From Achromobacter insuavis (GTDB lineage: Bacteria > Pseudomonadota > Gammaproteobacteria > Burkholderiales > Burkholderiaceae_B): a DNA stretch of 64,000 nucleotides. Under the pieces are notes generated by a model. It did not search any database. It was given only the letters and a program-made list of their open reading frames with translations, and was not told the DNA's origin. Shown here one piece after another: positions 1 to 64,000 of this stretch (its first letter is position 1; the number at the start of each line of letters is the position of its first letter). Location: positions 1 through 64,000 of the forward strand of contig NZ_CADIJR010000020.1 of NCBI RefSeq assembly GCF_902859645.1, written 5' to 3'. The translations under genes were made by a program, and so were the position numbers.

Positions 1-1050
1 GAGGCGGCGCCGCCGCCGGCGCCGGCGGTGCCGGTGGCCACCGCGCTGGCGCAGCGCCAGGACGTGCCGCGCTACCTGACCGGCGTCGGCACGGTGACGT
101 CGGCGGCGACGGTCACGGTCAAGGCGCGCATCGACGGCCAGCTCGACAGCGTCGGCTTCGTCGAGGGCCAGGACGTGAAGGCCGGCCAGGTGCTGGCCAA
201 TATCGACCCGCGCGCCCTGCAGGCGCAACTGGCCCAGGCCCAGGCGCAGCGCGCCAAGGACCAGGCCACGCTGGTGAACGCGCGGCTGGACCTGCAGCGC
301 TACACCCGCCTGCAGCGCGAGGACGCCGCCACCCAGCAGACGCTGGACACGCAGCGCGCGCTGGTGGCGCAGCTGGAGGCGGCGACGCAGACCGACGACG
401 CCCAGATCAGCTACGCCAAGGTGCAGCTGGACTACACCCGCATCGTCGCGCCGATCTCCGGCCGGGTTGGGGCGCGGCTGGTGGACCCGGGCAACATCGT
501 GCACGCGGCCGACGTCAACGGCCTGGTGGTGATCAACCAGATCGATCCGATCACGGTGCTGTTCTCGCTGCCGGAAGAATCGGTGCCGGCGATCAACGCG
601 GCCATGGACAAGGGCCAGGCGTTGACCGTGGTGGCTTATGCGCGCGGCGGCAACGAGCCGCTGGAGCAGGGCCAGCTGGTGCTGCTGAACAACCAGATCG
701 ACACCACCACCGGCACGGTGCAGCTCAAGGGCCGCTTCGACAATCCGCGCCATCGCCTGTGGCCCGGGCAGTACGTCAACGCGCGGCTGGTGCTGGACCC
801 GCACGAAAGCGCCGTGACGGTGCCGGCGGCCGCGGTGCAGCGCGGCCAGTCCGATACCTTCGTGTACGTGGTGGATGGCGCCGGCGTGGCGCAGCCGCGG
901 CCGGTCAAGGTGGAGCGCATGCAGGACGGCCTGGCCGTGATCCAGCAGGGGCTGGACGCCGGCCAGCGCGTGGTGGTGGACGGCCAATACAAACTCAAGC
1001 CCGGCAGCAAGGTGCGTGAGCTGGCCGCGGCGGCGGGAGGCGGCCAGTGA
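1..1050 (+). CDS. RND efflux periplasmic adaptor (MdtA-like), 5' partial
   Basis: Membrane-fusion protein that links an inner-membrane RND pump to an outer-membrane channel. The frame is open from base 1, so the signal peptide and true start lie outside the window; 349 codons are visible. Seen in order: the first half of the lipoyl/barrel-sandwich domain (VKARIDGQLDSVGFVEGQDV), an Ala/Gln-rich helical hairpin, the second lipoyl half (DYTRIVAPISGRVGARL), a beta-barrel (ITVLFSLPEE) and a C-terminal membrane-proximal part ending in a Gly-rich tail. Its stop overlaps the pump gene start (GTGA), so the two are translationally coupled. MdtA is the closest family I recognise; the drug range cannot be read from sequence. 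Confidence 0.9.
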   Translation, partial: EAAPPPAPAVPVATALAQRQDVPRYLTGVGTVTSAATVTVKARIDGQLDSVGFVEGQDVKAGQVLANIDPRALQAQLAQAQAQRAKDQATLVNARLDLQRYTRLQREDAATQQTLDTQRALVAQLEAATQTDDAQISYAKVQLDYTRIVAPISGRVGARLVDPGNIVHAADVNGLVVINQIDPITVLFSLPEESVPAINAAMDKGQALTVVAYARGGNEPLEQGQLVLLNNQIDTTTGTVQLKGRFDNPRHRLWPGQYVNARLVLDPHESAVTVPAAAVQRGQSDTFVYVVDGAGVAQPRPVKVERMQDGLAVIQQGLDAGQRVVVDGQYKLKPGSKVRELAAAAGGGQ

Positions 1051-4000
1051 GCATCTCAGCGAATTTCATCAAGCGGCCGATCGGCACCTCGCTGCTGGCG
1101 CTGGCGATCCTGCTGGTCGGCATCGCGGCCTGGCCGCTGTTGCCGGTGGCGCCGCTGCCGCAGGTCGACTTTCCCACCATCCAGGTGCAGGCCAGCCTGC
1201 CCGGCGGCAGTCCCGAGACCATGGCGTCCAACGTGGCGCAGCCGCTGGAGCGGCAGTTCTCGCTGATCGCCGGCCTGTCGCAGATGACCTCGGTCAGCGC
1301 CATCGGCCTGACCCAGATCACGCTGCAGTTCGACCTGAACCGCAGCATCGACTCGGCGGCGGTGGACGTGCAGGCCGCGATCAACGCCGCCACCGGCCAG
1401 TTGCCGAACAACCTGCCGAATCCGCCGACCTTCCGCAAGGTCAATCCGGCCGACGCGCCGATCATGGTGATGGCGGTGCAGTCGGACACGCTGCCGCTGA
1501 TCCAGGTCAATGACTACGCCGACAACATCCTGGCGCAGCAGATCTCGCAGATCTCGGGCGTGGGGCTGGTCAACATCGGCGGCCAGCAGAAGCCGGCCGT
1601 GCGCATCCAGGTGGACCCGGGCAAGCTGGCGGCGCTGGGGCTGAGCCTGGAGGATATCCGCGGCGTCATCGCCACCACCACCGTCAACCAGCCCAAGGGC
1701 ACGATCGACGGGCCGCGCCAGAGCTTCACCACCTACACCAACGACCAGTTGCTGTCGGCGTCGCAATGGAACGACATGGTGCTGGCCTACCGCAACGGCG
1801 CGCCGATCCGGGTGCGCGACGTCGGCGTGGCGGTGGACGGGCCGGAAAACACCAAGCTGGCCGGCTGGGCCTACGCCGGGCCGGCCTCGCCGCCGGACAA
1901 CACCATCACCAACGGCCGTTCGATCGTGCTGCAGATCAGCAAGCAGCCGGGCGCCAACGTGATCGACACGGTGGACCGGATCCGCGCGGCGCTGCCGCGG
2001 CTGGAGGCCTCGATCCCGCCGTCGGTGCACGTCAACACCATCATCGACCGCACCCAGACCATCCGCGCCTCGGTGCAGGACGTGGAGTTCACGCTGACGC
2101 TGACCATCATCCTGGTGGTGCTGGTGATCTTCCTGTTCCTGCGCAACGTGGCGGCGACGCTGATTCCGTGCGTGACGGTGCCGCTGGCGCTGATGGGCAC
2201 GGCCGCCATCATGTACGTGGTCGGGTTCAGCCTGGACAACCTGTCGCTGATGGCGCTGACGATCGCGGTGGGCTTCGTGGTGGACGACGCGATCGTGATG
2301 CTGGAGAACATCTACCGCCACGTCGAGGCCGGCATGTCGCCGATGGAGGCGGCCTACAAGGGCGCGGGCGAGATCGGCTTCACCATCGTCTCGATCTCGG
2401 TGTCGCTGGTGGCCGTGTTCATCCCGCTGCTGCTGATGGGCGGCATCGTCGGCCGGCTGTTCCGCGAGTTCGCGGTGACGGTGACGCTGACCATCGTGGT
2501 ATCGGTGCTGGTGTCGCTGACGCTGACGCCGATGCTGTGCTCGCGCTACCTGAAGAACCACCACGGCGACCGCCATGGACGCCTGTACCTGCTGTTCGAG
2601 CGCGGCTTCGACGCCATGCTGCATGGCTATGAGCGCGGCCTGAAGCTGGTGTTGCGGCACCCGTTCGCCACGCTGTGCTCGTTCCTGGCGACGGTGGCGT
2701 GCACGGTGGCGCTGTTCGTGATGATCCCGAAGGGGTTCTTCCCGCAGCAGGACACCGGCTTCATCTTCGGCTTCGCCGAATCGGCTCAGGATTCGTCGTT
2801 CTCGCTGATGAACCAGCGCATGATCCAGATGGCCGACGTGATCCGGCAGGATCCGGACATCGCCAGCTTTGGCTTCAACGGCAGCCAGAGCACCTACAAC
2901 ACCGGCAACTTCTACATCGGCCTGAAGCCGAAGGACGAGGGCCGCACGGCGTCGGCCGACGAGGTCATCGCGCGGCTGCGGCCGCAGCTGGCCAAGCTGG
3001 AGGGCGTGACGCTGTTCATGCAGGCGGGCCAGGACATCAACGTCGGCGGGCGGCTATCGCGCACCCAGTACCAGTACACGCTGACGGACTCGAACCTGGA
3101 CGAACTGAACGTGTGGGCGCCGCGGCTGCTGGCCAAGTTCCGCGAGCTGCCGATGCTGACCGACCTGGCGTCCGACCAGCAGAACGCGGCGGCGACCGCC
3201 TCCATCACCATCGACCGCGCGCGGGCCTCGTCGTTCGGCATCTCGCCGGCGCTGATCGACGCCACCATCTACGACGCCATCGGCCAGCGCCAGGTGGCGC
3301 AGTACTTCACCCAGATCAACAGCTACCACGTGGTGTTGGAGGTGACGCCCAAGCTGCAGCAGGATCCGGACCTGTTCTCCAAGCTCTACCTGACCTCGCC
3401 GCTGACCGGCCAGCAGGTGCCGCTGTCGACCTTCATCAAGCTCGACACCGACAAGACCGCCTATCTGTCGATCAGCCACCAGGGCCAGTTCCCGGCGGTG
3501 ACGATCTCGTTCAACCTGGCGCCGGGCGCCTCGCTCGGGCAGGCGGTGCAGGCGATCCAGCAGGCCCAGTCGCAGATGGGCGCGCCGGCCAGCCTGACCG
3601 GGGCGTTCCAGGGCACGGCCAAGGCCTTCGGCGACTCGCTGGCGACCCAGCCGTACCTGATCGCGGCGGCGCTGATCGCGGTGTATATCGTGCTGGGGCT
3701 GCTGTACGAAAGCTACATCCATCCGCTGACGATCCTGTCGACGCTGCCGTCGGCCGGGGTGGGGGCGCTGCTGATCCTGATGGTGGGCGGCTATGACCTG
3801 AGCGTGATCGCGCTGATCGGCATCATCCTGCTGATCGGCATCGTCAAGAAGAACGGCATCATGATGATCGACTTCGCCCTGACGGCCGAGCGCGAGCACG
3901 GCATGTCGCCGGCCGAGGCGATCTACCAGGCCTGCGTGTTGCGCTTCCGGCCGATCATGATGACCACCATGTGCGCGCTGCTCAGCGGCCTGCCGCTGAT

Positions 4001-4250
4001 GCTGAGCCACGGCCAGGGCTCGGAGTTGCGCCGGCCGCTGGGCTATGCGATGGTGGGCGGCCTGATCGTGTCGCAGGCGCTGACGCTGTTCACGACGCCG
4101 GTGGTGTACCTGTACCTGGACCGGGCGCATTTCTGGTACATGCGCAAGAAGCAGGAACGCGCCGCGCGCAAGGCGGGGGCGTCCGTGCCGGCTGGCGTCG
4201 AGCCAGGCGAGGCGGGAGCGCCTGTCCAGCCCGGAGTTGAGTCAAAATAG
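1047..4250 (+). CDS. RND efflux pump inner-membrane subunit, MdtC/MdtB-like
   Basis: Proton-driven multidrug exporter of the HAE-1 RND type, 1067 aa, the usual size. It starts with GTG inside the stop of the adaptor gene. The N-terminus resembles MdtC, including VAPLPQVDFPTIQVQASLPG. The TM4 proton-relay pair is present (GFVVDDAIVMLEN), as is the conserved Lys of TM10 (GIVKKNGIMMIDFAL). Twelve TM segments in two repeats with two large periplasmic loops fit the length. Only one pump gene follows the adaptor, whereas enterobacterial mdtABC has two (mdtB and mdtC); a partner could lie upstream of the window only if the order differs. A two-component pair follows directly and may control it. Confidence 0.93.
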   Translation: MSISANFIKRPIGTSLLALAILLVGIAAWPLLPVAPLPQVDFPTIQVQASLPGGSPETMASNVAQPLERQFSLIAGLSQMTSVSAIGLTQITLQFDLNRSIDSAAVDVQAAINAATGQLPNNLPNPPTFRKVNPADAPIMVMAVQSDTLPLIQVNDYADNILAQQISQISGVGLVNIGGQQKPAVRIQVDPGKLAALGLSLEDIRGVIATTTVNQPKGTIDGPRQSFTTYTNDQLLSASQWNDMVLAYRNGAPIRVRDVGVAVDGPENTKLAGWAYAGPASPPDNTITNGRSIVLQISKQPGANVIDTVDRIRAALPRLEASIPPSVHVNTIIDRTQTIRASVQDVEFTLTLTIILVVLVIFLFLRNVAATLIPCVTVPLALMGTAAIMYVVGFSLDNLSLMALTIAVGFVVDDAIVMLENIYRHVEAGMSPMEAAYKGAGEIGFTIVSISVSLVAVFIPLLLMGGIVGRLFREFAVTVTLTIVVSVLVSLTLTPMLCSRYLKNHHGDRHGRLYLLFERGFDAMLHGYERGLKLVLRHPFATLCSFLATVACTVALFVMIPKGFFPQQDTGFIFGFAESAQDSSFSLMNQRMIQMADVIRQDPDIASFGFNGSQSTYNTGNFYIGLKPKDEGRTASADEVIARLRPQLAKLEGVTLFMQAGQDINVGGRLSRTQYQYTLTDSNLDELNVWAPRLLAKFRELPMLTDLASDQQNAAATASITIDRARASSFGISPALIDATIYDAIGQRQVAQYFTQINSYHVVLEVTPKLQQDPDLFSKLYLTSPLTGQQVPLSTFIKLDTDKTAYLSISHQGQFPAVTISFNLAPGASLGQAVQAIQQAQSQMGAPASLTGAFQGTAKAFGDSLATQPYLIAAALIAVYIVLGLLYESYIHPLTILSTLPSAGVGALLILMVGGYDLSVIALIGIILLIGIVKKNGIMMIDFALTAEREHGMSPAEAIYQACVLRFRPIMMTTMCALLSGLPLMLSHGQGSELRRPLGYAMVGGLIVSQALTLFTTPVVYLYLDRAHFWYMRKKQERAARKAGASVPAGVEPGEAGAPVQPGVESK

Positions 4251-4287
4251 GCTTCCTTGATCGTCGACGTGCCCTGGCGGGGCTGCC

Positions 4288-4974
4288 ATGAAAATCCTGA
4301 TAGTCGAAGATGAACTGAAGACGGCGGATTACCTGCGCAAGGGCCTGGGTGAGCAGGGCTGCGCGGTGGATGTCGCGCATAACGGCATCGACGGCCAACA
4401 CCTGGCGCTGGAGCACGATTACGACGTGATCGTGCTGGACGCGATGCTGCCGGGCATGGATGGCTTCGCGGTGCTGCGGTCGCTGCGCAGCGTGCGCCAG
4501 ACGCCGGTCATCATGCTGACCGCGCGCGACGGCGTCGAGGACCGCATCCGCGGCCTGCACGACGGCGCCGACGACTACCTGGTCAAGCCGTTCTCGTTTC
4601 TGGAACTGCTGGCCCGGCTGCAGGCGCTGACCCGGCGTGGCCGCGCCCAGGAGCCGGTGCAGCTGCGCATCGGCGACCTGCAGATCGACCTGATCAGCCG
4701 CAAGGCCTGGCGCGCCGGCGTCCGGCTGGACCTGACCGCCAAGGAATTCGCGCTGCTGGCGGTGCTGGCGCGGCGCCAGGGCGAGATCCTGTCCAAGACG
4801 GCGATCGCCGAACTGGTCTGGGACATGAACTTCGACAGCAACGTCAACGTGGTCGAGGTGGCGATCAAGCGGCTGCGCGGCAAGGTCGACGCGCCGTTCG
4901 ACCGCAAGCTGCTGCACACCATCCGCGGCATGGGCTACGTGCTGGAACTGCGCGACGACGAGCCGGCGGAATGA
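4288..4974 (+). CDS. OmpR-family response regulator (CusR/heavy-metal type)
   Basis: DNA-binding response regulator, 228 aa. The receiver domain begins MKILIVEDELKTADYLRKGL, a start typical of the CusR/CopR/IrlR group. The phospho-acceptor is Asp51 (VIVLDAMLPGMDG), with the conserved Thr (MLTARD) and Lys (YLVKPFSF) further on. The C-terminal winged helix ends RGMGYVLE. It lies 37 bp after the RND pump and overlaps the sensor kinase by ATGA, so pump, regulator and sensor probably form one transcription unit. The signal, whether metal, drug or envelope stress, is unknown. Confidence 0.93.
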   Translation: MKILIVEDELKTADYLRKGLGEQGCAVDVAHNGIDGQHLALEHDYDVIVLDAMLPGMDGFAVLRSLRSVRQTPVIMLTARDGVEDRIRGLHDGADDYLVKPFSFLELLARLQALTRRGRAQEPVQLRIGDLQIDLISRKAWRAGVRLDLTAKEFALLAVLARRQGEILSKTAIAELVWDMNFDSNVNVVEVAIKRLRGKVDAPFDRKLLHTIRGMGYVLELRDDEPAE

Positions 4975-6353
4975 AATCCTCGCTCAAATCCCGGCTGGTG
5001 CTGATGTTCGCGGTGGCGGCGGCGGCCACCTTCGCGCTGACCGGGGTGGCGCTGTACGGGGTGCTGGACCGCCAGCTCGACCGCATCCAGCAGGACGCCT
5101 TGCGCACCACGGCGCACGAGGTCAGCTATTCGCTCACGCGCAGCGGCGATCCCGAGCGCTGGGGCCGCTTCAAGGCCAAGCTCGATACCTTGACGCCGGC
5201 CGACGGCAGCCTGCGGTTCTGGGTGCTGTCGGATGATCCTGCCTATGAATACGGCAAGGGCCTGGTCGACGTCGACCGGCTCGAACGCCATGCCGATGGC
5301 TTCGGCACGATCACGCTGCCGGACCGCGAAAATGAACTGCTGACCATCACCGTGACCGTCGAGGCTTTCCAGCAGCGGCCGCGGGTGCGCCTGATCGTCG
5401 GCATGGACTCGGCGCCCTATGCCCATACGCTGCGCTACTTCCTGTGGGCCATGGCCGGGCTGTCGCTGACCGCCATCCTGCTGGTGGGCCTCTTGGGTTT
5501 CTGGGTGGCGCGGCTGGGCCTGCGGCCGCTCAACCGGCTGTCGGCCGAGGCCCGGGCGCTGCGTCCCAGCGCCTTGTCGCAGCGCCTGAGCATGCCGGCG
5601 CTGCCGGTCGAGCTGGAAGACCTGGCCACCTCCTTCAATGGCGCGCTGGCGCGGCTGGAGGGCGCCTACAACCAGCTCGAGGACTTCAACGCCGACGTCG
5701 CCCACGAGCTGCGCACGCCGCTCACCAACCTGATCGGCCAGACCCAGGTGGCGCTGTCGCGGCCGCGCGGCTCGGGCGAGCTGCGCGAGGTGCTGCAATC
5801 GAACCTCGAAGAGCTGGACCGGCTGCGCGCCATGGTCAACGACATGCTGTTCCTGGCCCGGGCCGACCAGGGCGAGGCCGCCACCGGCCGCATCCACGCG
5901 GTGCTGGCCGACGAGGTCGGCAAGACGGTGGAGTTCTTCGAGTTCCTGCTGGACGAGGCCGGCATGCGCGTGCGCATCCAGGGCGAACGCGACGCCGTGG
6001 CGCTGATCGACACGGCGCTGTTCCGGCGGGCGGTGACCAACCTGCTGCAGAACGCCATCCAGTATTCATCGGCCGGCGCCGAGATCACGGTGGACATCGA
6101 ACGGCGCGACGGGCTGCTGGAAGTGGCGGTGAGCAATCCCGGCCCGCCGATCGCGCCGGAGCACCTGCCGCATCTGTTCCAGCGCTTCTACCGGGTCGAT
6201 GCCGCGCGTGGCGGCGACGGCGTCGAACATAGCCATGGCCTGGGCCTGGCCATCGTCAAGGCGGTGGCGGCCATGCATGGCGGCGCGGTGTCGGCCGCCA
6301 GCGGCGGCGGCGTGACGCGGGTGGCGTTCAGCGTCGGCACCACGGCCGCGTAG
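4971..6353 (+). CDS. Sensor histidine kinase (CusS-like)
   Basis: Membrane sensor kinase, 460 aa. Two TM segments (about residues 9-30 and 155-178) flank a periplasmic domain of about 120 aa. A HAMP linker follows, then the H-box with phospho-acceptor His245 (ADVAHELRTPLTNLIGQ). The N-box (NLLQNAIQYSS) and the ATP-binding G-boxes (HGLGLAIVKAVAAMHGG) complete the catalytic domain. All core residues look intact. It is translationally coupled to the response regulator in front and is the last gene of the unit; the next gene is convergent. Confidence 0.92.
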   Translation: MKSSLKSRLVLMFAVAAAATFALTGVALYGVLDRQLDRIQQDALRTTAHEVSYSLTRSGDPERWGRFKAKLDTLTPADGSLRFWVLSDDPAYEYGKGLVDVDRLERHADGFGTITLPDRENELLTITVTVEAFQQRPRVRLIVGMDSAPYAHTLRYFLWAMAGLSLTAILLVGLLGFWVARLGLRPLNRLSAEARALRPSALSQRLSMPALPVELEDLATSFNGALARLEGAYNQLEDFNADVAHELRTPLTNLIGQTQVALSRPRGSGELREVLQSNLEELDRLRAMVNDMLFLARADQGEAATGRIHAVLADEVGKTVEFFEFLLDEAGMRVRIQGERDAVALIDTALFRRAVTNLLQNAIQYSSAGAEITVDIERRDGLLEVAVSNPGPPIAPEHLPHLFQRFYRVDAARGGDGVEHSHGLGLAIVKAVAAMHGGAVSAASGGGVTRVAFSVGTTAA

Positions 6354-6371
6354 CCCGCCGGCATGCGGCGT

Positions 6372-7289
6372 TCAGCGCGCGGCGGCGGCCGGCGCGAACA
6401 GCGCGGCCAGGTTCAACTGGCGGATCAGGTCGCCGGTGGCCATGGCCAGCCGGGTGGCGGGGCGATGGCGGGCGCTGGCCAGCACCAGGTTGTTGGTGAT
6501 CCGCGGCGACACGATGTCGCTGAGCGACAGCGCGTGTTCGGCCGCCGGCCCGCGCGCGGCCGAGCGCGGCAGGATGGCGTAGGCGTCGCCCTGGGCCGCC
6601 AGTTCCACGATGGTCTGCACCGCGTCCACCTCGGCCGCGACCTGCAGCCGCACGCCCTGGGCGCGGCAGATGCTCTCGACCAGGGTGCGGATGGCGTTGG
6701 GCAGGCTGGGCAGCACCAGCGGATAGGCGCCCAGGCCGGCCACGGCCACGCGGGCGGGCAGGGGCGGCTGGTGGTCGGCGGCGGCCACCAGCACCAGGTC
6801 TTCGCGGAACAGCGATTCGTAGCCCAGTTGCGGCGACGGCGCGGGGTCGTACAGCAGCGCCAGGTCGACCCGGCCGGCCAGCAGCCATTCGCGCATCTGC
6901 GCGCTCAGGCCTTCGGCCACCGCGATCGACGCATCGGGAAAGCGGCGCCGGAAGGCCTGCACCAGCGGCGGGGTCAGCACCCGGGCGATGCGCGGCGGCA
7001 GGCCGACCACCACCTTGCCGGTCGGCGTTTCGCGCAGGGTCTGCAGGTCCTGCTTGGCGCGGTCGGCCAGCGCCAGCAGGGCGCGCGCGTGCTCCAGGAA
7101 GCGCAGGCCGGCCTCGGTCGGCTCGGCGCCGCGGCCGTTGCGATAGAGCAGGTGCTGGCCCAGCTCCAGTTCCAGCAGGCGCACCTGGCGGCTCAACGTG
7201 GGCTGGGCCACGTCGAGCATTTCGGCGGCGCGCGAGAAGCTGCGCCGCTCGGCGACGCGCACGAAGTATTCGATCTGCTTGAGGTCCAT
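6372..7289 (-). CDS. LysR-family transcriptional regulator
   Basis: 305-aa LysR regulator. The N-terminal winged HTH is clear (MDLKQIEYFVRVAERRSFSR... then AQPTLSRQVRLLELELG), followed by the periplasmic-binding-protein-like effector domain. It resembles the Cbl/NAC-type regulators of aromatic or organic-acid catabolism. It is divergent from the amidohydrolase/Bug operon across 96 bp that hold two inverted repeats (7308-7323 and 7334-7355), so it probably controls that operon and itself. The effector is likely a substrate or intermediate of that pathway. Confidence 0.93.
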   Translation of the reverse strand: MDLKQIEYFVRVAERRSFSRAAEMLDVAQPTLSRQVRLLELELGQHLLYRNGRGAEPTEAGLRFLEHARALLALADRAKQDLQTLRETPTGKVVVGLPPRIARVLTPPLVQAFRRRFPDASIAVAEGLSAQMREWLLAGRVDLALLYDPAPSPQLGYESLFREDLVLVAAADHQPPLPARVAVAGLGAYPLVLPSLPNAIRTLVESICRAQGVRLQVAAEVDAVQTIVELAAQGDAYAILPRSAARGPAAEHALSLSDIVSPRITNNLVLASARHRPATRLAMATGDLIRQLNLAALFAPAAAAR

Positions 7290-7307
7290 GGGAAGGCGGG
7301 CGGCGCA

Positions 7308-7323
7308 ATATCCATACGGATAT
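7308..7323. promoter_or_regulatory. Inverted repeat ATATCC-N4-GGATAT, candidate LysR site
   Basis: A perfect 6-bp inverted repeat with a 4-bp spacer lies just upstream of the LysR start codon, in an A+T-rich island that contrasts with the surrounding G+C-rich coding sequence. Its place in a divergent LysR/target gap suggests the autoregulatory half of the operator. No binding data are implied. Confidence 0.45.
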
Positions 7324-7333
7324 CTAAATTTTC

Positions 7334-7355
7334 TATATCTGAAATCAAAGATATA
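7334..7355. promoter_or_regulatory. Inverted repeat TATATCT-N8-AGATATA, candidate LysR operator
   Basis: A perfect 7-bp inverted repeat with an 8-bp spacer, fitting the T-N11-A style interrupted dyad usual for LysR recognition sites. It sits 31 bp before the ATG of the amidohydrolase gene and 45 bp from the LysR start, where an activator of the divergent operon would be expected to bind. Confidence 0.55.
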
Positions 7356-7385
7356 GCATTGTTAAGCGAGGCGCAATCCGCGAGC

Positions 7386-8279
7386 ATGGCGTTTTCCCCG
7401 TTGGATCCCGCCGTGCCCGATTGCCGTCCTCCGCTTGCCACGCCCTCCCGTCCCCGCCACGCGCTGCCGGCCGGGGCCTGCGACACGCACTGCCACGTGT
7501 TCGGTCCGGCCGATGTGTTCCCCTATGCCGAGGGCCGTTCCTACACGCCGCCCGACGCGCCCTACGCCAGGATGGCGGCGCTGCATGCGCACCTGGGCGT
7601 GCAGCGCGCGGTGGTGGTGCAGGCCAACTGCCACGGCAACGACCATGCCGCGCTGCTCGACGCGCTGGCGCAGAGCCAGGGCCGCTACCGCGGCGTGGCG
7701 CTGCTGGGGGCGGACGCCACCGCCGCCAGCGTGCGGCAGCTGCATGACGGCGGCGTGCGCGGGGCGCGCTTCAACTTCGTGCCGCACCTGGGCGGCGCGC
7801 CCGATCCGGCGGTGTTCGACCATGTCATCGGCCTGATCGCGCCGCTGGGCTGGCATGTCTGCGTGCACCTGGACGGCGCCATGCTGCCCGAGCTGCTGCC
7901 GCGCCTGCGCGCGCTGCCGGTGCCGTTCGTGGTCGACCACATGGGCCGCATCAAGGCGGCTGATGGACTGGACGCGCCGGCGTTCCGCGCCTTGCTGGCG
8001 CTGGAGCGGGTGCCGCAGGCCTGGGTCAAGGTCTCCGGCATCGACCGCATCGCCTCGGGCAAGCGCCCCTTTGCCGAAGGCATCCCGTTCGTGCGCGCCC
8101 TGGTGGACGCGCTGCCCGAGCGCACGCTGTGGGGCACCGACTGGCCGCATCCGAACGTGGCGGGCGACATGCCCGACGACGGCGAACTGGCCGACGCTTT
8201 TTTCCTGGCCTGCCCGGACGCGGAAACGCGCCGGCAGGTCCTGGTGGACAACCCGGCGCGTCTCTACGGCTTCCTGTAG
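7386..8279 (+). CDS. Amidohydrolase-2 family, LigI/PDC-lactonase-like hydrolase
   Basis: 297-aa TIM-barrel metal-dependent hydrolase of the COG3618 group, which includes 2-pyrone-4,6-dicarboxylate lactonase (LigI) and related lactonases. Seen: the N-terminal HxH pair at His35/His37 (CDTHCHVFGP), VVVQANCHGND, the middle FVVDHMGR and the C-terminal catalytic Asp252 in LWGTDWPHPN. The ATG at 7386 was chosen because homology begins just after it; the frame stays open far upstream, but that stretch is antisense to the LysR gene. It is the first gene of an operon with a Bug receptor and a CMD-like protein, suggesting lactone or carboxylate catabolism. The substrate is unknown. Confidence 0.85.
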   Translation: MAFSPLDPAVPDCRPPLATPSRPRHALPAGACDTHCHVFGPADVFPYAEGRSYTPPDAPYARMAALHAHLGVQRAVVVQANCHGNDHAALLDALAQSQGRYRGVALLGADATAASVRQLHDGGVRGARFNFVPHLGGAPDPAVFDHVIGLIAPLGWHVCVHLDGAMLPELLPRLRALPVPFVVDHMGRIKAADGLDAPAFRALLALERVPQAWVKVSGIDRIASGKRPFAEGIPFVRALVDALPERTLWGTDWPHPNVAGDMPDDGELADAFFLACPDAETRRQVLVDNPARLYGFL

Positions 8280-8337
8280 CCGCGCCATCGCCCGATTTCG
8301 GGCAACAAGAAAACACGACATCCCGAGGAGACAATCC

Positions 8338-9294
8338 ATGTTCAAGAAAATCGTATTCGCCGGCCTGCTGGGCCTGGCCAGCCTCGGCCCCACGGCGCAC
8401 GCCGATGGTCCGGTGCGCCTGATCATCGCCTTCCCGCCGGGCGGCCCGGTGGACCTGGTCGGCCGGGTGCTGGCCGAACAGCTGGGCAAGGAGCTCAAGC
8501 AATCGGTCATCGTCGAGAACAAGGCCGGCGCCAACGGCAACATCGCCGCGGCCTACGTGGCCAAGGCCCCGGCCGACGGCTCGGTGCTGTTCCTGACCAG
8601 CGTCGGCGCGGTGTCCATCAGCCCGGCCCTGTACAAGGACCTGCCGTACGACCCGGTGCGCGATTTCGCGCCGGTGTCGCGCGTGGTCAACAACGCCACC
8701 GTGTTCGTGGTGAATCCGGCCAACCCGGCCACCGACGCGGCCGACTTCGTCAAGCGCTCGCAGGCGGCGTCGCAGTCCGCTGCGATCGGCTCGTCGGGCA
8801 TCGGCAGCATCCCGCACCTGACGCTGGAAATGTTCGCCGACGCCAGCAAGGCCAAGGTGCTGCACGTGCCGTACAAGGGCGCCGCGCCGGTGATCAACGA
8901 CGTGCTGGGCAACCAGGTGAACGGCTTCTTCGGCGACGTGCCGGGCCTGATCGGCCACATCCAGAGCGGCAAGCTCAAGGCGCTGGGCATCGCCGCGCCG
9001 ACCCGTCATCCGCTGCTGCCGGACGTCAAGACGCTGGCCGAGCAGGGCATTGCCGGCGTCGAATCGAACAACTGGTATGGCATCGTCGCGCCCGCCGCCA
9101 CGCCGCCGGCCACGGTCGAGAAACTGAACCAGGCCCTGCGCGCCGCGCTGGGCAACGAGGCGGTGCGCGCCAAGCTCGAGAAGTTCGGCGCCCAGGCCGC
9201 GCCCAGCTCGCCGCAGGAACTGGCGGCGCTGATCGCCGCCGACCGCGAGAAGTGGGGTTCGCTGATCCAGCGCAAGAATATCCGTCCGGAGTGA
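8338..9294 (+). CDS. Bug-family (TctC-like) periplasmic solute receptor
   Basis: 318-aa extracytoplasmic receptor of the tripartite tricarboxylate transporter family. A signal peptide (MFKKIVFAGLLGLASLGPTAHA) is followed by the family's hallmark RLIIAFPPGGPVDLVGRV and a C-terminal PAATPPATVEKLN segment. A GAGGAG Shine-Dalgarno sits 7 bp before the ATG. No tctA/tctB membrane genes are present; such orphan receptors are abundant in Bordetella and Achromobacter. The neighbours suggest the ligand is a carboxylate or amide handled by the same operon. Confidence 0.92.
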   Translation: MFKKIVFAGLLGLASLGPTAHADGPVRLIIAFPPGGPVDLVGRVLAEQLGKELKQSVIVENKAGANGNIAAAYVAKAPADGSVLFLTSVGAVSISPALYKDLPYDPVRDFAPVSRVVNNATVFVVNPANPATDAADFVKRSQAASQSAAIGSSGIGSIPHLTLEMFADASKAKVLHVPYKGAAPVINDVLGNQVNGFFGDVPGLIGHIQSGKLKALGIAAPTRHPLLPDVKTLAEQGIAGVESNNWYGIVAPAATPPATVEKLNQALRAALGNEAVRAKLEKFGAQAAPSSPQELAALIAADREKWGSLIQRKNIRPE

Positions 9295-9296
9295 GC

Positions 9297-9827
9297 ATGA
9301 GCGACTGCCGAGTCTCGCCGGTCGCGCCGGGCACCCGCCCGGCCCTGGCCGAAATGGAAGCGCGCATCGCGGCCGCGCGCGGCCGCATCTCGCCGCTGTA
9401 TCAGGTGCTGCTGAACAGCCCCGCCGTGGTGCAGGGCTGGGAAGCGATGCTGACCGCGATCCGCCTGAACACGTCGCTGTCGCCGCGGGTGCGCGAGCTG
9501 ATCATCCTGCGCGTGGCGACGCTGAACAACGCGCCCTACGAGTTCGACGCGCACGTGCCGCACGCCCTGGCGGCGGGCATGCCGCAGGCGGTGGTGGACC
9601 AGTTGCGCGGCGGGCCGCGCGCGGACGCGGTGCAGGGGCTGGAGGCGGGCGAGGCCGACGTGCTGGCCCTGACCGACGCCATGACCCGCGACATCGAGGT
9701 GCCGGACGCGCTGTTCGCGCCGCTGCGGGCGCGCTACAACGACCAGGAACTGGTCGAGTTGACCGCGACGGTGGCGGCCTACAACATGGTGTCGCGCTTC
9801 CTGGTGGCGTTGCGCGTCGGGCACTGA
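9297..9827 (+). CDS. Carboxymuconolactone decarboxylase (CMD/AhpD-like) family protein
   Basis: 176-aa CMD-superfamily protein. The core helix is visible as SLSPRVRELIILRVATLNNAPYEFDAHVPHA. It has the conserved Glu and His of the family but no Cys pair, so it is not an AhpD-type thiol peroxidase; it belongs to the Cys-less group often found in aromatic or lactone operons. The ATG at 9297 is 2 bp past the Bug stop, implying coupled translation. The actual reaction, decarboxylation or other, cannot be told from sequence. Confidence 0.82.
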   Translation: MSDCRVSPVAPGTRPALAEMEARIAAARGRISPLYQVLLNSPAVVQGWEAMLTAIRLNTSLSPRVRELIILRVATLNNAPYEFDAHVPHALAAGMPQAVVDQLRGGPRADAVQGLEAGEADVLALTDAMTRDIEVPDALFAPLRARYNDQELVELTATVAAYNMVSRFLVALRVGH

Positions 9828-9839
9828 AAGGAGCTTTGC

Positions 9840-10403
9840 ATGGACAAGACGGTATTGCTGGTGTCGCTGGGCGAGCGTTTCGACGCGGCGCGCGCGGCCG
9901 ACATGGCGCAACGCCTGACCGAGGGCCTGGACGGCGTGCGGCTGCGCGCTTTCGCCGCGGTCGAAGAGGATGACACCTACGTGTACGTCGACGGCGACGC
10001 CGCCGGCCAGCCGGAGGTGCAGGCCCGGCTGGCCGAGCTGTTCCCGGGGGCGCAGGCGCGCGTGCTGCACCTGACCCTGGACCTGGCCGGCGCCTCGGCC
10101 GGCGCCCACGCGCCCTGGCACTACATCGTCGAGACCGACGTGCTGCCCGAGGCCGAGGCGGACCTGAATGCCTGGTACGACCAGGAACACCTGCCGGGGC
10201 TGGCCTCGGTGCCCGGCACCGTGCGCGCGCAGCGCTACGAGTGCCGCGACCAGGGGCCGCGCTATCTGGCCTGCTATGACCTGGAGACGCGCGAGACCTT
10301 CGGCAGCCCGCCGTGGCTGGCGGTGCGCGCCACCGACTGGAGCAGCCGGGTGCGGCCGTCGTTCCGCAACACGCGCCGCACCATGTTCCAGAAGATTCTT
10401 TGA
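9840..10403 (+). CDS. EthD/DUF4286-like dimeric alpha-beta barrel protein
   Basis: 187-aa protein of unknown function. The C-terminal half (about residues 93-187) has the small ferredoxin-like dimeric alpha/beta barrel signature YIVETDVLPEAEADLNAWYD followed by EHLPGLASVPG, as in EthD and DUF4286 proteins. The N-terminal half looks like a more diverged second copy of the same fold. It follows the CMD-like gene by 12 bp with an AAGGAG ribosome site. Proteins of this type often ride with catabolic enzymes, and some act as small isomerases or cyclases, but no reaction is assigned. Confidence 0.6.
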   Translation: MDKTVLLVSLGERFDAARAADMAQRLTEGLDGVRLRAFAAVEEDDTYVYVDGDAAGQPEVQARLAELFPGAQARVLHLTLDLAGASAGAHAPWHYIVETDVLPEAEADLNAWYDQEHLPGLASVPGTVRAQRYECRDQGPRYLACYDLETRETFGSPPWLAVRATDWSSRVRPSFRNTRRTMFQKIL

Positions 10404-10426
10404 CATAGAAGAACGAGGAGACAACG

Positions 10427-11314
10427 ATGAGCAAGCGATGGGCGAAGGTGGTGCTGTGGGGCGCGCTGAGCGCGGCCGGGGTGTCGCTGGCCGCGCAGGC
10501 CGCGCCGACGCCTGCCGCGGCAGCGGCTGCCGACAAGGTCGAGCGGGTCACGGTGCTGCCGGGCAACGGCGCCCGCATCGAGGTGCTGGTGCAGGGCCAG
10601 GGCCCGGCCCTGGTGCTGCTGCCGTCGCGCGGCCGCGGCCAGGAGGATTTCGATGACCTGGCGGCGCGCCTGGCGCAGGCCGGCTACCGCGTGCTGCGAC
10701 CCGAGCCGCGCGGCATCGGCGGCAGCAGCGGGCCGATGAAGGACATCACGCTGCACGACCTGGGCAACGACATGGCGGCGGTGATCCGCGATGTCGCCAA
10801 ACAACCGGTGGTGATGATCGGGCACGCGTTCGGCAACTGGGTGGCGCGCACTACGGGCGTGGACCACCCCGACCTGGTGCGCGGCGTGGTGATCGTGGCG
10901 GCCGCGGCCAAGAAGTACCCCGCCGGCCTGAGCGAGCACGTCGATCGCAGCGCCGACCTGTCGCTGCCCGACGCCGAGCGCCTCAAGTCGATCCAGTACG
11001 CCTTCTTCGCGCCGGGCCATGACGCCAGCGTCTGGCTCAACGGCTGGTACCCCGAGGTCAGCGAGAGCCAGCGCCTGGCCGGCAAGGCCACGCGCCAGTC
11101 GGACTGGTGGTCGGGCGGCAGCAAGCCGCTGCTCGACCTGCAGGCGGGCGCCGACCTGTTCAAGCCGGAATCGACCCGCAACGAGATCCGCGACGAATTC
11201 GGCGAGCGTGTCTCCGTGGTGGTGATCCCGGGCGCCGGCCATGCGCTGGTGCCGGAGGAGCCGCAGGCGGTGGCCGACGCCATCGTGCGCTGGGAAAAGT
11301 CGCTCAAGCCCTGA
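10427..11314 (+). CDS. Exported alpha/beta-hydrolase-fold protein with Ala at the nucleophile position
   Basis: 295 aa. A signal peptide (about residues 1-25, ending AAQAAPTPA) predicts export. The body is an alpha/beta hydrolase (cap entry PEPRGIGGSSGPM, final His272 in IPGAGHALVPEEP). The nucleophile elbow, normally G-H-S-x-G, reads IGHAFGNWVAR, so the catalytic Ser is Ala134. The GAGGAG ribosome site before the ATG matches that of the Bug gene. It is the last gene of the LysR-linked operon and is followed by a strong terminator. It may use a different chemistry or be a binding protein; a Ser-type esterase activity is unlikely. Confidence 0.82.
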   Translation: MSKRWAKVVLWGALSAAGVSLAAQAAPTPAAAAAADKVERVTVLPGNGARIEVLVQGQGPALVLLPSRGRGQEDFDDLAARLAQAGYRVLRPEPRGIGGSSGPMKDITLHDLGNDMAAVIRDVAKQPVVMIGHAFGNWVARTTGVDHPDLVRGVVIVAAAAKKYPAGLSEHVDRSADLSLPDAERLKSIQYAFFAPGHDASVWLNGWYPEVSESQRLAGKATRQSDWWSGGSKPLLDLQAGADLFKPESTRNEIRDEFGERVSVVVIPGAGHALVPEEPQAVADAIVRWEKSLKP

Positions 11315-11334
11315 CGGCCGCGTCTGGCATGGGC

Positions 11335-11366
11335 AAAAAAAAGCAGCCCCGCGGGGCTGCTTTTTT
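11335..11366. terminator. Bidirectional intrinsic terminator between hydrolase operon and argF
   Basis: An A-run, a perfect G+C-rich hairpin (GCAGCCCC/GGGGCTGC) and a T-run. It is symmetric, so it can end both the plus-strand catabolic operon and the minus-strand argD-argF transcript, whose last gene stops 15 bp away. Confidence 0.9.
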
Positions 11367-11380
11367 CATGGGCGCGCCGC

Positions 11381-12322
11381 TTACTTGAGCTGGCCCAGCA
11401 GCAGGAATTCCATCAGCGCCTTCTGCACGTGCAGGCGGTTCTCGGCCTCATCCCAGACCACGCTCTGCGGGCCGTCGATGACTTCGCCGGTGACTTCCTC
11501 GCCGCGGTGGGCGGGCAGGCAGTGCATGAACACGGCCTGGGGATCGGCGGCGGCCATCATCTCGGCGTCCACGCACCAGTCGGCGAAGGCGGCGCGGCGC
11601 TCTTCGTTCTCGGCCTCGTAGCCCATGCTGGTCCAGACGTCGGTGGTGACCAGGTGCGCGCCCTGGCAGGCCTGCATCGGGTCCTTGAACTGGCGCAGCA
11701 CCTTGTCGGACGGCGAACCGATGCGGGCGGCTTCGAGCTCGTAGCCGGCCGGGGTCGACACATGCAGCGTGAAGCCCAGCATCTCGGCGGCCTGCAGCCA
11801 GGTGTAGGCCATGTTGTTGGCGTCACCGACCCAGGCGACCGTCTTGCCGGCGATGGGGCCGCGGTGCTCGATGTAGGTGAAGATGTCCGCCAGGATCTGG
11901 CAGGGGTGGAATTCGTTGGTCAGGCCGTTGATCACGGGCACGCGCGAGTGCGAGGCGAAGCGCTCGATGCGGGTCTGCTCGAACGTGCGGATCATGACGA
12001 TGTCAACCATGCGCGAGATGACGCGCGCGGTGTCCTCGATGGGCTCGGAGCGGCCCAGCTGGGAATCATTGGAGGTCAGGTTGATGACCGAGCCGCCCAT
12101 CTGGTACATGCCGGCCTCGAACGAGACGCGGGTACGGGTGCTGGCCTTTTCGAACACCATCGCCAGCGTGCGGTCGTGCAGCGGCATGTGGGGTTCGTAA
12201 CGCTTGAATTTTTCCTTGATCAGCCGCGCGCGGTCCAGCACGTAGGCGATCTCGGCGGACGAGAAGTCCTTGAACTGCAGAAAGTGCCGCAAGGGGCCGT
12301 TTTGAGTCGTGGGAGGAGTCAT
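11381..12322 (-). CDS. argF: Ornithine carbamoyltransferase
   Basis: 313 aa; converts ornithine and carbamoyl phosphate to citrulline in arginine synthesis. The carbamoyl-phosphate motif (EKASTRTRVSFE), the HPCQ motif (NEFHPCQILADIF) and the ornithine-binding HCLPAHRG are all intact. The ATG at 12322 (MTPPTTQNG) was chosen; another ATG lies six codons upstream at 12340. Neither has a good ribosome site. It follows argD on the same strand with a 56-bp gap and is probably cotranscribed with it. Confidence 0.96.
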   Translation of the reverse strand: MTPPTTQNGPLRHFLQFKDFSSAEIAYVLDRARLIKEKFKRYEPHMPLHDRTLAMVFEKASTRTRVSFEAGMYQMGGSVINLTSNDSQLGRSEPIEDTARVISRMVDIVMIRTFEQTRIERFASHSRVPVINGLTNEFHPCQILADIFTYIEHRGPIAGKTVAWVGDANNMAYTWLQAAEMLGFTLHVSTPAGYELEAARIGSPSDKVLRQFKDPMQACQGAHLVTTDVWTSMGYEAENEERRAAFADWCVDAEMMAAADPQAVFMHCLPAHRGEEVTGEVIDGPQSVVWDEAENRLHVQKALMEFLLLGQLK

Positions 12323-12378
12323 GGTGATGTCGCAGGTCATTGGGCCCGGACGGGCTCGTGGCCCGGGCGGGAGGTTGA

Positions 12379-13560
12379 TTATGGATGTTCGGCCAGGAAC
12401 TGTCGAATCAGCGGCGCCAGGATGTCGACGACCTGGTCGGCTTCGGCGCGCGACAGGACCAGCGGCGGCAGCAGGCGGACGACGCGGTCGCGGGTGACGT
12501 TGATCAGGAGGCCCGCTTCCAGGGCGCGCAGCGCCAGCACGCCACAGGGACGGGTCAGCTCGATGCCCAGCATCAGGCCGCGCCCGCGCACCTCGGCCAC
12601 GCCGGGCAGGCCGGCCAGTTCCTGCGCCAGCCGCGCCTTCAGGTGGCCGCCGACGGCATGGGCGTTGTCCAGCAGGTGTTCCGATTCCAGCGCGTCCAGC
12701 ACCGCCAGGCCGGCCGCGCAGACCAGCGGGCCGCCGCCGAAGGTGGTGCCATGGCTGCCGGGGGTGAAGACGCCCGCCGCGGGGCCGGCGGCCAGCATCG
12801 CGCCGATCGGCACGCCGCCGGCCAGGCCCTTGGCCAGGGTCATGACGTCCGGCACGATGTCGGCCCACTGGTGGGCGAACCATTTGCCGGTGCGGCCGAT
12901 GCCCGACTGGACTTCGTCGATCATCAGCAGCCAGCCGCGCTCGGTGCATAGCTGCCGCACGTCGCGCAGGAAAGCGGCGTCAGAGGGACGGATGCCGCCT
13001 TCGCCCTGCAGCGCTTCCAGCAGCACGGCGGCGACGCGCGGCTCGGCGTCGCCGGCCGCGCGGATCGCGGCGGCGTCGTTGTACGGCACCTGGATGAAGC
13101 CCGAGGGCAGGGGCTCGAAGCCCTTGCGCGCCTTGTCGCTGCCGGTGGCCGCCAGCGTCGCCAGGGTGCGCCCGTGCCAGGACGAATCCATGGTGATGAT
13201 GTGGGCGTGGGTGTTGCCGCGCTGGTAGGCGTAGTAGCGCGCCAGCTTGATGGCGGCCTCGTTGGCCTCGGAGCCGCTGTTGTTGAAGACCACGTCGCGC
13301 ATGCCGGACAGCCGCGCCAGGCGCGCGGCCAGCTCAGTCTGCTGCGGGACTTCGTAGATGTTGGAGGTGTGGATGACGCGCGCGGCCTGCTCGCTGATGG
13401 CCGCGACCAGCCGGGGATGGGCGTGGCCCAGACAGGAGACGCCGATGCCCGCCAGCGCGTCCAGGTACTTGCGGCCCTGCGCGTCCCACAGCCAGACGCC
13501 CTGGCCGTGCGTGAACGCGACCGGCAACCGGGCGTAGATATTGGCCAGAGGCGAGGTCAT
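12379..13560 (-). CDS. argD: Acetylornithine transaminase
   Basis: 393-aa class-III PLP aminotransferase, fourth step of ornithine synthesis. Seen: the PLP phosphate-binding NNSGSEANEAAIKLAR, the Asp-containing LLMIDEVQSGIGRTG and the Schiff-base Lys in MTLAKGLAGGVPIG. A strong AGGAGG ribosome site (RNA reading of 13566-13571) precedes the ATG at 13560 by about 6 nt. It is first of the argD-argF pair on the minus strand and divergent from the DUF3579 gene. No ARG box could be made out with confidence in the 147-bp upstream gap. Confidence 0.95.
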   Translation of the reverse strand: MTSPLANIYARLPVAFTHGQGVWLWDAQGRKYLDALAGIGVSCLGHAHPRLVAAISEQAARVIHTSNIYEVPQQTELAARLARLSGMRDVVFNNSGSEANEAAIKLARYYAYQRGNTHAHIITMDSSWHGRTLATLAATGSDKARKGFEPLPSGFIQVPYNDAAAIRAAGDAEPRVAAVLLEALQGEGGIRPSDAAFLRDVRQLCTERGWLLMIDEVQSGIGRTGKWFAHQWADIVPDVMTLAKGLAGGVPIGAMLAAGPAAGVFTPGSHGTTFGGGPLVCAAGLAVLDALESEHLLDNAHAVGGHLKARLAQELAGLPGVAEVRGRGLMLGIELTRPCGVLALRALEAGLLINVTRDRVVRLLPPLVLSRAEADQVVDILAPLIRQFLAEHP

Positions 13561-13707
13561 CACGGGTCCTCCTGGGCATTTTTCCCTGGGCGAAGCGCCT
13601 TTCGGGACAGGGCAAAGGATCAATCATATACAATTCGCGGCGCGGGGCGCATGTTTGATCACGCCGAAGATCCGGCTCAGTGAAGGGCGTCCCGTAGTGA
13701 AGAATCC

Positions 13708-13998
13708 ATGGCAACTCGCGTCAGACAATTCGTAATTCATGGCGTTACCGAAAGCGGTAGCCGATTTCGCCCCAGCGACTGGGCGGAGCGGCTCGCCGGC
13801 GTAATGGCACAGTTCCGGCCCGCCGGCTGTGCGGGTAACCACCTCACCTATTCGCCCTACGTGCTCCCCGTCGTGATCGACGGCGTGCGCGGCATCGTGG
13901 TCGACCTGCGCTTGCGCGATCTCGAACCGCTGGCGTACAAGTTCGTGGTGGATTTCGCCCGCGACAACCACCTCAAGACGGAAGAACGCGAAATCTAG
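13708..13998 (+). CDS. DUF3579 domain protein
   Basis: 96-aa conserved betaproteobacterial protein of unknown function that I recognise as DUF3579 (MATRVRQFVIHGVTESGSRF ... CGN...SPYVLPV ... LEPLAYKFVVDF). It is soluble, with no signal or TM segment. It is divergent from argD and is followed 16 bp later by its own terminator, so it is probably monocistronic. A TACAAT hexamer at 13629-13634 could be its -10 box, but no convincing -35 is seen. Confidence 0.8.
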   Translation: MATRVRQFVIHGVTESGSRFRPSDWAERLAGVMAQFRPAGCAGNHLTYSPYVLPVVIDGVRGIVVDLRLRDLEPLAYKFVVDFARDNHLKTEEREI

Positions 13999-14013
13999 GC
14001 CAGCCGAAACCAC

Positions 14014-14037
14014 AAAGCGCCCGAACCGGGCGCTTTT
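14014..14037 (+). terminator. Intrinsic terminator after the DUF3579 gene
   Basis: Hairpin AAAGCGCCC-N5-GGGCGCTTT ending in a short T-run, 16 bp after the DUF3579 stop. The converging GntR gene ends at 14141. A second G+C dyad (ACGCCCC at 14064-14070 with GGGGCGT at 14084-14090) lies between them and could serve the minus strand. Confidence 0.85.
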
Positions 14038-14140
14038 CCATTTCAGGCTTGCCACTCCAGGCCACGCCCCATTCGCCGGGGGCGGGGCGTCTCCTACCCG
14101 CGCGCCGCGCCAGCCCGCGCGCCGCCGCGGGGATCGCCCG

Positions 14141-14860
14141 CTACGTGCCGTAGCGGTCGAGGATCTTGCGGATGTCGCGCACGCCCGCGCCGTCCGGACT
14201 GAGCAGCGCGCGCGCCGTGACCGACTCCAGGTGATGCCCCAGCAGATGCAGCACGTGCTTTTCGTCGCGCGCGCGCAGGCCGGCGACGATCTCGCGGTGC
14301 TCGCTGACCGCGCATTCGCTCGAATGCGGCCGGCCGTAAAGCGCCAGGATCAATGAGCAGCGCGACACGATCTCATTGACGTAGCGGGCGTAGACCGCGT
14401 TGCCCGACAGTTCCGCCATCAGGATATGGAATTCGCCCGACAGGCGGATCGATTCGTTGACGCTGTTGCGCGAGCGCGCGGCTTCTTCCTGCGCCACGTG
14501 CTGTTCCAGCCGCGTCAGCCCGGCCTCGGTGACGTGCTGCACCAGCCGGCGCGCGACGTCGCGTTCGAGGCAGCGGCGCGCCTCGAAGATGTCGTGCGCT
14601 TCTTCCAGGCTGGGACGCGCCACCGCCGCGCCGCGATTGGGGCGCAGATCCACCAGGCCTTCGCTGAACAGGCGCGTCAGCACGCCGCGCACGATCGTGC
14701 GGCTGACGCCGAAGCGCTCGCCGATGACGTCTTCGGGCAATTTGTCGCCCGGCAGCAAGGCCTGCTCGATGATCGCTTGCCGCAAGTTTTTGTATACGAT
14801 TTCCGTGCGGTTTACGTCTTTCCGTGCGGGCTCTGGCACCGCGGGAATGGGGGCCGTCAT
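14141..14860 (-). CDS. GntR-family regulator, FadR subfamily (FCD domain)
   Basis: 239 aa. The N-terminal winged HTH (about residues 14-80: KNLRQAIIEQALLPGDKLPE ... FGVSRTIVRGVLTRL) is followed by an all-helical FCD ligand domain with the metal/ligand His residues (EFHILMAEL, SEHREIVAGLRARD). The ATG at 14860 (MTAPIPAVPEP) was chosen although the frame opens upstream. It is divergent from the racemase/ABC/amidohydrolase operon across 247 bp with TTTGTATACAAA-type palindromes, so it is probably the repressor of that operon and of itself. Confidence 0.92.
   Translation of the reverse strand: MTAPIPAVPEPARKDVNRTEIVYKNLRQAIIEQALLPGDKLPEDVIGERFGVSRTIVRGVLTRLFSEGLVDLRPNRGAAVARPSLEEAHDIFEARRCLERDVARRLVQHVTEAGLTRLEQHVAQEEAARSRNSVNESIRLSGEFHILMAELSGNAVYARYVNEIVSRCSLILALYGRPHSSECAVSEHREIVAGLRARDEKHVLHLLGHHLESVTARALLSPDGAGVRDIRKILDRYGT
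14788..14799. promoter_or_regulatory. Operator-like site inside the 5' end of the GntR gene
   Basis: TTTGTATACGAT matches the perfect palindrome at 15078-15089 at 9-10 of 12 positions. It lies within codons about 20-24 of the GntR gene. It could be an autoregulatory site or chance within coding sequence. Confidence 0.3.
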
Positions 14861-15022
14861 CTGGGTCTGATCTCCGATGCCTGCGCGTTCCGGTGGCGGG
14901 AATCTGCCGGCAAACCGCGCCGGTGCGCACTTTTCTAGGTGTGAAACAGCATACACCATCGGCCGCTAAGGGTTAGCGATAGCTTGAAGCGTCGGACCAA
15001 CGGCGTACATTGTCTGCATAAA

Positions 15023-15045
15023 TAGTATACAAACATTTATACAAA
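15023..15045. promoter_or_regulatory. Tandem GTATACAAA / TTATACAAA operator-like boxes
   Basis: Two near-copies of the same box (AGTATACAAA at 15024-15033 and TTTATACAAA at 15036-15045) lie 12 bp apart, about one helical turn, in an A+T-rich island in the divergent gap. With the palindrome at 15078-15089 they suggest a multi-site operator for the neighbouring GntR protein. Confidence 0.5.
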
Positions 15046-15077
15046 ATTCAGGAAGTTGTGGGTTTTGTACGAATGAC

Positions 15078-15089
15078 TTTGTATACAAA
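15078..15089. promoter_or_regulatory. Perfect palindrome TTTGTATACAAA, candidate GntR operator
   Basis: A 12-bp perfect dyad 19 bp before the ATG of the racemase-like gene, where a bound repressor would block transcription of the operon. FadR-subfamily sites are commonly short T-G-T-A-N-A-C-A type dyads, and TTGTATACAA is of that form. Confidence 0.6.
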
Positions 15090-15107
15090 CCATCAGGGGT
15101 TTGATTC

Positions 15108-15851
15108 ATGTCCGCAGCACCCGCCTTCCTTCCCGACTGCCTGGCCGTCACGCCCAGCCGCCTGCTGGTGATCAATGGCAACACCACCGCCGACCTTACC
15201 GCCAGCCTGGCCGAACAGGCGCGCGCCTTTTTCGGCGACGCGGCCCGGGTGCATGCCGTGACGGTGCCGTTCGGGCCCGCCTATATCGCCAGCCGGGCGC
15301 AGGCCGCGGTGTCGGCCCACGCCGTCTGCGAAACCGCCGAGCGCGAGGCCGCCCTGGCCGAGGCCGCCGGCGAGCCGTTTGACGCCTGTCTGCTGGCCTG
15401 TTTCGGCGAGCCCGGCATCGGCGCGGTGCGCGAGCGCCTGCGCATGCCGGTGGCCGGCATGGCCGAGGCCGCCATCTTCACCGCCCTGCAGCGCGGCGAC
15501 CGCTACGCCATCGTGACGGTGGGCCGGCTGTGGCCGGGCATGCTGCGCGAGCAGATCCGCCAGCTCGGGCTGGAGTCGCGCTGCGCCGGCCTGCTGGCGC
15601 TGCCGGGCAACGCGCTCGACTACGTCACGCGCTCGCCCGCGACCATTGCCGCCGTCGGCCAGGCGCTGGACGACGCGGTGGCCTTGGGTGCCGACGTCGT
15701 GATCGTGGCCGGCGCCGCGCTGGCGGGTTTCCTGCCCAGCCTGCCGCGCCTGCCCGCCGTACCCGTGATCGATTCCTACCGCGCCGCGCTGTCGCAAGTG
15801 CAGGCGCTGGCCACGCTCGAGCGCGCGCAGCGCCAGGCGGCGGGCCGCTGA
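15108..15851 (+). CDS. Asp/Glu (hydantoin) racemase superfamily protein, second catalytic Cys replaced
   Basis: 247 aa. The N-terminus RLLVINGNTTADLTASL and the first active-site segment with Cys98 (LLACFGEPGIGAVRERL) are typical of hydantoin-racemase-like enzymes. The second active-site segment, usually G-C-x-G, reads VIVAGAALAGF, so the partner Cys is Ala203. A one-base proton shuttle, a decarboxylase or isomerase role, or a diverged subgroup are possible. It is the first gene after the operator region and lies 86 bp before the ABC receptor gene. Confidence 0.78.
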   Translation: MSAAPAFLPDCLAVTPSRLLVINGNTTADLTASLAEQARAFFGDAARVHAVTVPFGPAYIASRAQAAVSAHAVCETAEREAALAEAAGEPFDACLLACFGEPGIGAVRERLRMPVAGMAEAAIFTALQRGDRYAIVTVGRLWPGMLREQIRQLGLESRCAGLLALPGNALDYVTRSPATIAAVGQALDDAVALGADVVIVAGAALAGFLPSLPRLPAVPVIDSYRAALSQVQALATLERAQRQAAGR

Positions 15852-15937
15852 CCCGCATTGCCGTCCGCCGCCACGCCGGCGGGCGCCGCCGTATTCCCGA
15901 TGTATCCCATACCCAACCGCTAGGGAGAATGCTCATC

Positions 15938-17515
15938 ATGAAGACGTTGCTGAAGTGGACCGCCGGGGCCGTGATCGCGCTATCGGCCATCACCGGGGCA
16001 TCCGCCGCCAACACCCTGAAGTGGGGCGCCGCCCGCGACCTCGATTCGCTCGATCCGTATTCCTACGGCAGCACCTTCAACCTGGCGTTCCTGAACCACG
16101 TGTACGAAGCGCTGATCCGCTACGACGACAAGTTCAACATCACGCCGGCGCTGGCCGAGTCGTGGGAGTCGCCGTCGCCGACGGTGCTGCGCTTCCACCT
16201 GCGCCGCGGCGTCAAGTTCCACAACGGCGCGCCATTCTCGGCCGACGACGTGGTGGCGTCGATGACGCGCGTGTCCGACGACGCCTCGCCGCTCAAGGGC
16301 AACCTGCCGGCCTTCAAGGCGGTGCGCAAGGTCGATGACTATACGGTCGACATCGAGATGACGCATCCGTACCCGTTGATGCTCAACGACCTGACCAACA
16401 TCTTCATCTTCAACCGCCAGTGGCTGGTGGACAACAACAGCCTGAAGCCAACCGACGCGGCCAAGAAGATCGAAGGCTACGCCACCCACCACGCCAACGG
16501 CACCGGCCCGTTCAAGGTCGAGTCGTACCGGCCCGACACGCGCACCGTGCTGGTGGTGAACCCGGACTGGTGGGACAAGCCGCGCCACAACCTGGACCGC
16601 ATCGAGTTCACGCCGATCGCCTCGGCGCCGACGCGGGTGGCGGCGCTGCTGTCGGGCGACATCAACTTCACCGAGAACGCGCCGCTGCAGGACCTGGACC
16701 GCCTGCGCGCCGCGCCCAACGTCAAGGTGCTGGCCGCGACCGAGCTGCGCACGCTGTACTTCGGCTTCAACCTGGGCGACAAGCTGGTCGGCTCCAACAT
16801 CACCGACAAGAACCCGCTCAAGGACCTGCGCGTGCGCCAGGCGCTGTACATGGCGCTGTCGCCCGAGCTGCTGCAAAAGCGCGTGATGCGCGGTCTGTCG
16901 CGCACCACCGGCGCGCTGGTGGCGCCGTCGATCCCGGGCTATGACGCCAGGCAGGAGGAACGCCTGCCGTTCGACGCCGCCCGCGCCAAGACGCTGCTGG
17001 CCGAGGCCGGCTATCCGGACGGGTTCACGTTGTCGCTGCTGTGCTCGAACGACATGTTCGTCAACGAAGAGGAACTGTGCCAGGCCGCCGCCTCGATGTG
17101 GGCGCGCATCGGCGTGAAGGCCTCGCTGGCCAGCGGCCCGCGTTCGCTGCAGAACCCCAAGCGTTCGCGCGGCGAGTTCGACATCACCATCCACGGCTGG
17201 GCCAATGAGCCGCAGATCGACGCGCTGTCGATCCTGCTGCAGGTGATGCACAGCCGCACCGGCCCGGCCGGGGTCTTCAACTGGGGGCAGTGGGGCGATC
17301 CGGCGCTGGATGCGCGCATCGACGCCGCCGCCGCCGAGATGGACCGGCCCAAGCGCGTGCAGATGATGACCGACATCCTGCAGACCCTGCACGACGACGT
17401 GCGCTTCCTGCCGCTGCACCAGCAGCCCATGGCCTGGGCGGTGGGCGCCAACGTCGGCGACGTGCTGCAGATGCCGGACAACAAGGCGCGGCTGTGGACG
17501 GTGCGCATGAAGTGA
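15938..17515 (+). CDS. ABC importer substrate-binding protein (DppA/OppA type)
   Basis: 525-aa family-5 solute-binding protein. The signal peptide MKTLLKWTAGAVIALSA...ASA is followed by NTLKWGAARDLDSLDPYSYG and the family motif HLRRGVKFHNGAPFSADDVV. The ATG at 15938 has AGGGAG about 10 bp upstream; an in-frame ATG at 15929 is too close to that site. Together with the two permeases and two ATPases downstream it makes a full Dpp/Opp-type importer. The ligand need not be a peptide, and the enzymes in the operon suggest a small nitrogen-containing compound. Confidence 0.93.
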   Translation: MKTLLKWTAGAVIALSAITGASAANTLKWGAARDLDSLDPYSYGSTFNLAFLNHVYEALIRYDDKFNITPALAESWESPSPTVLRFHLRRGVKFHNGAPFSADDVVASMTRVSDDASPLKGNLPAFKAVRKVDDYTVDIEMTHPYPLMLNDLTNIFIFNRQWLVDNNSLKPTDAAKKIEGYATHHANGTGPFKVESYRPDTRTVLVVNPDWWDKPRHNLDRIEFTPIASAPTRVAALLSGDINFTENAPLQDLDRLRAAPNVKVLAATELRTLYFGFNLGDKLVGSNITDKNPLKDLRVRQALYMALSPELLQKRVMRGLSRTTGALVAPSIPGYDARQEERLPFDAARAKTLLAEAGYPDGFTLSLLCSNDMFVNEEELCQAAASMWARIGVKASLASGPRSLQNPKRSRGEFDITIHGWANEPQIDALSILLQVMHSRTGPAGVFNWGQWGDPALDARIDAAAAEMDRPKRVQMMTDILQTLHDDVRFLPLHQQPMAWAVGANVGDVLQMPDNKARLWTVRMK

Positions 17516-17575
17516 GGCCCCGCCGGCCGCCCACGCGGCCGGACGCGGGATGCTTGAGGCTGACAGGAGGCGCAC

Positions 17576-18568
17576 ATGCTGGCGTTCATAGTTAGGCGGG
17601 TCTGCAATGCGGTCGGCGTGATGCTGGCGGTGGCGTTGCTGGCTTTCGTGATTTTCCGTTTCGTCGGCGATCCGGTCGACATGATGCTCAACGAGCAGGC
17701 CTCGCAGACGCAGCGCGACGAGCTGCGCGAGCGGCTGGGCCTGAATGCCTCGGTCGGCATGCAGTTCGTGCACTTCGTCGCCAACGCGGCGCGCGGCGAG
17801 TTCGGCATTTCGTACCGCAACCAGCAGGATGTGTTCGCGCTGGTGGCCGAGCGCTTCCCGGCGACGTTCGAGCTGGTGATGATGGCGACGCTGCTGTCCT
17901 TGGTGATCGGGGTGCCGCTGGGCGTGCTGACCGCCATCTACCGCAAGTCGCGCCTGGCGCAGGCGCTGCAGTTCGTCTCGATCCTGGGGATTTCGCTGCC
18001 CAGCTTCGTGGTCGGCATCATGCTGATCCTGGTGTTTTCGGTGCAGCTGGGCTGGCTGCCGGGCTTCGGCCGCGGCGACACGGTGCGCATCGGCGGCTGG
18101 ACCACCGGCCTGCTGACGCCGTCGGGCCGGGCCGCGCTGGTGCTGCCGTCGATCACGCTGGCGCTGTTCCAGATCACGCTGATCATGCGGCTGGTGCGGG
18201 CCGAGATGCTGGAGACGCTGCGCACCGAGTTCATCAAGTTCGCGAGGGCCCGCGGCCTGCCGGACCGGGTGGTGCATTTCCGGCTGGCGCTGCGCAATTG
18301 CCTGATGCCGGTCATCACCGTGACCGGCATGCAGATCGGCAACCTGATCGCCTTCGCGCTCATCACGGAAACCGTGTTCCAGTGGCCCGGCATGGGCCTG
18401 CTGTTCATCCAATCGGTCATGTTCGTGGACATTCCCGTCATGGCCGCCTATCTGGTGATCGTGTCCTTCATCTTCGTGGCGCTGAACACGCTGGTGGACA
18501 TGATGTACGGCGTGGTCGATCCGCGCCTGCGCAGCCAGCATGTCAAGGGAGGCGCCAATGCTCACTAA
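17576..18568 (+). CDS. ABC importer permease (DppB type)
   Basis: 330-aa inner-membrane permease. The N-terminal TM helix MLAFIVRRVCNAVGVMLAVA and FRFVGDPVDMMLNEQAS are typical of DppB/OppB. The EAA loop that contacts the ATPase reads ETLRTEFIKFARARGLPDRV. About six TM helices. It starts with ATG after GACAGGAGG and overlaps the next permease by 11 bp. Confidence 0.93.
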   Translation: MLAFIVRRVCNAVGVMLAVALLAFVIFRFVGDPVDMMLNEQASQTQRDELRERLGLNASVGMQFVHFVANAARGEFGISYRNQQDVFALVAERFPATFELVMMATLLSLVIGVPLGVLTAIYRKSRLAQALQFVSILGISLPSFVVGIMLILVFSVQLGWLPGFGRGDTVRIGGWTTGLLTPSGRAALVLPSITLALFQITLIMRLVRAEMLETLRTEFIKFARARGLPDRVVHFRLALRNCLMPVITVTGMQIGNLIAFALITETVFQWPGMGLLFIQSVMFVDIPVMAAYLVIVSFIFVALNTLVDMMYGVVDPRLRSQHVKGGANAH

Positions 18569-19499
18569 ACCGATGTCGAACGCGGGCCGCGGCCGGCTGG
18601 CGCGCTTCTTCCAGGGCGACCTGTGGTGGAGCCTGCGGCAGGATCCGGTGGCGATGGGGGCGGGCGTGGTGCTGATTGCCGTGGTGCTGCTGGCGCTGTT
18701 CGCGCCGTGGATCGCGCCGCAGAACCCCTACGACCTGGCGCAGCTGGACCTGCTCAACGCCGAGCTGCCGCCGCGCTGGATCGCGGGCGGCGAGGCCCAG
18801 TTCCTGCTGGGCACCGACACCCAGGGGCGTGATGTCTGGTCGGCGATCCTGTACGGCTCGCGCATGTCGCTGGTGATCGGGCTGGCCACCGTGGTGCTGT
18901 CGCTGGCGATCGGACTGATGGTGGGGCTGGCGGCCGGCTATTTCGGCGGCTGGATCGACAACGCGCTGATGCGCCTGGGCGACACGCTGCTGAGCATTCC
19001 CACCATCCTGGTGGCGATCCTGGTGACGGCGGTGTTCCGGCAGCTGCTGCCGCCGGGCCTGCGCGAGACGCTGTCGTCGGTGATCCTGATCCTGGCGATC
19101 TCGATGACCAACTGGGTGCAGTACGCCCGCACCGTGCGCGCCTCGGCGCTGGTCGAGCGCGGCAAGGAATACGTGCAGTCGGCCCGGCTGATCCGGGTCA
19201 GCCCGCTGCGCATCATGCTGACGCATATCCTGCCGAACACGCTGACGCCCGTGATGGTGACCGCCACCCTGAACCTGGGCCTGGCGATCCTGATCGAGGC
19301 CACCCTGAGCTTCCTGGGCGTGGGCATGCCGCCGACCGAACCGTCGCTGGGCACCCTGATCCGGCTGGGCAACCAGTTCCTGTTTTCCGGGCAATGGTGG
19401 GTGGTGGTGTTTCCCGCCGTGTACCTGAGCCTGGTCGTGCTGGTGGTGAACCTGCTGGGCGACTGGCTGCGCGACGCCCTCAACCCCCGCCTGCGCTGA
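18558..19499 (+). CDS. ABC importer permease (DppC type)
   Basis: 313-aa second permease. Seen: the N-terminal cytoplasmic stretch, a TM helix (AGVVLIAVVLLALFAPWIAP), the diagnostic LGTDTQGRDVWSAILYGSR, and the EAA loop (YVQSARLIRVSPLRIMLTHI). The ATG at 18558 was chosen because an AAGGGAGG ribosome site lies just before it, inside the end of the DppB-like gene. Forms a heterodimer with the preceding permease. Confidence 0.93.
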   Translation: MLTKPMSNAGRGRLARFFQGDLWWSLRQDPVAMGAGVVLIAVVLLALFAPWIAPQNPYDLAQLDLLNAELPPRWIAGGEAQFLLGTDTQGRDVWSAILYGSRMSLVIGLATVVLSLAIGLMVGLAAGYFGGWIDNALMRLGDTLLSIPTILVAILVTAVFRQLLPPGLRETLSSVILILAISMTNWVQYARTVRASALVERGKEYVQSARLIRVSPLRIMLTHILPNTLTPVMVTATLNLGLAILIEATLSFLGVGMPPTEPSLGTLIRLGNQFLFSGQWWVVVFPAVYLSLVVLVVNLLGDWLRDALNPRLR

Positions 19500-19527
19500 G
19501 CGCGGCAAGAACGGACACAAGAGAACC

Positions 19528-20721
19528 ATGGACAACGCAACCCTGTATACCCATGTCCGCCCGGCGGGCGGCGCATCTACCTCGGTGCTGGTGCGCAACG
19601 GCCGCTTCGAGGCCGTCGATGGCGCGGTGCCGGACAGCGTGCCGCGCGTCGATGGCGGCGGCGCGCTGCTGCTGCCCGGTCTGATCGACGCCCATGCCCA
19701 CCTGGACAAGACCATGTATGGCATGCCCTGGTACCGCAACGAGGTGGGCCCGCGCCTGATCGACAAGATCGAGAACGAACGCGTCGAGAAGCGCCGCCTG
19801 GGCATCGACCCGTACCGCCAGTCGGCGCGCCAGATCGTGATGTCGGTGGCCGACGGCACCAGCCATATCCGCAGCCACGTCGATGTCGATACCGACATCG
19901 GGGTCGCCGCGATCGAGGGCGTGATGCGCGCCCGCGACCAATACCGCGACCAGATCGACGTGCAGATCGTGGCGTTTCCGCAGAGCGGGCTGCTGATCCG
20001 CCCGGGCACGCTGGAGCTGATGGAGCAGGCCCTGCGCCTGGGCGCCGACGTGGTCGGCGGGCTGGATCCGGCCGGCATGGACCGCGACCCCAAGGGCCAC
20101 CTGGACGCGATCTTCGCGCTGGCCGACAAGCACGGCAAGCCGATCGACATCCACCTGCACGAGGCGGGCGAGCTGGGCGCGTTCTCGATGCAGATGACCA
20201 TCGACCGGGTGCTGGCGCTGGGCATGCAGGGCAAGGTGACGCTGTCGCATTCGTTCTGCCTGGGCATGCCCGATGCGCAGGCGGTGCAGGGACTGGTGGA
20301 CGGGCTGCTGGAGGCGGGCGTGCACATCATGACCACGGGCTCGGCCTCGCGCCCGGTGCCCAACGTGGCGCGGCTGCACGCGGCCGGGGTCATCGTCTGT
20401 ACCGGCAATGACGGCATGCGCGACACCTGGGGCCCCTATGGCAAGCCCGACATGCTGGAACGCACCATGCTGGTGGGCCTGCGCAACAACTTCCGCCGCG
20501 ACGACGAACTGGCGCTGGCGCTGCATGTGGCCACCTATGGCAATGCGCGCGTCATGGACCTGGCGGACTACGGCCTGGCGCCGGGCTGCCACGCCGACTT
20601 CGTGCTGGTCGACGCGGAAACGGTGGCCGAAGCCATCGTCTCGCGGCCGGTGCGCAAGCTGGTCGTCAAGCGCGGCCAGGTGGTGGCGCGCGATGGCCGC
20701 GCGCTGGCGGAGGCGCCGTGA
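19528..20721 (+). CDS. Amidohydrolase, cytosine-deaminase-like
   Basis: 397-aa metal-dependent hydrolase of the cytosine deaminase/TRZ-ATZ group. The canonical metal ligands are present: His56-x-His58 in DAHAHLDK, the central IDIHLHEAGE, the His of TLSHSFCLG and the catalytic Asp in VCTGNDGMRDTWGP. Members remove amino groups from or open rings of nitrogen heterocycles. Its position between importer permease and ATPase genes indicates it acts on the imported compound. The next gene overlaps by ATGA and encodes a distant relative lacking some of these ligands. Confidence 0.85.
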   Translation: MDNATLYTHVRPAGGASTSVLVRNGRFEAVDGAVPDSVPRVDGGGALLLPGLIDAHAHLDKTMYGMPWYRNEVGPRLIDKIENERVEKRRLGIDPYRQSARQIVMSVADGTSHIRSHVDVDTDIGVAAIEGVMRARDQYRDQIDVQIVAFPQSGLLIRPGTLELMEQALRLGADVVGGLDPAGMDRDPKGHLDAIFALADKHGKPIDIHLHEAGELGAFSMQMTIDRVLALGMQGKVTLSHSFCLGMPDAQAVQGLVDGLLEAGVHIMTTGSASRPVPNVARLHAAGVIVCTGNDGMRDTWGPYGKPDMLERTMLVGLRNNFRRDDELALALHVATYGNARVMDLADYGLAPGCHADFVLVDAETVAEAIVSRPVRKLVVKRGQVVARDGRALAEAP

Positions 20722-22208
20722 TGGCCGCCCGCGACGACGCCACGCTGCTGACCGCGCGCTGGGTGGTCGGCCACGAAAACGGCCGGCACTGCCTCTACGA
20801 GAACGGCGAGGTGGTGTTCCAGGGCGACCGCATCGTCTACGTCGGCCCTCGCTATCCCGGCGCGGTGGCGCGGCGCCACGACTACGGCCGCGCCCTGATC
20901 GGCCCGGGCTTCGTCGACCTGGACGCGCTGTCGGACCTGGACACGACCATCCTGGGTTTCGACAACTCGCCGGCCTGGCGCAAGGGCCGCATCTGGCCCG
21001 ACACGTACATGCAGCGCGGCCCGTACGAGATGTATACGCCGGACGAACTGGCGTTCCAGAAGCGCTACGCCTTCGCCCAGCTGATCCGCAACGGCATCAC
21101 CACCGCGCTGCCGATCGCCTCGCTGTTCTATCGCGTGTGGGGCGAGACCCGCGATGAATTCCTGTCGGCGGCGCGCACCGCCGGCGAACTGGGGCTGCGC
21201 GTCTACCTGGGGCCGGCCTATCGCAGCGGCCACACCTATGTGGACGGGGCGGGGCGCATCCGCTGCCACTACGACGCGGCGCGCGGCATGGCCGGGCTGG
21301 AGCAGGCGGTGGCGTTCGCCGACGAGGTCGAGGGCCTGTACGACGGCCGGGTGCGCGCCATGCTGTCGCCGGACCGCATCGAGACCTGCACGCCCGAGCT
21401 GCTGCGCGCCTCGGCCGCCGCGGCGCGCGAACGCGCCATCCCGATCCGCCTGCATTGCTGCCAGTCGCGCCTGGAATACGACCTGGTGCGGGAACAGCAC
21501 GGCATGAGTCCGCCCGAATGGCTGCGCAGCCTGGGCTTCCTGTCCGAGCGCGCGCTGCTGCCGCACGGCACCTATGTGTCCGGCTCGCGCCAGATCGAGC
21601 GGCCGGGGCAGGACCTGGAGATCATCCGCGACGGCGGCGCCACCGTGGTGCACTGTCCGCTGGTGTCGGCGCGCCACGGCGCCACGCTGGAATCGTTCGC
21701 CCGCTACCGCAAGCTGGGCGTGAAGATCGGCATGGGCACCGATACCTGGCCGCCGGACATGGTGCTGAACATGCAGGTCGGCCTGATGCTGTGCCGGGTG
21801 ATGGACCAGTCCACCGAGGCGGTGCGCTCGGAGGACTACTACGACGCCGCCACGCTGGGCGGGGCCGACGCGCTGGGCCGCGCCGACCTGGGACGGCTGG
21901 CGCCGGGCGCCAAGGCCGACATCGTGGTGTTCGATTTCTCGCACGACCGCAACGGCCAGCTGATCGATCCGATCCAGACGCTGATGGTCGGCGGCAGCGG
22001 CCGCGACGTGTCGCAGGTGGTGATCGACGGCCGCTTCGTCATGGTCGACGGCCGCATTGCCGGCTTCGACGCCCGGCTGGCGCAGGACCAGGCGCAAGCG
22101 CAGTTCGACCGGCTGGTGGCGCGCTATCCCGACCGCACCTGGGGCCATCCGCCGGTCGACGAGATCTTTTCCTCCAGTTATCCGCGATTCCCGGGGAGCC
22201 CGTCATGA
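20718..22208 (+). CDS. Amidohydrolase-superfamily protein lacking the N-terminal HxH metal motif
   Basis: 496-aa COG0402-like protein (chlorohydrolase/TRZ-ATZ relatives). The strand-1 motif that normally reads D-x-H-x-H after PGF(V/I) here is PGFVDLDALSD, giving Asp69 and Leu71 in place of the two His. Later elements remain: IRLHCCQSRLEY, LLPHGTYVSG and the Asp in GTDTWPPDMVLNM. It may bind a single metal through the remaining residues or act as a non-metal partner. It overlaps its neighbours by ATGA at both ends, so it is tightly coupled to the first amidohydrolase and the ATPase. Confidence 0.75.
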   Translation: MMAARDDATLLTARWVVGHENGRHCLYENGEVVFQGDRIVYVGPRYPGAVARRHDYGRALIGPGFVDLDALSDLDTTILGFDNSPAWRKGRIWPDTYMQRGPYEMYTPDELAFQKRYAFAQLIRNGITTALPIASLFYRVWGETRDEFLSAARTAGELGLRVYLGPAYRSGHTYVDGAGRIRCHYDAARGMAGLEQAVAFADEVEGLYDGRVRAMLSPDRIETCTPELLRASAAAARERAIPIRLHCCQSRLEYDLVREQHGMSPPEWLRSLGFLSERALLPHGTYVSGSRQIERPGQDLEIIRDGGATVVHCPLVSARHGATLESFARYRKLGVKIGMGTDTWPPDMVLNMQVGLMLCRVMDQSTEAVRSEDYYDAATLGGADALGRADLGRLAPGAKADIVVFDFSHDRNGQLIDPIQTLMVGGSGRDVSQVVIDGRFVMVDGRIAGFDARLAQDQAQAQFDRLVARYPDRTWGHPPVDEIFSSSYPRFPGSPS

Positions 22209-23201
22209 CGACCGTTCCGAATCCCGCCGCGCCCACCCTGTCGGTGCGCGGCCTGTCGGTGGAATTTCCCACCCGCCACGGCATCCTGGTGGCCACGCGC
22301 GACATCAGTTTCGACATCCAGCCGGGCGAGATCCTGGGCATGGTGGGCGAGTCCGGCGCCGGCAAGTCGTTGACCGGCATGGCCGTGATCGGCCTGCTGG
22401 AACCGCCGGGCCGCCTGGGCGGCGGCGAGATCCACCTGGCCGGCCGCCGCATCGACAACCTGTCGGCCCGCGCGCGCCAGCAACTGCGCGGCAAGGAGAT
22501 CGGCGCGATCTTCCAGGATCCGCTGACCAGCCTGCACCCGCTGTTCACCGTGGGCGACCAACTGGTCGAGACCATCCGCCACCACGACAGGGTGTCGTCC
22601 GCCGCGGCCCGCCAGCGCGCGCTCGAATTGCTGCTGGCGGTCGGCATTCCGGCGGCGGACCGCCGCATCGACCACTATCCGCACCAGTTCTCCGGCGGCA
22701 TGCGCCAGCGGGTGGTGATCGCGCTGGCGCTGGCGGCGCGGCCGCGGCTGATCATCGCCGACGAGCCGACCACCGCGCTGGACGTGTCGGTGCAGGCGCA
22801 GATCACCGCGCTGCTGCGCCGGCTGTGCCGCGAGCAGGGCACCTCGGTGCTGCTGGTGACGCACGACATGGGCGTGATCGCCGAGACCGCCGACCGCGTG
22901 GCGGTGATGTACGCCGGCCGCATCGTCGAGATCGGTCCGGTGCTGGAGGTGCTGCGGCGCCCCGGCCATCCGTATACGCAGGGCCTGATGAACGCGATTC
23001 CCGGCCTGCGCCAGCGCGCCGCGCGCCTGAACCAGATCGACGGCGCCATGCCGCGCCTGCACGCGATGCCGGACGGCTGCGCCTTCCATCCGCGCTGCGC
23101 CATGGCCGGTCCGCGCTGCGGCATGGACCGCCCGGCGCTGGCGTCCACCCCGTCGGGCGCGACCCTCAGCGCCTGCTGGCTGCACCAAGGAGGCGTTGCC
23201 C

Positions 23202-23212
<11 letters not shown>
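22205..23212 (+). CDS. ABC importer ATPase (DppD type)
   Basis: 335-aa nucleotide-binding subunit. Walker [12 protein letters not shown], signature [16 protein letters not shown], Walker [13 protein letters not shown] and the C-terminal oligopeptide-transporter extension with a Cys-containing [12 protein letters not shown] motif. That extension is usual in the DppD/OppD group, where it can bind a 4Fe-4S cluster. Start ATG at 22205 sits in the stop of the preceding amidohydrolase. Confidence 0.94.
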
Positions 23213-24185
<973 letters not shown>

Positions 24186-24224
24186 TTGATTTCCTGGTGG
24201 GGGTTGGATGCGGGGGCGGGCTTT

Positions 24225-24400
24225 GTAGGTCGCCCCTCGGTCGGGCGGACCCGATGGCGGGCGCCCACGATTGCGGTCCGGAGCGTTCGCTCCGGACTGC
24301 CCCTTCCTCATCCTCGTTGCCGCCTTTCGGCGGCTGCCTTCGGATTCCGTCGGGCGCATCGAGGTTGCCCGCCATCGGGTCCGCCCGACCGAGGGGCTAC
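24225..24400 (+). repeat. Long palindromic repeat, type A, copy 1
   Basis: A perfect 30-bp inverted repeat (24233-24262 with 24367-24396), bounded by GTAG and CTAC, encloses about 104 bp. Inside lie a small perfect hairpin (TCCGGAGCG/CGCTCCGGA), then CTCATCCTCGTTG, a further small hairpin (GCCGCC/GGCGGC) and TTCGGATTCCGTCGGGCGCA. The inside is closely shared with copy 2 at 25065-25239, but the 30-bp arms are unrelated. It starts 39 bp after the stop of the last gene of the plus-strand operon. Confidence 0.85.
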
Positions 24401-24468
24401 GTGCGTGTTGGCTCGTTGCGCTGCTAGAGCTGTGTGCAGGGCATGAAACCTGCAGGGCTGCCCATCGC

Positions 24469-24484
24469 GGCCGCGCGGGCGGCC
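24469..24484 (-). repeat. 16-bp hairpin core, type C, copy 1 (reverse orientation)
   Basis: GGCCGCGCGGGCGGCC, the reverse complement of the core in copies 2-4. It is flanked by GCCCA and TGGGC arms that pair with each other. It lies 69 bp past the end of the type-A element, and the flanks retain traces of the copy-4 flanks (TGCNGGGC...GCCC before and GCGTCTG after, read in this sense). Confidence 0.7.
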
Positions 24485-24583
24485 ACGCTGGGCGTCTGTG
24501 CATTTGAAAGTGTGGCGGGTGCGCTGCGCGCGGGTGACGAGTGGCTTTCTGGTGGTTCCGCACGTCAGGGGGGAGGGGCGGTG

Positions 24584-24638
24584 GTGGTCGGCGCGATGTG
24601 TGCCGTGTTGCGCGTGGCGAGCTTCGCGCGCCGACCAC
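24584..24638. repeat. Inverted repeat GTGGTCGGCGCG / CGCGCCGACCAC
   Basis: A perfect 12-bp dyad with a 31-bp spacer (24584-24595 and 24627-24638), in the middle of the gene-free region. It is not obviously a copy of the other two repeat types. It could be a decayed element or an independent hairpin. Confidence 0.6.
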
Positions 24639-24731
24639 AAACAGTCTTGGTGCCAACGATCTCTCAATAGCACTCGATTTCGCCGCCGCCACACGCGATA
24701 GCGTCATCACCAACCGCAAGATCCCGCGTAA

Positions 24732-24766
24732 GCCTCAAAAGGCCGCCCGCGCGGCCGCTTTGAGGC
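24732..24766 (+). repeat. Type C hairpin, copy 2
   Basis: The core GGCCGCCCGCGCGGCC (24741-24756) is itself a stem GGCCGC/GCGGCC with loop CCGC. It is extended by 8-bp arms GCCTCAAA (24732-24739) and TTTGAGGC (24759-24766). Upstream flank AGCGTCATC...CGCAAGATCCCGCGTAAG and downstream flank GGGCCCCGC are shared with copy 4. Confidence 0.8.
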
Positions 24767-24830
24767 GGGCCCCGCCCCACCATTCATCGCAAGCGCGCAG
24801 CGGCATCCTCAATCGCAAGACGCTACGGAT

Positions 24831-24865
24831 GCCCTCCGATGGCCGCCCGCGCGGCCGAGGAGGGC
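24831..24865 (+). repeat. Type C hairpin, copy 3
   Basis: The same 16-bp core (24841-24856), here with 7-bp arms GCCCTCC (24831-24837) and GGAGGGC (24859-24865). The arms differ entirely from copy 2 yet still pair. A partial CGCAAGA flank lies upstream. Its core starts exactly 100 bp after that of copy 2. Confidence 0.8.
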
Positions 24866-24969
24866 GACCAACGCAAGATCTTCCACCCCCAAAACCAAGC
24901 CGCATAAAAACATCAGCACCCCCACCCACACGCGAGAGCGTCATTCCTCAGACGCAAGACCCCGCGTAA

Positions 24970-25004
24970 GCCCCAAAAGGCCGCCCGCGCGGCCGGCCTG
25001 GGGC
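24970..25004 (+). repeat. Type C hairpin, copy 4
   Basis: The same core (24979-24994) with arms GCCCCA (24970-24975) and TGGGGC (24999-25004), and the long shared flanks AGCGTCATTC...CGCAAGACCCCGCGTAAG upstream and GGGCCCCGC downstream. It lies about 70 bp from the type-A copy 2 element, the same distance that separates type-A copy 1 from type-C copy 1. Confidence 0.8.
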
Positions 25005-25064
25005 GGGCCCCGCAAATCTCTCTCCCCACACCTCGATGTAGCTGCGCTCCATACCTCGAAGCCG

Positions 25065-25239
25065 GTAGCCTGTTGCGGCGGGGTGGGCCGGGTGGGGCGC
25101 CGTCGATGCGCCCGACGGAATCCGAAGGCAGTCGCCGCAGGGGACAACGAGGATGAGGATGGGGCAGTCCGGAGCGAACGCTCCGGACCGCAATCGTTGG
25201 CGCCCCACCCGGCCCACCCCGCCGCAACAGGCGGCCTAC
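25065..25239 (-). repeat. Long palindromic repeat, type A, copy 2 (reverse orientation)
   Basis: A perfect 33-bp inverted repeat (25069-25101 with 25199-25231) bounded by GTAG and CTAC. The interior (25102-25198), read on the minus strand, matches copy 1 closely: ACGATTGCGGTCCGGAGCG, then CTCATCCTCGTTG, then TTCGGATTCCGTCGGGCGCA. The 33-bp arms have no resemblance to the arms of copy 1. Read in this direction, it begins 25 bp after the stop of the TRAP operon's last gene. Confidence 0.85.
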
Positions 25240-25264
25240 GAAGCCACCACCGCAATCAAAAAAA

Positions 25265-26542
25265 CTACTTCGAATAAACCAAATCCCGTAGTCCCAACGA
25301 CAACCCCGGCCAATAGGTAATCACCATCAGGCAAACAATCACCACCCCCACAAACGGAATCAACGGCTTGATCAACCTCTCCAACGGCAGCTTCGCCACC
25401 GCGCAGGCCGCGAACAGATTCACCCCGAACGGCGGCGTGATCATGCCCAGGGCCAGGTTGACCACCATGATGATGCCGAAGTGCACCGGGTCCACCCCGA
25501 ACTTCAGCGCCACCGGCAGCAGCAGCGGGGCCAGCACCACGATCGAGGCCGAGGTCTCGATGAACATGCCGATCACGAACAGCGCCAGGTTCACGCCCAT
25601 CAGGAACGAGAACTGGGTGTCGAACAGCTGCGCCAGCCACACGCCCAGCGCATCGGGGATGCCGGCGCGGTTCAGCAGGAAGCTGAAGACGCCGGCGTTG
25701 GCGATCACGAACATGATCACGGCCGTCGACACCACCGACTTGTGCAGCGTGTCCGACAGTTGCTTGAAGCTCAGGCGGCGGTAGACGAACTTGCCCACCA
25801 CCACCGCGTACATCACCGCCACCACCGAGGCCTCGGTCGGGGTGAAGACGCCGCCGTAGATGCCGCCCAGGATGATCACCGGCATCATCAGCGCCAGCCA
25901 GGCGCGCTTGAAGGCCGGCCACAGCGGCAGGCGGCCTTCGCCGTCGCGTTTGCCCAGGTTGTTGCGCTTGGCGTAGAACCAGACGTAGAACATCAGCGCC
26001 ACGCCGATCAGGATGCCGGGCATGACGCCGGCGATGAATAGCTCGCCGGTGGAGGTGTCTGTGGACACCGCGAACAGGATCATCGGGATCGACGGCGGGA
26101 TGATCACGCCCAGCTCGGCCGCGCTGGCCTGCAATGACGCGGCGAAGGGCGCGGGATAGCCGTGGCGGATCATGGCCGGGATCAGGATGGCGCCCACCGC
26201 GAAGGTGGTGGCGACGCTGGAGCCGGCGACCGCGGCGAAGATCATGCAGGTCAGCACGCAGGTGCAGGCCAGGCCGCCCTGGATGCCGCCGACCACGCTC
26301 TTGGCGAACTCCACCATGCGTTCGGAGATGCCGCCGGCTTCCATCAGGTTGCCGGCCAGGATGAAGAACGGAATGGCGACCAGCGGGTACTTGTCCAGCG
26401 CGGCGAACAACTGCTGGGCCACCACCAGCCAGGGCAGGTTGGCGGCGCCGACCCCCGCCAGGCTGGCCAGCCCGATCGACACGGCGACCGGCACGGACAG
26501 CCCGAAGAAAATCAGCATCGAGACAATCATTAATTGGGACAT
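25265..26542 (-). CDS. dctM: TRAP transporter large permease, DctM type
   Basis: 425-aa inner-membrane protein with about 12-13 hydrophobic helices. It resembles DctM/SiaM throughout (PLVAIPFFILAGNLMEAGGI, IIPPSIPMILFAVSTDTS, ALGMITPPFGVNLFAAC). It provides the sodium-coupled translocation step of a tripartite TRAP importer. It is last in the dctP-dctQ-dctM order on the minus strand, 34 bp after dctQ. Its 3' end faces the repeat-rich region. Confidence 0.95.
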   Translation of the reverse strand: MSQLMIVSMLIFFGLSVPVAVSIGLASLAGVGAANLPWLVVAQQLFAALDKYPLVAIPFFILAGNLMEAGGISERMVEFAKSVVGGIQGGLACTCVLTCMIFAAVAGSSVATTFAVGAILIPAMIRHGYPAPFAASLQASAAELGVIIPPSIPMILFAVSTDTSTGELFIAGVMPGILIGVALMFYVWFYAKRNNLGKRDGEGRLPLWPAFKRAWLALMMPVIILGGIYGGVFTPTEASVVAVMYAVVVGKFVYRRLSFKQLSDTLHKSVVSTAVIMFVIANAGVFSFLLNRAGIPDALGVWLAQLFDTQFSFLMGVNLALFVIGMFIETSASIVVLAPLLLPVALKFGVDPVHFGIIMVVNLALGMITPPFGVNLFAACAVAKLPLERLIKPLIPFVGVVIVCLMVITYWPGLSLGLRDLVYSK

Positions 26543-26576
26543 GGCGATATCGGCTGCTTGGATTCGGGACGGGGGC

Positions 26577-27077
26577 TCAACCCTGCGCGTCGTTGCGCAC
26601 GGGCGTGTTGTCTTCCTCGCCGGCGCACCAGCGCGCCAGCACGGCGATGGCGGCGAGCGTCGCGCCCACCGGGATCGCCAGGTAGATCCAGGAAATCGAG
26701 ATGTCCAGGCTGGGCACGTTCTGGAAACGCACGCGGTAGGTCATCTGGCCGCCGATCCAGGCGATGAAGCCGAGAAAGCCGGCGCAGACCAGGCCGATGA
26801 CGGCTTCCAGGATGCGGCGGCGCATGCCGCCCAGCAGGTTGCGCAGCAGTTCGACGCTGATCATGGCGCCGTGGCGGAAGGCCAGGGCCACGCCCAGCAA
26901 CACCGTCCAGATCAGCAGGGCGCGGGTCAGCACCTCGCTCCAGTCGGCGGGCGAATGCAGCACGAAGCGGGCGATGACCTGGTAGAAGGCGGCGGCCGCG
27001 GCGGCCACCAGCAGGAGTTGGGCGATGACCGACACCAGTTTGAACAGGACGCGGTCGAAGGCGCAGAGCAGACGCAT
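26577..27077 (-). CDS. dctQ: TRAP transporter small permease, DctQ type
   Basis: 166-aa membrane protein with four TM helices. The conserved stretches ALLIWTVLLGVALAFRHGAMI and RRILEAVIGLVCAGFLGFIAWIGG are typical of DctQ. It partners the large permease. It is separated from dctP by 94 bp, a larger gap than within the rest of the operon. Confidence 0.92.
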   Translation of the reverse strand: MRLLCAFDRVLFKLVSVIAQLLLVAAAAAAFYQVIARFVLHSPADWSEVLTRALLIWTVLLGVALAFRHGAMISVELLRNLLGGMRRRILEAVIGLVCAGFLGFIAWIGGQMTYRVRFQNVPSLDISISWIYLAIPVGATLAAIAVLARWCAGEEDNTPVRNDAQG

Positions 27078-27171
27078 GAGGATTTCCAGGGGCGGATGAC
27101 AGGGCGCGCGGCGCCAGGGGGCGGGCGGAAACCGTTTCCGTCCGCCACCCGTGGCGGTGCCGGCCTTGCGC

Positions 27172-28146
27172 TTACTTGGTGTCGCGGATCGACTCGATCA
27201 GCTTCTTGTCGAACTTCTTGTAGTACTCGGGGTAGGCCGGCTCGACGGCGGCGGCGAAGGCGGCGCGGTCGACTTCCGTGACCTGCATGCCTTCCTTCTT
27301 GAGCTGCTCGACGCCGGTCTTCTCGATGTTGTCGACGTAGGCGCGCATGGCCTGGGCCGATTCCTTGCCGGCCTTGTCGAACTTGGCCTTGTCCTCGGCC
27401 GACAGGCCGTCATAGACGTTGGACGACATCAGCACCAGCGCCGGGCCGTAGACGTGGCCGGTCAGCGCCAGGTACTTCTGCATCTGCGACAGCTTGGCCG
27501 AGGTGATGACCGACAGCGGGTTTTCCTGGCCGTCGATGGTGCCCTGCTGCAAGGCGGTGGCCACTTCCGGCCAGGCCATCGGGGTCGGCAGGATGCCGAT
27601 CTGGCGGAAGGCGGTGATGTGGATCGGGTTTTCCGTGGTGCGGATCTTCAGGCCCTTGGCGTCGGCCGGCGTCTTGACCGGGCGCACGTTGTTGGTCAGG
27701 TGGCGGAAGCCCTGTTCGCCCCAGGCCAGCGCGATGATGCCGCGGCTGGGGAACTTTGCCAGCATATCCTGTCCGATCTTGCTGTCGAGCACGTTGCGGG
27801 CGTGTTGCAGGTCGCGCAGCAGGAAGGGGATGTCGAAGACGCCGGTCTCGGGCACGAAGTTCAGGGTGGCGCCGGTCGAGACGATGGCCAGGTCGATGGT
27901 GCCGATCTGCAGGCCCTCGATCACTTCGCGCTCGCCGCCCAGCGCGCTGTTGGCGAATTGCTGTACCTTGTACTTGCCGTTGCTGGATGCCTCGATCGAC
28001 TTGGCCAGGGCGTCGGCGCCGGCGCCATAGTGCGACGACGTGGACAGGGCATAGGCCATCTTCAGGGGAGTCTGGGCCGAGGCGGCCAGGGGCGCGGCGA
28101 CCGCGCAGGCGGCAAGGATCGTGGCCGCGAGCCAGGATTTACGCAT
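27172..28146 (-). CDS. dctP: TRAP transporter solute-binding protein, DctP type
   Basis: 324-aa periplasmic receptor. Signal peptide MRKSWLAATILAACAVAAPL...ASA, then the DctP pattern including GLKIRTTENPIHITAFRQIG, in which the conserved Arg binds substrate carboxylate, and GAQPTPMAWPE-like LPTPMAWPEVATALQQGTID. The ATG at 28146 follows GGAGAAG. First gene of the TRAP operon, divergent from the FtsX-like permease gene. The ligand is probably a C4 or similar carboxylic acid, from the family only. Confidence 0.93.
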   Translation of the reverse strand: MRKSWLAATILAACAVAAPLAASAQTPLKMAYALSTSSHYGAGADALAKSIEASSNGKYKVQQFANSALGGEREVIEGLQIGTIDLAIVSTGATLNFVPETGVFDIPFLLRDLQHARNVLDSKIGQDMLAKFPSRGIIALAWGEQGFRHLTNNVRPVKTPADAKGLKIRTTENPIHITAFRQIGILPTPMAWPEVATALQQGTIDGQENPLSVITSAKLSQMQKYLALTGHVYGPALVLMSSNVYDGLSAEDKAKFDKAGKESAQAMRAYVDNIEKTGVEQLKKEGMQVTEVDRAAFAAAVEPAYPEYYKKFDKKLIESIRDTK

Positions 28147-28259
28147 TGTCTTCTCCAGGGATTCGGTATTTTTTTGCAGTGGGTGTGCGGCGCCGCAAGG
28201 CGCTTCGCGCATGATAGCGGGATTCGGCCCCCATTCCGGCCGTTGGTTAACATTGGCAG

Positions 28260-30791
28260 ATGATGGATTTCCCTGATGTCTCACGGGCCAGGCGCCCCGG
28301 CTTTTGGACCACCCTGGCGCTGGGCGCCCGCATGATGATGCGCGACGCCCGCGCCGGCGAGCTGCGCCTGCTGGTGCTGGCCCTGGTGGTGGCGGTGGCC
28401 GCCGTCACCAGCGTCGGCTTCCTGGCCGACCGCGTCAGCCGGGCGCTGGAGCGCGACGCCGGGCAGATGCTGGGCGCCGACCTGGTGCTGGACGCCGACG
28501 AGCCGGTGCCGGCCGCCTTCCTCGACCAGGCCCGCGAACGCGGCCTGTCCGTCTCCAATACCTGGCAGTTCCCGTCCATGGTCAGCGCCGGCGACGGCGC
28601 CCAGCTCGCCGCCCTCAAGGCGGTCGAGCCGGGCTACCCGCTGCGCGGCGCCCTGCGGGTGACGGACGCGCCGTTCAATCCCGACGGTCCCACCCGCGAC
28701 ATCCCGCCCGAAGGCGCGGTCTGGGTGGACGGCCAGTTGCTGTCGCTGCTGGGCCTGAAGGTCGGCGACACCCTCAATGTGGGCGATGCCCACCTGCGCA
28801 TCGACCGGGTCATCACCTATGAGCCCGACCGCGGCATGCAGTTCGTCAACGTCGCGCCGCGGGTGATGCTGCGGGCCAGCGACCTGCCGGCCACCGGGCT
28901 GATCGCGCCCGGCAGCCGCATCGGCTACGCCCTGCTGGTGGCGGGCCAGCCGGATGCGGTGGCCAACTACTCGGCCTGGCTCGGCCAGAACCTCAAGCGC
29001 GGCCAGAAGGTCGCCACGCTGGAATCGGGCCGGCCCGAGGTGCGCCGCACCCTGGACCGGGCGCAGCGCTTCCTGTCGCTGGTGGCGCTCCTGGCGGTGC
29101 TGATCTCGGCGGTGGCCGTCGCCCTGGCGGCCGGCCGCTACATGACCCGGCATCGCGACGGCATCGCCGTGATGCGCTGCCTGGGGGCGGTGCAGTCGCA
29201 GGTCTCGCGCATGCTGACCCTGGAATTCGCGCTGGTCGGCCTGTTCGCTTCGGCGGCGGGCTGCCTGCTGGGCTATGCGGTGCACCAGGTGCTGGTGATG
29301 CTGCTGGGCACGCTGATCGACACGACCCTGCCCGCGCCGTCGGCCATCCCGGCCCTGCAGGGGCTGCTGACCGGCCTCCTGCTGTTGCTGGGCTTCGCCC
29401 TGCCGGCCCTGGCGCAGTTGCGCCACGTGCCGCCGGCGCGGGTGCTGCGGCGCGACGCCGACGTCATCAGCGCCCGCAGCGCGCTCGGCTACGGCGTCGG
29501 CGCGGTCGGCTTCGCGCTGCTGATCTGGTGGTTCGCCGGCGACGCCAAGCTGGGCGGCGTGGTGGCGGGCGGGTTCCTGGGGGCGTTCGCGCTGTTCGCG
29601 CTGGTGGCCTGGCTCTGCATCCTGGGCCTGGCGCGCCTGCGCGGCCTGGCCGCCGGCCTGCCGGCGCTGCGGTTCGCGCTGGCCGGCGTGGTGCGCCGAC
29701 GCGCCGCCACCATCACCCAGGTGTGCGCGCTGGCGGTGGGCCTGATGGCCCTGCTGCTGCTGGCCATGACCCGCACCGACCTGATCCAGGGCTGGCAGCG
29801 CACGCTGCCGCCGGACGCGCCCAACCGCTTCCTCATCAATGTGCAGCCCGACCAGCGCCAGGCCGTGACCGACGCGCTGACCCGCGAAGGGCTGGGCCAG
29901 ATCGTGCTGTCGCCGATGGTGCGCGGCCGCCTGATCGCCGTCAACGGCAAGCCGGTGGGGCCGGACGACTACGAGGAGCCGCGCGCCAAGCGCCTGGTGG
30001 ACCGTGAATTCAACCTGTCCTACGGCGAGCAGATGCCGTCGTCCAACCGCATCGAGGAGGGCCGCTGGCTCAAGCCGGGTTCGGCCGAGGTGTCGCTGGA
30101 GTCGGGCCTGGCCAAGACCCTGGGCATCAAGCTGGGCGACAAGATGACCTTCGACGTGGCCGGCCAGCAGTTCGAGGTGGCCGTGTCCAGCACCCGACGG
30201 GTGGATTGGGATACGATGCGCGTCAATTTTTTCGCCATCCTGACGCCCGAGACCCTGGCCGACATGCCGCAAAGCTGGATCACATCCTTCTACCTGCCGC
30301 CGGAAAAGGCCCAGGTGCTGCCCGCGCTGGTGCGGCAGTTTCCGAACCTGACGGTGTTCGACGTGGGCGCCATCCTGCAACAGCTGCAGTCGGTGCTCAA
30401 CGAGGTCGGCCGCGCGGTGCAGCTGCTGTTCCTGTTCACGCTGGCGGCCGGCGTGCTGGTGCTGTCGGCCGCGCTGACCGCCACCCGCGACGAACGCATG
30501 CGCGAAGCCGCGGTGCTGCGCGCGCTGGGCGCCACCCGCAGCCAGCTGGCGCGCTCGCAGCGCATCGAGCTGTGGGCCGTGGGCGGCCTGGCCGGCCTGC
30601 TGGCGGCGGCCGGCGCCAGCGCGATCGCTTGGGTTTTATCAACCCAGGTGTTCGATTTCACGATTACCCTCAGCCTTTGGCCCTGGCTGGTGGGGGTCGG
30701 CGCGGGTATGCTCGGCGCCTGGGCCGGTGGCGCGCTGGCGCTGCGCGGCGTGCTGCGCACCCCGCCGCTGGTCACCCTGAGAGAAACCTGA
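28260..30791 (+). CDS. FtsX-family ABC permease (YbbP-like)
   Basis: 843-aa membrane protein with the YbbP/LolC-type layout: an N-terminal TM helix (ELRLLVLALVVAVAAVTSVG), a large periplasmic domain, three TM helices (residues about 260-400), a second repeat of periplasmic domain, and three C-terminal TM helices. FtsX/MacB signatures are visible (RFLSLVALLAVLISAVAVAL; TATRDERMREAAVLRALGAT). Such permeases work with a YbbA/LolD-type ATPase, but none lies beside it here. It overlaps the truncated haemoglobin gene by one base (TGATG). Confidence 0.88.
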   Translation: MMDFPDVSRARRPGFWTTLALGARMMMRDARAGELRLLVLALVVAVAAVTSVGFLADRVSRALERDAGQMLGADLVLDADEPVPAAFLDQARERGLSVSNTWQFPSMVSAGDGAQLAALKAVEPGYPLRGALRVTDAPFNPDGPTRDIPPEGAVWVDGQLLSLLGLKVGDTLNVGDAHLRIDRVITYEPDRGMQFVNVAPRVMLRASDLPATGLIAPGSRIGYALLVAGQPDAVANYSAWLGQNLKRGQKVATLESGRPEVRRTLDRAQRFLSLVALLAVLISAVAVALAAGRYMTRHRDGIAVMRCLGAVQSQVSRMLTLEFALVGLFASAAGCLLGYAVHQVLVMLLGTLIDTTLPAPSAIPALQGLLTGLLLLLGFALPALAQLRHVPPARVLRRDADVISARSALGYGVGAVGFALLIWWFAGDAKLGGVVAGGFLGAFALFALVAWLCILGLARLRGLAAGLPALRFALAGVVRRRAATITQVCALAVGLMALLLLAMTRTDLIQGWQRTLPPDAPNRFLINVQPDQRQAVTDALTREGLGQIVLSPMVRGRLIAVNGKPVGPDDYEEPRAKRLVDREFNLSYGEQMPSSNRIEEGRWLKPGSAEVSLESGLAKTLGIKLGDKMTFDVAGQQFEVAVSSTRRVDWDTMRVNFFAILTPETLADMPQSWITSFYLPPEKAQVLPALVRQFPNLTVFDVGAILQQLQSVLNEVGRAVQLLFLFTLAAGVLVLSAALTATRDERMREAAVLRALGATRSQLARSQRIELWAVGGLAGLLAAAGASAIAWVLSTQVFDFTITLSLWPWLVGVGAGMLGAWAGGALALRGVLRTPPLVTLRET

Positions 30792-31213
30792 TGACGACCT
30801 CCGTCCAAACCCCTGCCGAACCCGTGGAAACCTCCCGCAGCATTTTCGATCTCCTGGGCGGCGAGCCCGGCGTGCGCGCCCTGGTCGACCGCTTCTATGA
30901 CCTGATGGACATGGAGCCGGACCTGAAGGAGCTGCGCGCCGCGCACGGCCCCAGCCTGGACGAGGCCCGCGACAAGCTGTTCTGGTTCCTGTGCGGCTAT
31001 TTCGGCGGCCCGGACCTCTATATAGAGCGCTTCGGCCATCCGCGCCTGCGGGCGCGGCACCTGCCGTTCTCGATCGGCGAGATCGAGCGCGACCAATGGG
31101 TGGCCTGCATGGGCCGCGCCATGGAGGACGAGGGCATCGACCCCGCCCTGGTCGAGCGCCTGCTGCAGGCCTTCTTCGGCGTGGCCGACTGGATGCGCAA
31201 CCGTGAAGGCTGA
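30791..31213 (+). CDS. Group II truncated haemoglobin (trHbO)
   Basis: 140-aa 2-on-2 globin. Tyr36 (RFYDLM, B10), the proximal His90 (RARHLPF) and Trp103 at the G8 place (ERDQWVACM) mark group II, as does the LFWFLCGYFGGPDLY segment. Such proteins bind O2 or NO and are linked to redox or NO stress. It is translationally coupled to the permease before it and overlaps kdkA after it by 11 bp. The family size of 130-140 aa fits exactly. Confidence 0.93.
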   Translation: MTTSVQTPAEPVETSRSIFDLLGGEPGVRALVDRFYDLMDMEPDLKELRAAHGPSLDEARDKLFWFLCGYFGGPDLYIERFGHPRLRARHLPFSIGEIERDQWVACMGRAMEDEGIDPALVERLLQAFFGVADWMRNREG

Positions 31214-31934
31214 GCGGGACCCCTCCGGCGCCCGGCGCCACCGCTGGCCGGCGCCGCTGGCCGGCGCCATGCTGGCCGATCCGCGCCTGGGCGAATCCGG
31301 CCCCGAACTGTTCAACCCGGCCCACTATGGCGACCGCGCCCGGCCGGTCGACGCCGGCGGCCGCCAGGCCGCCTGGTTCGTGCAGGGGCAGGGCTGGCAG
31401 GGCGTGCTGCGGCGCTACCGGCGCGGCGGGTTGATCGCCAAGCTCAGCCGCGACACCTATCTGTGGGCGGGCGAGGCCCGCACCCGCAGCTTCCGCGAGT
31501 TCCGCTTGCTGGCCGCGATGCGCGCCCAGGGGCTGCCGGTGCCGGCGCCGCTGGCCGCGGCCTACTGGCGCCAGGGGCCGACCTACCGCGCCGCCATCGT
31601 GGTCGAGCGCATCCCCGGCGTGCGGCCGCTGGCCCAGGCGCTGGCCGAGCCCCTGTGGCAGCCGGTGGCCGAGGCCATCGCGCGCATGCACCGGGCCGGC
31701 GTCTGGCACGCCGACCTGAACGCCTTCAACATCCTGATCGGCTCGGACGGGCAGGTCTGGCTGATCGATTTCGACCGCGGCACGCAGGGCGGCCTGTCCG
31801 ACCGCCAGCGCCAGGGCAACCTGGAACGCCTGCGCCGCTCCCTGGTCAAAGTGGCGGGGGAGGACGGCGAGCGCTTCTGGCTCAAATTGCGCGACAGCTA
31901 CTGGACCGCCTGGGGGGTTGGCGTACAGCCTTGA
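31203..31934 (+). CDS. kdkA: 3-deoxy-D-manno-octulosonic acid kinase
   Basis: 243-aa kinase-fold enzyme that phosphorylates Kdo in the LPS inner core. The kinase loop WHADLNAFNILIGSDGQ and the metal-binding VWLIDFDRG are intact, and the N-terminal part (AWFVQGQGWQGVLRRYRRGG) is typical of KdkA. It starts with GTG at 31203 inside the truncated-haemoglobin gene. Presence of KdkA fits an LPS with a single phosphorylated Kdo, as in Bordetella and relatives. Confidence 0.9.
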   Translation: MKAERDPSGARRHRWPAPLAGAMLADPRLGESGPELFNPAHYGDRARPVDAGGRQAAWFVQGQGWQGVLRRYRRGGLIAKLSRDTYLWAGEARTRSFREFRLLAAMRAQGLPVPAPLAAAYWRQGPTYRAAIVVERIPGVRPLAQALAEPLWQPVAEAIARMHRAGVWHADLNAFNILIGSDGQVWLIDFDRGTQGGLSDRQRQGNLERLRRSLVKVAGEDGERFWLKLRDSYWTAWGVGVQP

Positions 31935-32084
31935 GGCAGGCGGCGCCACCGGCCCGATCCGGGCCCAATTGCGGCAAATTGCGCTAAATCTCCCGGTAAA
32001 GTTGGGCAGGTCATCGCTAAAAGGCTTTATGATTCCGCCTTTTGGTACTCCTGTAACTTACGGCATATAGCTGGGGGGCTGGTA

Positions 32085-33188
32085 ATGAAACTACGGGCGG
32101 GAATGCGCTGGGCGCTGGGGACGATGCTGATCGCGGCAGCCACGTCGGCGGCGGTGGCGCAGAACAAGGTCGTCAACGTCTACAACTGGGCCGAATACAC
32201 GGCTCCGGACACGATCTCGGGTTTCGAGAAGGAAACCGGCATCAAGGTCCGCTACGACGTCTACGACAGCAACGACACCCTGCAGGCCAAGCTCCTGGCC
32301 GGCAAATCGGGTTACGACGTCGTTGTCCCGTCCACGCATTACGCCTCGCGCCAGATCGAGGCCGGCCTGTTCCAGAAACTGGACAAGTCCAAGATCCCCA
32401 ACTGGAAGTACCTGGATCCCGACGTCATGGCGCTGGTCGCCGCGGTCGATCCCGGCAACGAATACGCCATTCCCTGGGGCTACGGCACCAACGGCCTGGG
32501 CTACAACGTCACCAAGGTCAAGCAGATCATGGGCGACAACGTCGACCTGGGCAACTGGGACATGATCTTCAAGCCCGAGAACGCCGCCAAGCTCAAGGAG
32601 TGCGGCATCTCGATGCTGGACGAGGCCGCGCAGGTGTTCCCGGCGGTGCTCAAGTACCTGGGCAAGGATCCGAACAGCGCCAACCCGGACGACTACAAGG
32701 CCGCGCTGGACGTGCTCAAGCAGATCCGTCCGTACATCCGCCAGTTCAGCTCGTCGGGCTACATCGACGAGCTGGCCGTGGGCGACCTGTGCATGGTCTA
32801 CGGCTTCTCGGGCGACGTCATGATCGCCCGCAAGCGCGCCCAGGAAGCCAAGAAGGCCTATGAAGTGAACTACTTCATTCCCAAGGGCGGCGCCCCGGCC
32901 TGGTTCGACCTGATGGTCATCCCGAAGGACGCGCCGCATCCGGAAGAAGCCCTGGCGTTCATCAACTACATCGAGACGCCCAAGGTCCACGCCGCCATCA
33001 CCAACACCATGTTCTACCCGAACGCCAACAAAGAGGCGCGGCAGTACGTGGTCAAGGACGTGGCCGACAACCCCATGATCTACCCGTCGCCCGAGGTCTC
33101 CAAGACCTTGTATGTCATCAAGGCGCAGCCCTTGAACATCCAACGCCTGCAGACGCGCATGTGGGCCGAGCTGAAATCGGGGCGCTGA
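32085..33188 (+). CDS. potF: Putrescine/polyamine ABC importer binding protein
   Basis: 367-aa periplasmic receptor. Signal peptide (MKLRAGMRWALGTMLIAAAT...AVA) then the PotF/PotD core VVNVYNWAEYTAPDTISGFE, GYDVVVPSTHYASRQIEAG and AIPWGYGTNGLGYN. First gene of a four-gene pot operon with very short gaps. The preceding 150-bp gap is relatively A+T-rich and probably holds the promoter, but no strong -35/-10 pair could be fixed. Confidence 0.93.
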   Translation: MKLRAGMRWALGTMLIAAATSAAVAQNKVVNVYNWAEYTAPDTISGFEKETGIKVRYDVYDSNDTLQAKLLAGKSGYDVVVPSTHYASRQIEAGLFQKLDKSKIPNWKYLDPDVMALVAAVDPGNEYAIPWGYGTNGLGYNVTKVKQIMGDNVDLGNWDMIFKPENAAKLKECGISMLDEAAQVFPAVLKYLGKDPNSANPDDYKAALDVLKQIRPYIRQFSSSGYIDELAVGDLCMVYGFSGDVMIARKRAQEAKKAYEVNYFIPKGGAPAWFDLMVIPKDAPHPEEALAFINYIETPKVHAAITNTMFYPNANKEARQYVVKDVADNPMIYPSPEVSKTLYVIKAQPLNIQRLQTRMWAELKSGR

Positions 33189-33193
33189 GCATC

Positions 33194-34321
33194 ATGACCG
33201 ATAGCCGTTACTCGGCGCAGCTTGCGGCCGATCCGGACGAGTTCGTCCGGGTGACCGACGTGGTGAAGATCTTCGGCGACGTGGTCGCCGTCCGTTCCGT
33301 CAATCTCTCGGTCAAGCGCAACGAGATCTTCGCGCTGCTGGGCAGCTCGGGCAGCGGCAAATCGACCCTGCTGCGCATGCTGGCCGGCTTCGAGGAAGCC
33401 ACCTCGGGCCAGATTCTGCTCGATGGCGAGGACATCACCAACGTGCCGCCGTACCGGCGGCCGGTGAACATGATGTTCCAGTCGTACGCGCTGTTCCCGC
33501 ACATGACGGTCGAGGCCAACGTGGCCTTCGGCCTGAAGCAGGAAGGCGTGGACCGCGCCGAGATCCACGACCGCGTGTTCGAGGCGCTCGACCTGGTGCA
33601 GATGGCCGGCTATTCGCGCCGCAAGCCCAACCAGCTGTCCGGCGGCCAGCAGCAGCGCGTGGCGCTGGCGCGCAGCCTGGTCAAGCGGCCCAAGCTGCTG
33701 CTGCTGGACGAGCCGATGTCGGCGCTGGACAAGCAGATCCGCCAGAAGACCCAGATCGAGCTGGTCAAGATCCTGGAGCAGGTCGGCGTGACCTGCATCA
33801 TGGTCACCCACGACCAGGAAGAGGCCATGACCATGGCGCATCGCCTGGCGGTCATGACCGAAGGCCAGATCGTCCAGTGCGGCACGCCGCAGGACGTCTA
33901 CGCCTTCCCGAACTCGCGCTTCGTCGCCAGCTTCATCGGTTCGACCAACATGTTCACCGGCACCATCGTGGTCGATGAACCCGACCACGTCGCCATCGAA
34001 AGCCCCGAACTGAGCCGCCCGCTGTACGTCAGCCACGGCGTCAGCGAGCCGCTGGGCATGGACGTGCACGTCTCCATCCGCCCCGAGCGCATGGTGGTGT
34101 CGCGCGAGCAGCCCGCCGGCGACTACAACTGGGCCCACGGCATGGTCAGCCACATGGCCTGGATGGGCAGCTACGCGCTCTACCAGATCCGGCTGGATTC
34201 CGGCGCCATGGTCGAGGCCAGCGTGCCCAGCCTGCAGCTGGCCCAACTGGACGCCCCGGGCATCGACGAAGAGATCTTCGTCAGCTGGGACGCCGACAGC
34301 GCGACGGTGCTGGCGTCATGA
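33194..34321 (+). CDS. potG: Polyamine ABC importer ATPase
   Basis: 375-aa ATPase. Walker A LGSSGSGKSTLLRML, Q-loop MMFQSYALFPHMTV, signature LSGGQQQRVALARSL, Walker B LLLLDEPMSALD, then a C-terminal TOBE/MalK-type regulatory domain (from about residue 245). Start ATG at 33194, 5 bp after the potF stop; a longer frame opens inside potF but has no ribosome site. It overlaps potH by ATGA. Confidence 0.94.
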   Translation: MTDSRYSAQLAADPDEFVRVTDVVKIFGDVVAVRSVNLSVKRNEIFALLGSSGSGKSTLLRMLAGFEEATSGQILLDGEDITNVPPYRRPVNMMFQSYALFPHMTVEANVAFGLKQEGVDRAEIHDRVFEALDLVQMAGYSRRKPNQLSGGQQQRVALARSLVKRPKLLLLDEPMSALDKQIRQKTQIELVKILEQVGVTCIMVTHDQEEAMTMAHRLAVMTEGQIVQCGTPQDVYAFPNSRFVASFIGSTNMFTGTIVVDEPDHVAIESPELSRPLYVSHGVSEPLGMDVHVSIRPERMVVSREQPAGDYNWAHGMVSHMAWMGSYALYQIRLDSGAMVEASVPSLQLAQLDAPGIDEEIFVSWDADSATVLAS

Positions 34322-35238
34322 GCCGCTTCTCGCCCCGCGACTGGCTGCCCTCGGGCCGGACGCTGGCGGTGGTGCCGCCGTTCGCCTGGCTGGTGCTGTT
34401 CCTGCTGGTGCCGTTCCTGCTGGTGTTCAAGATCAGCTTCGCCGAGCTCAAGTTCGGCATTCCGCCGTACACCGCGCTGGCGGAATTCAAGGACGAGGCG
34501 GTGCAGTTCAGCCTGCACCTGCGCGGCTACATCCTGCTGTTCACCGACAGCCTGTATTTCGCCACCTACCTCAGCTCGGTCAAGATCGCCGCCATCACCA
34601 CGCTGGCCTGTGTGCTGATCGGCTATCCCATGGCGTACTACATCGCGCGCTCGTCGCCGCGCGTGCGCAACCTGCTGCTGCTGGGCGTGATCCTGCCGTT
34701 CTGGACCTCGCTGCTGCTGCGCGTGTACGCCTGGGTCGGCATCCTGCGCAACGACGGCCTCTTGAACAACTTCCTGCAATGGCTCGGCATCATCTCCAGC
34801 CCGCTGGAGATCTACCGCACCGACCTGGCCGTGTACATCGGCATGGTCTATGCGTACCTGCCGTTCTTCATCCTGCCGCTGTACGCCACGCTGGTGAAGA
34901 TGGACCTGCGCCTGCTGGAAGCCGCCTACGACCTGGGCGCCAAGCCCTGGCAGGCGTTCTGGCAGATCACCGTGCCGCTGTCGCGCCAGGGCGTGATCGC
35001 CGGCGCCATGCTGGTGTTCATCCCGGCGGTCGGCGAATACGTCATTCCCGAAATGCTGGGCGGCGCCAACACGCTGATGATGGGCCGGGTCATGTGGAAC
35101 GAGTTCTTCAACAATACCGATTGGCCGATGGCCTCGGCGGTGACCTGCGTGATGGTGCTGCTGTTGCTGGTGCCGCTGGCGCTGTTCCAGTACAACCAGG
35201 TCAAGCAGCAGGAACTGGCCAGCGGAGGCCGCAAATGA
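34318..35238 (+). CDS. potH: Polyamine ABC importer permease
   Basis: 306-aa permease with about six TM helices. The EAA loop reads LLEAAYDLGAKPWQAFWQIT, and the C-terminal motif GEYVIPEMLGGANTLMMGR is diagnostic for PotB/PotH. It overlaps potG and potI by four bases at each end, consistent with coupled expression of equal amounts. Confidence 0.94.
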   Translation: MSRFSPRDWLPSGRTLAVVPPFAWLVLFLLVPFLLVFKISFAELKFGIPPYTALAEFKDEAVQFSLHLRGYILLFTDSLYFATYLSSVKIAAITTLACVLIGYPMAYYIARSSPRVRNLLLLGVILPFWTSLLLRVYAWVGILRNDGLLNNFLQWLGIISSPLEIYRTDLAVYIGMVYAYLPFFILPLYATLVKMDLRLLEAAYDLGAKPWQAFWQITVPLSRQGVIAGAMLVFIPAVGEYVIPEMLGGANTLMMGRVMWNEFFNNTDWPMASAVTCVMVLLLLVPLALFQYNQVKQQELASGGRK

Positions 35239-36044
35239 ACGGTCCCAACAAGACCTTGCGCGCCGTGGTGCTGGGGCTGGGCTACTTCTTCCTGTACGTG
35301 CCCATCATCAGCCTGATGGTGTTCTCGTTCAACGAATCGCCCGCCGTCACCTCCTGGACCGGTTTCTCGTTCCGCTGGTACCACTCGCTGTTCAATGACG
35401 ACGCGCTGCTGCGCGCGGCCTGGCTGTCGTTCCGCATCGCCGCCATGACCGCCACCGCGGCCGTCATCATCGGCACCTGGGCCGGTTACGTGCTGGGGCG
35501 CATGGGCCGTTTCCGCGGTTTCGCGCTGTACGTCGGCATGCTGAGCGCGCCGCTGGTGATCCCCGAAGTGGTGCTGGGCATCTCGCTCCTGCTGATGTTC
35601 GTGGAACTGCGCGGCCACCTCGGCTGGCCGGCCGAAAACGGCATCTTCACCATCTGGGTCGGCCACGTGACGCTGTGCATGGCCTTCGTGGCGGTGGTGA
35701 TCCAGACCCGCATCCGCGACCTCGACCGCTCGCTGGAAGAGGCCGCGCTGGACCTGGGCGCCACGCCCATCGTCGTGTTCTTCAAGATCACGCTGCCGCT
35801 GATCGCGCCGGCGCTGGCCTCGGCCTGGCTGCTATCCTTCACGCTGTCGCTGGACGACGTGGTGCTGGCGTCGTTCCTGTCCGGCCCCAGCTCCAGCACC
35901 CTGCCGATGGAAGTCTTTTCGCGGGTGCGGCTGGGCCTGAAACCCGAGATCAATGCGTTGGCGACGCTGTTCATCCTGGCGGTGGGCACCTGCGTCATCC
36001 TGGCCAACCGCATGCAATGGCGCAAGGAGTCCGAACCCAAATGA
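35235..36044 (+). CDS. potI: Polyamine ABC importer permease
   Basis: 269-aa permease of the PotC/PotI type. Seen: YVPIISLMVFSFNESPAV, FRWYHSLFNDDALL, the EAA loop LEEAALDLGATPIVVFFKIT and LSLDDVVLASFLSGPSSSTL. The ATG at 35235 overlaps the potH stop, and its own stop overlaps the next gene by ATGA. Confidence 0.94.
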   Translation: MNGPNKTLRAVVLGLGYFFLYVPIISLMVFSFNESPAVTSWTGFSFRWYHSLFNDDALLRAAWLSFRIAAMTATAAVIIGTWAGYVLGRMGRFRGFALYVGMLSAPLVIPEVVLGISLLLMFVELRGHLGWPAENGIFTIWVGHVTLCMAFVAVVIQTRIRDLDRSLEEAALDLGATPIVVFFKITLPLIAPALASAWLLSFTLSLDDVVLASFLSGPSSSTLPMEVFSRVRLGLKPEINALATLFILAVGTCVILANRMQWRKESEPK

Positions 36045-36397
36045 AGCAAACCACCCTGTATGGCCTGACCAAGTGCAGCACCTGCGTCAAGGCGCGCGAG
36101 TGGCTGACCGCGAACGGCGTCGATCACCAGTTCATCGACTACCGCGACCACCCGGTGCCGGCCGCCACCCTGAAGGAATGGGCCGGTCAGCTCGGCGGCT
36201 GGGAAAAACTGGTCAACCGCGCCTCGATGACCTGGCGCAACCTGCCGGACGATCGCAAGACGGCCAGCACCGATGCGCAGTGGACCAAGCTGATCGCCGA
36301 GTTTCCGGCGCTGGTGCGCCGCCCGGTGGCGGTGACGGCCGACGGCGAGGTCGGCGTCGGCTTCAGCGAAAAGCGCTACGGCGAACGCTTCGCCTGA
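36041..36397 (+). CDS. ArsC/Spx-family protein (YffB-like)
   Basis: 118-aa thioredoxin-fold protein. The active-site segment YGLTKCSTCVKAREWL has the CxxC of the YffB/ArsC-like group, and the C-terminal RRPVAVTADGEVGVGFSEKR matches it too. It is probably a glutathione-dependent thiol reductase; arsenate reduction is not supported by context. It is translationally coupled to potI, an odd place for it, and lies 13 bp before the glycosylase gene. Confidence 0.85.
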   Translation: MKQTTLYGLTKCSTCVKAREWLTANGVDHQFIDYRDHPVPAATLKEWAGQLGGWEKLVNRASMTWRNLPDDRKTASTDAQWTKLIAEFPALVRRPVAVTADGEVGVGFSEKRYGERFA

Positions 36398-36410
36398 CAC
36401 CGTGGCTGCC

Positions 36411-37127
36411 ATGGCCGACAAGGCATCGCGCCGCGCCGGCAAGGCGTTGCCCGATGCCTTTTTTGATCGCGACGCGCGCCAGCTGGCGCGAGAACTGCTG
36501 GGCAAGGTGGTGCGCCATCGCGTCGACGGCCTGTGGCTGTCGGCGCGCATCATCGAGACCGAGGCCTACTACCTGGAAGAGAAGGGCAGCCACGCCTCGC
36601 TCGGCTACACCCACAAGCGCCGCGCCCTGTTCATGGATGGCGGCGTGGTCTACATGTATTACGCCCGCGGCGGCGACTCGCTCAATTTCAGCGCGGGCGG
36701 TCCCGGCAACGCGGTCTTGATCAAGTCCGCCTATCCCTGGGTCGACGCCGTTTCCGGCCCCGACGCGCTGGCCCGCATGCAGGCCCTGAACCCCGATGCC
36801 CAGGGGCGGCCGCGGCCGCCGGGCCGGCTGTGCGCCGGCCAGACGCTGCTGTGCCGCGCGCTCGGCCTGAAGGTGCCCGACTGGGACGCGCGCCGCTTCG
36901 ATCCCGAGGCGCTGTACGTCGAGGACGTGGGCGAGTCGCCCCAGGTGCTGATCAGCGCCACGCGGCTGGGCATTCCCGCCGGACGCGACGAACACCTGGA
37001 ATACCGTTACGTTGATCCGGCCTACGCGGCCTGGTGTACCCGCAACCCGCTGCGCCGGGGGCAGCAGGCGGGGCGGGACTATCACTGGGTGGACGGGTCG
37101 GGGGCGCCCCTCAAGCGGGCGCCCTGA
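36411..37127 (+). CDS. DNA-3-methyladenine glycosylase (AAG/MPG type)
   Basis: 238-aa base-excision repair enzyme. Seen: ELLGKVVRHRVDGLWLSARI, the catalytic Glu region IIETEAYY, SHASLGYTHKRRALFM, VYMYYARGG and NFSAGGPGNAVLIKSAYP. ATG at 36411 was taken as start; a GTG at 36402 in the same frame is also possible. It is the second DNA alkylation-repair-related gene in the window (aidB at 41118), though far apart. Confidence 0.88.
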   Translation: MADKASRRAGKALPDAFFDRDARQLARELLGKVVRHRVDGLWLSARIIETEAYYLEEKGSHASLGYTHKRRALFMDGGVVYMYYARGGDSLNFSAGGPGNAVLIKSAYPWVDAVSGPDALARMQALNPDAQGRPRPPGRLCAGQTLLCRALGLKVPDWDARRFDPEALYVEDVGESPQVLISATRLGIPAGRDEHLEYRYVDPAYAAWCTRNPLRRGQQAGRDYHWVDGSGAPLKRAP

Positions 37128-37136
37128 GGACGCGGC

Positions 37137-37868
37137 TCAGGTCCCGGGGTCGACGCGGTTCGCGGCCCTGAGCGCCGCCTCGCGGGCGCGCCGGGCCATC
37201 GCGGCCCGCATTTCGGCGTACTTGCGCTGGATCCGCTTGCGGTTCAGGCGCTTGCTCCAGGCGTATACCGGCACCAGCGGCAGCACGCCGAAGCCGTCAA
37301 TCAGGAACAGCCCCGACTTGCCGTCGGCATTCAGGCCGCAGGCGATGTTGCTGGGCGACAGGTCGTGCAGCACCACGTGGGCGTCGGCCAGGTCTTCGAC
37401 GAACTCGTCCAGTTGCGCTGACAGCGCCTCGTCCATCTTGCCTTGGCGCGCCAGGTCGGCCACCGTGGGGGCGATGTTGCCGACCTCGTCGGTGATCTTC
37501 TCGACCAGCAGGCCCAGGCCCAGCGTGGTCTGGGCCAGGCCCAGGATGCGCGCCATCGGCACCCGCCAGACGCCCGAGGGGCGCGTGGTGGTGGTGACGT
37601 ATTCAGTGATTTCGTTCAGGTAGACGCGGTAGGCGCTTTCGCGCTGGTACTGTTTGTACCAGCGCTTGAACGGGCGGGTTTCGAGATAGACCGCGCGCGC
37701 CTGCATGTCCATGACCTTGACGAGCAGGGAAGGCGCATGGGGATGCTGGAAGATATGACGGTCCCCGCCCACTGCGACTGGCGTTTCGTCATTGAGATTC
37801 AATGGGCCGAAGACGGAGCCGAAGGCGACGGGGGACGGACAGAATGTTGGGAGATCAGCTGTATTCAA
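37137..37868 (-). CDS. YrbL-family protein (kinase-like fold)
   Basis: Up to 243 aa, related to the PhoP-regulated YrbL of enterobacteria. A kinase-type loop is present (VVLHDLSPSNIACGL then LFLIDGFGV), and the N-terminal PVAVGGDRHIFQHP matches the family start. The start is uncertain: the longest frame begins at a TTG (37868), a second TTG at 37802 fits YrbL homologues better (221 aa), and there is no ATG before residue 73 or any good ribosome site. It is convergent with the glycosylase gene, only 9 bp away. Confidence 0.75.
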   Translation of the reverse strand: MNTADLPTFCPSPVAFGSVFGPLNLNDETPVAVGGDRHIFQHPHAPSLLVKVMDMQARAVYLETRPFKRWYKQYQRESAYRVYLNEITEYVTTTTRPSGVWRVPMARILGLAQTTLGLGLLVEKITDEVGNIAPTVADLARQGKMDEALSAQLDEFVEDLADAHVVLHDLSPSNIACGLNADGKSGLFLIDGFGVLPLVPVYAWSKRLNRKRIQRKYAEMRAAMARRAREAALRAANRVDPGT

Positions 37869-38032
37869 CTGCTTTTAAGGTTATATGTAAGTTGTTAACA
37901 GTTTAATGCCGTTGCTTGCTTTTCGCTTTTTGAAGCCTCAAGGAAGTCGTTTCCGATGACTACGGGGGCCGGATCAGAGTCCTATAATTTCACGCGCCCG
38001 GCGTGGGCGCGCGGCGTTGAGAAGGGGCCACT
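37869..38032. promoter_or_regulatory. A+T-rich divergent promoter region (YrbL-like / rmuC)
   Basis: This 164-bp gap is much richer in A+T than its surroundings, for example around 37872-37930. A perfect TATAAT lies at 37983-37988, 44 bp before the rmuC start. No clear -35 at 16-18 bp was seen, so an activator-dependent or extended type is possible. Confidence 0.45.
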
Positions 38033-39424
38033 TTGTCGAATGATGTTCTGCTATGGATTGCCGCGGGCGGCGCGGTGCTGGCTTGCCTGATTGCCTTGCT
38101 GGCCTGGCTGTCGCGGCCGGCGCGCGATGACCGGCTCGACGCGCTGCTGGAAGGCCTGGAGCGCACCGAGCGCGCCCTGCGCGCCGACATGGCGGAGAGT
38201 CAGCGCGGCCTGCGCGCCGAGTTCGCCGAATCCACCCGCGGCCTGCGCCAGGAACTTGCCCAATCCCACGGCGACCTGCGCGCCGCCCTGACGCGCGACG
38301 CGCAGGCGGCGCGGGCCGAATCGGCCGAGTCGCTGGCGCGTTTCGCGGCGGGTTTCGGCGACCAATTGCAGGGACTCATCCAGATCAATGAGCGGCGCCT
38401 GATGGAGGTGCGGACCACGGTCGATCAGCGCCTGCAAGCGTTGCAGAATGACAACAGCGCGAAGCTGGACGACATGCGCCGCACCGTCGACGAGAAGCTC
38501 CACGCCACGCTTGAGCAGCGCCTGGGCGAATCGTTCAAGCAGGTGTCGGACCGTCTCGAGGCCGTGCACAAGGGGCTGGGCGAGATGCAGGCGCTGGCCG
38601 CCGGCGTCGGCGATCTCAAGCGCGTGCTGACCAACGTCAAGTCGCGCGGCACCTGGGGCGAGGTGCAGCTGGCGCGGCTGATCGAGGACAACATGACCCC
38701 CGAGCAGTACGCCGCCAACATCAAGCCGGTGCCGGGCAGCGACGCGGTGGTCGAATTCGCCATCCGCCTGCCGGGGCGGGGCGATGGCGCCGCCCCGGTC
38801 TGGCTGCCGATCGACGCCAAGTTCCCCAAGGAAGAATACGAGCGCCTGATGGACGCGCAGGAAGCCGCCGACGCCGAGGGCGTGAAGGCCGCCGGCGCCG
38901 CGCTGGGCAAGGCGGTCGAGGTGCAGGCGCGGCTGATCGCCGGCAAGTACGTGGCGCCGCCGCACACCACCGACTTCGCCATCATGTTCCTGCCGACCGA
39001 AAGCCTGTACGCCGAAGTGCTGCGGCGTCCCGGCCTGCTGGACCGCCTGCACGACCTGCGCATCAACGTGGCCGGGCCCAGCAACTTGGCCGCCCTGCTC
39101 AACAGCCTGCAGATGGGCTTTCGCACGCTGGCCATCGAGCAGCGTTCGTCCGAGGTCTGGCAGGTGCTGCGCGCGGTCAAGACCGAGTTCGGCAAGTTCG
39201 GCGACGCGCTGGCCGGCGTCAAGAAGACGCTGGACACCGCCAGCAGCAAGATCGGCCAGACCGAGGTGCGCACGCGCGCCATGCTGCGCAACCTCAAGAG
39301 CGTCGAGGCCCTGCCCGAAGCCGAGGCGCTGCGCCTGCTGGGCGGCGAAGGCGCCGTGGCCGATGACGGCGCGGACGACGCCGCCACCGACGACGCGCCG
39401 GCCGCGCCGGGTTCCGGCGCCTGA
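38033..39424 (+). CDS. rmuC: DNA recombination protein RmuC
   Basis: 463 aa. An N-terminal TM helix (residues about 5-26) is followed by a long coiled coil, including four 11-residue units starting L-R (residues 49-92), then the nuclease-like RmuC domain (NVKSRGTWGEVQLARLIEDN; LPIDAKFPKEEYERL; DFAIMFLPTESLYAEV). It limits inversions at short inverted repeats. The start is TTG at 38033 with GAGAAGGGG upstream; no in-frame ATG exists nearby. The C-terminus is an acidic tail rich in Asp and Ala. Confidence 0.93.
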   Translation: MSNDVLLWIAAGGAVLACLIALLAWLSRPARDDRLDALLEGLERTERALRADMAESQRGLRAEFAESTRGLRQELAQSHGDLRAALTRDAQAARAESAESLARFAAGFGDQLQGLIQINERRLMEVRTTVDQRLQALQNDNSAKLDDMRRTVDEKLHATLEQRLGESFKQVSDRLEAVHKGLGEMQALAAGVGDLKRVLTNVKSRGTWGEVQLARLIEDNMTPEQYAANIKPVPGSDAVVEFAIRLPGRGDGAAPVWLPIDAKFPKEEYERLMDAQEAADAEGVKAAGAALGKAVEVQARLIAGKYVAPPHTTDFAIMFLPTESLYAEVLRRPGLLDRLHDLRINVAGPSNLAALLNSLQMGFRTLAIEQRSSEVWQVLRAVKTEFGKFGDALAGVKKTLDTASSKIGQTEVRTRAMLRNLKSVEALPEAEALRLLGGEGAVADDGADDAATDDAPAAPGSGA

Positions 39425-39523
39425 TTCGCGCGGCCGTCGCCGGGCCCGGCTTGTGACCCGGGCGCTCTGTCGATATCCTCATACTTGCGGCATTCCGCCG
39501 TCGATATCTGGAGCATCGTAAGC

Positions 39524-41053
39524 ATGGGCACGGCTGACCGAGTTGATTCCTCTTCCTTCGACGCGATGGCGCTGGGCGCCGATATCGCCCAGGGAGCCAC
39601 GACGGCGCTTGCCGCGATGCAGCAGGCGCTGGAGCGGGTGGCGGCGCGCAATCCGTCGATCAACGCGGCCTGCGGCGTGCAGGCCGAACTGGGCCTGGAC
39701 CTGGCGCGCGCGCTGGACGGCGAGCTGGCGGCGCTGACAGACGAGCAGCGGCTCGCCCTGCTGGACGAACGTCCGTTCCTGGGCGTGCCGACCCTGCTCA
39801 AGGACCTTGGCACCGCGGCGCTGGGCCTGCCTAGCGCCATGGGCTCGGTGCTGTACGGCCAGGTCGACTGGAGCGTCGACGCCGAGATCGTCACGCGCTA
39901 CCGCCGCGCCGGCCTGATCCCGTTCGGCCGCAGCACCAGCGCCGAACTGGGCCTGAGCCCCACCAGCGAATCGCCCGTCTACGGCGCGCCCACCCAGAAC
40001 CCCTGGAAGGCCGGCCACAGCGCCGGCGGTTCCAGCGGCGGCGCCGGCGCGGCGCTGGCCAGCGGCATGGTGCGCATCGCGCACGGCAGCGACGGCGGCG
40101 GCTCGATCCGCATTCCCGCCTCGTGTTGCGGCGTGCTCGGCCTGAAGCCCTCGCGCGGCATGATGCCGCTGGGACCGCTCAAGGGCGAGGGCTGGGGCGG
40201 CCTGGCCACCGAACACATGATGACCCTGTCGGTGCGCGACTGCGCCGCGGCGCTGGACATCAGCGCCGGCGCCGATGTTGGCGCGCCCTATGCCGCGCCA
40301 GCCAGGCCGGGCGAGTCCTACCGCGACATCGTGGCGCGAGTGGCGGCCGATCCGCGCTCGGCGCCGCGCCGCCGCATCGCCTACATCAACACCACCTACG
40401 AAGGCCAGGCCATCCATCCCGAGGTCGCGGCCGCGGTCGACGAGGCCGCGCGCCTGTTCGCCGGCCTGGGCCACGAACTGGTGGCGGCCGCGCCGCCGGT
40501 GGGTTCCGAGGAAGTGCTGTCGCCGATGCTGCCGCTGATCGCCAGCGCCGCCGCCAACGCCATCGACAGCTACGTCGGCGCCCGCAACCGCCGGCTCGCC
40601 GCCGACGAATTGCAGCCCACCACGCTCGGCGCGCGCGAATACGCCCGCGCCATTTCCGGCGCCCAGTACGTGGCCTGCGTCGACGCCTGCCACGAGATCA
40701 CGCGCCGCATCGGCCGCTTCCTGCATCGCGAAGGCACGCAGGGCCACGACCTGTTCCTGTCGCCGGTGCTGGCGCAATTGCCGGCGCCCATCGGCCGCTA
40801 CGCGATGGACAACGCCGACTACCTGGCCTACCGCCTGGGCAAGAAGGGCGTGATCGGCTATTCGCCGTTCGCGCCGCTGGCCAACCTGACGGGCATGCCC
40901 GCCATTTCCATTCCGTTCGGCCTGTCGGCCGACGGCCTGCCGATCGGCATCCAGGTCATGGGCCCGCTGGGCAGCGAGGCCTGGCTGCTGGAACTGGCCG
41001 CCCAGGTCGAGGCCCTGCGGCCCTGGCAGCGGGTGGCGCCCATCGCCAGATAG
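39524..41053 (+). CDS. Amidase-signature family amidase
   Basis: 509-aa Ser-cisSer-Lys amidase. The Lys is in TLLKDLGTAALG, and the signature HSAGGSSGGAGAALASGMV with GSDGGGSIRIPASCCGVLG carries the Ser residues. ATG at 39524 has GGAG 10 bp upstream. The closest functional class may be 6-aminohexanoate-cyclic-dimer-like or general amidases, and the substrate is not evident. It is followed 64 bp later by aidB on the same strand. Confidence 0.9.
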   Translation: MGTADRVDSSSFDAMALGADIAQGATTALAAMQQALERVAARNPSINAACGVQAELGLDLARALDGELAALTDEQRLALLDERPFLGVPTLLKDLGTAALGLPSAMGSVLYGQVDWSVDAEIVTRYRRAGLIPFGRSTSAELGLSPTSESPVYGAPTQNPWKAGHSAGGSSGGAGAALASGMVRIAHGSDGGGSIRIPASCCGVLGLKPSRGMMPLGPLKGEGWGGLATEHMMTLSVRDCAAALDISAGADVGAPYAAPARPGESYRDIVARVAADPRSAPRRRIAYINTTYEGQAIHPEVAAAVDEAARLFAGLGHELVAAAPPVGSEEVLSPMLPLIASAAANAIDSYVGARNRRLAADELQPTTLGAREYARAISGAQYVACVDACHEITRRIGRFLHREGTQGHDLFLSPVLAQLPAPIGRYAMDNADYLAYRLGKKGVIGYSPFAPLANLTGMPAISIPFGLSADGLPIGIQVMGPLGSEAWLLELAAQVEALRPWQRVAPIAR

Positions 41054-41117
41054 GCGCGCGGGCGGGACGCGCCGGCCGTCGCGGCGCGCCATCGAATAGC
41101 GAATAGGAGCAGTCAGC

Positions 41118-42782
41118 ATGCCGTCGTTCGTGACTCATACCGTCCTTAACCAGGTCCCGCCCCTGGAAGACTATTCGTTGTTCGACACCGACCCGGCGCT
41201 GCGCGAGGCCGCCGCGCGCGAGGGCGCCGGCGCCTGGACCGGCGACCTGGCCGCGCATGGCGCCTGGCTTGGACGGGCGCAGACGCTGGCCGCCGGCGCC
41301 GACGCCAACCGCTGTCCGCCGCGGCTGGTGGCCTACGACCGGGCCGGCCATCGCATCGACCACGTGGATTTCCATCCGGCCTGGCAACTGCTGATGAGCG
41401 GCATCGTGGCGCGCGGCCTGCACAGCCGCGCCTGGGCGCAGCCGGTGCCGGGCGCGCAGGTGGCGCGGGCCGCGGCCTATCTGATGCAGGGCCAGGTCGA
41501 GGCCGGCACGCTGTGCCCGACCACCATGACCTTTGCCGCCGTGCCGCTGCTGCAGCGCGAACCGGCGGGCGTGGTGGACTACGGCGGCGACTGGCTGCCG
41601 GCGCTGTATTCGCGTGAATTCGACGGCGCCGATGCGCCGCTGGCGGGCAAGCGCGGCGCGTTGATCGGCATGGGTCTGACCGAAAAGCAGGGCGGTTCCG
41701 ACCTGCGCGCGGTCACCACCCGCGCCACGCCGCTGGGCGCGGCCGGGCGCGGCTGCGCTTATCAGCTGGTGGGCCACAAATGGTTCTTTTCGGTGCCGCA
41801 GGCCGACGCCCACCTGGTGCTGGCGCAGACCAACGAAGGGCTCAGCTGCTTTTTCGTGCCGCGCTGGATTCCGGGCGGCCTGCGCAACGCGGTGCGCATC
41901 CGCCGCCTGAAGGACAAGCTGGGCAACCACAGCAACGCCAGCGCCGAAGTCGAGTTCGAGGACGCCTGGGGCGTCATGGTGGGCGAGCCGGGCCGCGGCC
42001 TGGCGGTGCTGCTGGAGATGGCCGCCACCACCCGGCTCGATTGTGTGCTGGGCAGCGCCGCGCTGCTGCGCCAGGCGCTGGTGCAGTCGCTGCACCATGC
42101 CGGTCACCGCCACGCCTTCGGCAAGCCACTGCTGGCGCAACCGCTGATGCGCAACGTGCTGGGCGACCTGGCGCTGGAGGCCGAGGCCGCGCAGGCGCTG
42201 GCGCTGCGGCTGGCGCGCGCGGTGGACGAGCGCGCCGACGCCGGGGCGCGCGCGCTGGCGCGGGTCGGCACGCCGGCCGCCAAGCTGTGGGTCTGCAAGC
42301 GCGCGATCGCGGCGGTGGCCGAATGCATGGAGGCCTGGGGCGGCAACGGCTACGTCGAAGAGGGGCCGATGCCGCGCCTGTACCGTGAAACGCCGGTCAA
42401 TTCCATCTGGGAAGGCTCGGGCAACGTGATGGCGCTGGACGTGCTGCGGGCCTTGCAGCGCGAGCCCGAGGCGCTGCCGGCGCTGGAAGCCGAGTTCGCG
42501 CCCGCCTCGGGCCAGCATCGTGAGTTCGACGCGGCGCTGGCGCAGTGGCGGGCGCTGCTGGCGGATCCGGCCCAGGCCGAGTTCCAGGCCCGCCGCATCG
42601 CCTGCGGGCTGGCGCGGCTGTGGCAGGCGGCGCTGTTGATCCGGCATGCGCCCGAGCCGGTGGCGCGGGGTTTCGTCGGCAGCCGCCTGGGCGCGGCGGG
42701 CGGGGTGTTCGGCGAGCTGCCGGCCGGCATCGACGTGGCCGCGATCCTGGCGCGGGCCTGGCCGGCGGCGGCCGCATGCTAA
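41118..42782 (+). CDS. aidB: AidB-like acyl-CoA dehydrogenase (alkylation response)
   Basis: 554 aa, E. coli AidB size (541). Strong similarity across the N-terminus (THTVLNQVPPLEDYSLFDTD; FHPAWQLLMSGI) and the AidB-specific stretches LIGMGLTEKQGGSDLRAV, VGHKWFFSVPQADAHLVLAQ and RLKDKLGNHSNASAEVEFED. The C-terminal domain with the Arg-rich region thought to bind DNA follows. AidB binds FAD and protects DNA from alkylation. The ATG at 41118 has AGGAG 9 bp upstream. Confidence 0.93.
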   Translation: MPSFVTHTVLNQVPPLEDYSLFDTDPALREAAAREGAGAWTGDLAAHGAWLGRAQTLAAGADANRCPPRLVAYDRAGHRIDHVDFHPAWQLLMSGIVARGLHSRAWAQPVPGAQVARAAAYLMQGQVEAGTLCPTTMTFAAVPLLQREPAGVVDYGGDWLPALYSREFDGADAPLAGKRGALIGMGLTEKQGGSDLRAVTTRATPLGAAGRGCAYQLVGHKWFFSVPQADAHLVLAQTNEGLSCFFVPRWIPGGLRNAVRIRRLKDKLGNHSNASAEVEFEDAWGVMVGEPGRGLAVLLEMAATTRLDCVLGSAALLRQALVQSLHHAGHRHAFGKPLLAQPLMRNVLGDLALEAEAAQALALRLARAVDERADAGARALARVGTPAAKLWVCKRAIAAVAECMEAWGGNGYVEEGPMPRLYRETPVNSIWEGSGNVMALDVLRALQREPEALPALEAEFAPASGQHREFDAALAQWRALLADPAQAEFQARRIACGLARLWQAALLIRHAPEPVARGFVGSRLGAAGGVFGELPAGIDVAAILARAWPAAAAC

Positions 42783-42821
42783 ATTTCCCCGCTTCACTCA
42801 CCAATTTTCCGCATTTTCGCC

Positions 42822-43502
42822 ATGCTCTCCCAGCAAGAACTCAAGCAGCAAGCCGCAGACGCCGCCCTGGAACTGGTTGAACAGGTCGCCGGCCCCGACG
42901 TCATCATCGGCGTGGGCACCGGCTCGACCGCCGATCTCTTCATCGACGGCCTGGCGCGTTTCAAGGGCCGTATCGGCGGCACCGTCGCCAGTTCCGAGCG
43001 CAGCGCCGCGCGCCTGGCCGGCCATGGCCTGAAAGTGCTGGACCTGAACGACGTGACCTCGATGCCGATCTACGTGGACGGCGCCGACGAAATCGACGCC
43101 AACCTGCACATGATCAAGGGCGGCGGCGGCGCGCAGACGCGCGAGAAGATCGTGGCCTCGGTGGCCGACCGCTTCGTCTGCATCGTCGATGAGTCCAAGC
43201 TGGTCGAGGTCATGGGCAAGTTCCCGCTGCCGATCGAGGTCATCCCGATGGCGCGCGAATCGGTGGCCCGCGCCATGGTGGCGCTGGGCGGCCAGCCGCG
43301 CCTGCGCGAAGGTTTCGTCACCGATAACGGCAACGTCATCCTGGACGTCGCCGGCCTGTCGATCACCGACGCGCCGGGCCTGGAAGCCCGCGTCAACAAC
43401 CTGGCGGGCGTGGTCACCTGCGGCCTGTTCGCCATCGCCGGCGCCGACGTGGCGCTGCTGGCCACCCAGAACGGCATCCGCCGCCTGGATCGCCGCGCCT
43501 GA
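42822..43502 (+). CDS. rpiA: Ribose-5-phosphate isomerase A
   Basis: 226 aa; interconverts ribose-5-phosphate and ribulose-5-phosphate. Seen: the phosphate loop [14 protein letters not shown], the catalytic Asp region [20 protein letters not shown], and the conserved REKIVAS and [19 protein letters not shown]. No Shine-Dalgarno is evident before the ATG. A G+C hairpin (CCGCCC/GGGCGG near 43522-43537) follows but lacks a T-run. Confidence 0.96.
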
Positions 43503-43557
43503 GTGCGGATAGCGGGCTCGGCCGCCCTTGCGGGCGGTCTGGCCGCGATTCATAATC

Positions 43558-43575
43558 CTGTCACACTTGGGTCAT
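43558..43575 (+). promoter_or_regulatory. Pho-box-like direct repeat before phoU
   Basis: CTGTCAC-N4-GGGTCAT: two 7-bp half-sites spaced 11 bp start to start, as in the PhoB box (consensus CTGTCAT repeated with an A+T-rich 4-bp spacer), about 12 of 18 positions agreeing. It lies about 80 bp before the phoU start. The second half-site is imperfect. Confidence 0.4.
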
Positions 43576-43658
43576 AACCTTGCGGGTTGTGCAGGCCCAT
43601 ACTTGAAACGCTTTCATATCGGGGCAATGCAATGAGATCAACCACGCAGGGAGCCCGG

Positions 43659-44384
43659 ATGACGGAGCATACAAACAAGCAGTTCGACGCTGATCTGGAA
43701 AGCGTCCGTTCGCAGTTCTTGCAAATGGGCGGCGTGGTCGAAGCCATGATCCAGGAGGCCATCGACGCGCTGGCCAGCGGCGATCTGACGCTGGTTGAGA
43801 AGGTGCGCGAGCGCGAAAAGGAAGTCAATCGCCACGAAGTGGAGATCGACGAAAGCATCAGCCGCATCCTGGCCCGTCACCAGCCCACCGCGATCGACCT
43901 GCGCATGCTGATGGCCGTGTCCAAGATGCTGACCGACATGGAGCGCTCGGGTGACGAGGCCGAGAAGGTCGCCACCGTGGCGCGCCGCGTGCACGAATCC
44001 GAAATCCGCCACATCCCGGTGATCGAACTGCGCCACATGGCCTCGAACGTGCGCACCATGCTGCACCAGGCCCTGGACGCCTTCGCCCGCCTCGACCCCA
44101 TCCTGGCCGCCGCCGTGGTGCGCAGCGACAAGGAAGTGGACAAGGAATGGAAGGGCGCGCTGCGCCACCTGATCACCTACATGATCGAAGACCCGCGCAC
44201 CATCTCGCGCGCCATCGACATGATCTTCATCGCCCGCGCGCTCGAGCGCATCGGCGACCATGCCAAGAACATGTCCGAACGCGTGATCTACATGGTCAAG
44301 GGCGCCGACGTGCGTCACACCGGCGTCAAGAACACCGAGCGCCTGGCGCGCGGTGAAGAAGACACGCCCGAGCAGGACGACTGA
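43659..44384 (+). CDS. phoU: Phosphate-signalling regulator PhoU
   Basis: 241 aa. Two PhoU helical repeats are visible (QFDADLESVRSQFLQMGGVV, then HMASNVRTMLHQALDAFARL), with the metal-binding acidic motifs (EVEIDES; ERIGDHAKNMSERVIY). The ATG at 43659 with AGGGAG upstream was preferred over an in-frame ATG at 43632, as homology begins at the later one. The usual pst genes are not adjacent. It is followed by a strong terminator and faces the phospholipase gene. Confidence 0.95.
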   Translation: MTEHTNKQFDADLESVRSQFLQMGGVVEAMIQEAIDALASGDLTLVEKVREREKEVNRHEVEIDESISRILARHQPTAIDLRMLMAVSKMLTDMERSGDEAEKVATVARRVHESEIRHIPVIELRHMASNVRTMLHQALDAFARLDPILAAAVVRSDKEVDKEWKGALRHLITYMIEDPRTISRAIDMIFIARALERIGDHAKNMSERVIYMVKGADVRHTGVKNTERLARGEEDTPEQDD

Positions 44385-44419
44385 TCGCGAACCGCCTTCC
44401 GGGCGGCGCGCGCGGAACG

Positions 44420-44457
44420 CGAAAACCCCAGGCGCCTCGCGGCGGCCTGGGGTTTTT
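44420..44457. terminator. Strong intrinsic terminator between phoU and phospholipase C
   Basis: AACCCCAGGC / GCCTGGGGTT stem preceded by A-run and followed by seven T residues, 36 bp past the phoU stop. It is symmetric, so it can also end the minus-strand phospholipase transcript (stop at 44497). Confidence 0.9.
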
Positions 44458-44496
44458 TTCTTGTCCGGCGCGGGCATCGGCCGGGGAGGATGTGTT

Positions 44497-46449
44497 CTAC
44501 AAGGGCAGGTCGGCGCCCTGGCACAGGCGCGGGTCCGGCACGCCGGACTTGCCTGGATTGATGCGCCCGGCCAGGCGGCGGCCGAACCGCGCCAGGCCCT
44601 GCGCGCTGACCTCCAGGTCGTACCAGCCCTCGCAGCCGGCGTACTTCAGTTCCAGCGCGCCGCCGGCCTGCACGTGCGCCATGGCGCGCCAGCCGTCGCC
44701 CATGCGCGATTCGATGTGGACCGCCTGGTGCGTGTCGCCGTGGTTGATGAGGCGCAGGCGCAGTCCCGAGGTCACCGGCACCAGTTGCGTTTCCAGCAGG
44801 CCGGCATCGCCGCGGTCGCCGCGGAAGTGGCGATGGAAGCCGTCCGGGCCCAGCAGCCACAGGTCGTAGGCGCCGTCGGCATCCAGGCGCCAGCCGTCGT
44901 CCAGCCGCGCGCCCGCGCCCACGGTGTAGCGGCGCGGCGCGTGCGCCAGCGCCCGGCGGTCGTAGACGTGCAGCACGGCGCCGACGCTGCCGGCGTTGCG
45001 GAAGGTCAGGCGGTAGTGCTCGCCGTCGGCGGTCATGCGGCCGACCGCCTCCAGCGCGTAGGGCAGGGCGCAGGCGTGGCGCACGCTGTCGGCGTGCTGC
45101 AGGGCGCGGTCGCCGGCGAAATCGAAGGCCGAGGTCAGGTCGCCGGCCACGGCGCGGCGCCAGGCGCTGATGTTGGGTTCGGCCACGCCGAAGCGGGCTT
45201 CGAGGAAGCGGATCACCGAGGTGTGGTCGAACACCTGCGAGTTGACCCAGCCGCCGCGGCTCCAGGGCGACACCACCAGCATCGGCACGCGCGGGCCCAT
45301 GCCGAAGCCGCGGCCGTGCAGGGCGGGCGGGTCGTCCGGGGTGGCGGCGCTGGGGCCGTGGCGGGTGTCGTGGTATTCGCCGTCCAGCTCGATGGTGGAC
45401 AGGCCGCCCGAGCGGCCGTCGGGCGCGCGAGCCGGCGGGGCGGGGGGCGGCATGTGGTCGAAGAAGCAGTCGTTCTCGTCATAGGTGACGAAGAACACAC
45501 AGCCGTTCCAGACCTCGGGATTGCGCGTCAGGATCTCGAGCACGCGTTCGGTGTAGGCGCCGCCCTGGCGCGGCGACGAGACCTCGGGGTGCTCGGAATC
45601 GGCGGCCGGGGCGATGATCCACGACACCTGCGGCAGCGTGCCTTGCTCGACGTCGCGGGCCAGGTCGTCCAGGGTATGGGTCGACAGGGCCCGGTCGCGC
45701 AGCGGCGCCTCGGCGGCCGTGGCGGCGTGCTGGCGGCGGTACTGCCGGAAGCCCGCCAGCGGGTTGTCGTGGAAGTTGTCCGCCATGTCCTGGTAGATGC
45801 GCCAGTCGATGCCGGCGGCCTGCAGCCGTTCCGGGTAGGTGGTCCAGCCGTAGCCCTGGTCGGCCGGGCCGAGACGGTCGAAGGTGTTGACCAGGGCCGG
45901 GCCGCCGGCGCGTCCCTGGGGATCGTTGCTGCCGGTCCACAGGAACAGGCGGTTCGGATTGGTGCCGGCCTGGATCGAACAGTGGTAGGCGTCGCACAGC
46001 GTGAAGGCGTTGGCCAGCGCCGTCTGGAACGGCACCTCGGCGGGGCGATAGGCGCCCAGGCCGAGGCGGCTCTTGGCCGCCAGCCATTGGTCCATGCGGC
46101 CGTCGTTCCAGGCGCGCTGGGCGTCATCCCAGGTGTGCGGGGTGATGTAGCCGACCGGCGTGTCGCTGGCGTACTCGGCCTGCAGCGCATAGGGACGCAG
46201 CCGCTGGGCGCCGTCGGCCTGGGTCAGCACGTCGCCGGCCGGCGTCGGCGCCGGATGCGGATCGGCAAAGCCGCGCACGCCCGGCAGGGCGCCGAAATAA
46301 TGGTCGAAGGAACGGTTCTCCTGCATCAGGATGACGACGTGCCGCACGTCGTTGAGCGTGCCGGTCTTGCGGTCGGGGGCGACCGCCAGCGCGCGCTGGA
46401 TGGCCCGGGGCAGGTCGGAGGAAGCGGCGGAACTCGGTTCTTCTTTCAT
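44497..46449 (-). CDS. Phosphocholine-specific phospholipase C family protein, no Tat signal visible
   Basis: 650 aa. The phosphoesterase (PLC/acid-phosphatase) domain starts at HVVILMQENRSFDHYFGALP and contains PFQTALANAFTLCDAYHCSI, WTGSNDP, VSWIIAPAADSEHPEVSSP and the C-terminal C2-like repeats (DUF756 type, from about residue 440). Family members carry an N-terminal twin-Arg export signal; this one begins MKEEPSSAASSDLPRAIQRA, which aligns just after that signal, so the signal is absent. The gene sits opposite phoU, a sensible place for a phosphate-scavenging enzyme. Confidence 0.87.
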   Translation of the reverse strand: MKEEPSSAASSDLPRAIQRALAVAPDRKTGTLNDVRHVVILMQENRSFDHYFGALPGVRGFADPHPAPTPAGDVLTQADGAQRLRPYALQAEYASDTPVGYITPHTWDDAQRAWNDGRMDQWLAAKSRLGLGAYRPAEVPFQTALANAFTLCDAYHCSIQAGTNPNRLFLWTGSNDPQGRAGGPALVNTFDRLGPADQGYGWTTYPERLQAAGIDWRIYQDMADNFHDNPLAGFRQYRRQHAATAAEAPLRDRALSTHTLDDLARDVEQGTLPQVSWIIAPAADSEHPEVSSPRQGGAYTERVLEILTRNPEVWNGCVFFVTYDENDCFFDHMPPPAPPARAPDGRSGGLSTIELDGEYHDTRHGPSAATPDDPPALHGRGFGMGPRVPMLVVSPWSRGGWVNSQVFDHTSVIRFLEARFGVAEPNISAWRRAVAGDLTSAFDFAGDRALQHADSVRHACALPYALEAVGRMTADGEHYRLTFRNAGSVGAVLHVYDRRALAHAPRRYTVGAGARLDDGWRLDADGAYDLWLLGPDGFHRHFRGDRGDAGLLETQLVPVTSGLRLRLINHGDTHQAVHIESRMGDGWRAMAHVQAGGALELKYAGCEGWYDLEVSAQGLARFGRRLAGRINPGKSGVPDPRLCQGADLPL

Positions 46450-46525
46450 GACGGCATTAGTACGGCCAGCAACAACGGAATCTTAAGGCAGGCGCCGGGG
46501 GCGGCTGGGCGCTCCGGCCAGAAGC

Positions 46526-46555
46526 GCGAAGCCCCTCGTGAACGAGGGGCTTCGC
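46526..46555. terminator. 13-bp perfect hairpin after yggX
   Basis: GCGAAGCCCCTCG-TGAA-CGAGGGGCTTCGC, 30 bp beyond the yggX stop on the minus strand. On that strand it is followed only by TTCT, so termination may rely on stem stability. It separates yggX from the downstream phospholipase gene. Confidence 0.7.
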
Positions 46556-46585
46556 AGGCGTGCCGCGCGGGGCGGCGCGGCGGGG

Positions 46586-46858
46586 TCAGGCCGAGGGCGG
46601 AACGTAGCCCTGGGCTTCGACGCTGCCGTCCTCGAACAGGAAGCGTTCCATCTGCTGCTGCAGGTACTTGCGGGCGCGGGCGTCGGCCAGGTTCAGGCGG
46701 TTTTCGTTGACCAGGCGGGTCTGCACCTGCTTCCACTCTTCCCAAGCTTCCTTGGAAATGCTCTGCCAGATGCGGGTGCCGAGTTCGCCGGGGTAGGGCG
46801 GAAAATCGAGCCCTTCGGCTTCACGCTTCAATTTCACACAGTTGATGGTACGGGCCAT
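46586..46858 (-). CDS. yggX: Fe(2+)-trafficking / oxidative-damage protection protein YggX
   Basis: 90 aa, exactly the family length. The conserved N-terminus ([20 protein letters not shown], with Cys7) and [36 protein letters not shown] and MERFLFED are all present. It protects Fe-S proteins from oxidative damage. It lies 117 bp downstream of argA on the same strand. Confidence 0.96.
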
Positions 46859-46975
46859 GGTTCGCTGCCGGAAAGAATGGGTAATGCGCCATTTTAGCGG
46901 GCTTGGCGCCGGAAGGTCGCCAAGCCCCTGCGGGCACTGCGGGTAGGCCCCGGGTCAGCCCGGGGCGGCGCCGCG

Positions 46976-48334
46976 TTACAGCTTCTTGATGAACACCAGG
47001 CTGTTGCGCGAGCGGTTGTAGTTGTTCTGCTTTTCGCGCGGCAGGTCGGCGATGCCGCCCTGCACGAAGCCGCGTTTCATGAACCAGTGCGAGGTGCGGG
47101 TGGTCAGCACGAACAGGCGCTTGGCGCCGCTGGCGCGGGCGCGCGATTCCATGTGGCGCAGCAGGATCTCGCCTTCGCCCGAGCCCTGCCATTCGGGGTG
47201 CACGATCAGGCAGGCCATCTCGGCCATGTGATCCTCGGGGAAGTTGTGCAGCGTGGCGCAGCCGTAGATCACGCCGTCGTGCTCGAGCACGGTGAAGTTC
47301 TCGACGTCGCGTTCGATCACGCTGCGCGGACGCGGCACCAGCGTGCCGTCGGCTTCCAGCGGCTCGATCAGGCTGAGGATGGCGCCGACGTCGTCGAGCG
47401 TGGCCGGGCGCAGGTCGTCCAGCGTGTCTTCCACCACCATGGTGCCGACGCCGTCGTGGGTGAAGATCTCCAGCAGCACGCTGCCGTCCAGCGCGAACGG
47501 CACCAGGTGGGCGCGGGCCACGCCGCGCTTGACCGCCAGCGACGCGTACTGCAGGTAGGCGCCGGTTTCCTCGTCGAGCACACCGGCGGTGAGCAGGGCG
47601 TCGGCATCGACCCGGGCCAGCTCGGTGTCGACCGAGCCGTCCTCGTTCAGCACGCCCTGGCCGCTGGACAGGAAGATCAGCTTTTCGGCGCGCAGCGCCA
47701 CGGCCACGCTGGTGGCCAGGTCTTCCATGGCCAGGTTGAAGGCGTCGCCGGTGGGCGAGAAGCCCAGCGGCGACAGCAGCACCACCGAGGAACCCTTCTC
47801 GATGGCGAACTTGAGCGCGTCGACGTCGATCTTGCGCACCTGGCCGGTGTGCTTGTAGTCCACCCCGTCGAGCACGCCGGTGGGGCGCGCGGTGACGAAG
47901 TTGCCCGAAATGACGCGGATGTGCGCGTGCGACATCGGCGTGTTGGGCAGGCCCTGGCTGAAGGCGGCCTCGATGTCCAGGCGGATCTCGCCGGCGGCTT
48001 CCTTGGCGCATTCCAGCGCGGCGGCGTCGGTGGGCGCCAGGCCGCGGTCGAATTGCTGGGTGAAGCCCTTCAGGCGCAGCTGTTCATTGACCTGGGGGCG
48101 CGAGCCGTGCACCAGCACCAGCCGGATGCCCAGCGACGACAGCAGCGACAAGTCCTGCACCAGCGTGTTCAGCGCCCCGGCCTGCACCAATTCACCGCCA
48201 AACGCCACCACGAAGGTCTTGCCTCGGAACGCGTGCACGTAGGGCGCCACGTCTCGGAACCATCGGACGAACTGGGCAGGGGCGAATTCGGGGGCTTCAA
48301 GGGCGGAGACGGTGTCTGGTTCCAGGTCGGGCAT
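46976..48334 (-). CDS. argA: N-acetylglutamate synthase
   Basis: 452 aa; first step of arginine synthesis. The N-terminal amino-acid-kinase domain (GKTFVVAFGGELVQAG; LVLVHGSRPQVNEQL) binds arginine, and the C-terminal GNAT domain (CLIVHPEWQGSGEGEILLRH) does acetyl transfer. ATG at 48334 (MPDLEPDTVSALE) was chosen; ribosome site weak. It is divergent from hrpA. With argF and argD at 11381-13560, this gives two separate arg loci in the window. Confidence 0.94.
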   Translation of the reverse strand: MPDLEPDTVSALEAPEFAPAQFVRWFRDVAPYVHAFRGKTFVVAFGGELVQAGALNTLVQDLSLLSSLGIRLVLVHGSRPQVNEQLRLKGFTQQFDRGLAPTDAAALECAKEAAGEIRLDIEAAFSQGLPNTPMSHAHIRVISGNFVTARPTGVLDGVDYKHTGQVRKIDVDALKFAIEKGSSVVLLSPLGFSPTGDAFNLAMEDLATSVAVALRAEKLIFLSSGQGVLNEDGSVDTELARVDADALLTAGVLDEETGAYLQYASLAVKRGVARAHLVPFALDGSVLLEIFTHDGVGTMVVEDTLDDLRPATLDDVGAILSLIEPLEADGTLVPRPRSVIERDVENFTVLEHDGVIYGCATLHNFPEDHMAEMACLIVHPEWQGSGEGEILLRHMESRARASGAKRLFVLTTRTSHWFMKRGFVQGGIADLPREKQNNYNRSRNSLVFIKKL

Positions 48335-48437
48335 GATGGGTGGGGGTGTTCCTGAGAGTGGCAACAACGCGGCGAGGGCCGCGTCAACGCGCCGTCACGG
48401 GACGGCGTGGCGAAATTATATGGCCGCGGGGCGTTTA

Positions 48438-48443
48438 TATAAT
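48438..48443 (+). promoter_or_regulatory. TATAAT -10 box, candidate hrpA promoter
   Basis: A perfect TATAAT lies 25 bp before the hrpA ATG within TTTATATAATAGG, in the short A+T-rich part of the argA/hrpA gap. The region 17 bp upstream (GAAATTATAT) gives only a poor -35. Confidence 0.5.
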
Positions 48444-48468
48444 AGGCAGCTAACCGGACAAATCGTAC

Positions 48469-51400
48469 ATGCCAGAATCCTCCCGCCCGCGGCCGCCCGT
48501 GCCGGCCGACGGGCCGACCCGTGCCCCCGGCAAGCCGCGCGCCGACGCCGCGGCCCCGGCGGCCCGCCAGGCGCCCCGCCCCGAGCGGCCCATTCCCGCC
48601 GTGACCTACCCCGAGGACCTGCCCGTCAGCGCGCGGCGCCAGGAAATCGCGCGCGCCATCGCCGGCCATCAGGTGGTCATCGTCAGCGGCGAGACCGGCT
48701 CGGGCAAGACCACCCAGCTGCCCAAGATCTGCCTGGAACTGGGCCGTGGCCGCCAGAAGATGATCGGCCACACCCAGCCGCGGCGGCTGGCCGCCACCTC
48801 GGTGGCCAAGCGCATCGCCGAGGAACTGAACACGCCGATGGGCGAGGTGGTGGGCTACCAGGTGCGCTTCAACGACCGCACCGGCCCCAATGCGTCGATC
48901 AAGCTGATGACCGACGGCATCTTGCTGGCCGAGTCGCAGCGCGATCCGCTGCTGCGCCGCTACGACACCATCATCATCGACGAGGCGCACGAACGCAGCC
49001 TCAACATCGACTTCCTGCTGGGCTATCTCAAGCAGCTGCTGCCGCGCCGGCCTGACCTGAAAGTCATCATCACCTCGGCCACCATCGACGCCGAGCGCTT
49101 CGCCCGCCATTTCGCCGCGTCCGAGGACAAGCCGGCGCCGGTGATCGAGGTCTCGGGCCGGCTGTACCCGGTCGAGGTGCGCTACCGCCCGGTGCGCGAG
49201 GAAGCCGAGGAAGCGGCCGCGCCGGCCAAGCCGGCCCGCGACCGCGAGCGCATGTCGGGCGACGAGGAGCGCGACCTGATCGACGCCATCGTCGACGCGG
49301 TCGACGAATGCGCCCGCCACGGCCCCGGCGACGTGCTGGTGTTCCTGCCGGGCGAGCGCGAGATCCGCGAATCGGCCGAGGCGCTGCGCAAGCGCCACCC
49401 GGCCGGCACCGAGGTGCTGCCGCTGTACGCGCGCCTGTCGCAGGCCGAGCAGGAACAGATCTTCCACCCGCGCGGCAACGCGCGCCGCATCGTGCTGGCC
49501 ACCAACGTGGCGGAAACCTCGCTGACGGTGCCCGGCATCCGCTTCGTGGTCGACAGCGGCCTGGCGCGCGTCAAGCGCTATTCCTGGCGCAACAAGGTCG
49601 AGCAGCTGCGCATCGAGCCGATCAGCCGCGCATCGGCCAACCAGCGCGCCGGCCGTTGCGGCCGGGTCGGCCCGGGCCTTTGCATCCGCCTCTACGACGA
49701 AGCCGACTTCAACGCCCGCGCCGCTTTCACCGACCCCGAGGTGCTGCGTTCCTCGCTGGCCTCGGTGATCCTGCGGATGAAGTCGCTCAAGCTGGACGAC
49801 ATCGAGCAGTTCCCGTTCGTCGAGGCCCCGCCCGGGCGCGCGGTGGCCGACGGCTACCACCTGCTGCAGGAGCTGGGCGCGATCGAGCTGGCCGCCGCCG
49901 ACGAGGGCGACGACGCCAGCCGCACCGGCGCCTCGTTCGTCCTGACCCAGACCGGCCACGAACTGGCCAAGCTGCCGGTGGACCCGCGCATCGGCCGCAT
50001 GATCCTGGCGGCGCGCGAGCACCAGTGCCTGGCCGAGATGCTGATCATCGCCTCGGCGCTGTCGGTGCAGGACGCGCGCGACCGGCCCATGCAGGAACGC
50101 GAGGCGGCCGAAGCCGCGCACGCCAAGTTCGCCGACGACAAGTCCGAATTCATTTCCTTCCTCAAACTGTGGCGCTGGTACGGCGAGCAGGTGCAGCACA
50201 AGGCCTCGCAGCGCAAGCTGGTGGGCCTGCTGCGGCAGAACTTCCTGTCGCCCATCCGGCTGCGCGAATGGCACGACGTCCACACCCAGCTGGCCGCCCT
50301 GGTGGGCGAGCAAGGCTGGCGCGTCAACCAGCTCGAGGCCACCTACGAACAGCTGCACATGGCGCTGCTATCGGGCCTGTTGGGCAACATCGGCTTCAAG
50401 AGCGACGAGGGCGGCCATTACCAGGGCGCCCGCGAGATCCGCTTCCACATCCATCCGGGCTCGCGCCTGGTGAAGAAGGCCGGGCGCTGGATCGTCGCCG
50501 CCGAGCTGGTCGAGACCACCCGGCTGTACGCGCGCTGCGTGGCGCGCATCGACCCGGTCTGGCTGGAAAAGGTCGGCGCCCACCTGATCCGCAAGAACTG
50601 GTCCGACCCGCGCTGGGAGAAGAAGGCCGGCCAGGTGGTGGCCAACGAACGCGCCACGCTCTACGGCCTGACCATCTACACCGGCCGCCGCATCCAGTAC
50701 GGCCGGGTCCATCCGCGCGAGGCGCGCGAGCTCTTCATCCGCCAGGCGCTGGTGCCGGGCGAGATCGACACGCGCCTGGCCTTCGTGGCCCACAACCGCA
50801 AGCTGATCGCCGGCATCGAGAAACTGGAGCACCAGACCCGCCGCCCCGACATCCTGGTCGACGACGAGCTGATCTACGCTTTCTACGACCGCCAGCTGCC
50901 AGCCGACATCTCGCAGACCGCGACCCTCGAAAAATGGGTCAACGGGCTCGACAAGGCCGCCGCCGCCAAGCTGCTGCTGACGCGCGACGAGCTGATGCGG
51001 CACGAGGCCGCCGGCGTCACCACCGACGTCTTTCCCAAGAAGGTCGAGTGGCAGGGCGTGTCGATGGCGCTGGACTACCACTTCGAGCCCGGTTCGCCGC
51101 GCGACGGCGTGACGCTGGCGGTGCCGCTGTTCGCCCTGAACCAGATCGATCCGGCGCGCTGCGAATGGCTGGTGCCCGGCATGCTCAAGGAAAAGGCGCA
51201 CCTGCTGCTCAAGTCGCTGCCGCAGAAGCTGCGCCGCCACTGCGTGCCGCTGCCCGACTACGCGGCCGGCTTCTACGACCGCTGGTTCGAGCGCCTGGGC
51301 GACCCCCAGACCGGCCTGGTGGACGCCCTGATCGCCGACATGTGGGATCAGGTGCAAGTGCGTCCGGCCGCCGCCGACTTCAAGCTCGAAACGCTGCCGG

Positions 51401-52407
51401 CGCACCTGTTCATGAACTTCCGCGTGGTTGACGAGCACGGCCGCATGCTGGCCGCCGGCCGCAACCTGGCGCAGCTGCGCGCCGAGTTCGGCAAGCAGGC
51501 CCAGGCCACCTTCCAGCAACTGGCCGCCAGCGACACCCAGGTGGCGCAGGCGCTGGCGCACGAGAACCTGACCGCCTGGACCTTCGGTCCGCTGCCGGAA
51601 ATCATGGAGATCAAGCGCCGCGGCCAGTCGGTCATCGGCTACCCGGCGCTGGTCGACCGTGGCGCGCATTGCGACCTGGACGTGTTCGACGACCCGGACG
51701 AGGCCCGCAAGGCGCACCGCGCCGGCCTGCTCAAGCTGTTCCGGCTGGGCCTGCGCGAGCAGGTCAAATTCCTGGAAAAGAACCTGGCCGACCTGACCAA
51801 GATCAGCATGCTCTACATGACGCTGGGCACGCAGGAGGAACTGCGCGACCAGATCATCGACTGCGCCCTGGGCCAGGCCTGCCTGGCCGAGCCCTGGCCG
51901 GTCAATGAACAGCAGTTCGAGGCGCGCCGGGCCGAGGGCAAGGGCCGGCTGGGCCTGCTGGCCCAGGAAGTGGCGCGCCTGGCGGGCGCCGTGCTGACCG
52001 AGTACGCGGCCCTGCAGCGCAAGCTGCCGCAGGCCAAGCCGCACGCCGCGGCCTACGCCGACCTGCAGCAGCAGCTGGGGGCGCTGATGCCCAAGTGGTT
52101 CATCCGCGATACGCCGTACGCCCAGCTGTCGCATTTCCCCCGCTACCTGAAGGCGGCGGTGGCGCGCATCGACAAGCTGCGCGCCGATCCGGGCCGCGAC
52201 GCCAAGCTGGTGGCCGAGATGGCGCCGCTCGTGACCCAGTACCAGCGCGCCCGCTCGGCCCTGAAGGGGGCGCCCGACCCCCGCCTGGACGAGTTCCGCT
52301 GGCTGCTGGAGGAGCTGCGGGTGGCCTTGTTCGCGCAGGAATTGCGCACGCCGATGCCGGTATCGGTCAAGCGGCTGATGAAAAGCTGGGAGTCCCTGCA
52401 GCGCTGA
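48469..52407 (+). CDS. hrpA: ATP-dependent RNA helicase HrpA
   Basis: 1312-aa DEAH-box helicase (E. coli HrpA is 1300). A basic Pro/Ala-rich N-terminal tail is followed by Walker A GETGSGKT (residues 74-81), the DEAH box (171-174), SAT (ITSATIDAERF) and motif VI QRAGRCGRVGPG. The HA2 and OB-fold domains and the long HrpA-specific C-terminal domain (DUF3418) follow. The insertion after residue 240 is charged. Roles in other bacteria include mRNA processing and freeing stalled ribosomes. Confidence 0.95.
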   Translation: MPESSRPRPPVPADGPTRAPGKPRADAAAPAARQAPRPERPIPAVTYPEDLPVSARRQEIARAIAGHQVVIVSGETGSGKTTQLPKICLELGRGRQKMIGHTQPRRLAATSVAKRIAEELNTPMGEVVGYQVRFNDRTGPNASIKLMTDGILLAESQRDPLLRRYDTIIIDEAHERSLNIDFLLGYLKQLLPRRPDLKVIITSATIDAERFARHFAASEDKPAPVIEVSGRLYPVEVRYRPVREEAEEAAAPAKPARDRERMSGDEERDLIDAIVDAVDECARHGPGDVLVFLPGEREIRESAEALRKRHPAGTEVLPLYARLSQAEQEQIFHPRGNARRIVLATNVAETSLTVPGIRFVVDSGLARVKRYSWRNKVEQLRIEPISRASANQRAGRCGRVGPGLCIRLYDEADFNARAAFTDPEVLRSSLASVILRMKSLKLDDIEQFPFVEAPPGRAVADGYHLLQELGAIELAAADEGDDASRTGASFVLTQTGHELAKLPVDPRIGRMILAAREHQCLAEMLIIASALSVQDARDRPMQEREAAEAAHAKFADDKSEFISFLKLWRWYGEQVQHKASQRKLVGLLRQNFLSPIRLREWHDVHTQLAALVGEQGWRVNQLEATYEQLHMALLSGLLGNIGFKSDEGGHYQGAREIRFHIHPGSRLVKKAGRWIVAAELVETTRLYARCVARIDPVWLEKVGAHLIRKNWSDPRWEKKAGQVVANERATLYGLTIYTGRRIQYGRVHPREARELFIRQALVPGEIDTRLAFVAHNRKLIAGIEKLEHQTRRPDILVDDELIYAFYDRQLPADISQTATLEKWVNGLDKAAAAKLLLTRDELMRHEAAGVTTDVFPKKVEWQGVSMALDYHFEPGSPRDGVTLAVPLFALNQIDPARCEWLVPGMLKEKAHLLLKSLPQKLRRHCVPLPDYAAGFYDRWFERLGDPQTGLVDALIADMWDQVQVRPAAADFKLETLPAHLFMNFRVVDEHGRMLAAGRNLAQLRAEFGKQAQATFQQLAASDTQVAQALAHENLTAWTFGPLPEIMEIKRRGQSVIGYPALVDRGAHCDLDVFDDPDEARKAHRAGLLKLFRLGLREQVKFLEKNLADLTKISMLYMTLGTQEELRDQIIDCALGQACLAEPWPVNEQQFEARRAEGKGRLGLLAQEVARLAGAVLTEYAALQRKLPQAKPHAAAYADLQQQLGALMPKWFIRDTPYAQLSHFPRYLKAAVARIDKLRADPGRDAKLVAEMAPLVTQYQRARSALKGAPDPRLDEFRWLLEELRVALFAQELRTPMPVSVKRLMKSWESLQR

Positions 52408-52576
52408 CGCGCGGGTCCGGGCGAGGCGGGCCGCGGCCGTCTCGCCCGAGGGATGCGGGGCGGCGCGAGCCGTCCCGTATTACACCCAGATTTCAGTCGT
52501 TTTCTGTTCAGTGACGCGTCATCTGGTTATGCTTCAATGCGCGGGCCTTCACCCCGCTCCCTGGAGCATTGCCGAC

Positions 52577-54310
52577 ATGTTCGAGCTCTTCAGCACCCGG
52601 ACGCGCCCGTCCTCGTCGTCCCGCTCCTCGCCCAACCGCTGGGACTGGGCGCTTCTTCCCTTGGTGCTGGTGGTGCTGGCCGCGATGGCCTACGGCGCCT
52701 CGCAGATGAGCCGCCCCTTTGCCGTCGGCGAAGAGTTGCCGATCTCGCTGGATCCGGTCTACCTGCCGTACTACCTGCTGCGCACCATTCTGCGGATGTT
52801 CACGGCGCTGGCCTTCTCGCTGCTGTTCAGCTTCATCTTCGCCGCCATCGCGGCCAAGTTCCGCACCGCCGAAAAAGCCATGATCCCGATGCTGGACATC
52901 CTCCAGTCGGTGCCCATCCTGGGTTTCCAGGCCATCGCCATCGCGCCCTTCATCGCGCTGTTTCCCGGCAATCTGCTGGGGGTCGAGTGCGCGGCGATCT
53001 TCGCCATCTTCACCTCGCAGGCCTGGAACATGGCGTTCAGCCTGTACCAGTCGATGCGCACCGTGCCGGCCGAACTGAACGAGGCCGCGCGCGTGTTCCG
53101 GCTGTCCGGCTGGCAGCGCTTCTGGCGCCTGGAACTGCCGTACGCCACCCCGGGCCTGCTGTGGAACATGATGATGTCCATGTCCGGCGGCTGGTTCTTC
53201 CTGGTGGCGGCCGAGGCCATCTCGGTGGCCGGGCAGGACATCAAGCTGCCCGGCATCGGCTCGTACATCGCGGTGGCCATCGACGCCGAGGACGGCCGCG
53301 CCATCGCCTGGGCCATCGGCGCCATGATGGCCGGCATCCTGCTCTACGACCAATTGTTCTTCCGGCCGCTGCTGGCCTGGGCCGACAAGTTCCGCTTCGA
53401 GGAATCGCAGGCCGACGTGGCGCAGCAGTCCTGGCTGCTGGACTGGACCCGCCGCAGCCGCTGGATGCAGGCGCTGTCCAATATGTTCTGGGCGCAGATG
53501 CGGCGCGCGCTGGGCTGGTTCAGCGTGTCGTACGACGGCACCTCGATCCGGGCCCGTGCCAAGGCGCCAGACCCGCGCTGGACCCGGGTCTGGGATGCGC
53601 TGTTGGCCGCCGGCGCGCTGCTGGCCACCTACAAGCTGGTCGTCTTCGTGCACGCGGAGGTGGGCTGGAGCGAAGTGCTGCACGTGATCGGCCTGGGCGG
53701 CATCACGCTGTTGCGGGTGATGGTGCTGATCGGGCTGGCGTCGCTGATCTGGGTGCCGATCGCGGTCTGGATCGGCCTGCGGCCCAAGTATTCGCAGCGG
53801 GTGCAGGCAGTGGCGCAGTTCCTGGCGGCATTCCCGGTCAACCTGCTGTTCCCGGCGGTGGTGTTCGTGATGGTGGCGTTGAAGCTCAGCCCCAACATCT
53901 GGCTCAGCCCGCTGATCATCTTCGGCACCCAGTGGTACATCCTCTTCAACGTGGTGGCCGGCGCCTCGACCATTCCGAACGAACTGCGCCTGGCCGCCAG
54001 CAACCTCGGCCTGAAGGGCTGGCTGCTGTGGCGCCGGGTCTACCTGCCGGCCGTCTTCCCCAGCTTCATCACCGGCGCCATCACGGCCAGCGGCGGCTCC
54101 TGGAACGCCAGCATCGTGGCCGAGTACGTGTCCTGGGGCAATACCTCGCTGATGGCCGATGGCCTGGGCAGCTACATCAAGCAGATGACCGAGCAGGGCG
54201 ATTTCCACCGCATCGCGCTCGGCATCGGCGTCATGAGCATTTTCGTCATGCTGTTGAACCGGTTTTTCTGGCGCAAACTGTATTTGCTGGCCGAAGACCG
54301 CGGCCGGTAG
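52577..54310 (+). CDS. Fused double-permease of a nitrate/sulfonate-type ABC importer
   Basis: 577 aa containing two permease domains in one chain. Two separate EAA loops are seen (ELNEAARVFRLSGWQRFWRL and ELRLAASNLGLKGWLLWRRV), each within a set of about six TM helices, joined by a charged linker around residues 280-350. The ATG at 52577 has GGAG 10 bp upstream; the longer frame was rejected. The ATPase gene follows in 8 bp. No substrate-binding protein gene is in the neighbourhood. Confidence 0.9.
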   Translation: MFELFSTRTRPSSSSRSSPNRWDWALLPLVLVVLAAMAYGASQMSRPFAVGEELPISLDPVYLPYYLLRTILRMFTALAFSLLFSFIFAAIAAKFRTAEKAMIPMLDILQSVPILGFQAIAIAPFIALFPGNLLGVECAAIFAIFTSQAWNMAFSLYQSMRTVPAELNEAARVFRLSGWQRFWRLELPYATPGLLWNMMMSMSGGWFFLVAAEAISVAGQDIKLPGIGSYIAVAIDAEDGRAIAWAIGAMMAGILLYDQLFFRPLLAWADKFRFEESQADVAQQSWLLDWTRRSRWMQALSNMFWAQMRRALGWFSVSYDGTSIRARAKAPDPRWTRVWDALLAAGALLATYKLVVFVHAEVGWSEVLHVIGLGGITLLRVMVLIGLASLIWVPIAVWIGLRPKYSQRVQAVAQFLAAFPVNLLFPAVVFVMVALKLSPNIWLSPLIIFGTQWYILFNVVAGASTIPNELRLAASNLGLKGWLLWRRVYLPAVFPSFITGAITASGGSWNASIVAEYVSWGNTSLMADGLGSYIKQMTEQGDFHRIALGIGVMSIFVMLLNRFFWRKLYLLAEDRGR

Positions 54311-54318
54311 GAGTCTTC

Positions 54319-55614
54319 ATGAATTCCAATTTCCTGATCGAACTGCACGATGTCGGCAAGTCGTTCCGCGCCGCCGACGGCACTGCCCGCAACGTGCTGG
54401 AACACGTGGACTTCATCCTGCACGAAGGCGAGATCGTGGCCCTGCTGGGCAAGTCCGGCTCGGGCAAGTCGACCCTGTTGCGCATCATGGCGGGCCTGGT
54501 CAATGCCGACCAGGGCACCGTCACCTACCGCGGCCAGCCGGTGTACGGCCCGGCGGCGGGCATCGCCATGGTGTTCCAGTCGTTCGCGCTGTTCCCGTGG
54601 CTGACCGCGCAGCAGAACGTCGAGCTGGGGCTGGAAGCCCAGGGCGTGGCGCCGGCCGAACGCGCCAAGCGCGCCGACGCGGTGCTCGACCTGATGGGCC
54701 TGGGCGGGTTCGGCGGCGCCTTGCCGCGCGAACTGTCCGGCGGCATGCGCCAGCGCGTCGGCATCGCCCGCGCGCTGGTCATGAACCCGGACGTGCTGCT
54801 GATGGACGAAGCCTTCTCGGCGCTGGACGTGCTGACCGGCGAAACGCTGCGCGACGACATGCTGGAACTGTGGGACGAGAGCCGCATCTCGACCAAGGGC
54901 ATCCTGATCGTCTCGCACAACATCGAGGAAGCGGTCATGATGGCCGACCGCATCATCGTGTTCTCCAGCGATCCGGGCCGCATCCGCAGCCAGGTGCAGA
55001 TCGGCCTGCCGCGGCCGCGCAACGCCGATTCGCCGCAGGTGCGGGCGCTGATCGACGAGGTCTACGCGCTGATGACGCAGCGCCCGGCGCACGACGTGCC
55101 GACGCCGCGCCAGCAGGGCCTGGGCTACCGCTTTCCGCAGACCGAAGTCGAGCGCATGGAAGGCGTGTTGGACGTGCTGGCCGAGGCGCCGTTCAATGGC
55201 CGCGCCGACCTGCCCAAGCTGGCCGAGGAAGCCGAGATCTCGGACGACGACCTGCTGCCGGCCTGCGAAGCGCTGGGTCTGTTCGGACTGGCCCAGATCG
55301 ACAAGGGCGACATCTTCCTGACGCCGCTGGGCCAGCGCTACGTGCAGGCCGACCAGGGCCAGAAGCAGGCCATCTTCGGCCGCCAGCTGCTGGCGCACGT
55401 GCCGCTGGCCGCGCACATCCGCCATAGCCTGGAGCAGGAACCCGCCGGCGAGTTGCCGGAAAAGAACTTCCTGGATTCGCTGGAGGAGTTCCTCAAGCCC
55501 GACGAAGCCGAGCGCGTGCTGAAGATCGCGGTGGAATGGGGCCGCTATGGCGAGATCTACGGCTATGACTACCACACCGGCCTGTTGACCTTGCCGGAAC
55601 GCGACGCGGGGTAG
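54319..55614 (+). CDS. ABC ATPase with C-terminal AAA-associated domain (nitrate/sulfonate type)
   Basis: 431 aa. The N-terminal 250 residues are the ATPase: Walker A LGKSGSGKSTLLRIM, Q-loop MVFQSFALFPWLTA, signature [15 protein letters not shown], Walker B VLLMDEAFSALD. The remaining 170 residues form a DUF4410-free, winged-helix-like AAA-associated domain (VLDVLAEAPFNGRADLPKLA ... GDIFLTPLGQRYVQAD) that some importers of this class carry as a regulatory tail. It pairs with the fused permease in front. Confidence 0.88.
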   Translation: MNSNFLIELHDVGKSFRAADGTARNVLEHVDFILHEGEIVALLGKSGSGKSTLLRIMAGLVNADQGTVTYRGQPVYGPAAGIAMVFQSFALFPWLTAQQNVELGLEAQGVAPAERAKRADAVLDLMGLGGFGGALPRELSGGMRQRVGIARALVMNPDVLLMDEAFSALDVLTGETLRDDMLELWDESRISTKGILIVSHNIEEAVMMADRIIVFSSDPGRIRSQVQIGLPRPRNADSPQVRALIDEVYALMTQRPAHDVPTPRQQGLGYRFPQTEVERMEGVLDVLAEAPFNGRADLPKLAEEAEISDDDLLPACEALGLFGLAQIDKGDIFLTPLGQRYVQADQGQKQAIFGRQLLAHVPLAAHIRHSLEQEPAGELPEKNFLDSLEEFLKPDEAERVLKIAVEWGRYGEIYGYDYHTGLLTLPERDAG

Positions 55615-55622
55615 GGTGGGGA

Positions 55623-55678
55623 ACGGCGGGCCGGATGGCCCGCCGTGGTGGCGTGATGACCGCGCGATCCGCGCGGTC
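55623..55678. terminator. Two back-to-back hairpins between convergent genes
   Basis: ACGGCGGGCC-GGAT-GGCCCGCCGT (55623-55646) and GACCGCGCG-ATC-CGCGCGGTC (55658-55678) fill the 71-bp gap between the ATPase stop and the lpxO stop. Neither has a T-run, so if they stop transcription they do so by stem strength or with Rho. One may serve each strand. Confidence 0.55.
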
Positions 55679-55685
55679 GGCCCGA

Positions 55686-56585
55686 TCACAGGGCGATGAA
55701 GCCCGCGATCACCAGGATGATCAGGCCGTACTTGGTGGCCTTGTAGACATTGCGGTTCCAGGCCTTGAAGGCCTTGCGCTTCTGGTCGATGACCCAGTGC
55801 GCGTGGGTCAGCTTGTTGATGGCGCCGGTCTGGTCGCCGCCGTCGTTGGGCGAGCTGGCCGCCGACATCACCACCCGGCCGAACCAGCGGTTGAAGGCCT
55901 CGGCCCAGCCCCACTTGAGCGGCCGCTCGACGTCGCAGAACAGGATGATGCGGTTCTGGTCGGTGTGGTTGTAGGCCTCGTGCACGTAGGTCTCGTCGAA
56001 CACCACGCTCTCGCCGTCGCGCCAGCTGTAGGTTTCGCCGTCGACGATGATGTGGCAGCCGTTGTCGTTGGGCGTGGCCAGGCCCAGGTGGTAGCGCAGC
56101 GACCCGGCGAACGGATCGCGGTGGGCGTTGAGCTTGCCGCCCGGCGGCAGCTCGGCGAACATGGCCGCCTTGACCTTGGGCAGCGTCTTCAGGATGGCCA
56201 CCGTCTTGGGGCACAGTTCCTCGGCCGACGGGTGGCGGGCGTCATACCACTTCAGGTAGAAGCGCTTCCAGCCGTACTTGAAGAACGAATTGAAGCCGAT
56301 GTCGTTGTGGCTGTCGGCAGCCTTGATGCGGCGCATCTCGGCCATCTGCAGGGCCTCGTCGCGGATCGTCTCCCAGTTGTCGTCCAGCACTTTGAGCTCG
56401 GCGATCTCGCTGGTGGTCAGGTAGGGGGTCGACGGCACGCGCGAGCTCAGCACCATGAAGGCGTTGACCGGCGCGAGCAGCACCGAGTGGTCCAGCAGTT
56501 GCCGGCCCAGCGGCAGCTTGACGCGGCCACGGAAGTGCGCGAACAGGATGGCGGCGAGCCAGATCCCGGGAATCAGCCATTTCAT
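55686..56585 (-). CDS. lpxO: Lipid A 2-hydroxylase LpxO-like (Asp/Asn beta-hydroxylase family)
   Basis: 299-aa Fe(II)/2-oxoglutarate dioxygenase with TM segments at both ends (MKWLIPGIWLAAILFAHF and LIILVIAGFIAL), the LpxO layout. The iron facial triad is seen as HRDP (NAHRDPFAGSLRYHLGL) and the distal His (YVHEAYNHTDQNRIILFCDV), with an Arg for 2-oxoglutarate. It hydroxylates a secondary acyl chain of lipid A. Its place near kdkA-type and LPS-core genes in the same window fits an envelope role. Confidence 0.9.
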   Translation of the reverse strand: MKWLIPGIWLAAILFAHFRGRVKLPLGRQLLDHSVLLAPVNAFMVLSSRVPSTPYLTTSEIAELKVLDDNWETIRDEALQMAEMRRIKAADSHNDIGFNSFFKYGWKRFYLKWYDARHPSAEELCPKTVAILKTLPKVKAAMFAELPPGGKLNAHRDPFAGSLRYHLGLATPNDNGCHIIVDGETYSWRDGESVVFDETYVHEAYNHTDQNRIILFCDVERPLKWGWAEAFNRWFGRVVMSAASSPNDGGDQTGAINKLTHAHWVIDQKRKAFKAWNRNVYKATKYGLIILVIAGFIAL

Positions 56586-56701
56586 ACGTAAATCTCGTCC
56601 TGCGGCAGGTGAGTCAGGTCCAACCGCCTATTGTTACACAGGGGCGCCCGGCGGGCGGCGGCCGAATCGGCCAAAGGGCGGTTTTCGGTCTTCCGACTAG
56701 G

Positions 56702-56707
56702 TACAAT
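56702..56707 (+). promoter_or_regulatory. TACAAT -10 box very close to the dnaE start
   Basis: TACAAT ends only 7 bp before the dnaE ATG (56715), so transcription from it would begin at or next to the start codon. The -35 region (around 56679-56687) is poor. No good ribosome site is visible before the ATG. Confidence 0.45.
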
Positions 56708-56714
56708 TCTTCCT

Positions 56715-59700
56715 ATGTCCGAAGCCGTAACAAACCCGTCCCCATTTGTTCACCTGCGTGTCCACTCCGAATTCTCGGTGGTGGACGGCATCGTGCGCAT
56801 CCCCGACCTCATCAAGCGCGTCGCGAAGCTGGGCCAGCCGGCCGTCGCGCTGACCGATCTGTCGAACCTGTTCGGCCTGATCAAGTTCTACAAGGGCGCG
56901 CGCGGCGCGGGCATCAAGCCCATCGCCGGCTGCGACGTCTGGCTCAGCAACGACGAGGATCCGGCCAAGCCATTCCGCGTGCTGCTGCTGGTGCGCAACC
57001 ACCAGGGCTACCTGAACCTGTGCGAACTGCTGTCGCGCTCGTTCCTGACCAATCAGGGCAAGGGCCGCGCCGAGATCCGCCGTGAATGGCTGCAGGGCCA
57101 GGACGGCCTGATCGTGCTGTCGGGCGGGCGCGGCGGCGACGTCGGCCAGGCGCTGGACGCCGGCAACGCCGTCTCGGCGCTGGCGCTGGCGCGCCAGTGG
57201 GCGCACCTGTTCCCGGGCAGCTACTACATCGAGCTGCAACGCGCCGGCATGGACGGCGACGAAGCCTACACCCAGGCCGCCATGCGCCTGGCGGCCGAGG
57301 CCGGCCTGCCAGTGGTGGCCACGCACCCGGTGCAGTTCCTGGACGAATACGAATTCCAGGCGCACGAGGCCCGCGTCTGCATCGCCGAAGGCGAGATCCT
57401 GGCCAACCCGCGCCGCGTGCGCCGCTTCACCAAAGAGCAGTACCTGCTCAGTTCCGAGGAAATGGCGCGCCGCTTCGCCGACGTGCCCTCGGCGCTGGCC
57501 AACACGGTCGAGATCGCCAAGCGCTGCAACCTCAGCCTGGTGCTGGGCAAGCCGCGCCTGCCGAATTTCCCCACGCCCGACGGCGTGTCGCTGGACGACT
57601 ACCTGGTGCAGCTGTCCGAAGAGGGCCTGGAAAAGCGCATGGCCTTCCTGTTCCCGGACGAGGCCGAGCGCGCATCCAAGCGCGAGCAGTACTACGAGCG
57701 CCTGCGCTGGGAATGCAAGACCATCATCCAGATGGGCTTCCCGGGCTACTTCCTGATCGTGCAGGACTTCATCAACTGGGGCAAGAACAACGGCGTGCCG
57801 GTCGGTCCGGGCCGGGGCTCGGGCGCCGGTTCGCTGGTCGCGTACGCGCTCGGCATCACCGACCTGGATCCGATCCGCTACGACTTGCTGTTCGAGCGCT
57901 TCCTGAATCCCGAGCGGGTCTCGATGCCCGACTTCGATATCGACTTCTGCCAGGACAACCGCGAACGGGTCATCGACTACGTCAAGGAAAAGTACGGCCG
58001 CGCCGCCGTGAGCCAGATCGCCACCTTCGGCACGCTGGGCGCCAAGGCCGTGGTGCGCGACGCCGGCCGCGTGCTGGACATGCCCTACATGTTCTGCGAC
58101 GGCCTGTCCAAGCTGATCCCGTTCAACCCGATGGATCCGTGGTCGCTCGAACGCACCTTGAAAGACGAGCCGGCCTTCAAGGACCGCTACGAGCAGGAAG
58201 AGGAAGTGCGCGCGCTGGTCGACCTGGCCAAGCCGCTCGAAGGGCTGACCCGCAACATCGGCATGCACGCCGGCGGCGTGCTGATCGCGCCCGGCAAGCT
58301 CACCGACTTCTGCCCGCTGTATTGCCAGGCGGGGCAGGAGAACAGCGCGGTGTCGCAGTTCGACAAGGACGACGTCGAAGCCGCCGGCCTGGTCAAGTTC
58401 GACTTCCTGGGCCTACGCAACCTGACCATCCTGGACTGGGCCGTGCGCTACGTGCGCCAGTTCAACGCCGACAAGCGCGACTTCGACGTCATGGCGCTGG
58501 CGCTGGACGATCCGGCCGCCTACAAGATCTTGTGCGACGCCAACACCACCGCGGTGTTCCAGCTGGAATCGCGCGGCATGAAGGAGCTGCTCAAGAAGCT
58601 GCGGCCCAACACCTTCGAAGACATCATCGCCATGCTGGCCCTGTACCGTCCGGGGCCGCTGGAATCGGGCATGGTGGACGACTTCGTCAACCGCAAGCAC
58701 GGCCGCGCCGCGGTGGACTACTTCCACAACGATCTGGAGAGCACGCTCAAGAGCACCTACGGGGTCATCGTCTACCAGGAACAGGTGATGCTGATCTCGC
58801 AGATCATCGGCGGCTACTCGCTGGGCGGCGCCGACCTGCTGCGCCGCGCCATGGGCAAGAAAAAGCCCGAGGAAATGGCCAAGCACCGCGAGCTGTTCGA
58901 GCAGGGCGCCAAGGAAAAGGGCCACGACCCCGACCTGGCGGTCAAGCTGTTCGACCTGATGGAGAAGTTCGCGGGCTACGGCTTCAACAAGTCGCACTCG
59001 GCCGCATACGCGCTGATCTCTTACCAGACCGCCTGGCTCAAGGCCTACCACCCGACCGAGTTCCTGGCCGCCACCATGTCCTCCGACATGGACGACACCG
59101 ACAAGGTCCAGATCTTCTGCCGTGACGCCCAGGACAACGGCGTCGAGGTGCTGCCGCCCGACGTCAACTTCTCGGGCTACCGCTTCGAGCCGGTGGCCGA
59201 CCGGTACACCGAAAAGGGCAAGCCGCCGCGCACCATGCGCTACGGCCTGGGGGCGGTCAAGGGCACCGGCCAGGGCGCGGTCGAGGACATCCTGCGCGCC
59301 CGCAAGGAAGGCGGCCCGTTCCAGAACCTGTTCGACTTCTGCCGCCGCGTCAGCAAGCACGCGGTCAACCGCCGCACCATCGAGGCCCTGATCAAGGCTG
59401 GCGCGTTCGACACCATCGAACCCAACCGCGCCGCCATGCTGGCCTCGGTGCCGACCGCCATGGAAGCGGCCGAGCAGGCCGCCCGCAGCGCCAACCAGTC
59501 CTCGCTGTTCGGCGACGACAGCAGCGACGTGGTGGCCGGCGAACTGGCCAAGGTCGCGCCGTGGGACCTGCACAAGAAGCTGACCGAGGAAAAATCGGCG
59601 CTGGGCTACTACTACAGCGGCCACCTGTTCGACGCCTGGCGCGACGAAGTGCGCCAGATCGTGCCGATGCAGCTGGCGCGGGTCGAGCCGCAGCGCGACC

Positions 59701-60206
59701 TGCAATGGATGTGCGGGGTGCTGGCCAGCGTGCGCGTCATGATGACCCGGCGCGGCAAGATGGTGTTCGCGGTGCTGGACGACGGCACCGCGCAGGTCGA
59801 GATCTCGGTCTTCAACGAGCTCTACGAAAAGCACCGTAACCGCCTGCGCGAAGACCAGCTGGTCATCGTCCAGGGCAAGGTCAGCAACGATGACTACTCG
59901 GGCGGCATGCGCATCGTCGCCGAGCAGCTCTATGACCTGCAGCTGGCGCGCGAGGCGCGCGCCAAGTCGCTGCGCGTCAAGCTCAACGGCGGCGCCGACG
60001 CCGCGCGCCTGCGCCAGATGCTCAACCCGTTCCGCGCCGAGCCCGAGAACGGCATCCCCGGCGTGCCGGTGGACATCGTCTACACCAAGAACAATTTCCT
60101 CTGCACGGTGCGGCTGGGCGAGGAATGGCGCGTGCGCATGGCCGACACGCTGCTCGAGAACCTGAACGCCTGGACCAAGCCGAACGGCGTGGAGGTCACG
60201 TACTGA
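56715..60206 (+). CDS. dnaE: DNA polymerase III alpha subunit
   Basis: 1163-aa replicative polymerase (E. coli 1160). PHP domain at the N-terminus (FVHLRVHSEFSVVDGIVRIP), catalytic aspartates Asp406 and Asp408 in SMPDFDIDFCQDNRERVIDY, GPGRGSGAGSLVAYALGI, the fingers (TNAVFQLESRGMKELLKKLR-like), the helix-hairpin-helix region and a C-terminal OB fold (RRGKMVFAVLDDGTAQVEIS). ATG at 56715 fits homologues. Its stop overlaps the next gene's ATG by one base (TGATG), coupling replication and LPS-core genes in one transcript. Confidence 0.97.
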   Translation: MSEAVTNPSPFVHLRVHSEFSVVDGIVRIPDLIKRVAKLGQPAVALTDLSNLFGLIKFYKGARGAGIKPIAGCDVWLSNDEDPAKPFRVLLLVRNHQGYLNLCELLSRSFLTNQGKGRAEIRREWLQGQDGLIVLSGGRGGDVGQALDAGNAVSALALARQWAHLFPGSYYIELQRAGMDGDEAYTQAAMRLAAEAGLPVVATHPVQFLDEYEFQAHEARVCIAEGEILANPRRVRRFTKEQYLLSSEEMARRFADVPSALANTVEIAKRCNLSLVLGKPRLPNFPTPDGVSLDDYLVQLSEEGLEKRMAFLFPDEAERASKREQYYERLRWECKTIIQMGFPGYFLIVQDFINWGKNNGVPVGPGRGSGAGSLVAYALGITDLDPIRYDLLFERFLNPERVSMPDFDIDFCQDNRERVIDYVKEKYGRAAVSQIATFGTLGAKAVVRDAGRVLDMPYMFCDGLSKLIPFNPMDPWSLERTLKDEPAFKDRYEQEEEVRALVDLAKPLEGLTRNIGMHAGGVLIAPGKLTDFCPLYCQAGQENSAVSQFDKDDVEAAGLVKFDFLGLRNLTILDWAVRYVRQFNADKRDFDVMALALDDPAAYKILCDANTTAVFQLESRGMKELLKKLRPNTFEDIIAMLALYRPGPLESGMVDDFVNRKHGRAAVDYFHNDLESTLKSTYGVIVYQEQVMLISQIIGGYSLGGADLLRRAMGKKKPEEMAKHRELFEQGAKEKGHDPDLAVKLFDLMEKFAGYGFNKSHSAAYALISYQTAWLKAYHPTEFLAATMSSDMDDTDKVQIFCRDAQDNGVEVLPPDVNFSGYRFEPVADRYTEKGKPPRTMRYGLGAVKGTGQGAVEDILRARKEGGPFQNLFDFCRRVSKHAVNRRTIEALIKAGAFDTIEPNRAAMLASVPTAMEAAEQAARSANQSSLFGDDSSDVVAGELAKVAPWDLHKKLTEEKSALGYYYSGHLFDAWRDEVRQIVPMQLARVEPQRDLQWMCGVLASVRVMMTRRGKMVFAVLDDGTAQVEISVFNELYEKHRNRLREDQLVIVQGKVSNDDYSGGMRIVAEQLYDLQLAREARAKSLRVKLNGGADAARLRQMLNPFRAEPENGIPGVPVDIVYTKNNFLCTVRLGEEWRVRMADTLLENLNAWTKPNGVEVTY

Positions 60207-61297
60207 TGCGCATCGTCCACTCGGAAGCCGCCACCAGTTTCGGCGGCCAGGAAGGCCGTATCTTCAAGGAGATGAACGCCATGCGCGCGCGTGGCCATCA
60301 CCTGGAAGCCATCTGCCAGCCGAACGCGCTGCTGGCCGAGCGCCTGTCGGACGCCGGCTTCACCGTCCACACGCTGGAGATGGACGGGCCGGTCAATTAC
60401 CTGAAGGGCGTCGCCACCATCCGCCGCATCCTGCGCGAGGGCCGTTTCGACGTGCTCAATACCCACAGCCGGCGCGACACCGTGATCGCCGCGGCCGCCG
60501 GCCGCCTGGCGGGCACGCCGCTGATCGTGCGCACCCGCCACCTGTCCAACAAGGTCGGCTCGCTCTGGTCGTACACGCGCCTGCCGCATCGCGTCACCAC
60601 CGTCAGCGATCACGTGCGCGAGCACCTGATCGAGCGCGGCGTGCCGGCCGACCGCGTCGCTACGGTCTATTCGCCCATCGTGCTGCCGCCGCCGGTCGAG
60701 CATTCGACCCTGCGCGAGGAGCTCGGGCTGGCGCCGGACGACCTGGTGGTCGGCTGTGTCGCCGTGATGCGCGCCACCAAGGGCCACAAGGACCTGATCG
60801 ACGCCATCGCGCCGCTGATGGCGACCCGGCCCAAGCTGCACCTGGTGTTCGTGGGCGGCGGCTCGCCGGTGTTCGAGCAGACCCAGGCCTATGTGGCGGA
60901 ACGCGGCCTGTCCGACCGCATCCACCTGATGGGCACGCGCCGCGACGTGCCCAACCTGCTGGCCGGCTGCGACCTGTTCGCGCTGGCGACCCAGCAGGAG
61001 GCGTCCGGCACCGTCTACGTCGAAGCGCAGGCCAGCGGCCTGCCGGTCATCGGCACCGACGTCGGCGGCGTGTCCGAGATGTTCCGCAACGGTGAAACCG
61101 GCATCCTGGTGCCGCCCAAGGACCCGGCCGCGCTCACCGCCGCGCTCGAAAGACTGATCGACGACGCCGCGCTGCGCCAGCGCATGGGCGAGGCCGGCCG
61201 CAAGATGGTCTGGGAAGAGGGCGTGTTCTCGCCCGCCCGCCTGGCCGAGACCACCGAGGCCGTCTACACCCGCTGGCTGGCGGAGCGGCGTCGATGA
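60206..61297 (+). CDS. GT4-family glycosyltransferase (LPS core type)
   Basis: 363 aa. N-terminal RIVHSEAATSFGGQEGRIFK with the acceptor-side Gly-Gly loop, then the GT-B nucleotide-sugar part VGCVAVMRATKGHKDLIDAI and the EX7E-like QEASGTVYVEAQASGLPVIG. First of four overlapping genes after dnaE (two GT4, one deacetylase, one GT2). From memory, a cluster of this make-up was assigned to LPS outer-core synthesis in Bordetella pertussis; which sugar each adds is not shown by sequence. Confidence 0.9.
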   Translation: MRIVHSEAATSFGGQEGRIFKEMNAMRARGHHLEAICQPNALLAERLSDAGFTVHTLEMDGPVNYLKGVATIRRILREGRFDVLNTHSRRDTVIAAAAGRLAGTPLIVRTRHLSNKVGSLWSYTRLPHRVTTVSDHVREHLIERGVPADRVATVYSPIVLPPPVEHSTLREELGLAPDDLVVGCVAVMRATKGHKDLIDAIAPLMATRPKLHLVFVGGGSPVFEQTQAYVAERGLSDRIHLMGTRRDVPNLLAGCDLFALATQQEASGTVYVEAQASGLPVIGTDVGGVSEMFRNGETGILVPPKDPAALTAALERLIDDAALRQRMGEAGRKMVWEEGVFSPARLAETTEAVYTRWLAERRR

Positions 61298-62142
61298 ACG
61301 CGCCCAACGTCCCGGTGCTGATGTACCACCACGTCACGCCGGCCGGCGGCATGATCAACGCCATGCCCGACGTGTTCGAGGCCCAGATCGCGCGCCTGGC
61401 GCGCGCCGGCTACCAGTCGCTGTCGACCGATCAGTTCGCCGCCTATCTGGCCGGCGCGCCGGCGCCCGAGCGCTCGGTGCTGATCACCTTCGACGACGGC
61501 TATCTCAACAACTGGGTCCACGCCCATCCGGTGCTGGCGCGCCACGGCATGCGCGCCGTGCTGTTCACCATCACCGGCTGGATCGGCGACGGGCCGGTGC
61601 GCCCGCACGCCGGCCAGGGCCTGCCGCTGCCGGCCACGCCCGACCATGACGCCAGCAAGAAGCTGATCGCCGAAGGCCGCGCCGACGACGTCATGCTGCG
61701 CTGGAGCGAAATCGAGGCGATGCGCGCCGCCGGCACCTTCGAATTCCATTCGCATACCCATACCCACACGCGCTGGGACAAGGTCTGCGGCGCCGACGTC
61801 GACGCCAAGCGCGCCCACATCGCCCAGGAACTGGCCGATTCGCGCGAGACGCTGACGCGCCGGCTGGGGCAGGCCAGCGACCACCTCTGCTGGCCGCAGG
61901 GCTATTTCGACGCCGACTACGTGGCGGCCGCCCGCCAGGCCGGGTTCCGCCACCTGTACACGACCGACCCGTTCGGCCAGAATGCGCCCGGCGCCGATCC
62001 CGGGCACATCTACCGCTTCGCGGTCCGCAACCAGGGCGGCAGCTGGCTCAACCGGCGCATCTGGCTGTCGCGCGATCCCTTCTGGGGGCCGCGCTATCAC
62101 GCCTGGAAAGCCTGGAAAAAGCGTCTTAGGAATCGCGGATGA
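61294..62142 (+). CDS. Polysaccharide deacetylase (NodB-like)
   Basis: 282-aa carbohydrate-esterase-4 fold protein. The zinc/catalytic motif is LITFDDGYLNNWVHAHPV, the second motif FEFHSHTHTHTRWDK, and the third CWPQGYFDADYVAAA. Probably removes an N-acetyl group from a core or O-chain sugar during assembly. It overlaps its neighbours by ATGA on both sides, so it should be made together with the glycosyltransferases. Confidence 0.9.
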   Translation: MNAPNVPVLMYHHVTPAGGMINAMPDVFEAQIARLARAGYQSLSTDQFAAYLAGAPAPERSVLITFDDGYLNNWVHAHPVLARHGMRAVLFTITGWIGDGPVRPHAGQGLPLPATPDHDASKKLIAEGRADDVMLRWSEIEAMRAAGTFEFHSHTHTHTRWDKVCGADVDAKRAHIAQELADSRETLTRRLGQASDHLCWPQGYFDADYVAAARQAGFRHLYTTDPFGQNAPGADPGHIYRFAVRNQGGSWLNRRIWLSRDPFWGPRYHAWKAWKKRLRNRG

Positions 62143-62894
62143 AGTTATCAGTCATTGTCATCACCAAGAACGAAGCGGCCAACATCGCCGACTGCCTCAA
62201 GTCGGTCGCCTTCGCCGACGAGCTCATCGTGGTGGATTCGGGCAGCACCGACGGCACGGTCGAGCTGGCGCGGGCCCTGGGGGCGCGGGTCGAAGTGACG
62301 GCCGACTGGCCCGGGTTCGGCCCGCAGAAGAACCGCGCGCTCGACCTGGCCACCGGCGACTGGGTGCTGTCGATCGACGCCGACGAGCGCGTCACGCCCG
62401 AACTGGCCCGCGAGATCCAGGCCACCCTCGCCGCGCCGCGCGGCGACGCCTACGAGATCGCCCGCCTGTCGAACTTCTGCGGCCGCGACATCCGCCACAG
62501 CGGCTGGTGGCCCGATTACGTGCTGCGCCTGTTCAAGCGCGGCGCCGCGCGGTTCAACGACGTGGTGGTGCACGAACGCGTGGTGCCGGCCGACGGCCGC
62601 GCGCCGCTGCGGCTCGAAGGCCACTTCCAGCATTACCCGTACGACAACCTGGACGCGCTGATCACCAAGATCAACCGCTACTCGTCCGACGCCGCCGCCA
62701 TGATGTACGCCAAGGGCCGCCGCACCTCCGTGCTCGGCGCGCTCGGCCACAGCTTCTGGACCTTCGTGCGCATCTACCTGATCCGGCGCGGCTTTCTCGA
62801 CGGCCGCCATGGCCTGGTGCTGGCGGTGACAGCCGCCTCGGGCAGTTTCTTCCGCTATTCGAAGCTGATGTTCCTGGCCGAGAAGAACAAGTGA
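62139..62894 (+). CDS. GT2-family glycosyltransferase (WaaE/KdtX-like)
   Basis: 251 aa. The GT-A core is clear: MKLSVIVITKNEAANIADCL, the DxD-type VDSGSTDG and WVLSIDADERVTPELA, and the GT2 core-type HSGWWPDYVLRLFKRGAARF, as in WaaE/KdtX enzymes that add a beta-linked hexose to the LPS inner core. A C-terminal hydrophobic amphipathic part (LVLAVTAASGSFFRYSKL) may sit on the membrane. Overlaps the next gene by four bases (GTGA). Confidence 0.9.
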   Translation: MKLSVIVITKNEAANIADCLKSVAFADELIVVDSGSTDGTVELARALGARVEVTADWPGFGPQKNRALDLATGDWVLSIDADERVTPELAREIQATLAAPRGDAYEIARLSNFCGRDIRHSGWWPDYVLRLFKRGAARFNDVVVHERVVPADGRAPLRLEGHFQHYPYDNLDALITKINRYSSDAAAMMYAKGRRTSVLGALGHSFWTFVRIYLIRRGFLDGRHGLVLAVTAASGSFFRYSKLMFLAEKNK

Positions 62895-64000
62895 GAATCC
62901 TCTACACCAACTTCCACGCCAACAACGGCGGGGGGCACGTCACCTACATCATCAACCTGGCGCGCGCCCTGGCCGCCGAGCACCAGATCACGGTCGCCGC
63001 GCCCGCCACCAGCCGCCTGTACCGCTACGCCAAGGCGATCCCGGGCGTGACCGTGGTGGAAATGCGCTACACCACGCGGCCGTCGTCCTGGTTCAAGGAC
63101 CGCGCGCGGCTGCGCCGCCTGATCAAGGACGGCCGCTTCGACATCATCCACGCCAACGGCTCGGCCGACCACAAGCAGGTGATGCTGGCGACGCTGGCCA
63201 TGCCGCGCCGCCCGCGCATCGTCTTCACCAAGCACAACGACCATCCGGTCGCCAGCTTCGGCCACAAGCTGCGCGTGGCGCTGGCCACCGACCACAGCAT
63301 CGCGGTCAGCGACTACATCCATGGCCTGCTGGCGGCCTCGCCCTACGGCAAGCGGCCCATCACCACCATCCGGCACGGCATCGACACGCGCTTTTTCGCG
63401 CCGCCGCCGCCCGACAGCCTGGACAAGCTGCGCGAAATCTTCTTCGGCCCGGACTGGCGCGGCAAACTGCTGCTGGGCAGCGCCGGCGGCACCGACTACG
63501 ACAAGGGCTGGCTCGACCTGGTGGCCGCCGTGGCGGCGCTGCCGCCGGGCGACCGCGAGCGCGTGCTGCTGCTGGTGGCCGGCGACCCGCCGTCCGAGGC
63601 CAAGCTCGACCGCGTGCGCGAGCTCGGCATGATCGACCAGGTGCGTTTCCCCGGCCTGCTCGACGACGTGCGCGCGGCGCTGGCCTCGTGCCACGCCGGC
63701 TTCGTGCTGTCGTACCGCGAGGCGCTGTCGTTCGCCTGCCGCGAGATCATGGGCCTGGGCCTGCCGGCGCTGGTGACCGACGCCGGCGGCCTGCCCGAGA
63801 ACGTGACCGACGGCGTCGACGGCTGGATCGTGCCGGTGCGCGACGTGGCCGCCATGACCGCGCGCCTGCGCCTCATGCTGGATGACCCGGCGCAGGTGCG
63901 GACCATGGGGGCGAACGCCCGCCAGACCGCCGAGCGCGACTTCAACCTGGCGCGTTTCGCGCAAGCCACGGTCGACGTCTACCAACGTACATTGGGCGGA
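62891..64000 (+). CDS. GT4-family glycosyltransferase, 3' partial
   Basis: Starts at GTG 62891 (MRILYTNFHANNGGGHVTYI) inside the stop of the GT2 gene and runs off the window, 370 codons visible. N-terminal Gly-rich acceptor loop, ADHKQVMLATL, TKHNDHPVASFGHKLRVALA, then the donor-binding LLLGSAGGTDYDKGWLDL and the EX7E motif SYREALSFACREIMGLGLPA with DAGGLPENV. Fourth gene of the post-dnaE cluster. The last visible codons (VDVYQRTLGG) suggest it is close to its end. Confidence 0.9.
   Translation, partial: MRILYTNFHANNGGGHVTYIINLARALAAEHQITVAAPATSRLYRYAKAIPGVTVVEMRYTTRPSSWFKDRARLRRLIKDGRFDIIHANGSADHKQVMLATLAMPRRPRIVFTKHNDHPVASFGHKLRVALATDHSIAVSDYIHGLLAASPYGKRPITTIRHGIDTRFFAPPPPDSLDKLREIFFGPDWRGKLLLGSAGGTDYDKGWLDLVAAVAALPPGDRERVLLLVAGDPPSEAKLDRVRELGMIDQVRFPGLLDDVRAALASCHAGFVLSYREALSFACREIMGLGLPALVTDAGGLPENVTDGVDGWIVPVRDVAAMTARLRLMLDDPAQVRTMGANARQTAERDFNLARFAQATVDVYQRTLGG

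Follow-up and report, generated by a model that had tools for sequence, protein, structure and literature searches.

A repeated two-domain structured unit at gene ends in Achromobacter, possibly a one-way barrier to antisense read-through

Two mirror-image copies of a large structured repeat occupy the gap 24186-25264 between a plus-strand ABC-transporter gene and a minus-strand TRAP DctM gene in the window, by which we mean the whole analysed stretch of 64,000 nucleotides of Achromobacter insuavis (contig NZ_CADIJR010000020.1, positions 1 to 64,000). The whole unit is ~350 nt long and has two domains, a long palindromic element, here called A, and a hairpin, here called C. Comparison of its copies leads us to propose, at a little under an even chance, that the unit is a directional 3'-end module, perhaps of the Rho type, which would halt read-through just before the opposing gene. 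The broader form of the proposal is somewhat more tentative: the copies may represent a family-wide class of large two-domain 3'-end RNA modules with a conserved recognition core and drifting arms, which would keep convergent genes free of antisense read-through by serving as one-way barriers.

Reading away from either stop codon, the order in each unit is element A (~175 nt), a spacer, and one or more C hairpins. Unit 1 follows the gene for an ABC transporter ATPase with an oligopeptide/dipeptide C-terminal region (23202-24185, plus strand). Its element A spans 24224-24407, probably on the minus strand, with arms 24229-24271 and 24358-24400 around the core; a C hairpin with variable arms of its own lies at 24460-24493 (minus strand), followed by a tail at 24494-24560 that is C-rich on the minus strand and whose end is not sharply defined. 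Unit 2 follows the TRAP transporter DctM subunit gene (25265-26530, minus strand; stop codon 25265-25267). Its element A spans 25064-25239, probably on the plus strand, with arms 25068-25107 and 25193-25232, and in both units the A element folds as a three-way junction. Unit 2 has three plus-strand C hairpins, near 24733, 24833 and 24971: one at the standard distance from A (24971-25006) and two extra ones (24733-24770 and 24833-24865). After the second of the extra hairpins comes GCAAGATCTTCC, and in another genus several copies have this motif, or one like it, behind their C hairpin. A third palindrome, read by eye at 24583-24638 and given no strand, sits between the two units at the middle of the pair; similar palindromes occur in the units of loci L031, L032 and L039.

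An earlier note, made from the letters of this DNA, had described mirror-image composite repeats behind the two operons, and these are real. One A element is an inverted copy of the other (24259-24325 is 94% complementary to 25139-25205, and 24323-24370 is 88% complementary to 25095-25142), a C hairpin comes after each A, and the linkers have some sequence in common. Each A also pairs with itself through its own long arms, 24229-24271 with 24358-24400 (91%) and 25068-25107 with 25193-25232 (95%). They start ~40 bp (unit 1) and ~28 bp (unit 2) from the flanking stop codons, counting the GTAGG foot. Both are far more stable than shuffled sequence, with z-scores of -12.7 and -12.0 and none of 200 shuffles as stable. 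The note had also made much of the sense orientation of both copies relative to the adjacent gene; any oriented element lying between convergent genes has this property automatically, so it is uninformative.

The copies at other loci define the anatomy of the unit. Element A consists of a conserved core of ~95 nt inside arms of ~30 bp, and the core folds into a three-way junction in which a closing stem meets a hairpin and a stem that contains internal loops. The arms vary by locus yet stay complementary; 189 distinct pairs of them fall into 21 loose clusters. Two subtypes can be told apart at the foot of A, read on the A-to-C strand: subtype 1 has GTAGG, and subtype 2 has GTTCTT..G instead. 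Among the 45 of 92 copies on which the distances rest, the A core lies 192-199 or 223-230 nt from the C hairpin, depending on subtype, and 210, 211 or 241 nt from it in copies with an insert in the core. A C-rich insert of ~14 nt occurs at one place in the core at L049, L127 and L144. At two sites (G002:C1:402200-402235 and G026:C1:6484634-6484669), the motif that starts the core is found on both strands, 20 bases apart, like a fully symmetric derivative. The arms of the C hairpin are variable too and less perfect, with a perfect 8-bp stem in 27 of 111; a pattern for the centre of C had 64 matches, against 15 for its reversed control. The same junction and loop motifs are kept in copies from three other genera. 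Of 18 other-genus loci examined at the C position, 13 have a hairpin with 11 or more perfect pairs; the stem there is interrupted, as judged by eye, in L362 and L363 and missing in L360, L367 and L384.

A genome search for the A core, as the earlier note had suggested, gave at least 40 matches in the source genome: of 79 candidates, 40 were scored and every one of these matched, both window elements among them, which is well above chance. The core is present in 36 of 37 genomes of the genus, counting the source genome. The one genus genome with no copy (G003), together with six species that have only 3-5 matches each, indicates that the module is dispensable. When named genomes were searched with a 15-base core pattern, the matches listed included 39 loci with the full core, all of them in Achromobacter. 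A covariance model of A (R1) hit 16 of 121 family genomes, spread over 9 of 43 genera with Achromobacter itself counted, several of these matches being single and weak. A second model (R2) picked out 3 of 250 genomes of the order, each a member of the same family. Both searches used strict filters, and one genome of another genus (G070) gave no match with R1 and 13 with R2; absence from other genomes of the family and order is therefore weak evidence. No Rfam family reached threshold at the eight loci searched, and window positions 23900-25500 gave only six matches, all far below threshold, to PhrS and to two families of microRNA precursors; the microRNA-precursor matches were rejected as reflecting long hairpins only. 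No repeat of this kind was found in the literature on Achromobacter, judged by titles and the beginnings of abstracts.

Most copies appear to be old residents of their sites. Of 41 copies of the source genome, 33 have an A-side flank at least 88% identical to the one beside some copy in G015, and 30 to one in G002; for 24 (G015) and 23 (G002), the flanks on both sides match a single copy, so the repeat family has mostly been inherited. Over 58 orthologous pairs, identity is 92-93% in the arms, 86% in the linker, 75-77% in the upstream spacer and tail, and 92% in the neighbouring gene. The core pattern lies within 260 nt of the gene end in 18 of 30 loci at the TRAP site, where a few others hold remnants without a core; at the site matching the ABC end, at least three species show nothing but a short gap. 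The remnants at L143, L146 and L165 have lost the core, in some cases together with one arm. At the TRAP site of five species (L128, L130, L134, L136 and L139), the arms are near-identical and the apex of the inner stem differs and looks like variants from elsewhere, a hint that copies have exchanged sequence.

The fold itself has been maintained through sequence change. When other genera were included, two-sided changes were found at 26 of 33 pairs and 98.2% of cells were paired, in an alignment fitted to the model, for which slid controls score far lower. Inside Achromobacter, two-sided changes occur at 13 of the 33 pairs. Isolated pairs across internal loops covary as well. The variable arms behave in the same way between orthologues, where 71 of 1025 pair positions had changed, 50 on both sides (48 of these complementary) against 21 on one side; this count rests on 41 of 63 orthologue pairs, 11 having been left out for gaps and 11 for low identity, and a copy of the source genome may count twice, once each against G015 and G002.

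A long stem that stays complementary and nevertheless diverges suggests that one particular strand is the one that folds, and the mismatches remaining in the arms indicate which. If the folding strand tolerates wobble pairs, G.T should outnumber A.C when mismatches are read on that strand. In the variable arms, G.T on the C-to-A strand outnumbers A.C by 63 to 12 (189 arm pairs, 21 clusters; nominal p 2e-9), each mismatch being counted once per arm cluster and position, and by 16 to 1 when each cluster is represented by a single arm pair. The other genera add 7 to 0 in the same direction (25 distinct arm pairs in 14 clusters, counted in a fixed register over 33 of 39 matches and four G070 loci). 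Two other ways of counting were discarded: a local-alignment count for the other genera (G.T 12, A.C 20) mixed in foot sequence, and a whole-arm count of G.U against A.C (151:117) came out near balance because it includes fixed mismatches at both arm ends, the bias being confined to the variable arm. The bias is not a general one, since in the linker and tail G>A (494/6027) is not commoner than C>T (251/2702). Mismatches in the C hairpin show no strand bias (22 to 17), and between close orthologues the one-sided changes divide equally between the strands (6 to 6). G.A mismatches in the arms favour the C-to-A strand as well. When all copies are aligned, deviations from the majority base in the linker and tail include far more G>T than C>A; with this excess present in the flanks, the G.A bias is not counted as support, and the odds for the strand rest on G.T against A.C and are unchanged with G.A set aside. 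From the arm sequences, then, it is well supported that A folds on the strand read from C to A, and a folded single strand of DNA is still compatible with the wobble bias because G.T is tolerated in DNA too.

The placement of the unit agrees with the earlier note in tying a repeated module to gene ends. Among 39 loci judged independent, 26 are convergent, 12 are tandem (9 read from C to A and 3 from A to C) and 1 is divergent. These loci come from 77 of 183 copies, kept if they were single, had both neighbouring genes scored above 30 and lay in a gap under 1000, and then clustered by the gene on the A side; genes were called from GC by codon position. The tandem count is small, and one of its three A-to-C loci is a mixed cluster of one tandem and one convergent copy. 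In a Pfam check of six tandem loci of the source genome, 9 of 10 neighbour proteins had a match, for both neighbours in three loci and for one neighbour in the other three. Where two units lie close together, A is outermost in 34 of 34 pairs from six Achromobacter genomes (22 in G002, G016, G026 and G031, 5 in the source genome and 7, found by eye, in G015) and in 5 of 5 pairs in G070. Left out of the 34 were two opposite-strand sites 20 nt apart and the same-strand neighbour at L037, a truncated copy at a contig end.

Base composition is directional as well. Over the 260 nt upstream of A on the C-to-A strand, copies of the source genome average 42% C and 24% G, and all 39 have more C than G, the kind of stretch found in Rho-dependent terminators; C exceeds G in 34 of 46 other 3' flanks and in 3 of 12 other convergent flanks, the latter being few and not independent. 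A T-tract is not generally present after either A or C. The earlier note had read the unit from A to C, a direction that is probably wrong, as the arm wobbles, the excess of C over G and the tandem loci (9:3) all favour C to A.

We propose that each copy of this structured repeat works as a 3'-end module on transcripts that run into it at the C end and out of it at the A end. A polymerase that runs beyond a stop codon would transcribe a C-rich, G-poor stretch containing the C hairpin and then element A. Rho would be loaded on the C-rich stretch, with A as the stable 3' boundary of the RNA. Read-through would then end a few tens of bases before it turned antisense to the facing gene or, at other loci, upstream of the next operon. 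At paired loci such as the one in the window, each gene would own one barrier at its end.

The main rival is a REP/BIME-like miniature mobile element, whose hairpins would serve mobilisation as a folded single strand of DNA, for which convergent sites would simply be the least harmful, and which would have no role in host termination. We consider this less likely than our proposal, and it accounts for a good deal: the high copy number, the two subtypes, the folding bias towards one strand, and the pairs with A outermost, which resemble inverted REP dimers. One genome of another genus (G165) has several copies with the same arm, suggesting recent spread or exchange, and published REPs are described as likewise gathering near 3' ends, with convergent or tandem genes on either side (PMC3733652). 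Against it, a match to the Y1 transposase is absent from the source genome, G002 and G015 and present in only 7 of 25 genus genomes searched, and plasmid and phage records gave no match to the core at E 1e-5. The A-side flanks of most source-genome copies are common to other species, and between orthologues the arms keep an identity of 0.92-0.93, well above the 0.75-0.77 of the upstream spacer and tail. For the source genome, the suggestion of the earlier note that a mobile element targets 3' ends thus finds no backing as a recent process, given the flanks held in common with G015 (33/41) and G002 (30/41) and the missing Y1 transposase.

It is improbable that the unit works at the level of DNA, as a cruciform or single-stranded hairpin that serves the chromosome in replication, in recombination or as a site bound by protein. 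The palindromes are very stable, and copies avoid the terminus: the origin-proximal half of the chromosome holds 84 of 99 loci in four complete genomes with dnaA located (G002, G026, G031 and G016), loci that are not independent between species. A symmetric cruciform, however, would give no strand bias, and transcription fits better with the C-rich composition and with divergent gene pairs being nearly free of copies (1 of 39). Less probable still is that the repeat is just a conventional intrinsic terminator, working in both directions and present in many copies. The location between convergent genes would suit one, and a minority of C hairpins elsewhere have T-runs, some with A-runs before and T-runs after the stem (L034 and L054, for example), but the gap in the window holds one terminator-like match against 0.9 expected, and such a terminator leaves the conserved three-way junction and its strand bias unexplained. 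A neutral origin, in which template switching or hairpin gene conversion keeps the palindromes complementary and structure is not under selection, would accord with arms that differ freely between loci, with the excess of two-sided over one-sided changes and with the even strand distribution of recent one-sided changes, but it is hardly credible, as it predicts equal numbers of G.T and A.C remnants where 63 and 12 were counted, and covariation extends to isolated pairs across internal loops.

If the reading as a directional 3'-end module is true, many gene ends in the family use one reusable directional insulator that is absent from Rfam. Drifting arms that remain complementary would also allow the folding strand of a palindromic repeat to be read from sequence alone, through the balance of G.T and A.C mismatches, a test applicable to REPs and other palindromes. 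With dozens of natural copies per genome, the way in which convergent genes avoid antisense transcription could be tested by one RNA-seq experiment.

Among known systems, Rho-dependent terminators with stable 3'-end hairpins have a C-rich, G-poor stretch before the hairpin and no T-tract, and in these respects they are putatively like the present unit. The unit differs from them in being a repeated family with a conserved fold, which to our knowledge such terminators usually are not.

The closest known kind is the REP/BIME-like repeats, GTAG- and CGTC-tagged palindromes of which published REPs measure 20-40 bp (PMC3733652, PMC2817692). Going by those descriptions, both are intergenic palindromic repeats in tens of copies, situated near 3' ends and between convergent genes and often forming inverted dimers. 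At the foot, where a GTAG or CGTC tag would be looked for, A has GTAGG in subtype 1 on the A-to-C reading and GTTCTT..G in subtype 2. The Achromobacter repeat differs in its ~350-nt unit of two domains, in its A element of ~175 nt, which has a three-way junction and long arms specific to each copy, and in that no match to a RAYT (Y1_Tnp) gene was found in the source genome. BRE, a betaproteobacterial repeat of ~90 bp, is described as mostly intergenic, arranged in tandem arrays, present in several betaproteobacterial families, found in Bordetella and relatives and common in the Comamonadaceae, with transcripts detected at one copy (PMC3110155). On that description it is set apart from the present repeat, in which close neighbours are inverted and the matches found under strict filters all lie in one family. 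Achromobacter belongs to the Alcaligenaceae. Bordetella, placed in that family as well (PMC3110155), also carries Bor-1 and Bor-2, intergenic structured stem-loop repeats, of which the Bor-2 model measures 167 bp and has 17 sequences in B. bronchiseptica (PMC2267715). Like the present repeat, they are intergenic and structured, and on a comparison of published descriptions, lengths and counts only, Bor-2 may be a counterpart of the Achromobacter repeat.
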